This document shows positions 1 through 38,993 of a DNA stretch of 38,993 bases, one piece after another (within the stretch, counting starts at the first letter, position 1; each line of letters starts with the position of its first letter). The position numbers were made by a program, and so were the translations under genes. The notes below the pieces were generated by a model that was given only the letters and a program-made list of their open reading frames with translations, ran no database searches and was not told the origin of the DNA. The stretch covers positions 1 to 38,993 of the forward strand of contig JADLBJ010000071.1 of NCBI GenBank assembly GCA_020847765.1. The letters are read 5' to 3'. Source of the DNA: Dehalococcoidia bacterium (lineage in GTDB: Bacteria; Chloroflexota; Dehalococcoidia; Tepidiformales; Tepidiformaceae).

Positions 1-1157
1 AAGACTTCGCTGCGGGCGAAGGCAGCGCGGTGGATGAGGATGGCGACCGTGGCGGCGGCGGCAAGGACCGCTCCGACGGCAAAGTCCTCCGCCGGGCCGA
101 GGGCATGGACGACAAGGCCCCCGAGGGCGGAGCCGGCGGCCAGCCCGAGGCCGTTCAGCGCCACTGAAAGGCCGATCACCGTGCCGCGGTGGGACGGGGG
201 TGCGAGGTCCATAACGCCCGCGTTCCAGGCCGGGACCGCGAGGACGTTCCCCCCCATCACAAAAACGGCCGCCGCCGCAGCCAGAGGCAACGCCGTGGTG
301 GCAGCGAGAGTGCCGAGGCCGGCGACCATGCAGGCCTGCCCCGCGACGAAGAGAGGCGTCCGCCCGAAGCGATCGGCCGCGTGCCCGGCCGGAATGAAGA
401 GCACGGCAGAGATGACAACGGCGGGAATGAGCGCGACCGTCAGCCGGGCGAACGACACCTCAAGAACCTCCGTCCCGTAGGGGCGGATGGCAGGGATGAT
501 CATGCTCAGGGCAAGGCTGGCGAGGAGCACGACCGTGCTGAAGGTCGCGAGCCGAAGGGTGAGAATGGCGCGGAACGACGGGCGGCCCTCGATGACACGC
601 GCTTCCGACTGATACCGCGGGACAGTAGCGAGCACAACCAGCACGGCGAGGACGACGCCGCCGATGGCGACGGCGAAGAGTGCGGCCGGGGCGGGCGCAA
701 CGACGAGGGCCCCGAGCAAGGCCCCGATCCCGAAGCCCGCCACCTGCGCGAGGTTCAGGAATCCGACGATGCGGCCGCGCCAGGCAGCGGGATAGAGGTC
801 GCTGGCGATGGCGTAGACGCCCGGCCAGAGGAACGCCGTGCCCAACCCGAGGAAGACGGCGAGGCCGAGGTAGGCGAGGCGGTCCTCCACGACTCCCATC
901 AGGGCGATCGCGGGCACCATGAGCGCGAAGCCGGCGACGAGGCCGAGCTTGCGTTCGACGACGTCGGAGACCGCACCGGTCGCGCCTTCGAAGAGGAAGC
1001 GGCCGATTCCGTAGGCGGCGAGGAGGTAACCGGCCCAGCCGCTGTTCACGGCCAGGTGCTCGGGCACGTATTCCTGGAAGCCGGCGAAGAGGATGAGGCC
1101 GAGCGCTATCTGGACCAGCAGGACGACCGCCCCCAGGTTGTAGGGGAGTCCTTTCAC
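1..1157 (-). CDS. MFS transporter, C-terminus cut by window edge
   Basis: A major facilitator superfamily permease is read on the minus strand from a GTG at 1157 and runs off the left edge after 385 codons. Most of the roughly 400-residue family length is therefore present. Alternating hydrophobic segments cover almost the whole protein. The loop DRFGRTP, in the second half, is the usual MFS cytoplasmic loop signature that follows a membrane helix; SDVVERKLG is its first-half counterpart. The start is forced: in-frame stops lie upstream and GTG 1157 is the only start codon after them. It overlaps the stop of the remnant ORF (GTGA), so coupled translation is possible. Substrate cannot be told; drug or metabolite efflux is the commonest role for this size class. 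Confidence 0.85.
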   Translation of the reverse strand, partial: MKGLPYNLGAVVLLVQIALGLILFAGFQEYVPEHLAVNSGWAGYLLAAYGIGRFLFEGATGAVSDVVERKLGLVAGFALMVPAIALMGVVEDRLAYLGLAVFLGLGTAFLWPGVYAIASDLYPAAWRGRIVGFLNLAQVAGFGIGALLGALVVAPAPAALFAVAIGGVVLAVLVVLATVPRYQSEARVIEGRPSFRAILTLRLATFSTVVLLASLALSMIIPAIRPYGTEVLEVSFARLTVALIPAVVISAVLFIPAGHAADRFGRTPLFVAGQACMVAGLGTLAATTALPLAAAAAVFVMGGNVLAVPAWNAGVMDLAPPSHRGTVIGLSVALNGLGLAAGSALGGLVVHALGPAEDFAVGAVLAAAATVAILIHRAAFARSEV

Positions 1158-1297
1158 CCGGGGCTCGCGGCCACAGCTGCGCTGGACTCGGCCGCCGCGT
1201 GCGCGGGCCTCGTTCTCGTGTTCGGCCCCTGGGGGCTATTGAGCGCGACGACGGCCACGTGCTCACCGCTTTCGCGGCGGAGGTCGTAGTCCTGCAT
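1154..1297 (-). pseudogene. Possible remnant of an enoyl-CoA hydratase/isomerase N-terminus
   Basis: A 47-codon ORF starts at ATG 1297, five bases after the SDR stop, and ends in a TGA overlapping the MFS start. Its first 22 residues (MQDYDLRRESGEHVAVVALN, then SP) look like the first beta strands of crotonase-fold enzymes, which typically begin with a Tyr, a short charged stretch, then G-x-VAVVTLNRP. After that the sequence becomes Ala/Pro/Arg-rich and stops, with none of the oxyanion-hole or catalytic regions of a 260-residue crotonase. I infer a truncated leftover of a fatty-acid or branched-chain catabolic gene next to the SDR. It could instead be a chance ORF or a short leader peptide. 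Confidence 0.35.
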
Positions 1298-1302
1298 CTC
1301 AA

Positions 1303-2052
1303 TCAAGGACGGACGTCGCGGGCGTAGTCGCGGCCCCCGCGGACGGTGACGCGCATGATCGCGCCGGCTCGCGAGTCGTCCTGAACGAGCTCGAGGACGC
1401 CTGCGGCGACGTCTTCGGGCTGGAGGATGCCGCCCATGCGCTGCTTGATGTCCGCCAGGTCCTCGTCGCCGCGGCGGCGGACAAGAGGCGTGTCGGTGTA
1501 GGACGGGCAGACAGCGTTGACGCGGACGCGATGAGCAGGCGCGAGGTAGGCGAGCGAGCGGGTGAAGTTGACGACGCCGGCCTTGGTGGCAGCGTAGACA
1601 GGCGAGTCGGGAATGGGGAGGATGCCGCCCATGGAGGCGGTGTTGACGACGACTCCGCCGCCGAGGCGACGCATCTCCCGCACGGCGATGCGCGTGGCGT
1701 CGATCACTGCCGTCAGGTTGACGTCCACGACGCGCTGCCAGTCGCCGGCGGTGTCCTCGAACAGGTCCTCGCCGGCGATGCCCGCGTTGTTGAAGGCGAT
1801 GTCGAAGCGGCCGAAATGCTCCAGCGCGCAGGCGAAGGCACCCGCCAGGTCCTCCGTGCGGGTGACGTCGCAGTGGCGGAAGACGGCGATGCCACCGGCC
1901 GTGCCGATCTCGTCGACCACCTGGGCGCCGCGGCGAGCGGCGAGATCGGCGACGACGACGCGGGCACCGGCTCGGGCCAGGGCGAGGGCCGAGGCGCGGC
2001 CGATGCCGGAGGCGGCACCGGTAACGACGGCGGACGAACCGTCTATGTCCAT
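1303..2052 (-). CDS. Short-chain dehydrogenase/reductase (SDR)
   Basis: A classical SDR of 249 residues. The Rossmann glycine motif TGAASGIG is at residues 11-18, NNAG at 88-91, and the catalytic Ser140, Tyr153 and Lys157 (YAATK) are all present. Asp36 at the end of the second beta strand suggests NAD(H) rather than NADP(H). It would oxidise or reduce a hydroxyl/carbonyl substrate in the cytoplasm; the substrate is not readable from sequence. The start is supported by GGAGGG just upstream, and TATCAT at 2095-2090 is a plausible -10. Its neighbours (alanine dehydrogenase, crotonase-like remnant, a thiolase further on) are compatible with acyl-CoA or amino-acid catabolism, but that is inference. 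Confidence 0.93.
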   Translation of the reverse strand: MDIDGSSAVVTGAASGIGRASALALARAGARVVVADLAARRGAQVVDEIGTAGGIAVFRHCDVTRTEDLAGAFACALEHFGRFDIAFNNAGIAGEDLFEDTAGDWQRVVDVNLTAVIDATRIAVREMRRLGGGVVVNTASMGGILPIPDSPVYAATKAGVVNFTRSLAYLAPAHRVRVNAVCPSYTDTPLVRRRGDEDLADIKQRMGGILQPEDVAAGVLELVQDDSRAGAIMRVTVRGGRDYARDVRP

Positions 2053-2122
2053 GCTCCCTCCCGGGCGGGCAGTCAGTCCCGCGGCCCCGATGATAGCGGG
2101 CGGTGAGGTAGGTGCGCGCCCG

Positions 2123-2881
2123 TCAGCGCGGCGAGCTGGCCGGCAGCGCGGGAGCCAGCTCCTGCCAGGCCTCGTACAGCGCTGCGCCGGCGAGACGTCC
2201 CCGCCGATCGTGGCCGAGGGCGCTCAACTCCAGGCCATGTCTGTCCCTCTCGGCGCGGAGATCAGCGTCCGTCTGGTCGGCGTCGAGATCCGGGCAGCGG
2301 ACGTGAAGGCGGGCGCAGGCCCCGAAGATGCCGTCCCGCAGGCGCAGCCAGCGCCCGTATGCCTCATCCCGGCCCGTGTCCACATAGAGCGGGCGCGACG
2401 AGGGGATGACGACGAGCCCGGCACTTTCGGTGCGGAGGACGGCACGAAATACCGCCTCCCACGTGCTCACGAGCTCTTCCGGCTCGAAGTACGCCGCAGC
2501 GCCGATCGTGTGGCGCGCCAGCCACCGTGCCGCGCGGAAGCCCGGGTGGTGCGGCAGCCAACCTTCGCCGATGACGGTAAGACCGGCGCGGCCGACGGCC
2601 TTGCCCGGCGCACCAAAGGCGCGTTCGAGGCGAATGGGCACCGACGCGTAGCAGGTGGGGTAGGTCGAGATCGCAATCTGCACCAGCTCTGGCCGGTACC
2701 GGGCCAGCCACCCCTCGACAACCGCCGGCAGGTCGGGAGAAGGCCAGACGCGCCGAACCACGAGGTCCACCGGTTCCCCCGTCGCGGCACCCAGGACGCG
2801 CGACGCGATGCCGCTCGCACGCTCGTCGGGCGGGAACGGGCCCGCAACCGTCTCGCTGGCACCCATCCAGAGCAGTCGCAC
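2123..2881 (-). CDS. SGNH-hydrolase-like protein of unknown function
   Basis: A 252-residue cytoplasmic protein, GTG start at 2881 (ATG 2866 is an alternative). The N-terminus RLLWMGASET resembles the first strand and nucleophile block of SGNH/GDSL hydrolases, with GAS in place of GDS. The C-terminal stretch GHDRRGRLAGAALYEAW resembles the last block and helix of that fold. I cannot find a clean GxND block or an Asp-x-x-His pair, so the catalytic set may be altered or lost. No signal peptide is seen. It lies between alanine dehydrogenase and the SDR with gaps of about 70 bases on each side, probably in the same transcription unit. The family call is tentative. Confidence 0.7.
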   Translation of the reverse strand: MRLLWMGASETVAGPFPPDERASGIASRVLGAATGEPVDLVVRRVWPSPDLPAVVEGWLARYRPELVQIAISTYPTCYASVPIRLERAFGAPGKAVGRAGLTVIGEGWLPHHPGFRAARWLARHTIGAAAYFEPEELVSTWEAVFRAVLRTESAGLVVIPSSRPLYVDTGRDEAYGRWLRLRDGIFGACARLHVRCPDLDADQTDADLRAERDRHGLELSALGHDRRGRLAGAALYEAWQELAPALPASSPR

Positions 2882-2951
2882 CGGCGAAGGTTAGGCGTCC
2901 AGGTCGGACGCCGCAAGCGAGCCCTCGCCGTCCAGGAGTCGCCCGGCACAG

Positions 2952-4061
2952 CTACAGGAACGGATTGGGTGAAGCTTCCAGGCCGAAGCTTTCGGCGACG
3001 GGCCCCCGGACCAGCCTGCCCCGGTAGGTGCTCAAAGCGCGGGCGAGGTCGTGGTCGACGCGGAGGGCGGCGTCGAGGCCGAGGTCGGCGATCTCCTCGA
3101 CGTAGGGGAGGGTCGCGCTGGTGAGGGCCTGGGTGCTCGTCTGCGGGACGGCACCGGGCATGTTGCTCACGCAGTAGTGGAGCACTCCTTCCTCCACGTA
3201 GGTGGGGTGCGAGTGCGTGGTCGGCCGGCTGGTTACGGAAGCGCCGCCCTGGTCGATCGAGACGTCGACGACGACCGCGCCGGCGCCCATGGAGCGAACC
3301 ATCTCCCGGGTGAGCACCTTCGGTGCGGGCGCACCGGGCACGAGGACGGCGAGGATGGCGAGGTCGGCCCCCTCGACTTCCTCCGCTACGGCCTGTGGCG
3401 TGGAGACGCGGGTGGCGATGCGGCCACCAAAGTGCTCCTGGAGATACGAGAGGCGGGCGAGGTCGCGTGACATGACCGTGAGGCGAGCGTCGAGGCCCAT
3501 GAGGACACGGGCCGCGGCCGTCGCTACCGTGCCGGAACCGATGAGGACGCAGCGGCCAGGAGGCACACCGGCGACGCCGCCGAGGAGCTTGCCACGGCCG
3601 GGCCCCGGGTGTTTGAGGAGCTGTGCACCGATCTCGGCGGCCATGCGTCCAGCGACCTGCGACATGGGTGCAAGCAGGGGGAGCGAGCCGTCCGGGCGAC
3701 GGACGAGCTCGTAGGCGAGCGACGTGCACCCCGAGGCCATCAGACGCTCGGTGAGGGGTCGATCGGCGGGGAGGTGCAGGTAGGTGAAAAGGCCGCAGCC
3801 GACGCGCAGGAAGTCGTACTCCGTCGGGACCGGCTCCTTCACCTTGACGACGAGGTCGCAGGCGCCCCAGACGTCACTGGCGTCCGGCACGACTGTGGCA
3901 CCGGAGGCCGTGTAGGCGGCGTCGGGGTGGCCGGAGCCCACGCCGGCTCCCGCCTCGACGAAGACCTCATGGCCACGCACGAGCAGAGCGTGCACACCTT
4001 CGGGCGTGAGCCCGACCCGGTACTCGCCGTCTTTCCGCTCCCCCACCGTGCCCACACGCAT
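2952..4061 (-). CDS. ald: Alanine dehydrogenase
   Basis: This enzyme catalyses reversible NAD-dependent deamination of L-alanine to pyruvate and ammonia. The 369-residue product begins MRVGTVGE, matching the family's usual N-terminus, and has RVGLTPEGV at 15-23. Catalytic Lys75 (KVKEP) and His96 (YLHLP) fall at the positions known for the M. tuberculosis enzyme. A Rossmann segment reads VLIGSGTVA. The ORF extends 15 codons upstream, but ATG 4061 is chosen because GGAGGG lies seven bases before it. TACGAT at 4096-4091 is a candidate -10. It is the first gene of the minus-strand set ending with the MFS transporter and is divergent from the matrixin at 4209. A transhydrogenase alpha subunit is less likely given the compact single-chain layout. 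Confidence 0.95.
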   Translation of the reverse strand: MRVGTVGERKDGEYRVGLTPEGVHALLVRGHEVFVEAGAGVGSGHPDAAYTASGATVVPDASDVWGACDLVVKVKEPVPTEYDFLRVGCGLFTYLHLPADRPLTERLMASGCTSLAYELVRRPDGSLPLLAPMSQVAGRMAAEIGAQLLKHPGPGRGKLLGGVAGVPPGRCVLIGSGTVATAAARVLMGLDARLTVMSRDLARLSYLQEHFGGRIATRVSTPQAVAEEVEGADLAILAVLVPGAPAPKVLTREMVRSMGAGAVVVDVSIDQGGASVTSRPTTHSHPTYVEEGVLHYCVSNMPGAVPQTSTQALTSATLPYVEEIADLGLDAALRVDHDLARALSTYRGRLVRGPVAESFGLEASPNPFL

Positions 4062-4208
4062 GGCCGACCCTCCGCACCTGGACTGCGCCAATCGTAGGCC
4101 ATCCACCCGTTCGTCACCTGGGCGCCCGGCGATTGGCGGGGCTTCGCGCCGACTTCTAAGGCAGGGCCCGGCGCCGTCGAGTGCCGAGCGCGGCGGGGAG
4201 GTTCAACC

Positions 4209-5348
4209 GTGCATGTCGGACGGGGGGGCACCGGGTACGGGCTGGCGCGAAGGCTTATGGTCACCGCTGTTCTCGGCGGCGCTTTCGCTGCCCTGGCCAC
4301 GTGGACGTGGACGGCGACGCCCGAGGCGGCCGGGGCCAGCTGGGGACCGGTCGTGCGCGAGGCCAGCCTGACGCTGGCTGTCGAGGCGGGCGGCGCACAG
4401 CACACCGTGGCGGTCGACTTCCTCATCGTCGACGACGGCACAGGGCGGTTCGACGCCGACGTCCAGCAGGCGCGGGACGCGATGCTCTCCCGGTTCCCCG
4501 GGGCGATCGCGCTCGAGGACGGCGGCGTGCGCGCACAGTACGACCTGAACGGCTACTGGTGGCCGACGCACTCGCTCGTCTGGAGCTACAACGCGGCGGG
4601 CAAGCCGGCAGGACTGATCGGCGACGAGAGTGCCCTCGTCGGGGCCGCGGCGACGTGGACGGCCTCGGGTGCGAACGTCGCCCTCGACGGCGGGGCGGCC
4701 ACCACCGCGAACACGGGGGCCTGCAGCGGGCGCGGGATCGACGGGCACAACACGGTTGGCTGGGCACCGCAGGGCGGCAACACCCTGGCCGTCACCTGCA
4801 CGTGGTACAGCGGTTCAGCGTCGCCGAAGACGGCCACCGAGTTCGACATGCAGATCGACCCGGGCTGGCACTGGACGGCTGGGAACGCGCTCGACGTCGA
4901 CCTGCAGAGCGTGGTGACCCATGAGTTCGGGCACGCAATCGGCCTCGCACATTCCCCGGACGCGAAGGCAGTGATGTCCGCAACCTACGTGATAGGCACC
5001 AACAAGCGGGCGCTGACGGCCGACGACGTCGCCGGCGCGGTCGCCCTGTACGGTGCGGCGGCGGCACGCCCGCCGGCCCCCTCGCCAACGACCGGACCGA
5101 ACGCGCTTCCGCTGCTCTCCGGCGCCAACCTGCTGACGTGGCCGGGGGCGACCGTTCCGCCGGCCCCGGCGCTCGGCGCGCAGGGTGCGGTGCTGCGCAT
5201 GGTCTACGCCTGGAATGCGGAGACGGGAGAGTGGCAGCGGTACGGGCCGGGCCTGCCCGGCTACGCGAGCAACCTGAAGGAGCTGCGCCAGGGGCAGGCG
5301 TACTGGTTCATCGCCAGTGGCGTCGCGCAGATTCCGTTCTCGCCCTGA
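4209..5348 (+). CDS. Secreted matrixin-like zinc metalloprotease (first of a pair)
   Basis: A 379-residue exported protein. An Arg-containing N-terminus and a hydrophobic segment (about residues 17-42) form a signal peptide. The zinc motif HEFGHAIGLAHS begins at His238 (ligands His238, His242, His248, catalytic Glu239). KAVMSATY downstream supplies the Met-turn Met of metzincins, placing it in M10-like matrixins. After a proline-rich linker comes a module of about 70 residues with LLTWPGA, a GEWQRY patch and GQAYWFIAS, seen in related form in the next gene. The GTG start is chosen because GGGGAGG ends six bases upstream; ATG 4257 is the alternative. No clear PRCGxPD cysteine-switch prodomain is visible. 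It probably degrades extracellular protein. Confidence 0.9.
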   Translation: MHVGRGGTGYGLARRLMVTAVLGGAFAALATWTWTATPEAAGASWGPVVREASLTLAVEAGGAQHTVAVDFLIVDDGTGRFDADVQQARDAMLSRFPGAIALEDGGVRAQYDLNGYWWPTHSLVWSYNAAGKPAGLIGDESALVGAAATWTASGANVALDGGAATTANTGACSGRGIDGHNTVGWAPQGGNTLAVTCTWYSGSASPKTATEFDMQIDPGWHWTAGNALDVDLQSVVTHEFGHAIGLAHSPDAKAVMSATYVIGTNKRALTADDVAGAVALYGAAAARPPAPSPTTGPNALPLLSGANLLTWPGATVPPAPALGAQGAVLRMVYAWNAETGEWQRYGPGLPGYASNLKELRQGQAYWFIASGVAQIPFSP

Positions 5349-5440
5349 CCCCTGCCGGACAGCGCTTGGGATCTCGTCGGGAAAGCGTGGAGAACAGGGT
5401 CAGTGTGGTGGAGATCCGTTTCAGGGCGGTGAACACCCGG

Positions 5441-5446
5441 TATCGT
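5441..5446 (+). promoter_or_regulatory. Candidate -10 box for the second matrixin
   Basis: TATCGT lies eight bases before ATG 5455, with GTTTCA about 17 bases further upstream as a weak -35. No Shine-Dalgarno sequence is seen in the short gap, so the transcript would be leaderless or nearly so. Confidence 0.35.
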
Positions 5447-5454
5447 AGGCGGCG

Positions 5455-6540
5455 ATGCGCGGCCGTCTGCTGCTGGCACTCGGGGTCCTCGTTGCCTGCG
5501 TCGGCGGGGGGGTGCGGACGGCGCCGCCACCGGCGAGCGCGGCAGAGGCTCATCCCCTGACGCTAACCGTCTGGCGCACCGACGGCCGGGTGGTGCACTT
5601 CGAATTCCTGGTGATAGCGCCAAATGCGGAGGCGGCCGGCGCGGCTGCCCGGGCAGCACTGGCGGTGCTCGCGCCGGGCAGCTACGAGGTGACAGACGGG
5701 GAGGCGGGCGGCGTCTCGGCGCAATTCGCTCCCTGGGGCTGGCGCTGGAGTGAGGCCGAGTTGCCCGTCGGCCTCTGGTACAACCCCGAAGGTGCAGTTG
5801 CGGGGACGCCCGAGAGCGCCATCAGGCGGGCCGCGGAAAGCTGGAGCCATGTACCCGGGACTCGCTTCGCCTTCACCTACGAGGGCACCAGTGACGCCTC
5901 ACCGAGCGTCGACGCTGGTTCCTACGACGGGCGCAACGTGATCGGCTGGGCAGACCTCGGCTGCAGCGTCGGCTGCGTGCTGGGTGTGACGAGCAAGACC
6001 GCCGAGACGCACGAGGTCGACACCGTGCTGAACAGCAACCCCGGCGCGCGGTTGGGCGACGGCTCGCCCGGGACCGTCGACGTCGAGACGGTCGCGCTCC
6101 ACGAGCTGGGCCACATGGCGGGGCTGGAGCACAGCTGCCAGCCCGTGGCGGCGGCCTGCACAGCCGACGAGACAGAAGCTGTCATGTACTACCGTTACCA
6201 GGGCGCGCACCGGGCCCTGGCGGCAGACGACGTCGCCGGGCTGGCGGCGCTCTACCCGGCGGGAAGGGTGGGCGTCGCCATTCCCTCGGAGGCGCTGGTC
6301 ATGGCGGTCACGCTGGCGCCCGGCTGGAACCTGGTGGTCCTGCCTGTGGCGAGCGTGTCCGCGCTGGCGGAGGCGCTGCCCTGTGTGGTGGCGATCTACG
6401 CGTCGGACGCGGGCCGCTGGCGCTCCTGGGTGCGGGCGACCCCTGCCGCGCTCCAGGCGCTGACCAGCACCGAGCCAGGCATGGCCTACTGGGTGTTCGC
6501 GGAGGGAAGCTGCGCCGCGGCCATTGCGGTCAGCGAGTAG
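5455..6540 (+). CDS. Secreted matrixin-like zinc metalloprotease (second of a pair)
   Basis: A 361-residue paralogue of the preceding protease. A signal peptide (about residues 1-29, ending SAAEA) is followed by the catalytic domain with HELGHMAGLEHS, ligands His216, His220 and His226 and general base Glu217. AVMYYRY is the Met-turn. The domain has four extra cysteines near the active site (GCSVGC, and SC plus AC after the zinc motif), which could form disulfides absent from its neighbour. The C-terminus has a LAPGWNLVVLP strand and GMAYWVFAEG, the same type of module as the first matrixin. The gap between the two genes is 106 bases and holds a possible promoter, so they may not be strictly co-transcribed. 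Confidence 0.9.
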   Translation: MRGRLLLALGVLVACVGGGVRTAPPPASAAEAHPLTLTVWRTDGRVVHFEFLVIAPNAEAAGAAARAALAVLAPGSYEVTDGEAGGVSAQFAPWGWRWSEAELPVGLWYNPEGAVAGTPESAIRRAAESWSHVPGTRFAFTYEGTSDASPSVDAGSYDGRNVIGWADLGCSVGCVLGVTSKTAETHEVDTVLNSNPGARLGDGSPGTVDVETVALHELGHMAGLEHSCQPVAAACTADETEAVMYYRYQGAHRALAADDVAGLAALYPAGRVGVAIPSEALVMAVTLAPGWNLVVLPVASVSALAEALPCVVAIYASDAGRWRSWVRATPAALQALTSTEPGMAYWVFAEGSCAAAIAVSE

Positions 6541-6606
6541 CGCTGCCCGGAGACGCGGAGGGCTCAGGCGGATTGCGCCGTGCCCTGAACCTTCCGACGC
6601 TGGACG

Positions 6607-7782
6607 TCAGTCGACGCGTTCGAAGATTGTGGCGATGCCCTGGCCGCCGCCGATGCAGAGACTGACGAGGCCGAAGCGGCCGTTCACGCGCTCGAGCTCG
6701 TACATGAGCTTGATGGTGAGGATGGCCCCGGTGGCGCCGACGGGGTGACCGAGAGCGATAGCGCCGCCGTTGGGGTTCGTCCTTGCCGGGTCGAGCGAGA
6801 GCGCGCCGGAGCAGGCGCAGGCCACGCTGGCAAAGGCCTCGTTGAGCTCGATCACGTCCATCTGGTCGACGCTCATCTGCGCCCTGGCGAGCGCCTTGCG
6901 CACGGCCGGGATGGGGCCTTCGCCCATGATGGAGGGATCGACGCCGGCCTCGGCGCGGGCAACCATGCGCAGCCGCGGCTGGACTCCCAGCTCCCTGGCC
7001 CTGGCGGCGCTGAGCACGACAACGGCAGCGGCACCGTCGTTGAGGCCGGAGGCGTTGCCGGCGGTCACCATGCCGCCGTCCTTGAAGGCGGCCTTCATCT
7101 TCGCGAGGACGTCGACCGTACTCGCACGCGGGTGCTCGTCGGTGTCGAAGACCTTCTCCTCGCGGCCGACTCTGACGGTGACGGGGACGATCTGGTCTTT
7201 GAAGCGGCCCTGCGCGATGGCGTCGAGGGCGCGGCGCTGGCTCTCGACGGAGAGCTCGTCCTGGGCCTGGCGCGTAACTTCGTACTGCTCCGCGAGCTTC
7301 TCGGCGGTGAGGCCCATGTGCTGCTTGCTGAAGGGGTCGCTGAGGATGTGGAGCATGCTGTCTTCGAGGGCGCCATTGCCCATGCGGTAGCCGGTGCGCG
7401 CCTGGCGAAGGAGATAGGGGAGTCGCGACATGCTTTCGGCACCGCCGGCAACGACAACCTCGGCGTCACCGCTCTGGATGTAGCGAGCGGCGGTGTTGAT
7501 CGCTTCGAGGCCGGAGCCACAGAGCCGGTTCACGTTCATGGCGGGGACGCTATAGGGCAGGCCACCCTTGACGGCGGCGAAGCGCGAGAGGTAGGTGTCT
7601 TCGGCAATCTGGCCGCAGATGCCCATGATCACAGAGTCAACCTGGTCGGCAGCAAGGCTGGCGCGGCCAACGGCCTCCTTGATGACGGTGGCACCGAGGT
7701 CCGACGCGGGCACGTCGGCGAGGGAGCCTTGAAAGCGACCGATGGCGGTGCGGGCACCGCTCGCGATGACGACGTCTTCCAT
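6607..7782 (-). CDS. Acetyl-CoA C-acetyltransferase (thiolase)
   Basis: A thiolase-superfamily enzyme of 391 residues, the usual length for the soluble bacterial form. The acylated nucleophile Cys88 sits in NRLCGSG, NEAFA is at 314-318, His346 is in GHPVGATGA and the second catalytic Cys376 in CIGGGQG. It condenses two acetyl-CoA or cleaves 3-ketoacyl-CoA; sequence alone does not settle biosynthetic versus beta-oxidation use. The ATG at 7782 has AGGA nine bases upstream, and TACACT at 7858-7853 is a candidate -10. It converges with the second matrixin, leaving 66 bases between the stops with no convincing terminator. Confidence 0.96.
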   Translation of the reverse strand: MEDVVIASGARTAIGRFQGSLADVPASDLGATVIKEAVGRASLAADQVDSVIMGICGQIAEDTYLSRFAAVKGGLPYSVPAMNVNRLCGSGLEAINTAARYIQSGDAEVVVAGGAESMSRLPYLLRQARTGYRMGNGALEDSMLHILSDPFSKQHMGLTAEKLAEQYEVTRQAQDELSVESQRRALDAIAQGRFKDQIVPVTVRVGREEKVFDTDEHPRASTVDVLAKMKAAFKDGGMVTAGNASGLNDGAAAVVVLSAARARELGVQPRLRMVARAEAGVDPSIMGEGPIPAVRKALARAQMSVDQMDVIELNEAFASVACACSGALSLDPARTNPNGGAIALGHPVGATGAILTIKLMYELERVNGRFGLVSLCIGGGQGIATIFERVD

Positions 7783-7910
7783 AAGATGCAGTCCTGGTTG
7801 GAGTTCGGAGGGGGCTGAGTCCCGACGGAGAGGGGCGCAGCGACCCGTCCTCAGTGTACGGGCGGGTCCGGGCTGGGGCGAATGGGGCGGGCGGCGATGG
7901 CGCCGGACGC

Positions 7911-7942
7911 GAGTGAGGGGCCGTCTAGGAGGCCCCTCACTC
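7911..7942. terminator. Perfect 12-bp hairpin
   Basis: GAGTGAGGGGCC pairs perfectly with GGCCCCTCACTC around an eight-base loop. It lies 24 bases downstream of the stop of the secreted repeat protein on the minus strand. No T-run follows on either strand, so it is terminator-like rather than a textbook intrinsic terminator. Confidence 0.6.
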
Positions 7943-7965
7943 GACAGTCGGGCGGGCCCCGGAGG

Positions 7966-8865
7966 TCAGTCCGGGGAGGCGGCCGGGGCGACGAGGTTCA
8001 GACCGGGAATGTCGAAGAGGCGGATCTTCTGGGCCGGCTCACACATCATGTTCGCACGGCGAATGCGGACGGCGTCGGGGGCGAAGTTCGCCGTGTCGAG
8101 AATGGCCGGCACCGCGTGATTGGTATTCGATTCTGCCTGGAAGCATTCGTAGACCAGTCCGCTGGCGTGGCCGAGCACGTTCCCGGCCGCGGTCTGCTTC
8201 ATCGCCTCCTCGCACATCAGCACGGGCTTGAGGACGAGGACGCGCTCGGGGCCGAAGTTCCGTGTGACGAGGAAGAAGAGCCCGGGCGGCATCGGCGTCG
8301 CCTGCTGGAGGTCGAAGCATTGCCAGACCGGGCCCGAGACCGCAGGTGGCGGCGGTTCGTTCTTGTCGAGACGCTGCTTGGAAGCGCCCTCGCACATGCG
8401 CGTCGCCCGGCGGACGGTCGCGGTGTGGGTGCCGAAGTTCTTCGTGATGAGCGCGACCGGATCGTCCGGGTCGATGCCCTTCTGGATGACGTAGCACTGC
8501 ATCACGAGTGTGGGGTCGGGAGGCAGCGGCTGGGTAGTGGGGTCGACGACGCGATACTTGTTGGCGGATTCGCACATCCGGTCGGATTTGCGCACGCCGA
8601 CGATGTCGAGGCCCCAGTTCTTGGTCGTGAGGCCGACAACCATCTTCGGGTCGTCGCCGGCGTCGAGCGGGAAGCACTGGAAGACGAGTGTCGGCGCAGT
8701 GCCCACCTGGGCGTCGGGCGGCACGGCGTCGGATGGCGTGGGCGCCTGGCGCGCCTCGCTGCGCCCGGCGCCGAGGGCAGCGCCGAGGCCGAGCGCCGCA
8801 AGGACAGCAGCGGCGGCGAGGAGGGTCAGGCTCCTGGGCAGGAGACGCAGGGCGGGGATTCGCAT
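7966..8865 (-). CDS. Secreted protein of four cysteine-bearing repeats
   Basis: A 299-residue protein with a signal peptide (RSLTLLAAAAVLAALGLG) and then four tandem units of about 50-60 residues. Each unit has an early Cys (QCF, QCY, QCF, ECF), a central NWG/NFG/NFA motif, and an MCE/MCEGA element two to three residues before a Lys (for example MCESANK, MCEGASK). This gives two Cys per unit, probably one disulfide each. The layout resembles a repeat of unknown function in secreted bacterial proteins that runs CYxV, then DNFG-like, then LCxPxxK. ATG 8865 is chosen because GGAGGA lies six bases upstream and the signal peptide starts there; the longer reading from 8979 is unlikely. Function unknown, presumably cell-surface or secreted. 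Confidence 0.82.
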   Translation of the reverse strand: MRIPALRLLPRSLTLLAAAAVLAALGLGAALGAGRSEARQAPTPSDAVPPDAQVGTAPTLVFQCFPLDAGDDPKMVVGLTTKNWGLDIVGVRKSDRMCESANKYRVVDPTTQPLPPDPTLVMQCYVIQKGIDPDDPVALITKNFGTHTATVRRATRMCEGASKQRLDKNEPPPPAVSGPVWQCFDLQQATPMPPGLFFLVTRNFGPERVLVLKPVLMCEEAMKQTAAGNVLGHASGLVYECFQAESNTNHAVPAILDTANFAPDAVRIRRANMMCEPAQKIRLFDIPGLNLVAPAASPD

Positions 8866-9009
8866 GGCCAATCCTCCACAGCAGCAGAGGGCTGCTCGTC
8901 TTGAAGGGCGGGGGCCGGCATTGACGGCAACCGGGAGACGCCCCTGTCCCCCAGCCGGTGCCGAACGCTTTCGACACAAGACGTATTGGCATGCGCGGCA
9001 AGCGGTGCA

Positions 9010-9038
9010 GCATTACTCTTCCACGCAATGGATGTCAA
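9010..9038 (-). promoter_or_regulatory. Near-consensus sigma-70-type promoter
   Basis: Minus strand: TTGACA (9038-9033), 17-base spacer, TAATGC (9015-9010). Transcription would start near 9003, leaving a leader of about 138 bases before the secreted repeat protein. This is the best-matching promoter in the window. Confidence 0.65.
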
Positions 9039-9079
9039 GACACAGGAAGGAACTTCGTCGGACGGTTGCGTCGGCGCCG

Positions 9080-10414
9080 TCAGCCAGCGAGCAGCCGGCG
9101 CAGGTCGGAAGAGGCGCCGATCTGGTCCGCGCCACGTCTGGCAAGCTGACGAACGGTACTGCGGTCGCGGTTGCCGAGGAGGCTCGCCACCTCGGCGAGG
9201 CTGCGGCCGCGTTCCCGGAGGGCAGCGGCGGCGACGCTCCGCGCCTCGGCCAGGCGGCCGGTGCGCCCCCGCCCGGTGAGGTCGACCGTGGTGAGCGAGA
9301 AGTGGTGGGCGATCGCTTCGAGGAGGGCGTCGTCGTTGCGTCCGGCGAGGGCGGGACGCGCCTCGGCCAGGCAGGTGCGGGCCAGCTCGGAATCGAGGCG
9401 CCCGGGGTCGAGGAGGCCGCAGCGGGCGAGGGTGGCGGCCGCGTGGACGGCGCCCTGGAGGATGCGCACGGAGGAGGCTTCGGCCGCCGCAATGCGGGCG
9501 ATGGCCCAGCCGGGGAGGGAGCAGCGCAGGCCGCGCGCCGCCTCTTCGGCGAAACGGTGGCGGTCGGCGAGGGCGAACGGCTCGAGGCGTGCGACCATGC
9601 CAGCCGCCAGACGCGTGGCGAGGCGCTCGGGCAGGTCGAGGTCGAAGGGATGGCGTTCGCTGGCGACGACGACGTGGCCGCCGGCGTTGGCCACGGCGTC
9701 GACGGCGTGGACGAGCTCATTCTGCGTGCCCGGCTTGCCGGCGAGGTACTGCAAGTCGTCGAGCGCGAGGAGGCGGGGCGTACGCGTGACGGCGTGGAAT
9801 TCGTCGATCGTTCCGCGTCGGATGGCGGCCAGATAGCGGGAGGTAAACTCTTCGGCGTTGAGGAGGGTGACTGCCCAGCCGCCGGCGACTGCCCGGCAGG
9901 CGAGGGCATGCAGGAGGTGGCTCTTGCCGATGCCGGGCGGGCCGACGAGGACGACCGGGCTTATCAGCGGGTCGCCGCCCTCGACGAGGGCGAGACAGCA
10001 TTCCAATGCGAGGCGGTTGCCGTCGCCGCGCAGGTACCGCTCGAAGGTGAAGCTGCAGTTTGGGTGACCTGCCAGGAGCCGCCCTGCGGGCGGGGGTGCC
10101 TGCGCGGCCACGAGGGCGCCCGGCTCTGGTTCGTCGCTGGCGCCGCGAGGGACGAACTGCACGTGGGCCGATTTCCCAACGACGGTGCAGAGCGCCCGCT
10201 CGACGACAAGGGCGAGGCGTACGTTGAGCCAGTCGCAGTTGAGGGCGGTACGCGCTTCGACGAAGAGAGTGTCGCCCTCGAGGCGAAGGGGGCGGGTGCC
10301 GCGCAGCCAGGTGTCGAAGTTGTGGGTGCTGACTTCGAACTCGAGCCGGCCGAGGACGGCCTGCCAGGTGCGGGCTAGCTCCCGGAGTCCGGCGATGGGT
10401 GGTGGTGCGAGCAT
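9080..10414 (-). CDS. DnaA homologue, divergent in the DNA-binding signature
   Basis: A 444-residue protein with the full DnaA layout. The N-terminal domain has FEVSTHNFDTWLRG (about 26-39), followed by a short linker. The AAA+ core has FTFERYLRG before Walker A GPPGIGKSHLL (158-168) and Walker B LLALDDLQYLAGK. The C-terminus is a helical domain with a helix-turn-helix. The box normally reading GGRDHTTV reads GNRDRSTV, so the His that contacts the DnaA box is Arg. Walker A has PPGIGKS instead of the usual GVGLGKT. ATG 10414 is preferred because family homology begins there; the ORF runs 31 codons further upstream. No dnaN, gyrase genes or DnaA-box cluster lie nearby, so it may be a paralogue rather than the initiator. 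That depends on the rest of the genome. Confidence 0.85.
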   Translation of the reverse strand: MLAPPPIAGLRELARTWQAVLGRLEFEVSTHNFDTWLRGTRPLRLEGDTLFVEARTALNCDWLNVRLALVVERALCTVVGKSAHVQFVPRGASDEPEPGALVAAQAPPPAGRLLAGHPNCSFTFERYLRGDGNRLALECCLALVEGGDPLISPVVLVGPPGIGKSHLLHALACRAVAGGWAVTLLNAEEFTSRYLAAIRRGTIDEFHAVTRTPRLLALDDLQYLAGKPGTQNELVHAVDAVANAGGHVVVASERHPFDLDLPERLATRLAAGMVARLEPFALADRHRFAEEAARGLRCSLPGWAIARIAAAEASSVRILQGAVHAAATLARCGLLDPGRLDSELARTCLAEARPALAGRNDDALLEAIAHHFSLTTVDLTGRGRTGRLAEARSVAAAALRERGRSLAEVASLLGNRDRSTVRQLARRGADQIGASSDLRRLLAG

Positions 10415-10694
10415 GCAGCGGCGAACTCCCTTCTCCCGTTGGCAAGTGGCGGCGAGCCGGTCGAACAGGGTGGTGAGCAGCGCACGCCGGCGAGGGGCCG
10501 GGGCCACCTCGGCACCGCTCCGATGCGTTGCCGAGGGGTACGTTAGACCGCGCCGTGGGTGCCTTCAACGCTCTTATGTGAAAAGTCCGACGGCCGACGG
10601 GAACCTTCACGACAGCATCCGGTTATGTGGGAGGCGTTGCCTGTTACGGTTTTGCGACGCGGCGGCTTTGGGCCGGTGTCGCCGCCTTAGCACA
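10415..10694. other. Intergenic region between dnaA-like gene and merR
   Basis: About 320 bases separate the two divergent genes. The region holds an 8-bp perfect inverted repeat, CCTCGGCA (10507-10514) and TGCCGAGG (10529-10536), with a 14-base gap, a possible operator or leader hairpin for the dnaA-like gene. TTATGTG occurs twice, at 10574 and 10623 (49 bases apart). No TTATCCACA-type DnaA boxes are present, and I see no RNA gene. Confidence 0.5.
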
Positions 10695-10727
10695 TTGACG
10701 TGCGCGTTAACGTTGTTAAGCTATGCT
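10695..10727 (+). promoter_or_regulatory. merR promoter with overlapping dyads; leaderless start likely
   Basis: TTGACG (10695-10700) and TATGCT (10722-10727) are separated by 21 bases, an over-long spacer as MerR-controlled promoters often have. The spacer contains a TTGACG-tgcg-CGTTAA dyad (10695-10710, one mismatch) and a perfect TTAAC-gtt-GTTAA dyad (10707-10719). The -10 ends six bases before ATG 10734, so transcription would start at the initiation codon. Confidence 0.5.
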
Positions 10728-10733
10728 TCGCAC

Positions 10734-11228
10734 ATGGGTGAGAGCACGCGCTGCAACGAGGGATACCTCCAGATCGGGGAAGCGGCCGAGCGCACCGAGC
10801 TCACGCAGCGGACGCTTCGCTACTACGAAGAAAAGGGGCTGCTGCAGCCGCCGACGCGGATGGACGGCGGCTTCCGGCTCTATTCCCCGGACGACATCGA
10901 GCGGCTGGAGCGGGTGAAGCAGCTGAAGGACCTGCTCGGGTTCTCGCTGGCGGACATCCGCGAAATGCTCGAGGCGGACGACGTCAAGCAGGAGCTGAAG
11001 GCCGGCTGGCGCAAGGACGCCGACTCCGGGGAGAAGGCAGCGAAGATCCGGGTGGCGCGCGACGTGACGCTGAAGCAGCTCGCTCTCCTCGACCAGAAGC
11101 TGGCGAAGATGGCCTCGCTTCGCGACCACCTGGCCGAGCGGATAGAGAAGTACGACGGCTGGCTGCGACAATGGAGCGAAGACGGCGCACCGGAGGCCAC
11201 GCCGGCAGGGGGCGCTTCCGTTCCCTGA
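10734..11228 (+). CDS. MerR-family transcriptional regulator
   Basis: A 164-residue regulator. The winged-helix HTH opens with LQIGEAAERTELTQRTLRYY (residues 11-30), the classic MerR start including the TLRYYEEKGLL turn, and continues through GGFRLYSPDDIERL. A long helix follows (KQLKDLLGFSLADIREML) and then a coiled coil used for dimerisation. No Cys pair characteristic of metal-sensing members is present (the only Cys is residue 7), so a metal sensor such as CueR or ZntR is unlikely. Members of this type sense organic ligands or control catabolic genes. Dyads in its own promoter suggest autoregulation. moaA follows after 48 bases but has its own -10. Confidence 0.92.
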   Translation: MGESTRCNEGYLQIGEAAERTELTQRTLRYYEEKGLLQPPTRMDGGFRLYSPDDIERLERVKQLKDLLGFSLADIREMLEADDVKQELKAGWRKDADSGEKAAKIRVARDVTLKQLALLDQKLAKMASLRDHLAERIEKYDGWLRQWSEDGAPEATPAGGASVP

Positions 11229-11276
11229 ATTCTGCAGGCCCCGGCGGCCTCCCGACAGCGCTATGCTAGGACGGCC

Positions 11277-12284
11277 ATGACCCTCTACGACGCCCGCCAG
11301 CGCCCGCTCCGCGACCTTCGCGTCTCGGTCACCGACCGGTGCAACTTCCGCTGCACCTACTGCATGCCCCGCGCCGTCTTCGGCCCGGATTACGCCTTCC
11401 TCGAACGTGACGAGCTGCTCCACTACGAGGAGATCGCCAGGCTTGCCCGCATCTTCGTCGCCGAAGGCGTCGAGAAGATCCGGCTCACCGGGGGCGAGCC
11501 GCTCGTGCGCCGCGACCTCCATCGCCTCGTGGCCATGCTGTCGGCGACGCCGGGGCTGAAGGACCTGACGCTGACGACGAACGGCTCGCTGCTACGCCGG
11601 CAGGCAAAGGGGCTGGCCGCCGCCGGTTTGAAGCGGATCACGGTCAGCCTCGACTCACTCGACGACGCCGTGTTCAAGCGGATGAACGACGCGCGCGTGC
11701 CCGCCGCGCAGGTGCTGGACGGCATCGCGGCTGCACAGGAAGCGGGCCTGGCGCCGATCAAGGTCAACGCCGTCGTAGAGCGCGGCGTCAACGACGGCAC
11801 GATGGTGGACCTCGCTCGGCACTTCAAGGGCACGGGCGTCATCCTCCGGTTCATTGAGTTCATGGACGTGGGCACAACGAACGGCTGGGAGCTGGACCGG
11901 GTGGTGCCCCTGCGTGAGATGGTCGAGAGCATCGACCGGGAGCTGCCGATTGAGCCGGCTGAGGCGAACTACCGGGGCGAGGTAGCGAAGCGCTGGCGGT
12001 ACCGTGACGGCAGCGGCGAGATCGGATTCATCAGCTCGATCAGCCAGCCGTTCTGTGGCGACTGCACGCGCGCGCGCCTTTCGCCCGAAGGGGAGCTGTT
12101 CACCTGCCTGTTCGGCGCACGCGGACATGATTTCCGGGCCCTTCTCCGCTCCGGGGCGAGCGACGAGGAGGTAACCGCCTTCCTCCGCAGCGTCTGGCGG
12201 GTGCGCGACGACCGTTATTCGGAGCTGCGCTCGGCGGCAACGTCCGGCCTGGAGCGGGTGGAGATGTCGCATATCGGCGGATAG
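11277..12284 (+). CDS. moaA: GTP 3',8-cyclase (molybdenum cofactor biosynthesis)
   Basis: This radical-SAM enzyme converts GTP to 3',8-cyclo-GTP, the first step of molybdopterin synthesis. The N-terminal cluster motif Cys22-x3-Cys26-x2-Cys29 lies in [17 protein letters not shown] of the SAM-binding loop follows. The second cluster site reads [14 protein letters not shown] followed by CLF, giving the three C-terminal cysteines. The protein ends in SHIGG; MoaA's C-terminal Gly-Gly is functionally required. Length, 335 residues, is normal. A TATGCT hexamer ends nine bases before the ATG and no good SD is seen, suggesting a near-leaderless message. Its product would feed the molybdoenzyme encoded at 27706-31158; no other moa genes lie in the window. 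Confidence 0.97.
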
Positions 12285-12465
12285 CCAACGCACAAGGGAC
12301 GAGCCGATTTCAAGCTCCCGTCTGGATGAGCCTCTACTGACCCTGGTTACCCGCGGAAGGACGTGCGGGGCTGAACGGGGGCTATGGCTGGGCCGGAGGC
12401 GCCGTGCGCGGGGCATTGCGGGCGGCAGGCCAGCGGCGCTACCGTCGAAGGAGGAGGTTGACGAC

Positions 12466-12861
12466 ATGGCCACCATCCCGCGGTCCCATCGCGATCTGTT
12501 CTCGGGGAAGAATCTGGCGCATGTAGCGACGTTGATGCCGGACGGATCACCACAGACGACGCCGGTGTGGATCGACATCGACGCGGAGGAGCTGCTTTTC
12601 AACACGGCCGCGGGGCGCCAGAAGGCTCTGAACCTGGACCGTGACGGACGGGTGGCGCTCTCGGTGCACGATGAGGCGAACCCCTACCGGTACATCCAGG
12701 TGCGCGGGCGCGTGGTCGGGAAGACGCACGAGGGTGCGGACGCGCACATCGACAGGCTGGCGAAGCGGTACCTGGGCGTCGACAGCTATCCGAACCGGAC
12801 GGCGACGGAGCAGCGCGTGATCTACCGGATCGAGCCGGAGCACGTGCAGACGATGGGCTGA
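12466..12861 (+). CDS. PPOX-class flavin/F420-dependent enzyme
   Basis: A 131-residue single-domain split-barrel protein of the pyridoxamine 5'-phosphate oxidase superfamily. The N-terminus has the strand pair LAHVATLMPDGSPQTTPVW typical of the family's F420-dependent subgroup, followed by FNTAAGRQKALNL and a central VRGRVV strand. It would act as a dimer in the cytoplasm, binding FMN or F420 and reducing a small substrate. Cofactor choice cannot be settled by eye. GGAGGAGG just upstream of ATG 12466 gives a strong ribosome-binding site. The 181 bases between moaA and this gene show no clear feature. Confidence 0.88.
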   Translation: MATIPRSHRDLFSGKNLAHVATLMPDGSPQTTPVWIDIDAEELLFNTAAGRQKALNLDRDGRVALSVHDEANPYRYIQVRGRVVGKTHEGADAHIDRLAKRYLGVDSYPNRTATEQRVIYRIEPEHVQTMG

Positions 12862-12909
12862 CCTGGGCCCTCTGAGGATGGTCCGCAGGTACGAACGACG
12901 AGGACGCTC

Positions 12910-13260
12910 GTGGCCATCGTGAGGCTGCGGTGTCCGCGCTGCCACAAGGGGAAGGTCTTCCGGGGCCTGTTCGCGATGTACGAGACGTGCCCGGTTTGCG
13001 GGCTGCGGTATCAGCGCGAATACGGTTACTTCTATGGCGCGATGTACGCGAGCTACGCTTTCGGGCTGGTGTCGACGGCGTACTGGCTGCCGTTGCTCCT
13101 GCTCGGGGTGACGCCGTGGCTGGTGATCGGCCTGCCGACGGCGCAGCTGATCCTGCAGATCCCGATCTCGTTCCGGTATTCGCGCATCATCTGGCTGCAC
13201 CTGGACCATCGTTTCGACCCGGCCCCGCTACGGGGTCCGGGGGCAGCCGGTCAGGGCTGA
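12910..13260 (+). CDS. DUF983 family small membrane protein
   Basis: A 116-residue protein with an N-terminal zinc ribbon (CPRC, CPVC) followed by the family hallmark REYGYFYGAMYASY. Two hydrophobic segments follow (about residues 47-66 and 67-85). DUF983 proteins are small membrane proteins of unknown role, often near respiratory or export genes in other genomes. The GTG at 12910 is the only start that keeps the first zinc Cys pair; its SD is weak. The 3' end overlaps the stop of the convergent protease gene by 10 bases. Confidence 0.87.
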   Translation: MAIVRLRCPRCHKGKVFRGLFAMYETCPVCGLRYQREYGYFYGAMYASYAFGLVSTAYWLPLLLLGVTPWLVIGLPTAQLILQIPISFRYSRIIWLHLDHRFDPAPLRGPGAAGQG

Positions 13261-14513
13261 TCGGAGGAGGCACGGGCGAGGCGTTCGAGGCGGGCGACGC
13301 GCACTGGCGGGGGCGGGTGGCTGTCGTAGACGGCGGAGTAGAGCGGGTCGGGGGTGAGGGTGGCGGCGTTGTCACGATAGAGGGTGAGCATGGCGGCGAG
13401 GAGGGCGGTGGCGTCTGAACGAGCGGCGGCATAGGCGTCGGCTTCGGCTTCGAAGCGGCGGGAGAGGGCGGCGAGGGCGGGGCCGGGGAAGAAGGCGAAG
13501 ACTGGGGCAACGAGCAAGAAGAGGGCGAGCGCCGTCTCGCGGGCGACGGTGTCGACGCCCAGGCCGTGGTAGAACCAGGAGCTGTCCCGGAGCCAGCCGA
13601 GGAGGGCAAAGGCACCGAGCGAGATTGCGGCGGTAAGGGCGAGGTTCTTGAGGACGTGGTGCAAGCGGTAGTGGCCGAGCTCGTGGGCGAGGACGGCTTC
13701 GACCTCGGCCGGGGAGAGGGTGTCGAGGAGGGTGTCGAAGAAGACGATGCGTTTCTTGTTGCCGAAGCCGGTGAAGTAGGCGTTGCCGTGGGCAGAGCGG
13801 CGGGAACCGTCCATGACGTAGACCCCAGAGGCGGAGAAGCCGCAACGGCGGAGGAGGGCGTCGACGCGGTCGCGCAGGGTGGTGTCGGCGAGCGGGGTGA
13901 AGCGGTTGAAGAGGGGAGCGAGGAACGCCGGGTAGGCCCAGATGACGAGCAACGAGAACGCGACGAAGACGAGCCAGGCGAAGAGCCACCAGGTCGGGCC
14001 AGCATGTTCGACGAGGAGAAGCACGGCCGCGGCAAGTGGCAGGCCGAAGGCGAGGGTGAGGAACGCCTGCCTGGAGTGGTCGGCGAGGAAGAGGGCGGGA
14101 GTCGTGCGGTTGAAGCCGAAGCGGGCTTCGATGACGAAGGTGCGGTAGGCGGCAAGGGCCGTGGCGGGGAGGGAGTCGAGGAGGACAACGGAGAGGAGGA
14201 CGCCGATGCCGATGACAAGGGAGGGGAGGCCGGCGAAGCGCCAGGCGTCGTCCAGGGCCTGGAGGCCACCGAGGACGGTCCAGCCGAGGAGGACGGCCGT
14301 CTCGATCAGGACGACTGGCACAGAGAAGCGGGCGTGGGCGGCGGTGTAGGCGGCGGCGCGCTGATGCGCCTCGAGGGTGACGCGGCCGACGAAGGGGGTG
14401 GGGACGGCGCGGCTGCCGGAGGCGACGGCGAGTGCCTGGCGAGTGGCGAGCCAGACACGGAGGATTGCGCCCGCGGCGAGGGCGAGAAGGAAGACGACGG
14501 TGAAGGCGTTCAC
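13251..14513 (-). CDS. M48A (Ste24/CAAX-type) membrane zinc protease
   Basis: A 420-residue integral membrane protease. Several transmembrane helices precede the cytoplasmic zinc site HELGHYRLHH, and a downstream EAEADAYAA supplies the third ligand Glu and conserved Asp. This multi-helix layout with GNAYFTGFGNKKRIVFFDTL matches Ste24/CAAX prenyl protease 1 homologues rather than the shorter HtpX group. In bacteria the role is probably membrane-protein quality control, since prenylation is absent. The GTG at 14513 is chosen because the first helix begins there and AAGGG lies eight bases upstream; the ORF stays open far beyond it without resembling coding sequence. TACCCT at 14548-14543 is a possible -10. 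Confidence 0.93.
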   Translation of the reverse strand: MNAFTVVFLLALAAGAILRVWLATRQALAVASGSRAVPTPFVGRVTLEAHQRAAAYTAAHARFSVPVVLIETAVLLGWTVLGGLQALDDAWRFAGLPSLVIGIGVLLSVVLLDSLPATALAAYRTFVIEARFGFNRTTPALFLADHSRQAFLTLAFGLPLAAAVLLLVEHAGPTWWLFAWLVFVAFSLLVIWAYPAFLAPLFNRFTPLADTTLRDRVDALLRRCGFSASGVYVMDGSRRSAHGNAYFTGFGNKKRIVFFDTLLDTLSPAEVEAVLAHELGHYRLHHVLKNLALTAAISLGAFALLGWLRDSSWFYHGLGVDTVARETALALFLLVAPVFAFFPGPALAALSRRFEAEADAYAAARSDATALLAAMLTLYRDNAATLTPDPLYSAVYDSHPPPPVRVARLERLARASSDQP

Positions 14514-14645
14514 GGGGCGCCCTTCGGCGGTGGCATGAGACAAGGGTAGCGCCGGACGGCGGCGGGCGGCGCCGGGTGGATTTTGACGGGCCGTGGTGTT
14601 CAGCGGGATGGGCGGGTGGTTTGGGCCACCACCAGGAGTTGAGCG

Positions 14646-14924
14646 ATGCCGATCGCCAACGCTGTCTTCGACGGCATCGACATTCCGCGCGCACGAGCGC
14701 TTTCTCTTGCATGCCTTCGATTCACGCAGGGAGAGATCGCGACGGAGCTGAGCGTTTCGACCGCTAGCATCCGCCGATGGATGGCCGAGCTGGAGTCGCT
14801 CACAGCCAGCGGCTCCCTCGGCGAGCTGTGCCGCTGGCGGGTCGCGCGCAGGGGTGAGTGGCTGTCGTACGCCGGTGACATGGCAGATGTGGGATCGCCC
14901 GGGCAGAACAAAGAAGCGCGTTGA
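14646..14924 (+). CDS. Small hypothetical protein with a possible helix-turn-helix
   Basis: A 92-codon ORF whose middle, FTQGEIATELSVSTASIRRW (about residues 26-45), reads well as a helix-turn-helix of the homeodomain-like type. The rest is not recognisable, and no strong SD precedes ATG 14646. It occupies the only sizeable gap between the M48 protease and the secreted-protein pair. It may be a genuine small regulator, a fragment of a larger transposase- or sigma-like HTH protein, or a chance ORF. Confidence 0.4.
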   Translation: MPIANAVFDGIDIPRARALSLACLRFTQGEIATELSVSTASIRRWMAELESLTASGSLGELCRWRVARRGEWLSYAGDMADVGSPGQNKEAR

Positions 14925-15038
14925 CCGCGCGTTTTCGAGCGATCCGTCTGCTAGCGATGCGCGGTCGTTGCGGGGAGAATGACGGTGCCGGGTGTCTTTC
15001 CCTTCGGGTGAGCGGAGGCCCGGGACGGAGACGGGCAC

Positions 15039-15842
15039 ATGCTGCGCATGAGGCGACGGACGAGGCTGATCGGGATCGTCGGGGCGGCCCTTTTCTGTGC
15101 GGCTGTCTCGGGCGTGGCGGTCGTGCTGGCGGGAGGGGGTTCGGGCGGGTTCGTTGGCGGCCCCGAGCGGTTCCGGGGGAAGCTGCTGCACTACACGCTC
15201 ATGAGCCACAGCTGGTTGCGCAACGGACCGGACCCGTTCAACGACCAGGACGTCTTCGGCGACGTCTGGGTGCTGATCGACGCGACGGGCGTGCCCACGC
15301 ACGCCCGCGCACGATACGAGACGGCGGACGGCAATCTGGTGCAGCTGATCCAGGACACGCCGGAGGGGGGCGAGTTCTACCTCGGCGAGCCGGGAACGAA
15401 GACGGCGCGGAATTGCGCAACGGCGGCCGTGCCCGCGAGCTCGGAAGCGGCTCGCTTCGTCCCCATCTTCGTCGACAAGCAGGCGCTGCCGGGCGCGGGG
15501 TTTCACCCCGGGGGAGACATCCCGACGGCGACCGCGGCCCGTGCACCGTCAGCGCCACCGCCAGGGTTGCGGCGGGTGGAGGTGTTCCGCGGGCCGGCTG
15601 GCGCGGTCGAGCGTTGGACGCGGAGCCAGGAGGGACGTGGCGGAGGCTGGACGGAGGCAGCGGTGCTAGCCGTAGACGGCAAATCCGGGAGGCTCGTCGC
15701 GGACTGGTCGTCGGGAACGACCGACGCCGGCGAGGTCGTAACACACAGCGCGGCCATGTACGGGGTTCTGGAGGTGTATGAGGGGAGCGATGCGGCAGCG
15801 GCGATCTTCCAGCCGGCGGCGGGCGAGGTTGGCTGCAAGTGA
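15039..15842 (+). CDS. Secreted or membrane-anchored hypothetical protein
   Basis: A 267-residue protein with a basic N-terminus (MLRMRRRTR) and a hydrophobic segment (about 10-31) followed by a glycine-rich stretch, so it is exported or anchored by its N-terminus. The remainder is soluble, with short strand-like segments (DVWVLIDATGVPTHARARY, then a charged loop) that suggest a beta-rich ligand-binding fold, but I recognise no family. GGAG eight bases before ATG 15039 supports the start. The next gene begins nine bases after its stop, so the two are probably co-transcribed. Confidence 0.75.
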   Translation: MLRMRRRTRLIGIVGAALFCAAVSGVAVVLAGGGSGGFVGGPERFRGKLLHYTLMSHSWLRNGPDPFNDQDVFGDVWVLIDATGVPTHARARYETADGNLVQLIQDTPEGGEFYLGEPGTKTARNCATAAVPASSEAARFVPIFVDKQALPGAGFHPGGDIPTATAARAPSAPPPGLRRVEVFRGPAGAVERWTRSQEGRGGGWTEAAVLAVDGKSGRLVADWSSGTTDAGEVVTHSAAMYGVLEVYEGSDAAAAIFQPAAGEVGCK

Positions 15843-15850
15843 GGTGCCAC

Positions 15851-16354
15851 ATGACCAGCATGCGGAGATGGCGTGTCTTCTGGACCGCGCTTTCGGTGGT
15901 TGTCCTACAGGGCACGGCAGTTGTGTCGGCTTCGTCCTCGGTGCGGAAGGCAAGCGCTGCGGACTGCTACATATCGCTCATCAATTACCCAATCGATTAT
16001 GGCGATTATGTCGCGAACCAGATCTGCTTGTGGTGGGGAAGCGGCAACAACTATCAGATCCAGGCGGATACGTTCATCTACGGCACCGTGAACCAGATCT
16101 GGAGCGATCCCGTCTACAATTATGTGGTCTGGTCGTATGCGGTGGGCTATGACAGCTGCAACGGGCAGCCATGGCAGCAAACGACGATTCCTGGCTCGGC
16201 TGCCGCGAGCTACGCCAGCCAGGTGCGCGCCTATTCGGGTGGTTCTCAGAACACATGCTCGGCTTCTCACCAGTACCGAGAGTATTCGCAGCATGAGCGG
16301 CGGTTCACGAGCGGGGACGGCTGGGTCGGGACCTACGCGTACACCTACCACTGA
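15851..16354 (+). CDS. Secreted Tyr/Trp-rich hypothetical protein
   Basis: A 167-residue protein with a signal peptide (about residues 1-33, cleaved near ASAAD). The mature part is rich in Tyr, Trp, Asn, Gln and Ser, with four Cys (DCY, QICLWW, DSCNG, NTCSAS) that could form two disulfides. It has little Ala/Arg/Leu compared with neighbouring proteins, and its DNA is visibly less GC-rich than the flanks. ATG 15851 is chosen over the GTG at 15839 because GAGGTG lies five bases before it. No family recognised; an aromatic-rich, secreted, disulfide-bonded protein could be a surface-binding protein, toxin or bacteriocin-like product, none of which can be claimed. Confidence 0.72.
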   Translation: MTSMRRWRVFWTALSVVVLQGTAVVSASSSVRKASAADCYISLINYPIDYGDYVANQICLWWGSGNNYQIQADTFIYGTVNQIWSDPVYNYVVWSYAVGYDSCNGQPWQQTTIPGSAAASYASQVRAYSGGSQNTCSASHQYREYSQHERRFTSGDGWVGTYAYTYH

Positions 16355-16476
16355 GGTGAGCGGCGAGTGCAGCCCGGAGGGAGCGTGGGCCCCAAAGTGA
16401 CCGGGAGTTCACTCATCGGGCTCGTCAGGGCGCCGGCAGTAGATTAGGATGGCGCGCAACGGGAGGCGTGGGAGCA

Positions 16477-19400
16477 ATGGTCCACCCGTCAAGCGGGCGG
16501 TTTGGCATTCCCCGGCGGCGACGCTCGATGCTGCCGCGGCCGCGGCTTACGGGTGCCCTGCACGCGGCCGTCGGTAATGGCGTGACGGTGCTGGCGGCGC
16601 CGGCGGGTTTCGGCAAGACGTCGCTGGTGGCGGCGTTTGCGTCGGAAGTCGAGTACAACGTGCGCTGGCTGACGCTGGACGCGTCGTGCCGGGCGCCGGA
16701 AGTCTTCACAGAACAGCTGGCGAGGGCGCTGGCCGGCGAGGCGGAGACGGTCGCCCCGGCGTCGGGGGAGCGGGCAGAGGACCTGCGAGCCTACCTGGGG
16801 GTGGCGCTGCGGCGGGCGGCGGCGGCGTCGGACTTGCCGCTATTGCTGGTGATCGACAACGCGCATGAGCTCCGTGAAGCGCTGGAGTCGTCGGAGATCC
16901 TGGGCTTCCTGATCGACACGATGGGCGACGGGACGGAGGTTGTGCTGGCGGGCAGGGAAGCGCCGCCGCTGACAGAGGTGGACCGCCGGGTGGCGACAGG
17001 CGAGGCTGTGCAGATCGAGCGCCGGCAGCTGGCCTTCACGCAGGAGGAGATCCAGACGCTGCTGCCGGAGGGCGGCGAGCGGGAGGCCGCGGCGATCTTC
17101 GCGGCCACGGACGGCTGGCCGGCGGCGGTGATGGCGGTGCTGGCGGGCACAGTGTCGGTGGCGCGTGTCGTGGCGGGCCGGAATTCGGGGGCGTGGGAGC
17201 GCTACCTGGCGGCGGAGGTCTGGGCCCAGGTGCCTGTGCCGCTCAAGGAGAAACTGCTGCGGCTGGCGGTGCCAATCGTTGTGACGAGGCAGGCGGGAGA
17301 GGGACTGCTTGGGAAAGAAGGGTGGCGCGAAGCGCACGGCTGGCTGGAACGTCACGACTTCCTCTGCGAGCAGCTGGCCGGCGGCGGGCTGCGCCTCCAC
17401 CCGTTGCTGCGGGAATTCCTCGCCGGGGTCTTCGCAGAGGACGATCCGGCCGGGTTTGCGGCAGCGGCGAGGAGCGTGTCGGCGACTCTGGAGCGGCAGG
17501 GACAGGTCGCGGACGCGATCGAGGTGGCGCTGGAGGCGAAAGACGTGGAGACCCTCGTCGGGCTGATGCAGCGCCAGAGCCAGGGGTTGATCTACCAGGG
17601 GGCGTACGCGCTGCTGCGGCGACTGTACGAGGCGTTGCCGCGCGAGGAGCTGGAAGAGCGCCCCTTGCTGCGGGCAATGCACGCTCGGGTGCTGGCGCAC
17701 ACGGGGCGGGCGGGCGAGGCGCTTTCGGCGGCCGAGGCGTACCTGGAGGACGAGGAGGTGCGGGGGGAAGCGCGCGTGCACGCACTTCTGGCGAAGCACC
17801 GCGCGCTGCGGCTCCTGAGCCGGCGCGAGGAGATGCCGGCGATCTTCTCCGAGGCGCGAGGGCTGGCGCTGGCGGCAGAGGGCAGCAAGGCGCTGCTAGC
17901 GGAGCTGACCTACCAGGAGGCGCACTACGAGCTCGGGGTGAACGCCGACTTCACGCGTGCGGAGATCCTCCTGAAAGAGGCGCTGCGCGGGCTGGGCGGA
18001 GGGAGGATAGCGGCGATGGAGCTGCTCGTGCGGTCGACGCTCGGGCAGTTGCTGGCCATGCGGGGGGACGGACCGGCTTCGGTGACGGAGCTGGCGCGGG
18101 CGGCTGAAGGCTGGCGCCAGCTTGGCGGCTCGTCGAACCTCTGCTGGGTCCTGAACAACCTGGGCATGGCGCACATCTCGGTGGGGGACTTCGAGGGCGC
18201 GGTGGGTGTGCTGGGGGAGGCGCAACGCGAGGGCCTGACGTGCGAGAACATGCGCAACTACGCCTATGCGACGGCTTCGCTCGCAGACGCGGAGATGGCG
18301 CGGGGCCGCTACGAGCAGGCGCGCGTGTGCTACGAAGAGGCAATCCGCGTCTGCTCGCAGGAGGCGCCGGACGAAACACTGGCCTCACTGTCGATCGCGG
18401 GTCTGGCAGGCGCGTTCGCGGGGCTGGGCGACCTGCAGCAGGCGGACTACTTCTCGGAGCGTTCGCTCTGGATCGCGGAAGCGCTGGGCAATCCGTTCGA
18501 AGTGGGCATGTGTGTACTGCAGCACGCGGCCGTGCTGTCGGCGGCGGGCGACCACAACGGCTCGGTCGGGGAGACGGTGAAGGCGATAGAGCTGTTCGAG
18601 ACGATCGCGGCCGGGGCGCCGTTGCGCCTGGCATGGTACCGGCTGGGCCTGTTCCACTTCCGGGCGAACAGGCGCGGCGAGGCGCACGAGGCGCTTCGTA
18701 GCCTGGCGCCACTCATCCGGGAGCCATGGATGATCGGGGCGCTACTACCGGCCGTCCGCGAGCACCCGATGTTCGCGCAGTGGGCGGCGTCGCGTGATGT
18801 GCTTGGTCCGGCCTTCCGGGACCTGCTGCAGCGCCACGCCTTCGGAGAAGACGAGGGGGAGGAGGAGCAGCCGGGACGACTGCCGCGGGTCGTGGCGCGC
18901 AGTCTGGGGGCGACGCAGGTCTCGGTCGGGCAGCGAGAAGTGCCCGACGAGGCGTGGGCGAGCGTGCGGGCCAAGGAGATGTTCTTCATGTTCCTGTGGA
19001 AGCGGGCCGGGCTGCGGAAAGAGGAGGCGGTCGAGCAGCTATACCCGGAGCAAGACGCCGAGAAGTGCAACAGCCTTTTCCATTCGAACCTGTACCGCGT
19101 GCGGAAGGCGCTCTACCCGGAAAGCATCGTGCGGCGGGACGGGGCGTACATGCTCAACCCCGAAGGAACGTTCGAGTGGGACGTCGAGCGCTTCGAGGAG
19201 ACGGTCGGAGAAGCGGCGAAGCTGCCTGCCGGGTCCGACGAGCGGGCCCGGCTCTACCGGGAGGCGCTCGCCTGCTATGGGGGGCCCTTCGCCGAGGCGT
19301 TCTATTCGGAATGGGCGGAGACGGTGCGCCAGCGAACCAGCGAGCGGGTGCAGGGAGCGCTTTCGACGCTTGCGGGGTACCACGCGGGACGCGGGGAGTA

Positions 19401-19623
19401 CGAAGAAGCGGCAGGCTGCATGGAGCGGCTGCTGCAGGTGAGCCTCTACAACGAGGAGGCGGCCTACCGACTCGCACGCTACCGCGCGCAGGGCGGAAGG
19501 GCGGCGGCGGCGCTGGCTTTCCTCGACGACTACGGGTCGGGCTACGCGCGGGAGTTCGGGGCGGTGTTGCCGCGACGCTTCCGCGAGCTGCGAGCGCGAA
19601 TCGCGGCTGGCATGGCGGTCTGA
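16477..19623 (+). CDS. MalT-type ATPase regulator with C-terminal BTAD module
   Basis: A 1048-residue signal-integrating regulator. The N-terminal STAND-type ATPase has Walker A APAGFGKTSL (41-50) and Walker B LLLVIDN (122-128), with SMLPRPRLT just before, as in MalT/LuxR-type ATPases. A long helical middle of TPR-like repeats follows (about 350-780). Instead of a LuxR HTH, the C-terminus (about 800-1048) carries a winged-helix segment (RAKEMFFMFLW, NSLFHSNLYRVRKAL) and a bacterial transcriptional activation domain (FEWDVERFEE, YGGPFAEAFYSEW, then TPR helices). ATG 16477 is preferred to GTG 16468 because GGGAGG sits ten bases upstream. TAGATT at 16440-16445 is a candidate -10. It could control the secreted-protein pair before it; this is inference. 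Confidence 0.92.
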   Translation: MVHPSSGRFGIPRRRRSMLPRPRLTGALHAAVGNGVTVLAAPAGFGKTSLVAAFASEVEYNVRWLTLDASCRAPEVFTEQLARALAGEAETVAPASGERAEDLRAYLGVALRRAAAASDLPLLLVIDNAHELREALESSEILGFLIDTMGDGTEVVLAGREAPPLTEVDRRVATGEAVQIERRQLAFTQEEIQTLLPEGGEREAAAIFAATDGWPAAVMAVLAGTVSVARVVAGRNSGAWERYLAAEVWAQVPVPLKEKLLRLAVPIVVTRQAGEGLLGKEGWREAHGWLERHDFLCEQLAGGGLRLHPLLREFLAGVFAEDDPAGFAAAARSVSATLERQGQVADAIEVALEAKDVETLVGLMQRQSQGLIYQGAYALLRRLYEALPREELEERPLLRAMHARVLAHTGRAGEALSAAEAYLEDEEVRGEARVHALLAKHRALRLLSRREEMPAIFSEARGLALAAEGSKALLAELTYQEAHYELGVNADFTRAEILLKEALRGLGGGRIAAMELLVRSTLGQLLAMRGDGPASVTELARAAEGWRQLGGSSNLCWVLNNLGMAHISVGDFEGAVGVLGEAQREGLTCENMRNYAYATASLADAEMARGRYEQARVCYEEAIRVCSQEAPDETLASLSIAGLAGAFAGLGDLQQADYFSERSLWIAEALGNPFEVGMCVLQHAAVLSAAGDHNGSVGETVKAIELFETIAAGAPLRLAWYRLGLFHFRANRRGEAHEALRSLAPLIREPWMIGALLPAVREHPMFAQWAASRDVLGPAFRDLLQRHAFGEDEGEEEQPGRLPRVVARSLGATQVSVGQREVPDEAWASVRAKEMFFMFLWKRAGLRKEEAVEQLYPEQDAEKCNSLFHSNLYRVRKALYPESIVRRDGAYMLNPEGTFEWDVERFEETVGEAAKLPAGSDERARLYREALACYGGPFAEAFYSEWAETVRQRTSERVQGALSTLAGYHAGRGEYEEAAGCMERLLQVSLYNEEAAYRLARYRAQGGRAAAALAFLDDYGSGYAREFGAVLPRRFRELRARIAAGMAV

Positions 19624-19626
19624 GGG

Positions 19627-20601
19627 TCAGGCGGGCCGACTCGTGCGGCCGAGGCCGAAGAGGCGGCGGGGCACAGGCCAGCCGGTTGGGCGCAGCTCCA
19701 CCGCCCCGCGGCTGCCGCGCCGGGGCTGGGCGTCGGGCAGGAGGGTGCCGTCGGGGCCGAGGACGTCGGCCACCTCTTTGTGGGCAAGGCGCAGGTTGTG
19801 CGCAATGGCGCCAGCGCTGTCGTCAATACGCCAGGGCGAGTGGCGGGTGAGGTCGGGACGAAGGACGCAGACGGGCAGGCGGTCCTTGAGGCAGGCCTCC
19901 ATGGCGTCGGTGGAGGCATGGGCGACGATGCCGAAGGACTGGCGAAGGACACCGAGGGCAGTGCGCGGCCGAGCAGGGCCAGCGGGCGGCGTCAGGTCAA
20001 TGGCGAGGATCTCGGTGGCGCCCATCGTGACGGCGGTGGCGAGGTCGACCGAAGCAGCGATACCGCCGTCGACGTAGAGCTCGCCTTCGATCTCGACAGG
20101 GGGAAACACGCCGGGAATGGCCGTCGAAGCGAGGATGGCCTCGCCGAGGGGGCCGGAGCGAAAGACGTGCTTGGTGCCGCGCGAGAGGTTGGTGGCGACG
20201 ACGGCGAGGGGCACCGCCGTATCGGTGAAGCGACGATTGCCGAGGTGACGGGCGATGAGCTCGGGGACGATGCGGTTCTCGCAGATGCTCACAGGATGGC
20301 GAATGAGCCGGCGGAGCAGGTAGAAGGGGTTGAGGCGAAGGAGGTTGAGGCGGTCGAGGCCGAGCCAGACGTCGAGGAGGCCGTCGGCGTCGTCGGGATG
20401 GAGGGCGACCCAGGCGCCGTTGAGGCTGCCGACGCTGGTGCCGACGACGATCGAGGGCCGGTAGCCGGCCTGGAGGACGGCGTGGATGTAGGCAGCCTGG
20501 ACAATGCCGAAGGTCCCGCCGCCGCCAAGGACAAGCGCCGCCCGGCGATGGTGGGCGCGGGACTCGTCATCGTTCATCGCGGCAGCGCCTGGAGTGATCA
20601 T
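19627..20601 (-). CDS. Patatin-like phospholipase/esterase
   Basis: A patatin-fold serine hydrolase of about 324 residues. The oxyanion loop GGGGTFG, nucleophile elbow GTSVGS and catalytic Asp in VDGGIAAS are all present in order, giving the Ser-Asp dyad that hydrolyses lipid acyl esters. No signal peptide, so it is cytoplasmic or peripheral to the membrane, like the bacterial RssA-type group. Three starts are possible (GTG 20613, ATG 20601, ATG 20577). A TACCGT hexamer at 20617-20612 overlaps the GTG and would place transcription start just before ATG 20601, so I prefer that one. Its stop is three bases from the convergent regulator stop. Confidence 0.92.
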   Translation of the reverse strand: MITPGAAAMNDDESRAHHRRAALVLGGGGTFGIVQAAYIHAVLQAGYRPSIVVGTSVGSLNGAWVALHPDDADGLLDVWLGLDRLNLLRLNPFYLLRRLIRHPVSICENRIVPELIARHLGNRRFTDTAVPLAVVATNLSRGTKHVFRSGPLGEAILASTAIPGVFPPVEIEGELYVDGGIAASVDLATAVTMGATEILAIDLTPPAGPARPRTALGVLRQSFGIVAHASTDAMEACLKDRLPVCVLRPDLTRHSPWRIDDSAGAIAHNLRLAHKEVADVLGPDGTLLPDAQPRRGSRGAVELRPTGWPVPRRLFGLGRTSRPA

Positions 20602-20701
20602 CGACGAGTCCACGGTACCAGAAAGGGGGACTTGATCCCGCTGGTGGGCTGAACCGACGCTGAACCGCCACTGCCGGGGAAAATGAAGCTACCATAGCGC
20701 A

Positions 20702-21187
20702 ATGCAGCCGCACCCCACCTACGCCGCCGCCGCCGCCGTCGCGGGTGCGTCGCTGACGACCCTTGGCGGAGTGCTGGACAAACTGCCGGACGGGGCGCTG
20801 GACTGGACGCCGGTCTCGGGAACAAACGCCATTGCCGTCCTGACCATTCACTCGCTGACGTCGCTGGAGTTCTGGCTGAGCGCGGGGGCCGGTCGGGGAC
20901 CGTCGCGGGCGGAGTACCTGGAGCGCCGCGCGGAGGCATTTCGGGCGCGCGGGCTTTCGGTCGCCATGCTTCAGGAGCGCCTGACGCAGACAACGACGTT
21001 CGTCGTCGCGACGCTTGGCGATGCGGAGGAGAGAGGGCTGGCGACGGTCATGCCCTGGGAGGTGGAGGGAGCGCGCGTCACGGGGGCGGAATGCCTCTTC
21101 CGGGGGATCGGGCACCTGCGCGAGCACGTCGGGGAGGCGCAGCTGACGCGCGCGTTGTGGATGGCAGCGAGTCGCGAGGGGCGGTAG
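20702..21187 (+). CDS. DinB-like (DUF664-type) protein
   Basis: A 161-residue four-helix-bundle protein of the DinB/YfiT superfamily. These are putative metal-dependent enzymes or thiol transferases with three His on helices; candidates here are the His in TIHSLTSLEFW and the two in GHLREHVGEAQLTRALW. The second pattern, H-x-x-x-H-x-G-x-x-x-L-x-R, is the family's usual C-terminal helix. Function is unknown. TACCAT (20690-20695) ends six bases before ATG 20702 and no SD is seen, so the message is probably leaderless. The next gene, ribD, begins at the base after this stop codon. Confidence 0.82.
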   Translation: MQPHPTYAAAAAVAGASLTTLGGVLDKLPDGALDWTPVSGTNAIAVLTIHSLTSLEFWLSAGAGRGPSRAEYLERRAEAFRARGLSVAMLQERLTQTTTFVVATLGDAEERGLATVMPWEVEGARVTGAECLFRGIGHLREHVGEAQLTRALWMAASREGR

Positions 21188-22276
21188 GTGGCGTCTGCGT
21201 TCATGCAGAGAGCCCTCCGCGCAGCGGCGGCCGTGCGGGGGCAGACAAGATCGAACCCGTGGGTTGGGGCCGTGCTGGTGCGGGACGACGTTGTCGTCGG
21301 GGAGGGTGCGACGGCGCCGCCGGGGGGCGTACACGCGGAAGCGGCCGCGATCGCCGCCACAGGAGGGCGTGGCGGCACCCTGTACGTCACGCTCGAGCCC
21401 TGCGTACCGTTCGCGGGTAAACGCACCCGCGCCTGCGTGGAGGCGATCGTGGCAGCCGGCGTGGAACGGGTGGTCGTAGGCATCCCGGACCCGGACGCCC
21501 GGGTGCAAGGCCGAGGGATCGCCTGGCTGCGGGAGCGAGGCGTCACCGTGGAGGTCGGCGACGGAGAGCGGGAGGTGGAGCAGCAACTGCGGCCCTACCT
21601 GAAGCACCGGAGCACGGGCCGGCCCTATGTGGTCGCGAAGTTTGCGGCGAGCCTGGACGGGCGAATCGCGACGGCGAGCGGCGATTCGCGCTGGATAACC
21701 GGCGAGGCGGCCCGGGAAAGGAGCCACCAGGAGCGGGCGCGCGTCGACGCAATCCTCGTGGGCAGCGGGACGGTGCTGGCCGACGACCCGGCTCTCACGG
21801 CGCGTCCCGGGGGCGTGCTGGCGGAGCGGCAGCCGCTCCGCGTGGTGGTTGACGCGCGCGGGCGGGTGCCACTCTCGGCGCGGCTGTTCGACGTGCCCCC
21901 GGTGATCCTGGCGACGACGCGGAGGTCGTCGCCGGAATGGCGGCGAGGCGTGGTGGCGTGCGGGGCAGAGGTCATTGAGTGCGCCGGCACGGAGTCAGGC
22001 GTGGACCTGGACCAGCTGCTAGAGGCGCTCGCACAGCGCGGCGTGATCACCGTCTGGGCAGAGGGGGGAGGGACTCTCCTGGGGGCGTTGTTCCGGGACG
22101 GCCAGGTGGACGAGCTCTGGGCCTTCCTCGCGCCGGTCGTCATCGGCGGCGACGGAAAGGCGGCGGTAGCGGGACCGGGAACGGCAACGGTGGCGGAGGC
22201 ATGGCGGCTGGAGGGCACCGTTGTGGAATCGCTCGAAAGGGATATCCTCGTACGGGGGTACGTGCGCGGTCGGTAG
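21188..22276 (+). CDS. ribD: Riboflavin biosynthesis bifunctional deaminase/reductase
   Basis: RibD performs the deamination and the NADPH-dependent sugar reduction that follow GTP cyclohydrolase II in riboflavin synthesis. The N-terminal deaminase has the zinc His49 and catalytic Glu51 (HAE) and Cys72/Cys83 in EPCVPFAGKRTRAC. That loop has one residue more between the cysteines than the usual PCxHxGRTPPC. The C-terminal reductase shows KFAASLDGRIA, SRWITGEAAR and the AEGGGTLLGALF region. The length of 362 residues is normal. GTG 21188 directly abuts the upstream TAG and has GAGGGG five bases before it. The alternative ATG 21203 would remove residues aligned with the family N-terminus. No other rib genes are present. 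Confidence 0.96.
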   Translation: MASAFMQRALRAAAAVRGQTRSNPWVGAVLVRDDVVVGEGATAPPGGVHAEAAAIAATGGRGGTLYVTLEPCVPFAGKRTRACVEAIVAAGVERVVVGIPDPDARVQGRGIAWLRERGVTVEVGDGEREVEQQLRPYLKHRSTGRPYVVAKFAASLDGRIATASGDSRWITGEAARERSHQERARVDAILVGSGTVLADDPALTARPGGVLAERQPLRVVVDARGRVPLSARLFDVPPVILATTRRSSPEWRRGVVACGAEVIECAGTESGVDLDQLLEALAQRGVITVWAEGGGTLLGALFRDGQVDELWAFLAPVVIGGDGKAAVAGPGTATVAEAWRLEGTVVESLERDILVRGYVRGR

Positions 22277-22310
22277 CGGACGACCGCGGGCGGCCGAGAG
22301 GAGCAGCGAG

Positions 22311-22778
22311 ATGGCACGGTGCTGGATCGTGGTCGGCGGGCCAGAGATCTTCGGGAAGACGAAGGAGCTGGGATTCACGCGGCACGGCTTCAAGAGTACG
22401 CGCCGGATCATGGCGAGCCGGATTGCGCCGGGTGACCGCCTGGCGTTCTACATCACGGGGAAGAAGCAGTTCGCGGGGACAGCAGAGGTGACGAGCGCGA
22501 TGGTGGAGGAAGGGACGCGTGTCTGGCAGAGCACCAAGAAGCCGGAGGAGCTCTACCCGTTCCGGGTTGGCATCAGGCCCCGGGTCGTGCTCGAGGAGGG
22601 CGCATGGCTGGATGCGGAGCCGTATCACGATCGCTTCAGCTGGACGCAGAAATGGCCGCGTGCGAACTGGACGCTCGCCTACCAGGGAAACCTCCATGAG
22701 GTGCCGGCGGCCGATCTCGACCTCCTGGAGGGCGACCTGAGGAAGGCGGCCGCGGGGACCGCCATGCGCACCAGCTGA
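22311..22778 (+). CDS. EVE-domain protein
   Basis: A 155-residue cytoplasmic protein covering a single EVE domain (PUA-like fold that reads modified bases or RNA). It opens with the family-like CWIVVGGPEIFG, followed by KPGDRL-type AP-GDRLAFYITG, a FAGTAEV strand and a late LYPFRVGIRP strand. EVE proteins bind modified nucleobases or RNA; the ligand here is unknown. GAGGAG eight bases before ATG 22311 supports this start over an upstream in-frame one at 22221. It follows ribD by 34 bases and probably shares its transcript. A hairpin lies 115 bases after the stop. Confidence 0.85.
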   Translation: MARCWIVVGGPEIFGKTKELGFTRHGFKSTRRIMASRIAPGDRLAFYITGKKQFAGTAEVTSAMVEEGTRVWQSTKKPEELYPFRVGIRPRVVLEEGAWLDAEPYHDRFSWTQKWPRANWTLAYQGNLHEVPAADLDLLEGDLRKAAAGTAMRTS

Positions 22779-22893
22779 GCGGCCCGAGGCGAGCCGGCGA
22801 GCGAGGGAGAGCGGTTAGCACCGAGGTTGGCGCGTTACGCCCTGGGTAACGACGGCGCTGAAGGACTGGTGAGGGTTCGTTGCCGGGAAGCAG

Positions 22894-22920
22894 CCAGGGC
22901 CGGCCGGTCGCCGGCCCTGG
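22894..22920. terminator. Bidirectional hairpin between convergent operons
   Basis: CCAGGGCCGGC pairs perfectly (11 bp) with GCCGGCCCTGG around a five-base loop. It lies between the EVE gene and the end of the nine-gene molybdoenzyme operon (stop at 22957), so it could terminate both. No long T-run follows. Confidence 0.6.
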
Positions 22921-22956
22921 TTGGCGGTCCAGCGTTGTTCGGGCCCGCAACGCGGG

Positions 22957-23202
22957 TCAGGAATCCGCCGGGCGGGGGACGAAAAGGACTTGCCAGTCGC
23001 CCTCCGGCGTGCGTTCGGCGCGGTGGTCGAAGCCGCGGCGGTCCATGACCGTGTAGAGAGGAACGTGTTCGAAGAGGTTGATGAGCGCCATAGTCTGGCC
23101 GGGCTGGAGGGACTGGACGGCGGCCATGATGCGCTGGAAGGGCTCGCGCCCCGCGCGGATGTCGTCGCGGACGTCGAGCACGAGGGTCTCCGGGTCGGCC
23201 AT
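22957..23202 (-). CDS. DUF2249 protein (last gene of molybdoenzyme operon)
   Basis: An 81-residue DUF2249 protein: LDVRDDIRAGREPFQRIMAA, then SLQPGQTMALINLFEHVPLYTVMDRRGF and a terminal DWQVLFVP strand. This matches the TusA-like small domain used widely in nitrogen-oxide and other respiratory clusters. Its biochemical role is not established. ATG 23202 shares one base with the upstream TGA (TGATG), so the two DUF2249 genes are translationally coupled; the longer in-frame reading from 23262 is not used. The REPF motif (Glu-Pro) characteristic of the family is present. Confidence 0.85.
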   Translation of the reverse strand: MADPETLVLDVRDDIRAGREPFQRIMAAVQSLQPGQTMALINLFEHVPLYTVMDRRGFDHRAERTPEGDWQVLFVPRPADS

Positions 23203-23435
23203 CAGGAGGCCTTCCGGATGCGGATGACCCAGCGTTCGGGGCCCTCCTCCTGGGGAAGCCATTCGACTTCGCCCGGCCGTTCGGCCTGGAACTGGTAGAA
23301 GAGGGGTTTGGGGTCGTGGTCGTTGACGAGGAGAAGGGCCTCGCCAGGCTGGAGGCTGTCGAAGGTGGCGAAGATGCGGGGGTGGCGGTCACGGGGCGGT
23401 ATGTTCCGCACGTCGATCGTCTGCTCGTCTGCCAT
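23202..23435 (-). CDS. DUF2249 protein
   Basis: A 77-residue DUF2249 protein: IDVRNIPPRDRHPRIFATFDSL, LLLVNDHDPKPLFYQF and a final WVIRIRKAS strand. Compared with its partner it has the HDPKPLFYQF version of the family's central motif, which is the more typical one. ATG 23435 starts the recognisable domain; GGAGG lies seven bases before it (minus strand, GGGAGGAATC). It follows the polytopic membrane protein by 40 bases and is co-directional with the whole operon. Confidence 0.86.
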   Translation of the reverse strand: MADEQTIDVRNIPPRDRHPRIFATFDSLQPGEALLLVNDHDPKPLFYQFQAERPGEVEWLPQEEGPERWVIRIRKAS

Positions 23436-23475
23436 GATTCCTCCCGAGAGTATTGTCAGGAGGATCGTGCCATGC

Positions 23476-24429
23476 TCAGGGGGATTTGTCTTCCGCCAGG
23501 GCGGGCGATAGCGACGGCCCGGAGAGGGCGAGGACGGCCAGGCCAACGACGACGAGGCCGCTCTGGTAGGTGTTATGAAGGCCGACGCCTCCGGCCAGGA
23601 CGAGGAGGAAGCCGAGGAGGGTCATGAAGCGTCGCGTGCCGAGCAGGTGCAAGAGGGTGAAGGACAGGGCGCCAGCGGCCAAAGCGTAGATCGCCGACGG
23701 AAGGGTCCCGGAGAGGCCTTCGTTCCAGAGCAAGAGGATGCGGGTGGTGGGACCGCCCGCACCGAGGAGGCTGCCGAAGACGACCAGGGCGACAGCACCG
23801 GCAGCGAGGGCGGTGCGGCGCCTGCAGGCGCCGGGGACGAGCAGCGGAGAGGCGAGGGCGAACGCAACGCCGCCGATCTCAGAGGCGAAAAGGAGGTCGT
23901 GTGCGTCGATTGTGCCGAGTCCGCCCTGGGCGGCAGCCTGAAGGGTCGTGTGGACGGCGCTCAGGGCGAAGGCGGCACCGAAGAGGAGCAGGACGAGCGC
24001 GCCGCGCGTGTTCTGATGGCCGGCGGCGACGCCAGCAAGGGTAACGACGGCCGCGAGCGTGCCGGCGTCCGCCACATGCTCGGGAATGGCGCCGGGACCC
24101 GCAGCAGCGGCGATGGCGGCGAAGGCCGTGAGTGCGACCGCGGCCACGACGCCGGTAAGGGTACGTCGTCGCCAGAGGGCCAGGGCGAGGAGGGGCAGGG
24201 CGGCGATCAGGAGGACGACGGAGAGGTAGTAGGCGTAGCGCCCGAGGCCGGCAAGGAGGGTGTAGGGACCGGCAAGCTCTTCGAGCGCGGGGATGTGGAT
24301 CGCGGTGCGGGTGAAGGTGCGGAGGACGAAGAGCTCGACGAGGGCGGCCAGAGTGAGGCCGCCCACGACGTAGCGCAACGCAGAAGCGTCGAACGCGCCG
24401 GGCTGCGACTGCCGGGGGATGGCGGCCAC
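23476..24429 (-). CDS. Polytopic membrane protein of molybdoenzyme operon, unknown
   Basis: A 317-residue, very hydrophobic protein with roughly eight to ten transmembrane helices separated by short loops. I recognise no family. It contains several His in or near helices (for example AIHIPAL, AVHTTLQ, DAHDLLF, LLHLLG, GLHNTY), which could bind haem or a quinone, but the spacing gives no clear signature. The start is GTG 24429, one base after the stop of the haem-binding subunit, so it is tightly coupled to it. The context suggests it could be the quinone-reactive membrane partner, replacing the NarI-type cytochrome that the operon lacks. That role is inference from gene order. Confidence 0.8.
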   Translation of the reverse strand: MAAIPRQSQPGAFDASALRYVVGGLTLAALVELFVLRTFTRTAIHIPALEELAGPYTLLAGLGRYAYYLSVVLLIAALPLLALALWRRRTLTGVVAAVALTAFAAIAAAAGPGAIPEHVADAGTLAAVVTLAGVAAGHQNTRGALVLLLFGAAFALSAVHTTLQAAAQGGLGTIDAHDLLFASEIGGVAFALASPLLVPGACRRRTALAAGAVALVVFGSLLGAGGPTTRILLLWNEGLSGTLPSAIYALAAGALSFTLLHLLGTRRFMTLLGFLLVLAGGVGLHNTYQSGLVVVGLAVLALSGPSLSPALAEDKSP

Positions 24430-24430
24430 G

Positions 24431-25414
24431 TCAGCGGGCCGCCTTTTCGCGGTAGCCAGAGATGGCCAGGCCGGCGCCGATGACGACGGTGCCGCCCAGG
24501 AGGGCGACGGCGAGGGCGATGGCGAGGGTGTTGTCGCCGCCCCCGGCACCGAGGTCGGTACCGGAAATGGTCAGGCGGACGAAGGCGGAGACAGACTTGC
24601 GGCCGTTGCGGTCGCCTTCACTGCCGTTCCAGACGGCGAAGGCCATGTCGGTGGTGGCGCCGTCGGCGAAGGCGGCCTGACTGGGGTCGGCGCCGGCGTA
24701 GGAGCGGGTGAAGACCACGGCCCAGTTGCCGTTGTTCCAGGCGCCCTGGCCGCGAACGTCCTGGACGTTGGCGATGGTGAGGGTGCCGAAGGTCTGAGAG
24801 ACGAGTGTCTGGACTGGGCCCTGGTCGGGATTGGCGTAGGGATTGCCCGCGGCGCGCGCGGTGTAGAAGAGGGTGTCTTTGGTCGGGTACATGTCCACGA
24901 GAGCGCCGGCATAGACGTCGACGGGGTCCTTGATGCCGGCCTGGGAGTCGGCGCGCCACTGCCAGATGTTGACTCCGGCGTCGGCCTGACCCATGCAGAG
25001 GGCGGGCACGCTGGCGGCACTCTTGGCGGGGAATTCGACGGCAACAGCGTCGGAGAAGTTCTCGACCTTGGTGGTGCTCTCATCCTTGGTGGTGTCGGCC
25101 CATTCGACGCGGACGTAGAGCTTGCCCTGGTAGTGCAGGGCTTTGGCGGAGACGGTGGGAATGCTGCCGCCGCCCGCGGCGTATGTGCCCGCCTGGGCGG
25201 TGAGGGGCACCTGGACGGGCACGGCGTTCTTCCAGACACCGTCAGCCGGGTCGAGGCCCGGATCGCTGCCGGCACTGTAGGCCGTGAGGAAGAGGCTCTG
25301 CGAGGTCGCCGGGTTGGCGTCGAAGAACTGTAGGCCGGCCGCAGCGAGGAGGGCGGCGGCAGCACCCAGGCCGAGCTGCCAGCGCCGGCGGACGCGTGGG
25401 AGTCGTTTGTACAT
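24431..25414 (-). CDS. Haem-b subunit, ethylbenzene dehydrogenase gamma-like
   Basis: A 327-residue exported protein anchored at both ends: an N-terminal hydrophobic segment (about 12-28) and a C-terminal helix (about 296-318) ending in GYREKAAR. The extracytoplasmic middle carries the EB_dh-type signature MGQADAGVNIWQWRAD, as in the gamma subunits of type II DMSO-reductase-family enzymes (DdhC, EbdC, NxrC). In those a Met and a Lys ligate one haem b that links the iron-sulfur chain to the membrane; here Met of CMGQ is the likely Met ligand. GAGGT before ATG 25414 supports the start. The C-terminal anchor is unlike the soluble DdhC/EbdC subunits. Confidence 0.87.
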   Translation of the reverse strand: MYKRLPRVRRRWQLGLGAAAALLAAAGLQFFDANPATSQSLFLTAYSAGSDPGLDPADGVWKNAVPVQVPLTAQAGTYAAGGGSIPTVSAKALHYQGKLYVRVEWADTTKDESTTKVENFSDAVAVEFPAKSAASVPALCMGQADAGVNIWQWRADSQAGIKDPVDVYAGALVDMYPTKDTLFYTARAAGNPYANPDQGPVQTLVSQTFGTLTIANVQDVRGQGAWNNGNWAVVFTRSYAGADPSQAAFADGATTDMAFAVWNGSEGDRNGRKSVSAFVRLTISGTDLGAGGGDNTLAIALAVALLGGTVVIGAGLAISGYREKAAR

Positions 25415-25424
25415 GGCTCTTACC

Positions 25425-26189
25425 TCACAAGACGGGAATGCTGTCGACGTCGATGACGGGGCCGGAGATGGCGTCGCCTTCGGCGAGGTCTTCTGGTTCG
25501 GGGGCAGGACGGGAGAGGTCCATGCGCGGCAGTGTGAGCGGGGCGCCGGGGTCGGCGCCGAGGCGAGCGCACTCTTCGTCGACCCAGAGGCGGAGGGCGG
25601 AGCCAAGGGCGAGATAGAACGCGCTGCCTTCGGCACGGGCGACGACGCGCAGGCCGAGGCCGGGAGCCCAGCGGCCGAGGTGCTCGGCGAGGAAGAGGCG
25701 CTCGGCGCGAACGGTCTGGCGAGTGCGGGGGGCGCCGAGGTGGAGGATGGCGTAGACCTCCTTGCGGCAGAGGAAGGCCATGAAGTCGAGCTCGGCGCGG
25801 ATGTCGTCGGGGCGGATGCCGCCGCCGGGGGTGTCGACGCCGAAGGCCCGGTAGAAGCCGGCGACGTCGGCCATGAGGGCAGTCTGCTGGGCGGGCTGGT
25901 CGCAGACGAAGGCGCTCTCGAAGAGCGGGCAGTCGGGCGAGGAGCTGAGGGTGAAGAGGCGCAGGTGGGCCTCGGCAAGCGAGGCGACGGTGGCCTCAGG
26001 GACGAAGCTGCCGAGGGCGGCGACCGGCGTTCCTTCGAGGGCGGGCGCGAGCTCGGCAGCGCAGGCGCGAAGGGCTTCGAGCTCTCGCTCGGCCGGCTCG
26101 CTGAAGGCGCGGGCGAGAAGCTCGTAGGCCGCGGCACGGCGGAGAGCGCTTTCGGCAGCGGAGGCGGGGGGTGCGGCCGATCGGATCAT
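25425..26189 (-). CDS. TorD/NarJ-type molybdoenzyme chaperone
   Basis: A 254-residue, helix-rich cytoplasmic protein. ALRRAAAYELLARAFSEP at the N-terminus, then a segment with FYRAFGVDTPG and RPDDIRAELDFMAFL are the family's diagnostic region (Y/F-x-x-x-G-x, then P-D-H/D-x-x-x-E-L-x-F-M). Chaperones of this group bind the apo catalytic subunit, hold back its Tat signal and help insert the molybdenum cofactor. The D-D pair in RPDDIRAE replaces the usual PDH. It lies between the iron-sulfur subunit (7 bases) and the haem subunit (10 bases), the same place as in NarGHJ and Ddh/Ser-type operons. No Tat or Sec signal is present, as expected. Confidence 0.9.
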   Translation of the reverse strand: MIRSAAPPASAAESALRRAAAYELLARAFSEPAERELEALRACAAELAPALEGTPVAALGSFVPEATVASLAEAHLRLFTLSSSPDCPLFESAFVCDQPAQQTALMADVAGFYRAFGVDTPGGGIRPDDIRAELDFMAFLCRKEVYAILHLGAPRTRQTVRAERLFLAEHLGRWAPGLGLRVVARAEGSAFYLALGSALRLWVDEECARLGADPGAPLTLPRMDLSRPAPEPEDLAEGDAISGPVIDVDSIPVL

Positions 26190-26196
26190 GCGGGCC

Positions 26197-27435
26197 TCAG
26201 ATTGTGTTCATCGTGACTTTGGCGGGCCGTTCGTAGACCGGCTCATCGACGGAGACGCGAACGATCTCGCGGTTCTTGCTGTCGAAGCCGACCACAGTGT
26301 CGTTGAAGAGCTCGCGCACCTGGTTGCCGACCTTGACTTCGCCGGACTTGGGGCCGGGCTCGACTTTGTAGCTGAAGACGATCTGCTGGGTGGCGCGGAA
26401 GAGCTGGAGGACGGCAAGGGTCTCCCGGCTGGGGGCGGTGTAGGCAGCGATCGCGTCGTCCACGCCAGGGCCGAACATCTGGCGCAGGTAGTCGCGCGGG
26501 ACCCAGCGGGGCGGGATGTAGTAGACGTTCGGCTGGGTGCCGAACTGGGGGTAGAGGGGAAGCGCGACCTTCGCCACGTGGACGAGGTAGTAGAGGGGGT
26601 TCTGCCGGTCTTCGAGCCACTGGCCGTCGGCGCCCACCTGAACAAGGCCCTGGAGACGGATCTTGCCGATGCAGGCGGTCATGCAGCGAGTCTCCATCGG
26701 GAGCCCTTCGGTCAGCGGGTCGGTGCCCTCGACGCGCGGATAGCAGCCGATGCACTTCTCCGAGGTGCGCGTGCTCGGCCGGTACATCGACTTCTTGTAG
26801 GGGCAGGCCTCGGTGCACTTGCGGTAGCCGCGGCAGCGGTTCTGGTCGATAAGGACGATGCCGTCTTCGGGGCGCTTGTAGATGGCGTTGCGCGGGCAGG
26901 CGGCGAGGCAGGCGGGATAGGTGCAATGGTTGCAGATGCGCTGGAGGTAGAAGAACCAGCCGCTGTGCTCGGGGAGGCTAACGCCGTTCTTGGAGAAGGC
27001 GGTGGCCGTGTCCTCGTGGAGGTTCGGGCCCTTCCATTCGTCTTCGGTGGGAATGTAGCCGGTGACGACCTGGTTCACGCCGTCGGCGGTTTCGAAGATC
27101 GTCTTGCCTTCGAAGGTGCCGTAAGGCGCGGTTTTCGGGTCCTTCTTCGTAGCATTCCAGACCTGGGCGCCGGGGTTCGCCTTCTCCTGGAGGTCGAGAA
27201 TCTTGACGTCCCAGTGGCGAGGGAAGCCGCCGTACGGCTTGGTCTCGACGTTGTTCCACCACATCAGCTCCTGGCCCGGAGAGAAGGTCCAGGTGGACTT
27301 GCAGGCCATAGTGCAGGTCTGGCATGCGATGCAGCGGTTGGTGTTGAAGACGGCGGCAAACTGACGCTGGGCGCCACCGTTGGGGTAGCGGTAGTCCATC
27401 TGCCGGCCGAGCTGCCAGTTGTAGACGGGGGGCAT
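26197..27435 (-). CDS. Iron-sulfur (beta) subunit of type II DMSO reductase-family enzyme
   Basis: A 412-residue electron-transfer subunit with four cluster sites. Cys35, 38, 41 and 45 (CIACQTCTMAC) form the first; CNHCTYPACLAACP the next; CRGYRKCTEACPYKK has Tyr where a fourth Cys would be, as in NarH where Trp occupies that place and a [3Fe-4S] cluster results. The fourth is CIGCYPRVEGTDPL with a later CMTACIGKIR. NarH/NxrB/DdhB-like homologues share the CYPR element, and the whole reads closest to NxrB in character. It has no signal of its own and would be co-exported with the Tat-targeted catalytic subunit. Its ATG overlaps the upstream small gene's stop. Confidence 0.93.
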   Translation of the reverse strand: MPPVYNWQLGRQMDYRYPNGGAQRQFAAVFNTNRCIACQTCTMACKSTWTFSPGQELMWWNNVETKPYGGFPRHWDVKILDLQEKANPGAQVWNATKKDPKTAPYGTFEGKTIFETADGVNQVVTGYIPTEDEWKGPNLHEDTATAFSKNGVSLPEHSGWFFYLQRICNHCTYPACLAACPRNAIYKRPEDGIVLIDQNRCRGYRKCTEACPYKKSMYRPSTRTSEKCIGCYPRVEGTDPLTEGLPMETRCMTACIGKIRLQGLVQVGADGQWLEDRQNPLYYLVHVAKVALPLYPQFGTQPNVYYIPPRWVPRDYLRQMFGPGVDDAIAAYTAPSRETLAVLQLFRATQQIVFSYKVEPGPKSGEVKVGNQVRELFNDTVVGFDSKNREIVRVSVDEPVYERPAKVTMNTI

Positions 27436-27704
27436 CAGGACACCTCCTGGGCTTCGGGGCCGTAGACTTCGTCGACGAGGCGGTGGACGAACCCCTCGCC
27501 GCGATTGGCGAGGATGGCGTGGGTGCCGGCGAAGTAGGGCGAGCGGAAGAGGTTGAGGAGCTTCTGTCGGGGCATGCCCATGAGGGCGTACTCCTCGATG
27601 AAGACGCGGGCCATGACTTCGTCGCCGTCGACGCCCGGTTCGAAGGGGAAGCGGACGTTGACGAGCTCGTACGGGTCGTCGGCTTCGAGCTCTTTTTCGG
27701 CCAT
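27435..27704 (-). CDS. 89-residue conserved-looking small protein between alpha and beta genes
   Basis: A short acidic protein (MAEKELEADDPYELVNVRFP, then FIEEYALMGMPRQKLLNLFRSPYFAGTHAI and VHRLVDEVYG). It is predicted to be helical, with no signal, membrane segment or Cys. I recognise no family. It sits one base after the catalytic subunit stop and its own stop overlaps the beta-subunit ATG, so it is probably translated at a stoichiometry close to theirs. Candidate roles are an extra chaperone or assembly factor, or a small structural subunit. Lack of a Tat signal favours a cytoplasmic role unless it rides with the complex. Confidence 0.8.
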   Translation of the reverse strand: MAEKELEADDPYELVNVRFPFEPGVDGDEVMARVFIEEYALMGMPRQKLLNLFRSPYFAGTHAILANRGEGFVHRLVDEVYGPEAQEVS

Positions 27705-27705
27705 G

Positions 27706-30700
27706 TCAGGCCCTCCTGGTGGTGGTCAGCTTGCCGGCGAGGTAGCTGAGCATGGTGGGGTTCTCTTCGCCCGGGGACATGCCGGTGGTGCCGCCGGCCC
27801 AGGCACCCTGCCCGTTGAGGCCACCGGCTTCGGCCTTCGTGATGCGGACGAGGGTTTCCTTGGGGACGGTGTTGACGGCGTGGTTGTCGGCTTCGCCGCC
27901 GAAGATGAAGGCCTGGGCGACCTTGGCCTTGTGGAAGAGGGTGTCGGTCTGGTGCATCGGCATCGACCAGTCCTTGGTCACGCTCTGGTGGGAGCCGTAG
28001 CGAAAGCTGGACTGGTAGCCGGTGTCGGCAGAGACGGCCCGCTTGTCGGGGCGCGTCTCATGGGAGCGGACGGTCTTTTCCGTGGAGATGAAGCCGCCGT
28101 GCTTGGTCATGACGACGCCGGGCGGGTAGGCCGGATTGAACTTGACGCGAAGCATGAGGCGGGCTGTCTTGTAATGCGGGTCGTCGGCCTTCCAGCCCAG
28201 GTAGGGGCGGTCGGCGGGGTTGGCGTCCACCCAGACGTAGTCGCCTTCGGCGAGGTTGAGGCGGCGAGCGTCTTCCGGGTTCATGTGGAGCTGCTGGTCC
28301 CCGACGCCGGGGAGGCGCTTGTCGGCACGGTAGGGATCGCTGAAGTTGCTCGCCCAGAGGACGAGCCAGTCGGTGACGCCCCAGGAGGAGTGGACGGTGT
28401 GACGGGTCTTCGGGGTGAGGAAGTAGAAGTTGAAGCCCTGCTCCCAGAGCGGGTTCTTGGTGTTCTTCACTTCCGCCCAGGGGAGGCGGACGTTGCGCAC
28501 GGTGCGGCGTTCGGGGTCCATGTCGTCGCGCGCGATGCCGTAGTCGTTCGGGCGGATGAGGGGGTTGGAGCTGACGATGACGTTGGGGAGGAAGGGGGTG
28601 GCTTCGGGGCCTTCGCGGTGGACGATGAAGTTCTCGCCGTACTCGATGGCCTCGGGGATGTCGCAATACGAGTTCAGGCGACCGGTGTCGGTGTGGAAGG
28701 GGAAGCTATCGTGGACCTGCTCCCAGTAGGGCACGCGCGGGTAGCTGCGGAACTGCATGAGTGCGCTGCCCGGCTCGCCGAACTTGCCGGCGAGGATGTC
28801 CTTCACCTGGTAGCCGCGGGTGGTGGCAGAGGAGTCGACGAGGCGCTGCATGTAGACGTCGGCGCGCCCCTCGAGGGCGAACTTCCAATAGTCGGCGAAG
28901 CGCCTGTCGCCGGTTTCGTCGGAGAGAGCTTTGGCGACGCCGGCAAGGATCGCGATGTCGTCCTTGGTGTCGAACATGGACTTGACACCGCCCTTCCAGA
29001 TCTGGAGGAAGGGGTTCTGGCAGGAGGCGGTGACTTCGACCTGGTCCGTTTCGAGCCAGGAGTTGGCCGGGAGGATGAAGTCGGAGTACTCGCAGGTCGA
29101 GGTCATCTCGATGTCCTGCGTCATGACCATGTCGATCTTGGGAAGGACGTTGAAGAGGACGCCATAGGCCCACTTGGCGTTGTTCATGATGTTGACGTTG
29201 ACGGTCCACATGAACTTGGTGGGGGTGGGCATGTGGGACTTGCCGGTGAAGACCCTGTGACCGGCGCCGGGCGTGTCGACGACGAGGGCGCGGTCACCGT
29301 GGTCCCAATAGGCGGGTTCTTCGTCCTTGGTGTAGGCGTGGGCGTGAATGTCCTTGCCGTCCGTGGCGAGGTCTAGGTTCATCTCGAAGGGGTCTTCGGC
29401 GATCCAGCCCTTGAACCCGGGGCCGCTCTCGGGGCTGCCCTGGAAGAGAGCGGCCTTGTAGTTGCCAGCCCAGGAGAAGGCGCCGGCGCCGGGGACGCCG
29501 ATGTTGCCGGTGAGCATGAGCGGCAGGTAGGTGGCGCGGTTATGGAGCGTGGCGTGGAACCAGTGGTTGATGCCTTCGCCCACGTGGATGGCGACTGGCT
29601 TGATGGTTGCGATGTCGTTGGCCAAGCGCTCGATGAGGTCTTTCGGGGAGTGTGAGATCTCGGCGACGGTGTCGAGGTCGTAGTCGGCGAGGTGGAGGCG
29701 GTAGGCCTGCCAGAGGGTGAGGACCTCGACCTGCTTGCCGTCGAGCGTGGTGACGGTGCCGGTGTATTCGAGGTCGGGGTCGACGCCGCTTTCGGTGAGC
29801 TTCTTGCCGACGAGCTCCCGGGTGATGGGCTTGAGGGACTTCGTCTTGGCGTCGTAGACGACGTAGTCCTGGAGCTTCTGGTACTGGGCGGCGGTCAGGC
29901 CCTGGATCTTGAAGCTCGAGCCGTCCGGCGAGAGGCCGGGTTTATAGCCGGCGACGACGTCGGCGGGGTTGAGGCGCTTGAGGTTGTCCTTGCGGATGAG
30001 GAGGGGGAAGTCGGTGAAGGCTTTGACGAAGGCCGCGTCGTAGAGGTTGCGGTCCATCAGGAGCTTGGTGACGCCGAGGAAGATGGCGGTGTCGCCGAGG
30101 CCGGGGCGGCAGGGGATCCAGTAGTCGGCCTTGGTGGCGGGCGGGCTGTATTCGGGAGTGATTGTGACGATCTTGCCGCCGCGCTCCATCATCTCAATGA
30201 AGAAGTGGGCGTCGGCCATCTTGTTCTCGACGAGGTTCTTGCCAACGCCGATATGGAGCTTGGCGTTGCGCATGTCATTGAAGTCGCAGTCGGAGTTCTG
30301 GAGGCCAGTGACGAAGGGGGTGCCTGGGGCCTGGTCGCCGTGCCAGGTGTAGTTGGACCAGTTGCGGCCACCGCGGGCGTCTTCGGGCTTGACGCCACGG
30401 ACGAAGACGTCGAGGAGGGCCATGGCGTTGGAGTTGCGGTACATGCCGTACTTGCCGAGGACGCCGAGAAGGCCCATGCCACCACGGAACTTCATGGTGC
30501 GGGTACCGGCGCCGCCCATCTCTTCCACCATTTCGGGCTGATAGCCTTCGGCAAGGAGGATCTTCTTGCCCTCTTCGCCGGAATAGCGCTTGGCGACGGC
30601 GACCATGCCTTTGGCGGCGTAGCGGAAGGTCTCGTCCCAGGTGAGTTTGACGAAGGTGTCAAGGCCGCGGGAGTCGAACTTGTACTTGGTGCGGTTGGCG

Positions 30701-31158
30701 GCGTCGAGGCCGGGGAAGCCGTCGTCGGCCCACTGCTTCCAGCCGGCGCGGATCATGGGGTACTTGAGGCGGTAGGGGCCGTAGACGCGGCGGGTGAGGG
30801 CGGCGCCTTTGTTGCAGCCGCGGGGGTTCCAGGCGATTGTCGCCTTGTTGCCCTGGAGGTCGCCGATGTTCTGGTGGTCGTAGTTCTGCTCGGTGCGGAG
30901 GACGACACCGTTGCGGACGAAGGCGCGGAGGCGGCAGTTATGGGTGCAGGTGGGGGCGCAGACGAAAGTGAAGCTGCTGTCGTACTTGTACTGGTCGCGG
31001 TAGACCTGTTCCCAGCCGCGGTTGGGGTAGACGGCGAGGGGGTTGGTGATGCCCGGCGCTGTCTGCAGGAAGGCGAGCTGGCGTTCGGCATAGATGCCCG
31101 CGCCCGCAGCGACGGCCGCTGTGCCCACCTTGAGGAAACCCCGGCGGTTGAGTCCCAT
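27706..31158 (-). CDS. Tat-exported molybdopterin oxidoreductase, Nxr/extracytoplasmic Nar-like
   Basis: The catalytic subunit, 1150 residues. A twin-arginine signal (RRGFLKVGTAAVAAGAG, from residue 5) sends it outside the membrane. The FS0 cluster motif is Cys67-x3-Cys71-x3-Cys75 with a fourth Cys at 114 (NPRGCNKG). Most type II enzymes have His first. The Mo ligand Asp is likely Asp275 in WHGDQAPGTP, the place of the Asp in NarG/DdhA-type enzymes. Segments such as TITPEYSPPATKADYW and FTDFPLLIRKDNLKRLNPADVV resemble NxrA and archaeal-type extracytoplasmic NarG, and the length fits them better than selenate, chlorate or DMS enzymes (about 920 residues). ATG 31158 has GGAGGAG seven bases before it. 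Substrate probably nitrate or nitrite; direction unknown. Confidence 0.93.
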   Translation of the reverse strand: MGLNRRGFLKVGTAAVAAGAGIYAERQLAFLQTAPGITNPLAVYPNRGWEQVYRDQYKYDSSFTFVCAPTCTHNCRLRAFVRNGVVLRTEQNYDHQNIGDLQGNKATIAWNPRGCNKGAALTRRVYGPYRLKYPMIRAGWKQWADDGFPGLDAANRTKYKFDSRGLDTFVKLTWDETFRYAAKGMVAVAKRYSGEEGKKILLAEGYQPEMVEEMGGAGTRTMKFRGGMGLLGVLGKYGMYRNSNAMALLDVFVRGVKPEDARGGRNWSNYTWHGDQAPGTPFVTGLQNSDCDFNDMRNAKLHIGVGKNLVENKMADAHFFIEMMERGGKIVTITPEYSPPATKADYWIPCRPGLGDTAIFLGVTKLLMDRNLYDAAFVKAFTDFPLLIRKDNLKRLNPADVVAGYKPGLSPDGSSFKIQGLTAAQYQKLQDYVVYDAKTKSLKPITRELVGKKLTESGVDPDLEYTGTVTTLDGKQVEVLTLWQAYRLHLADYDLDTVAEISHSPKDLIERLANDIATIKPVAIHVGEGINHWFHATLHNRATYLPLMLTGNIGVPGAGAFSWAGNYKAALFQGSPESGPGFKGWIAEDPFEMNLDLATDGKDIHAHAYTKDEEPAYWDHGDRALVVDTPGAGHRVFTGKSHMPTPTKFMWTVNVNIMNNAKWAYGVLFNVLPKIDMVMTQDIEMTSTCEYSDFILPANSWLETDQVEVTASCQNPFLQIWKGGVKSMFDTKDDIAILAGVAKALSDETGDRRFADYWKFALEGRADVYMQRLVDSSATTRGYQVKDILAGKFGEPGSALMQFRSYPRVPYWEQVHDSFPFHTDTGRLNSYCDIPEAIEYGENFIVHREGPEATPFLPNVIVSSNPLIRPNDYGIARDDMDPERRTVRNVRLPWAEVKNTKNPLWEQGFNFYFLTPKTRHTVHSSWGVTDWLVLWASNFSDPYRADKRLPGVGDQQLHMNPEDARRLNLAEGDYVWVDANPADRPYLGWKADDPHYKTARLMLRVKFNPAYPPGVVMTKHGGFISTEKTVRSHETRPDKRAVSADTGYQSSFRYGSHQSVTKDWSMPMHQTDTLFHKAKVAQAFIFGGEADNHAVNTVPKETLVRITKAEAGGLNGQGAWAGGTTGMSPGEENPTMLSYLAGKLTTTRRA

Positions 31159-31174
31159 GGCGATGCTCCTCCAA

Positions 31175-32206
31175 CTACGGTGCAGCCGCGGCGGCGCATG
31201 GCCGGCAGCGGGTGCCTGCTTCGGTGACGATCTCACGCCCGTCGGACACCTCTTCGCCGCAGAGTCCGCAGAGGACGCGGCGGCGTGGGGGCCCGGGCAG
31301 GTCGAATTGGGAGGGTTCGGGAGCTGTCGGCGAGACGGTGAAGAGGTCGGCCGGGGCGAGCTGGAGGTAGGCCAGCCGCTGGCGGTCATGGCGGTCCTCG
31401 GGGCCGGGGAAGTCGGCAGCGCGCTCGCGGAGGTCGCCGCGGACGGCGACGCGGACGCCGCGCCCGGCCCACTGATCGAAGAAGGTGGCTGCGAGCTTGC
31501 CGTAGTCGAGGAGGCGGAGGGTGCGCTTGCCCGGGCGGCAGCCGGTGACAGCCTGGATAGCGTCGACGGCACAGCGGTCGGTCTCGACGGTGACGAGGAG
31601 ACGCTTGCTGCTGTCGGGCACGTCGACGCCCAGGGCGCGGGCGCCTTGGAGGGCGAGGCGGGTGCCGAGGACGAGGCCGGCGCAGGCGTGGCTGCCGTGA
31701 ACGCGCATCGCGGCGCGGAGGGCGTGATCGAGCTGGCGATCGACCGGGAGGAGGGGGATGATCGCGTCAACCGCGGCTGTGGCGGCGGCGTCGACGGTCG
31801 GAAGCGTCCAGCGGCCGAGGACGACCTCGTCGGGGGCAGGGTCGATCGTGTCACTGACGAGAGCGGGGAAGGGCTCCGGCGTATGCGTTTCGACGAGGGC
31901 GAGGTCGATGCCGTCGGGGAGAGCGGCAAGGAGGTCCTGGACGGCGGGCTCGGGCGCAGGGGTCGTGACCTGAAGGCGCTCGGGATCGCGAATGACCATG
32001 GCAGAGGGGCGGCGCTGCCAGACGCGGCCCGAGGCCTTTTCTGGGAGGTCCAGGGGATGATGGGTACGCTTGAGGTAGGCGACGCGCAGGCCACGCGCTT
32101 CGAAAGCGACGATCAGACGTTCACAGACGGCGGTCTTACCCGAGCGGGAAGGCCCCCGCACGCAGATCGCAGTGGGTCCGATGAAGCCGGCGGGCAGGTC
32201 GGTCAT
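31175..32206 (-). CDS. MobB-FmdE fusion protein
   Basis: A 343-residue two-part protein. Residues 1-145 form a MobB-like P-loop GTPase: Walker A GPSRSGKT (18-25) and the early VAYLKRTHHP strand where MobB has its switch-like His pair. Residues 150-290 look like an FmdE domain, with DHALRAAMRVHGSHACAGLVLG and a later DRCAVDAIQAVTGC, a region of conserved Cys and His. The tail holds a zinc-ribbon-like set, CGLCGEEVSDG and CRPC. MobB helps attach nucleotide to molybdopterin; FmdE is a metal- or cofactor-binding protein of formylmethanofuran dehydrogenase operons and of many others. The gene leads the operon 16 bases before the catalytic subunit. Start ATG 32206; AGGGA lies just before it and GGAG about 14 bases upstream. 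Confidence 0.85.
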   Translation of the reverse strand: MTDLPAGFIGPTAICVRGPSRSGKTAVCERLIVAFEARGLRVAYLKRTHHPLDLPEKASGRVWQRRPSAMVIRDPERLQVTTPAPEPAVQDLLAALPDGIDLALVETHTPEPFPALVSDTIDPAPDEVVLGRWTLPTVDAAATAAVDAIIPLLPVDRQLDHALRAAMRVHGSHACAGLVLGTRLALQGARALGVDVPDSSKRLLVTVETDRCAVDAIQAVTGCRPGKRTLRLLDYGKLAATFFDQWAGRGVRVAVRGDLRERAADFPGPEDRHDRQRLAYLQLAPADLFTVSPTAPEPSQFDLPGPPRRRVLCGLCGEEVSDGREIVTEAGTRCRPCAAAAAP

Positions 32207-32255
32207 TCCCTAGCTGTCTCCAGTGCCACCATGGGCGAACGGACCGGAGGGAAAT

Positions 32256-32269
32256 ATGACGTTTGTCAA
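32256..32269. promoter_or_regulatory. FNR/DNR-like dyad between the two divergent units
   Basis: On the minus strand the site reads TTGAC-aaac-GTCAT, a dyad with one mismatch to TTGAC-N4-GTCAA, close to the FNR consensus TTGAT-N4-ATCAA. It is the only such match in the 154-base gap. Its centre is about 42 bases upstream of the start predicted from TATTCG, the usual position for activation by Fnr/Crp-type regulators. It could also serve the operon on the other strand, where the centre lies 56 bases before the first ATG. Confidence 0.55.
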
Positions 32270-32293
32270 CGGCCGGTCCGCGGCCGATTGCAG

Positions 32294-32299
32294 TATTCG
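32294..32299 (+). promoter_or_regulatory. Candidate -10 box of crp/fnr-type gene
   Basis: TATTCG, with the dyad centred roughly 34 bases upstream in place of a consensus -35, as expected of an activator-dependent promoter. The transcript would start near 32305, 56 bases before the ATG at 32361. Confidence 0.4.
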
Positions 32300-32360
32300 A
32301 TGTAGCAGATTTGGGAAGGAGGGACGATCGACCCATCTTCGTCGCCCAAAGGGCCCGCGG

Positions 32361-33062
32361 ATGCATACTGGAGGCGTGGCAGGCGGGGCGACAGCTGCAG
32401 AGATCCGGGCGATCCCCTATCTGAGCGCGATGACGGAGGCCGAGGCGGAGGCGTTCGCGGCGGAGCTGCCGGTACGGAGCTACCGGCCGCGCGAGTTCAT
32501 CGTGATCGCGGGGGAAAAGGCGATCGGGTTCTACCTGCTGCGCGCGGGAAAGGCACGCATCTTTCGTACCGGAGCAGATGGACGGGAGCAGATCTTTCGG
32601 CTGGTGACGCCGGGGCAGACGTTCGCCGAGGTGCCCATCTTCGACGGCGGTCCGAACCCGGCGACGGTGGAGGCGATCGAGGCGTGCGAGGTCGTGTTCT
32701 TCCCGGCGGAGCGGATGCAGCGCCTGGTGCTGGCGCGACCGGATATTGGGCTGGCGGTGATCCGCTACATGGCGCGGCGGATTCGCGCCTTTACGGACCT
32801 GGTGGAGCAGATCAGCCTGCAGACGGTGCAGAGCCGGCTGGCGCGCTACCTGTACCAGGTGGCGCGGGAGGAAGGGTTGGTGACGGAGGAGGGGACAGTC
32901 ATCCGCCGAGAGCTGACGCTGCAGGACCTGGCGGCGCTCGTCGGTTCGGTTCGGGAGGTGGTGAGCCGAACGATGCGGGTGCTGGAGGAGGACGGCGTGG
33001 TGATCGTCCGCCGGAAGGAGATCGTGATCCGAGACGTGGAAGAGCTCAGCCGGTTGCTCTGA
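32361..33062 (+). CDS. Crp/Fnr-family regulator, no cluster cysteines
   Basis: A 233-residue regulator. The N-terminal cyclic-nucleotide-like beta barrel carries FYLLRAGKARIFR and TPGQTFAEVPIFDGG. A long dimerisation helix (RYMARRIRAFTDLVEQISL) leads to a winged HTH with LTLQDLAALVGSVREVVSRTMRVLEEDGVV. The recognition helix has R-E-x-x-S-R, combining Arg/Glu of Crp with the E-x-x-S-R of Fnr, compatible with a TTGAC/TTGAT-type half site. The only Cys (in EACEVV) is far from an Fnr [4Fe-4S] site, so it is more likely a Dnr-like, haem or ligand sensor. ATG 32361 has AAGGG upstream. The 3' end overlaps the convergent DUF59 gene by 17 bases. Confidence 0.94.
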   Translation: MHTGGVAGGATAAEIRAIPYLSAMTEAEAEAFAAELPVRSYRPREFIVIAGEKAIGFYLLRAGKARIFRTGADGREQIFRLVTPGQTFAEVPIFDGGPNPATVEAIEACEVVFFPAERMQRLVLARPDIGLAVIRYMARRIRAFTDLVEQISLQTVQSRLARYLYQVAREEGLVTEEGTVIRRELTLQDLAALVGSVREVVSRTMRVLEEDGVVIVRRKEIVIRDVEELSRLL

Positions 33063-33366
33063 CCTCGCGGACGGGGAAGCCGAGGGCGCTGAGGGCCTCG
33101 TCGCTCGCCATGCGGATGTCCCAGGGAGGATCGAAGACGGGACGAACTTCGATCTCCTCGCCGGGGAAGCGAAGGCTGAGCATCGTCTCGGCGTCTTCGA
33201 GGATGGCGGGGCCCATGGGGCAGGAGGCGGTGGTGGTCGTCATGAGGACGGCGGCGCGGCCCGGCTCGGTCTCGATGCTGTAGACGAGGCCGAGGGCGAC
33301 GACGTCGATGCCGAGCTCGGGGTCGTAGACGTGGGCGAGGGTTTCGGCGACCTGGCGGGAATTCAT
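33046..33366 (-). CDS. DUF59/MIP18-type protein
   Basis: A 106-residue protein of the MIP18/PaaD/SufT type. It begins with the helix RQVAETLAHVYDPELGIDVVALGLVY, the family's DPE-x-x-x-x-x-x-x-L-G motif, and has TTTTASCPMGPAI, whose single Cys is the family's reactive/Fe-S-linked residue. A late DPPWDIRMAS matches the family's W-x-x-x-x-M/I-x. These proteins assist iron-sulfur cluster assembly. It is the last gene of a three-gene operon and its ATG overlaps the stop of the membrane protein (ATGA). An assembly factor here would suit the iron-sulfur-rich enzyme next door. Confidence 0.9.
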   Translation of the reverse strand: MNSRQVAETLAHVYDPELGIDVVALGLVYSIETEPGRAAVLMTTTTASCPMGPAILEDAETMLSLRFPGEEIEVRPVFDPPWDIRMASDEALSALGFPVREVRATG

Positions 33367-34679
33367 ACGGTGATCCTCTTGGAAAGCGCGGGCTGGGGCG
33401 CGCGGCTGGCGTGCTTGGGCAGGAACATGTGGACGAGGCCGACAAGATGGAGGAGGCCCCCGACGACGAGGAGGGCACCGCCGGCCTGCAGGGCGGGGAC
33501 GCTGCCGACGAGGGCGGAGACAGCGACGGTGGCGACGGCCAGAGAGACCCCGGCAAGAGCGACGGTGGCAAGGCGTTCGCTGTAGATGTCGGAGACGACA
33601 GGCACGGCTTCAAGGCCGACGCGCGGGCGGTAGCGATGGTACCAGATGAGGAAGGGAAGGATCTTGAAGCTGTTGCCGATGAGGGCACTGCCGAGCCAGC
33701 CGCCAATGCCGGCGGCGGCGTAGGCGAGGAGCCAGCGGGCAGACTCGTCGCCGGGCGTGAACGGGGTGCCGAGGGCGGCGCCGGCACCGAGGAGGACGGC
33801 GAGCACGAGCCAGACGAGGGCGACGAGCATCGAATGGCCCTGGATGTCGAGGCGGCGCTTGGAGCGACCAAGGAGCAGGCGGACGACGTCGACGCCCCAG
33901 AGGAGGGGGGCGACAGCGAGAAGGAGGGCGAGCGGCAGGCGGACGGCCGGGCCGGGGTCGGTGGCGACGACGGCCGCGAAGGTGGTGAGGGCAAGGCTCA
34001 TGATGATGAGGACGGGAGTGCCGAAACGCGGCCGGACGCGGGTGACAACGTTGAACATGGGAACGAGCTGGTAGGAGAGGCCCATGAGGGTAATCCCAAG
34101 CCAGCCGACGAGGCCGACGTGGGCGTGGGCGGAGAGGCGACCCATGGTAATGGGGAACCAGAGGTGCTCGAGGGTTCCGACCCAGGTGAGGCCAAGGCCG
34201 CCGGCGATGGCCAGCCAGGCGAGTCCGAGGGCGGCTGCGGCACGCGGGACGGAGCGGCTGCGGGCGCGGGCGACGGCGACCCCGGCGTTGGCCATGAAGA
34301 GGACGAGGGATACGAAGATGCCGCTGCCGGCGATCCCCATGAGGGGAACGTCCCACTGCCAGGCGCTCCAGACGAAGAAGCTGACGGAGAGGACGTGGAT
34401 GACGAACTGGACGCGGGCGAGCCGCTCGGACCAGAGGCGACCGCTCAGGACGGCGGGCGCCATCTGGTAAAGGGCCCCCATCATCGTCGTGGTGATCCAG
34501 CCGAGGACCACGGCGTGGGTGATAGCCACGTTGCGGGGGAGATTGATCGCTTGGAAGGAGAGGTGTCCAGCATTGGCGAGGAGCAGGCCCGCGGCGACGA
34601 GGCCGAGGGGGGCAGCCAGGAAGAATGGCGCGATCAGGCCGAGGGGAGGGCTCTGGGTGGGAGCAACCCGCGCGGTCAT
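33363..34679 (-). CDS. Polytopic His-containing membrane protein, haem-copper oxidase subunit I-like
   Basis: A 438-residue protein of about 12 transmembrane helices. The helix THAVVLGWITTTMMGALYQMAPAV (His55) closely resembles AHAHVGLVGWLGITLMGLSYQLVPMF (His185/His187): H-x-x-x-x-G-W-x-x-x-x-M-x-G-x-x-Y-Q-x-x-P. The HAHVGLVGWLG element is typical of proteins annotated as CcoN- or NorB-like. Candidate haem ligands are His55, His185 and His187; the Cu-B His pair and cross-linked Tyr of true oxidases are not evident. Its likely role is haem-b electron transfer or binding of NO or quinone. The ATG overlaps the DUF2249 stop (ATGA), and the gene order DUF2249, this protein, DUF59 suggests one operon. 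Confidence 0.8.
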   Translation of the reverse strand: MTARVAPTQSPPLGLIAPFFLAAPLGLVAAGLLLANAGHLSFQAINLPRNVAITHAVVLGWITTTMMGALYQMAPAVLSGRLWSERLARVQFVIHVLSVSFFVWSAWQWDVPLMGIAGSGIFVSLVLFMANAGVAVARARSRSVPRAAAALGLAWLAIAGGLGLTWVGTLEHLWFPITMGRLSAHAHVGLVGWLGITLMGLSYQLVPMFNVVTRVRPRFGTPVLIIMSLALTTFAAVVATDPGPAVRLPLALLLAVAPLLWGVDVVRLLLGRSKRRLDIQGHSMLVALVWLVLAVLLGAGAALGTPFTPGDESARWLLAYAAAGIGGWLGSALIGNSFKILPFLIWYHRYRPRVGLEAVPVVSDIYSERLATVALAGVSLAVATVAVSALVGSVPALQAGGALLVVGGLLHLVGLVHMFLPKHASRAPQPALSKRITV

Positions 34680-34897
34680 TCGCTCGCCCGGCGCACCGTC
34701 AGGGAATAGCCGTCGGCGCCTTCGGCGAAGTCCCAGGTAAAGCCGCGCCGTTCGAGTTCGGGGTAGAGGAGCATGGGCTCGCGGTCCATATGTGCGAAGA
34801 GCTCGTCGCCGTCGGCCAGATCTTTGAGGGCGGCGAGGATGCGAACCATGGGCTCGGGCGGTTGCAGGCCGCGATTGTCGAGTTCAATAGTTGCCAC
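34676..34897 (-). CDS. DUF2249 protein (third copy)
   Basis: A 73-residue DUF2249 protein with IELDNRGLQPPEPMVRILAAL, GDELFAHMDREPMLLYPELERRGF and a terminal YSLTVRRAS strand. LDNRGLQPPEP is the family's N-terminal strand with the Pro-Pro-Glu-Pro turn. The GTG at 34897 begins the recognised domain; an earlier GTG at 34945 would add 16 residues. A candidate Fnr-like site at 34963-34976 implies a transcript start near 34928, which favours 34897. Third DUF2249 protein within 12 kb, first gene of the operon with the His-containing membrane protein. Confidence 0.83.
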   Translation of the reverse strand: MATIELDNRGLQPPEPMVRILAALKDLADGDELFAHMDREPMLLYPELERRGFTWDFAEGADGYSLTVRRASE

Positions 34898-34962
34898 GAA
34901 AACACCGTGCCAGCGGGTCGCGGCGGCTGATGCGACTTTGGTCACGCTCGGCGCATCGTCCC

Positions 34963-34976
34963 GCGATATTAATCAG
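34963..34976. promoter_or_regulatory. Weak Fnr-like dyad upstream of third DUF2249 gene
   Basis: The minus strand reads CTGAT-taat-ATCGC against TTGAT-N4-ATCAA: the TGAT and ATC cores match, the outer bases do not. It overlaps the recG stop. It is weaker than the site at 32256 and could be chance. Confidence 0.3.
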
Positions 34977-37447
34977 TTTGCCTCGGTGGCTCTGGCAAGA
35001 AAAGGCTGGACGGCGTCGGCGAGGGCGCGATGCTCCGTTCGGCTGAGGGCGGGGTCGCGAGCGAGGATATCAGCCGCCAGCTCGCGAGCCCGGGCGAGGA
35101 TGTCGCGGTCGGTGAGGCGGGCGACGCGAAGCATGGTGTTGGCGCCGCTCTGGAGGCGCCCCCAGGCTTCGCCTTCGCCGCGAAGCTCGAGGTCGACCTC
35201 CGCAAGGCGGAAGCCGTCGCTGGTGGAGACCATGGCTTCGAGACGCTCGCGGGCGTCTGGGCCGGGGTCGTCTTCAGTGCTGAAGAGCATGCAGTAGCTC
35301 TGGCGGGAAGAGCGGCCGACGCGCCCGCGAAACTGGTGGAGCTGGCTAAGGCCGAAGCGTTCGGCACCTTCGATGACGATGACGGTGGCGTTGGGAACGT
35401 CGATGCCGACCTCGATGACGCTGTTGGAGACGAGAACGTCAGCCTCGTGACGGGCGAAGCGCTCCATGATCTCGTCCTTCTGGCGGCCGGGCATGCGCCC
35501 GTGAAGGAGGTCGAGGCGATAACGAGCGAGCGGCCCGTGGCGCAGGCGGGCGAACTCCTCTTCGGCGGAGCGGACGTCGAGCGCTTCAGATTCCTGGACG
35601 AGGGGGCAGATGACGAAGGCCTGCTCGCCGGCCTCGAGGTGTTCGCGGATGAACTGGTAGGCTTCTTCGCGCTCCTGGGGCTGGACCCAGACGGTGCGCA
35701 CCGGCTTGCGGCCCGGCGGGAGCTCGTCGATGGTCGAGACCTCGAGGTCACCGTAGACGGTGAGGGCGAGGGTGCGGGGGATGGGGGTGGCGGTCATGAC
35801 GAGGAGGTGGGGGTTGGCGCCCTTTCGGCGGAGCCGGGCGCGCTGCATGACGCCGAAGCGGTGCTGCTCGTCGACGACGGCGAGGCCGAGGCGGGGCAGG
35901 TCGACGCCCTCTTCGAGCAGGGCATGGGTGCCGACGACGAGGTCGGCACCGCCGTAAGCGGCGTCGGCGCGCACCTGCTCCTTCTGGCCGGAAGTGAGCG
36001 AGCCGGTGAGGAGGAGGGCGCGCACGGAGCGTCCAAGCCAGGATGGGGCGAAAAGGCCGGCGAGGGGGCTGAGGTCGTCGCCGCCGAGGAGGCGGGCACG
36101 CGAGCGGTAGTGCTGCTCGGCGCGGAGTTCGGTCGGGGCCATGAGGACTGCCTGGCCGCCCGAGACGACGGCGGCGAGCATGGCGGCAAAGGCGATCACG
36201 GTCTTGCCGCTGCCAACGTCGCCCTGAAGGAGCCGGAGCATGGGATAGGGCCCGCGCAGGTCGGTGAGGATCTCGTCGAGGGCGCCGCGCTGCGACGGGG
36301 TGAGGGCGAAGGGGAGTGAGCCGAGGAAGGCGTCGAGGCCCGCGCCGAGGGCGAGAGCGGGCGCGGTGCGGCCCCGCTGCCACTCGGCGCGGCGGAGGAG
36401 GACGGCACACTGGATGGCGAGGAACTCGCCGAGGGCGAGGCGGCGGCGCGCTTCTTCGGCGGCCGCGAAGGAGGAAGGCAGGTGCAGGGTGCGGACAGCG
36501 TCGGGAAGGGAAGAGAGGCGGAGGTCGCGGCCGACCCAGACCGGGATCGGGTCCGGAAGGTCGGCAGCGAGGGCGTCGACGGCGGCGAGGACGGCACGGC
36601 GCAGGGTGCGCTGGCTGACACCCTGCGTCGCCGGGTAGACGGGCACGAGACGGCCGGCGTTGCCGTCGTCGTCGGTGAGCGGCTCGAACTCGGGGTTCTC
36701 CATCTGCAGGCGGCCCCGAAAGCGACGGACCTTTCCGGAGACCACGAGGCGCTGGCCCTCGACGAGGGTGCGCGCGACGTAGGGCATGTTGAACCAGGCG
36801 ACGCGCAGGACCCCGGACCGGTCACGCAAGAGCGCCTCGGCGCCCCGCACGCGACGGCCGAAGCGCGTCTCCCGCACTGACTCGACGGTGGCGACGATCG
36901 TCTGAGGCGTGCTGGTCGGCTGGAGATCGGCGATCGGCCGGAGGTCGGTGAAATCGTTGAAGCGACGGGGGAAGAAAAGAGCGGCGTCGCCGGCCGTGCG
37001 TACGCCGAGCTTCTCGAGTCGTGCTGCAGCGGCGCGGCCGACGCCGGGGAGGTGCGAGGCCGGGGATTCGCGGGTCAGGCGGGACGAAGAGGAACCGGCG
37101 GGCGACGGAGGGCGGGGTGCCCTTCGGCCGGGGCGTTTTGGCGGCGCGAGGGAGGAGGCGGCGGGCGGTGGCGCCGCCCGTGTCGGGCGACCGTCCGCGG
37201 CGAGCGCGCTGACGGCACCGAGCAGCCAGATGCGCCGCGCGTCGGCCAGGAGCGAGCGGTAGCCGGCGGCGGGCAGCCTGGCGACCTCGCGGCGGAAGGC
37301 GCCGATGGGCAGGCCGTCCTCGGCCATGCGGACGAGCATGCCGTCAAGGCCACCGAGGACCGTGTCATTGGTGCACCCGCGCTCGAGCTCGAGCTCGAAG
37401 ACACGGCGAAGGCGATCGTAGTCGAGCGCGGGCGCAGGCCGGGTCAT
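34973..37447 (-). CDS. recG: ATP-dependent DNA helicase RecG
   Basis: RecG remodels stalled replication forks and branched DNA. The 824-residue product has the wedge/OB domain (PLPGVGR-type SHLPGVGRAAA, then PRRFNDFTDLRPI), Walker A QGDVGSGKT near residue 410, DEQH at about 522 (VVDEQHRFGVMQR), TATPIPRTLALT and the C-terminal helicase motifs SVIEVGIDVPNA and QFRGRVGRS. It carries an N-terminal extension of about 135 residues before the wedge domain, a helical part followed by a Pro/Ala/Arg-rich linker; RecG is usually about 690 residues. ATG 37447 overlaps the DegV-like gene stop (ATGA). This gene order matches a common bacterial rpmB-degV-recG neighbourhood. Confidence 0.96.
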   Translation of the reverse strand: MTRPAPALDYDRLRRVFELELERGCTNDTVLGGLDGMLVRMAEDGLPIGAFRREVARLPAAGYRSLLADARRIWLLGAVSALAADGRPTRAAPPPAASSLAPPKRPGRRAPRPPSPAGSSSSRLTRESPASHLPGVGRAAAARLEKLGVRTAGDAALFFPRRFNDFTDLRPIADLQPTSTPQTIVATVESVRETRFGRRVRGAEALLRDRSGVLRVAWFNMPYVARTLVEGQRLVVSGKVRRFRGRLQMENPEFEPLTDDDGNAGRLVPVYPATQGVSQRTLRRAVLAAVDALAADLPDPIPVWVGRDLRLSSLPDAVRTLHLPSSFAAAEEARRRLALGEFLAIQCAVLLRRAEWQRGRTAPALALGAGLDAFLGSLPFALTPSQRGALDEILTDLRGPYPMLRLLQGDVGSGKTVIAFAAMLAAVVSGGQAVLMAPTELRAEQHYRSRARLLGGDDLSPLAGLFAPSWLGRSVRALLLTGSLTSGQKEQVRADAAYGGADLVVGTHALLEEGVDLPRLGLAVVDEQHRFGVMQRARLRRKGANPHLLVMTATPIPRTLALTVYGDLEVSTIDELPPGRKPVRTVWVQPQEREEAYQFIREHLEAGEQAFVICPLVQESEALDVRSAEEEFARLRHGPLARYRLDLLHGRMPGRQKDEIMERFARHEADVLVSNSVIEVGIDVPNATVIVIEGAERFGLSQLHQFRGRVGRSSRQSYCMLFSTEDDPGPDARERLEAMVSTSDGFRLAEVDLELRGEGEAWGRLQSGANTMLRVARLTDRDILARARELAADILARDPALSRTEHRALADAVQPFLARATEAN

Positions 37448-37809
37448 TCGCGGGCGACCAGGCAGACGCCGAAAACGTTGGGCCCGGCCTGGGTGCCGAC
37501 CACGGGCCCGGGCCGCCCCAGGCAGAGGTCGCCGGCGGGAAGGACCGGACGCAGCCGGTCGAGGAAGGCGCGGGCTTCGGCGTCTTTGCTGCCACAGCCG
37601 ACGACGATACGCGAGACGCTCGGGCCGGCCGTGGCGAGGGCGAAGAGGCGGTCGACGGACCGGGAGAAGGCGTTGGCTTGGCGCTCGTCGCCGCCAAGGA
37701 AATGCTCGTCGCCGAAGCTGACGGCGAGCGGCGCCACCACGGCGCCGTGCTCCTGCGCCAGGCTCAGGGGACGATCGCATGTGGAGTCTGTAACGACGCG
37801 GGCGGGCAT
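37444..37809 (-). CDS. Internally shortened DegV-like protein
   Basis: A 121-residue protein that begins and ends like DegV fatty-acid-binding proteins (about 280 residues). RVVTDSTCDRP (4-14) and VVAPLAVSFGDEHF are the N-lobe strands, with TAGPSVS where DegV has the lipid-contacting TSQPS loop. It then passes straight into VVGCGSKDAEARAFLDRL and GPVVGTQAGPNVFGVCLV, the C-lobe end. About 160 residues of the middle are absent and the frame is intact. Either a functional mini-form, probably unable to enclose an acyl chain, or a decaying gene. ATG 37809 is in the usual position. It precedes recG with a four-base overlap, where a full degV often sits. Confidence 0.75.
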   Translation of the reverse strand: MPARVVTDSTCDRPLSLAQEHGAVVAPLAVSFGDEHFLGGDERQANAFSRSVDRLFALATAGPSVSRIVVGCGSKDAEARAFLDRLRPVLPAGDLCLGRPGPVVGTQAGPNVFGVCLVARE

Positions 37810-37814
37810 AATTG

Positions 37815-37867
37815 TTGAGGCGCCTACTCGGGCAAGTATAACCGCCAGGGTGCGCAGGCGTTAGAAT
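37815..37867 (+). promoter_or_regulatory. Promoter(s) of rpe
   Basis: Two candidates. TTGAGG (37815-37820) with a 16-base spacer and TATAAC (37837-37842) would start near 37849, about 25 bases before the gene. A second -10, TAGAAT (37862-37867), ends six bases before ATG 37874 and would give a leaderless transcript. No SD is seen before the ATG. Confidence 0.5.
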
Positions 37868-37873
37868 GCGGCG

Positions 37874-38539
37874 ATGCACGCCGTGCTTCTCGCTCCTTCG
37901 ATCCTGACGGCCGACTTCGCCCGGCTGGGGGAACAGGTGCGTGCCGCGGAGGCGGGTGGCGCGGACTTGCTGCACCTCGACGTCATGGACGGGCGGTTTG
38001 TGCCGAACATCACCTTCGGGGCGCTGGTGGTGGAGGCGCTGCGGAAGGTGACGACGCTACCCTTCGATGTCCACCTGATGGTTGTGGAGCCAGAGCGGCA
38101 GGTGGCCGCGTACTGCGAGCTGGCGGCGACGGTGAACGTGCACGTCGAGGTTTCGCCGCACATTAATCGGACGCTGGGGGAGATCCGGCGGCTCGGCGCG
38201 CGTTGCGGCGTGTGCATCAACCCGGGGACACCGGTGAGTGCGATCGAAGAGTCGCTGCCGGAAGTGGACCAGGTGATGGTAATGACCATCAACCCCGGCT
38301 GGGGCGGGCAGCAGATGATCGAGCGGCAGCTGGGAAAGGTGGCGCGGGTGCGGCGTCTGCTCGACGAGGGGGGCTACCGTGCCTCGCTGGAGATCGACGG
38401 TGGCGTGAAGGCAGAGAACGTTGCCCGATGTGCGGCCGCCGGGGCGGACGTGCTTGTATGCGGAAGCTCGGTGTTCAACGCGGAAGGGTCGCCAGAGGAG
38501 AGCCTTGCCGCCCTACGGCGCGCCCTGGGCGCCGCATAG
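37874..38539 (+). CDS. rpe: Ribulose-phosphate 3-epimerase
   Basis: This enzyme interconverts D-ribulose 5-phosphate and D-xylulose 5-phosphate in the pentose phosphate and Calvin-type pathways. The 221-residue TIM barrel has APSILTADFARL, HLDVMDGRFVPNITFG (metal-binding His and catalytic Asp), DVHLMVVEP, TINPGWGGQ and the second catalytic Asp in LEIDGGV, with a phosphate-binding GSSVF. All catalytic positions I can identify are intact. The gene is divergent from the DegV-like gene, 64 bases away, and converges with rpmB. Confidence 0.97.
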   Translation: MHAVLLAPSILTADFARLGEQVRAAEAGGADLLHLDVMDGRFVPNITFGALVVEALRKVTTLPFDVHLMVVEPERQVAAYCELAATVNVHVEVSPHINRTLGEIRRLGARCGVCINPGTPVSAIEESLPEVDQVMVMTINPGWGGQQMIERQLGKVARVRRLLDEGGYRASLEIDGGVKAENVARCAAAGADVLVCGSSVFNAEGSPEESLAALRRALGAA

Positions 38540-38573
38540 AGGGGCGCTGATCGCGACGTGGGGGCAGGGGGAA

Positions 38574-38786
38574 TCAGGCGGATTTGACGAGGGTGCGGAG
38601 GCAGCGCGTGCAGATGTTCAGACGGTGCCAGGCACCAGCGACGAAGACGCGCTGCTTGCTGACGTTGGGGCGAAAGGTGCGGCTCGTCTTGTGGGCTTTC
38701 CGTTCCCAGCGCCCACCATGGGTGTGACGGATGTTGCGCCCGAACATCGTTGTCTTGCCGCATACGTCGCAGGCGCCACTTGCCAT
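38574..38786 (-). CDS. rpmB: 50S ribosomal protein L28, zinc-binding form
   Basis: A 70-residue L28. CDVC (Cys6, Cys9) and CTRC (Cys59, Cys62) form the four-Cys zinc site of the C+ form. The core has RNIRHTHGGRWERKAHKT and the RTFRPNVSKQRV segment that contacts 23S rRNA. A candidate promoter upstream on the minus strand reads TTGGCC, 18 bases, TAGCAT. The gene is followed by the DegV-like gene and recG on the same strand, with rpe interposed on the opposite one. Confidence 0.97.
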   Translation of the reverse strand: MASGACDVCGKTTMFGRNIRHTHGGRWERKAHKTSRTFRPNVSKQRVFVAGAWHRLNICTRCLRTLVKSA

Positions 38787-38949
38787 GCGTCTCAGTTCCT
38801 TGTCTGCGAGGATCGTCCGTCGATGCTAGCACCTGAAGCGACTAGCGGCCAAACCCGCCTGCACCCCGGCTGCGCGGGAGCCCCCGCGGGCGCGGCTGGC
38901 GTCGCATCGGCGGTTGGCACCCGAGATCGTGGCTGCACGGTCCTCACCC

Positions 38950-38969
38950 GTCCGGTCCACCGACCGGAC
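38950..38969. repeat. Perfect 8-bp inverted repeat
   Basis: GTCCGGTC and GACCGGAC flank a four-base CACC loop in the noncoding end of the window, upstream of rpmB. It may be a terminator or operator of a gene beyond the right edge. A second smaller hairpin (CGCGGG-agcc-CCCGCG) lies at 38873-38888. I see no gene in 38787-38993. Confidence 0.4.
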
Positions 38970-38993
38970 CGAACATGTACACCGGCGGCCACA

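Follow-up and report, generated by a model that had tools for sequence, protein, structure and literature searches.

The window, a 38,993-nt stretch of contig JADLBJ010000071.1 from a Dehalococcoidia bacterium, encodes a natural fusion of MobB, a cofactor-synthesis adaptor, with FmdE. The gene directly precedes that of the catalytic subunit in an operon for a molybdoenzyme of the type II DMSO reductase family. The fusion co-occurs with this enzyme among the genomes of the window's family and is tied to type II enzymes in other families of the class. These observations make it probable that the fusion is a dedicated maturation factor for this enzyme class.

Domain organization of the MobB-FmdE fusion

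The fusion ORF (31175..32206, minus strand) runs from an ATG at 32206 to a TAG ending at 31175 and encodes 343 amino acid residues. It was characterized by Pfam matches to MobB and FmdE, alignment with 18 orthologues, and an AlphaFold2 model searched with Foldseek. In the alignment the reading frame is conserved across the 18 orthologues at 46-66% identity.

The MobB domain (residues 14-115; 31862..32167, minus strand) matched PF03205 at 49 bits (cut-off 26.6 bits) and is the only MobB match of the genome assembly. It contains the Walker A motif GPSRSGKT at residues 18-25 (32132..32155, minus strand), so that the MobB-type P-loop named in the first-pass annotation is confirmed. The FmdE core domain (residues 171-266; 31409..31696, minus strand) matched PF02663 at 98 bits (cut-off 22.9 bits) and is likewise the sole FmdE of the assembly. 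This agrees with the Cys/His-rich, FmdE-like domain proposed earlier, and the match falls within residues 150-290, where a missing FmdE match had been named as fatal to the annotation. The putative metal ligands are H170, H173, C175 and C212, with H170 just outside the Pfam match. At the C-terminal end there is a four-Cys, treble-clef-type zinc finger (C313, C316, C334 and C337; 31196..31270, minus strand) with the pattern CxxC-x17-CxxC. Pfam and the sequence thus give the order MobB, FmdE, Cys finger, as first described. The zinc-ribbon-like tail of that description does correspond to a four-Cys finger, but it is an ordinary part of the FmdE architecture and not an extra. Of the three FmdE structures solved, two have a C-terminal treble clef (PMC2954224), and the finger, being normal in many FmdE proteins, adds no oddity to the fusion.

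The motifs of both halves are intact. Over 16 distant fusions, down to 29% identity, G23, K24 and T25 of the P-loop, K46, H50, H173, C175, C212, C223 and several FmdE core residues never vary. Among the 19 orthologues H170, C175, C212 and the four finger Cys are invariant, and H173 is present in 16. Some fusion copies from family f2 have lost the finger together with part of the FmdE motif.

When the fusion was searched against PDB sequences, it matched E. coli MobB (1np6, 1p9n) and three FmdE structures (2gvi, 3d00, 2glz), and no known structure besides MobB and FmdE proteins. The AlphaFold2 model of the monomer (mean pLDDT 86, pTM 0.78) matched the same two folds in Foldseek, 2gvi with an E value of 9e-11. 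Like E. coli MobB (1np6; PF03205 / TIGR00176), the N-terminal half has a P-loop fold (Foldseek probability 1.00), a Walker A motif and a His-rich loop (KRTHH in the fusion, KHTHH in E. coli). Unlike it, the fusion scores 54.5 bits against the NCBIfam mobB equivalog TIGR00176, below the cut-off of 76.2, and carries FmdE; the MobB loop in the window's family is derived, being two residues shorter and reading E-T-H where E-G-F is usual. The C-terminal half shares with the solved FmdE proteins the core fold, the H..H.C..C metal-site residues and the four-Cys treble clef (PMC2954224). It differs in its attachment to MobB, in an extra residue that the window's family has within the HGxHxC motif, and in having a type II enzyme as neighbour, not formylmethanofuran dehydrogenase.

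Fusions involving either partner have been described before. NCBIfam holds models for MobA-MobB, MobB-MoeA, MobB-FeS and MobB-'unknown domain' proteins (PRK14489/90/91/94/95), which also combine MobB with another cofactor-related domain; however, no matching model carries a MobB-FmdE description, and the matches fall in the MobB half. FmdE is known fused to PF00994 (molybdopterin-binding), to PF01980 (UPF0066) and to a regulator, one of these partners being Moco-related, but MobB is not among the partners listed (PMC2954224, PMC11237513). P. putida 'FmdEFGH' was not counted as FmdE, since the name denotes a formate dehydrogenase. Cofactor-biosynthesis fusions are therefore already known, and the MobB-FmdE combination itself is apparently undescribed: we found no prior description in an open-access library.

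The NXR-type operon next to the fusion

The ATG of the alpha gene is located 16 nt past the fusion stop codon, with a GGAGGAG ribosome site in the gap. The catalytic alpha subunit (27706..31158, minus strand) has 1150 residues and a Tat signal, and matches TIGR03479 and TIGR01409. Against full-length Kuenenia NxrA (7b04_B) it scored 1632 bits over 1145 residues, with 60% identity across the first 297; the next best solved structure was 4ydd, also a type II enzyme, at 197 bits. The NxrA match confirms that the enzyme encoded 16 bases downstream is a molybdoenzyme, as had been supposed, and adds its NXR type, which the first-pass annotation had not recognized.

The rest of the operon follows on the minus strand. 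An 89-residue protein (27435..27704) without a Pfam or NCBIfam match is also seen in relatives; it lies between alpha and beta, is kept in NXR-type operons with an alpha of 58-83% identity, and was not detected in those with an alpha of about 42% identity. Next come an NxrB-like beta iron-sulfur subunit of 412 residues (26197..27435; 589 bits to NxrB 7b04_A), a TorD/NarJ-type chaperone (25425..26189; PF02613, TIGR03482) and a gamma heme-b subunit with an EB_dh domain and an uncertain start codon (24431..25420; PF09459 at 112 bits, TIGR03477). The 3' end of the operon is occupied by a hydrophobic, likely membrane protein (23476..24549; start uncertain), which had no Pfam or NCBIfam family match and whose position is conserved in relatives. 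With NxrA- and NxrB-like subunits, a TorD-type chaperone and an EB_dh heme-b subunit, the operon, and by homology its alpha/beta/gamma enzyme, is of NXR type.

The Mo ligand Asp275 (Kuenenia numbering) is kept in the alpha subunit (HGDQAPG). In Kuenenia NXR, Asn70 faces the metal and Asp71 binds the FS0 cluster (PMC8387239). The FS0 motif of the window's alpha, CAPTCTHNC (residues 67-75; 30934-30960), has Thr70-Cys71 in place of this Asn-Asp pair. Most close alpha orthologues have CAPNCTHNC, that is Asn-Cys, and among the relatives compared Thr replaces the metal-facing Asn only in the window's alpha. With Cys at the Asp71 position, all ligands of the FS0 cluster could be Cys, whereas a 3Cys/1Asp or 3Cys/1His cluster has been described for NXR and NAR. 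The alpha thus falls outside the NXR definition of Asn70 facing Mo together with such a 3Cys/1Asp or 3Cys/1His cluster. We call the enzyme NXR-type and not nitrite oxidoreductase because Thr-Cys replaces Asn-Asp.

The same genome contains another NXR-type operon, truncated by the end of its contig (L061 1-2960, G000:C193); its alpha fragment is 62% and its beta 86% identical to those of the window.

Co-occurrence of fusion and enzyme within the family

We searched 37 genomes of the window's family, 21 with and 16 without the alpha subunit. The full fusion was found in 19 of the 21, counting one copy split over two frames (G034) and one cut by a contig end (G004). A 20th genome (G018) has the MobB half, and G012 has neither half. 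Neither the fusion nor a half was found in any of the 16 genomes without alpha (Fisher p ~1e-8, with genomes treated as independent of phylogeny). Comparison within genera agrees in g6 and g16, and in g13 G012 is the sole departure. The fusion lies directly upstream of alpha in 11 genomes and away from the operon in about eight. G012, a 98% complete assembly in one contig, has the NXR-type operon and no MobB or FmdE match; maturation of the enzyme therefore probably does not depend on these domains, and the fusion is not strictly essential for it.

These results bear on whether the fusion belongs to the mature enzyme complex, as a structural or transient subunit, and is not a maturation factor. 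Sharing the operon and directly preceding alpha would fit a subunit. However, alpha has a Tat-signal match and the fusion has none, so the fusion would remain cytoplasmic; it is missing from one enzyme-bearing genome and is encoded elsewhere in others; and the solved methanogen complex, as far as it is cited in PMC11237513, was without observed FmdE. We regard a subunit role as very improbable.

The family comparison also addresses a more general function, in which the fusion would be the sole MobB of the genome and serve every bis-MGD enzyme, with the FmdE half as a passenger or metal buffer. In most genomes carrying it, the fusion is indeed the only MobB over the cut-off. MobA-like genes, however, are present in 38 of 38 family genomes, and MobB over the cut-off is restricted to the enzyme-bearing ones; the enzyme-less genomes with MobA-like genes alone indicate that MobB is not generally needed. 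The FmdE half does not behave like a passenger, as H173, C175, C212 and C223 are kept in all aligned distant fusions, and the fusion is found in or near type II operons, not cofactor-synthesis clusters. A general MobB is thus unlikely, and a factor dedicated to type II enzymes remains the preferred reading.

Several family genomes hold additional or altered copies. In G001 a MobB half without FmdE stands directly before alpha (L047 6262-6723, G001:C7) and an intact fusion is encoded elsewhere in the genome; the FmdE half appears to have been lost following a duplication. In G010 a stop-containing and an intact copy flank a 1079-residue molybdopterin oxidoreductase (L041 2521-3518 and 12490-13578, G010:C1), and a third copy precedes the NXR-type alpha. 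A MOSC-domain gene and a further molybdopterin oxidoreductase are encoded close to displaced copies in G010 and G027.

Linkage to type II enzymes in other families

In a sample of 400 genomes of the phylum, fusions were seen in the window's family only, and FmdE alone (about 200 residues) and MobB alone were common. Confinement to the family was ruled out by a class-wide search of 393 Dehalococcoidia genomes, which also found the fusion in at least families f2, f17, f24, f107 and f134. Outside the window's family the fusion is located at the 5' end of an NXR-type operon in one genome (G470), at the 3' end in three (G596, G537, G649), divergent from it in one (G464) and upstream of it in another (G653). 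Six genomes, belonging to f17 and f134, have the fusion inside EBDH-like type II operons (G532, G606, G592, G614, G584, G567). The alphas tested from these two families reached 860-960 bits against TIGR03479 and at most 861 against the ethylbenzene dehydrogenase model, and beta was above the TIGR03478 cut-off. The survey of frequency and neighbours that the first-pass annotation had called for therefore shows a recurrent fusion, linked to a second, EBDH-like type II branch besides the NXR type. That the gene order varies and the partner class stays constant points to a working link and not to inherited order. Together with the co-occurrence in the family, these settings confirm the proposed association with the downstream molybdoenzyme far more strongly than one locus allows.

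The separate domains are also found in comparable settings. Free-standing MobB is encoded at the 3' end of related NXR-type operons without the fusion in two genomes (G107, G363), and free-standing FmdE near molybdoenzyme operons in three (G369, G107, G336) and on a Deinococcus plasmid. Elsewhere FmdE is often beside TauE/SafE or metal transporters (PMC2954224); among the loci seen here, on enterobacterial, haloarchaeal and betaproteobacterial plasmids (L097, L136, L138), free-standing FmdE adjoins TauE/SafE exporters, and twice metal transporters as well.

A pattern scan for close relatives in 84,980 species genomes returned five loci, from records titled Chloroflexi, Dehalococcoidia, Thermoflexaceae or 'bacterium', and no record of the plasmid collection spanned both fusion halves. 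In an FmdE tree built by a quick method the fused halves form few clusters (3 label changes, versus 23.8 in shuffles), which is compatible with one or several fusion events. NXR-type alphas occur in 18 of the 400 sampled Chloroflexota genomes and form two groups, one sharing about 60-80% and the other about 42% identity with that of the window (L121-L131, L133).

A divergent regulator beside the operon

A Crp/Fnr-family regulator (32361..33062, plus strand; PF00027 and PF13545), with its likely start at 32361, is encoded divergently from the fusion, and it is divergent beside the operon in several relatives. Between the two genes is a possible Crp-type operator, TGACGTTTGTCA (32257..32268). 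The intergenic regions of most relatives contain, by inspection, related palindromes that resemble TGTGAC-N4-GTCACG. Beyond the regulator, genes for a PaaD-like FeS assembly protein, a COX1-like membrane protein and a DUF2249 protein (33046..34945, minus strand; assigned by Pfam) are syntenic with relatives.

Could the fusion itself be a metal or redox sensor that controls the operon, in which the FmdE metal site and finger respond to Mo, W or Zn and the P-loop serves as a switch? Transcriptional regulation has been proposed from FmdE zinc fingers (PMC2954224), and FmdE-regulator fusions are known in Methanosaeta (PMC11237513). On the other side, the Crp/Fnr regulator with its candidate operator already stands divergent beside the operon, and fusion to a cofactor-synthesis adaptor, as well as placement at the 3' end of operons, is unlike a DNA-binding regulator. 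We find this quite improbable, somewhat more so than a general MobB, and return to a maturation factor.

Proposed role of the fusion

From its domains and neighbours we infer how such a factor would act: that it binds GTP, which partners it contacts, which metal it holds and which biochemical step it carries out. The MobB half would be a P-loop adaptor that binds GTP and meets MobA and MoeA of the general cofactor pathway. The FmdE half, which carries the putative metal site and the finger, may dimerise, as FmdE proteins form an intertwined dimer, and might hold a metal or a cofactor intermediate or dock on apo-alpha with the TorD-type chaperone of the operon. In this way the fusion could route finished or nearly finished bis-MGD to type II enzymes before Tat export of alpha. 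The first-pass idea of cofactor maturation coupled to binding or delivery to the enzyme thus stays the preferred one. This specific routing or docking step is put forward tentatively, with less confidence than the maturation role as such. Weighing against the maturation role are the enzyme-bearing G012, the fusions encoded away from the operon, the many FmdE genes beside TauE/SafE or metal transporters, and the degenerate f2 copies. A similar dedication is known from M. extorquens, where MobB, encoded beside its partner MoeA1 and interacting with it, is required for the W-formate dehydrogenase only and not for Mo enzymes; the account of that tungsten route mentions no FmdE domain, and the enzyme served is not of type II (PMC13197769).

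FmdE is an orphan family, named from methanogen operons, and guesses about it range from metal transport to transcription. To our knowledge, no function of FmdE has been experimentally shown in any organism. A broader possibility, which we rate slightly lower than the routing step, is that FmdE in general is a cofactor- or metal-handling loading factor for molybdo- and tungsto-enzymes; in Dehalococcoidia the fusion would then be the missing link that joins MGD synthesis to insertion for type II enzymes of the NXR and EBDH branches. That FmdE is naturally joined to an adaptor of cofactor synthesis, and that this fusion goes with a single enzyme class in several families and two enzyme branches, narrows the role of FmdE to cofactor maturation, and as a small soluble protein the fusion makes that role testable. 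Our results suggest that the fusion helps to build or load the cofactor of type II enzymes. It thereby bears on the supply of bis-MGD to NXR-type and hydrocarbon-hydroxylating type II enzymes, which are relevant to nitrogen and carbon cycling.
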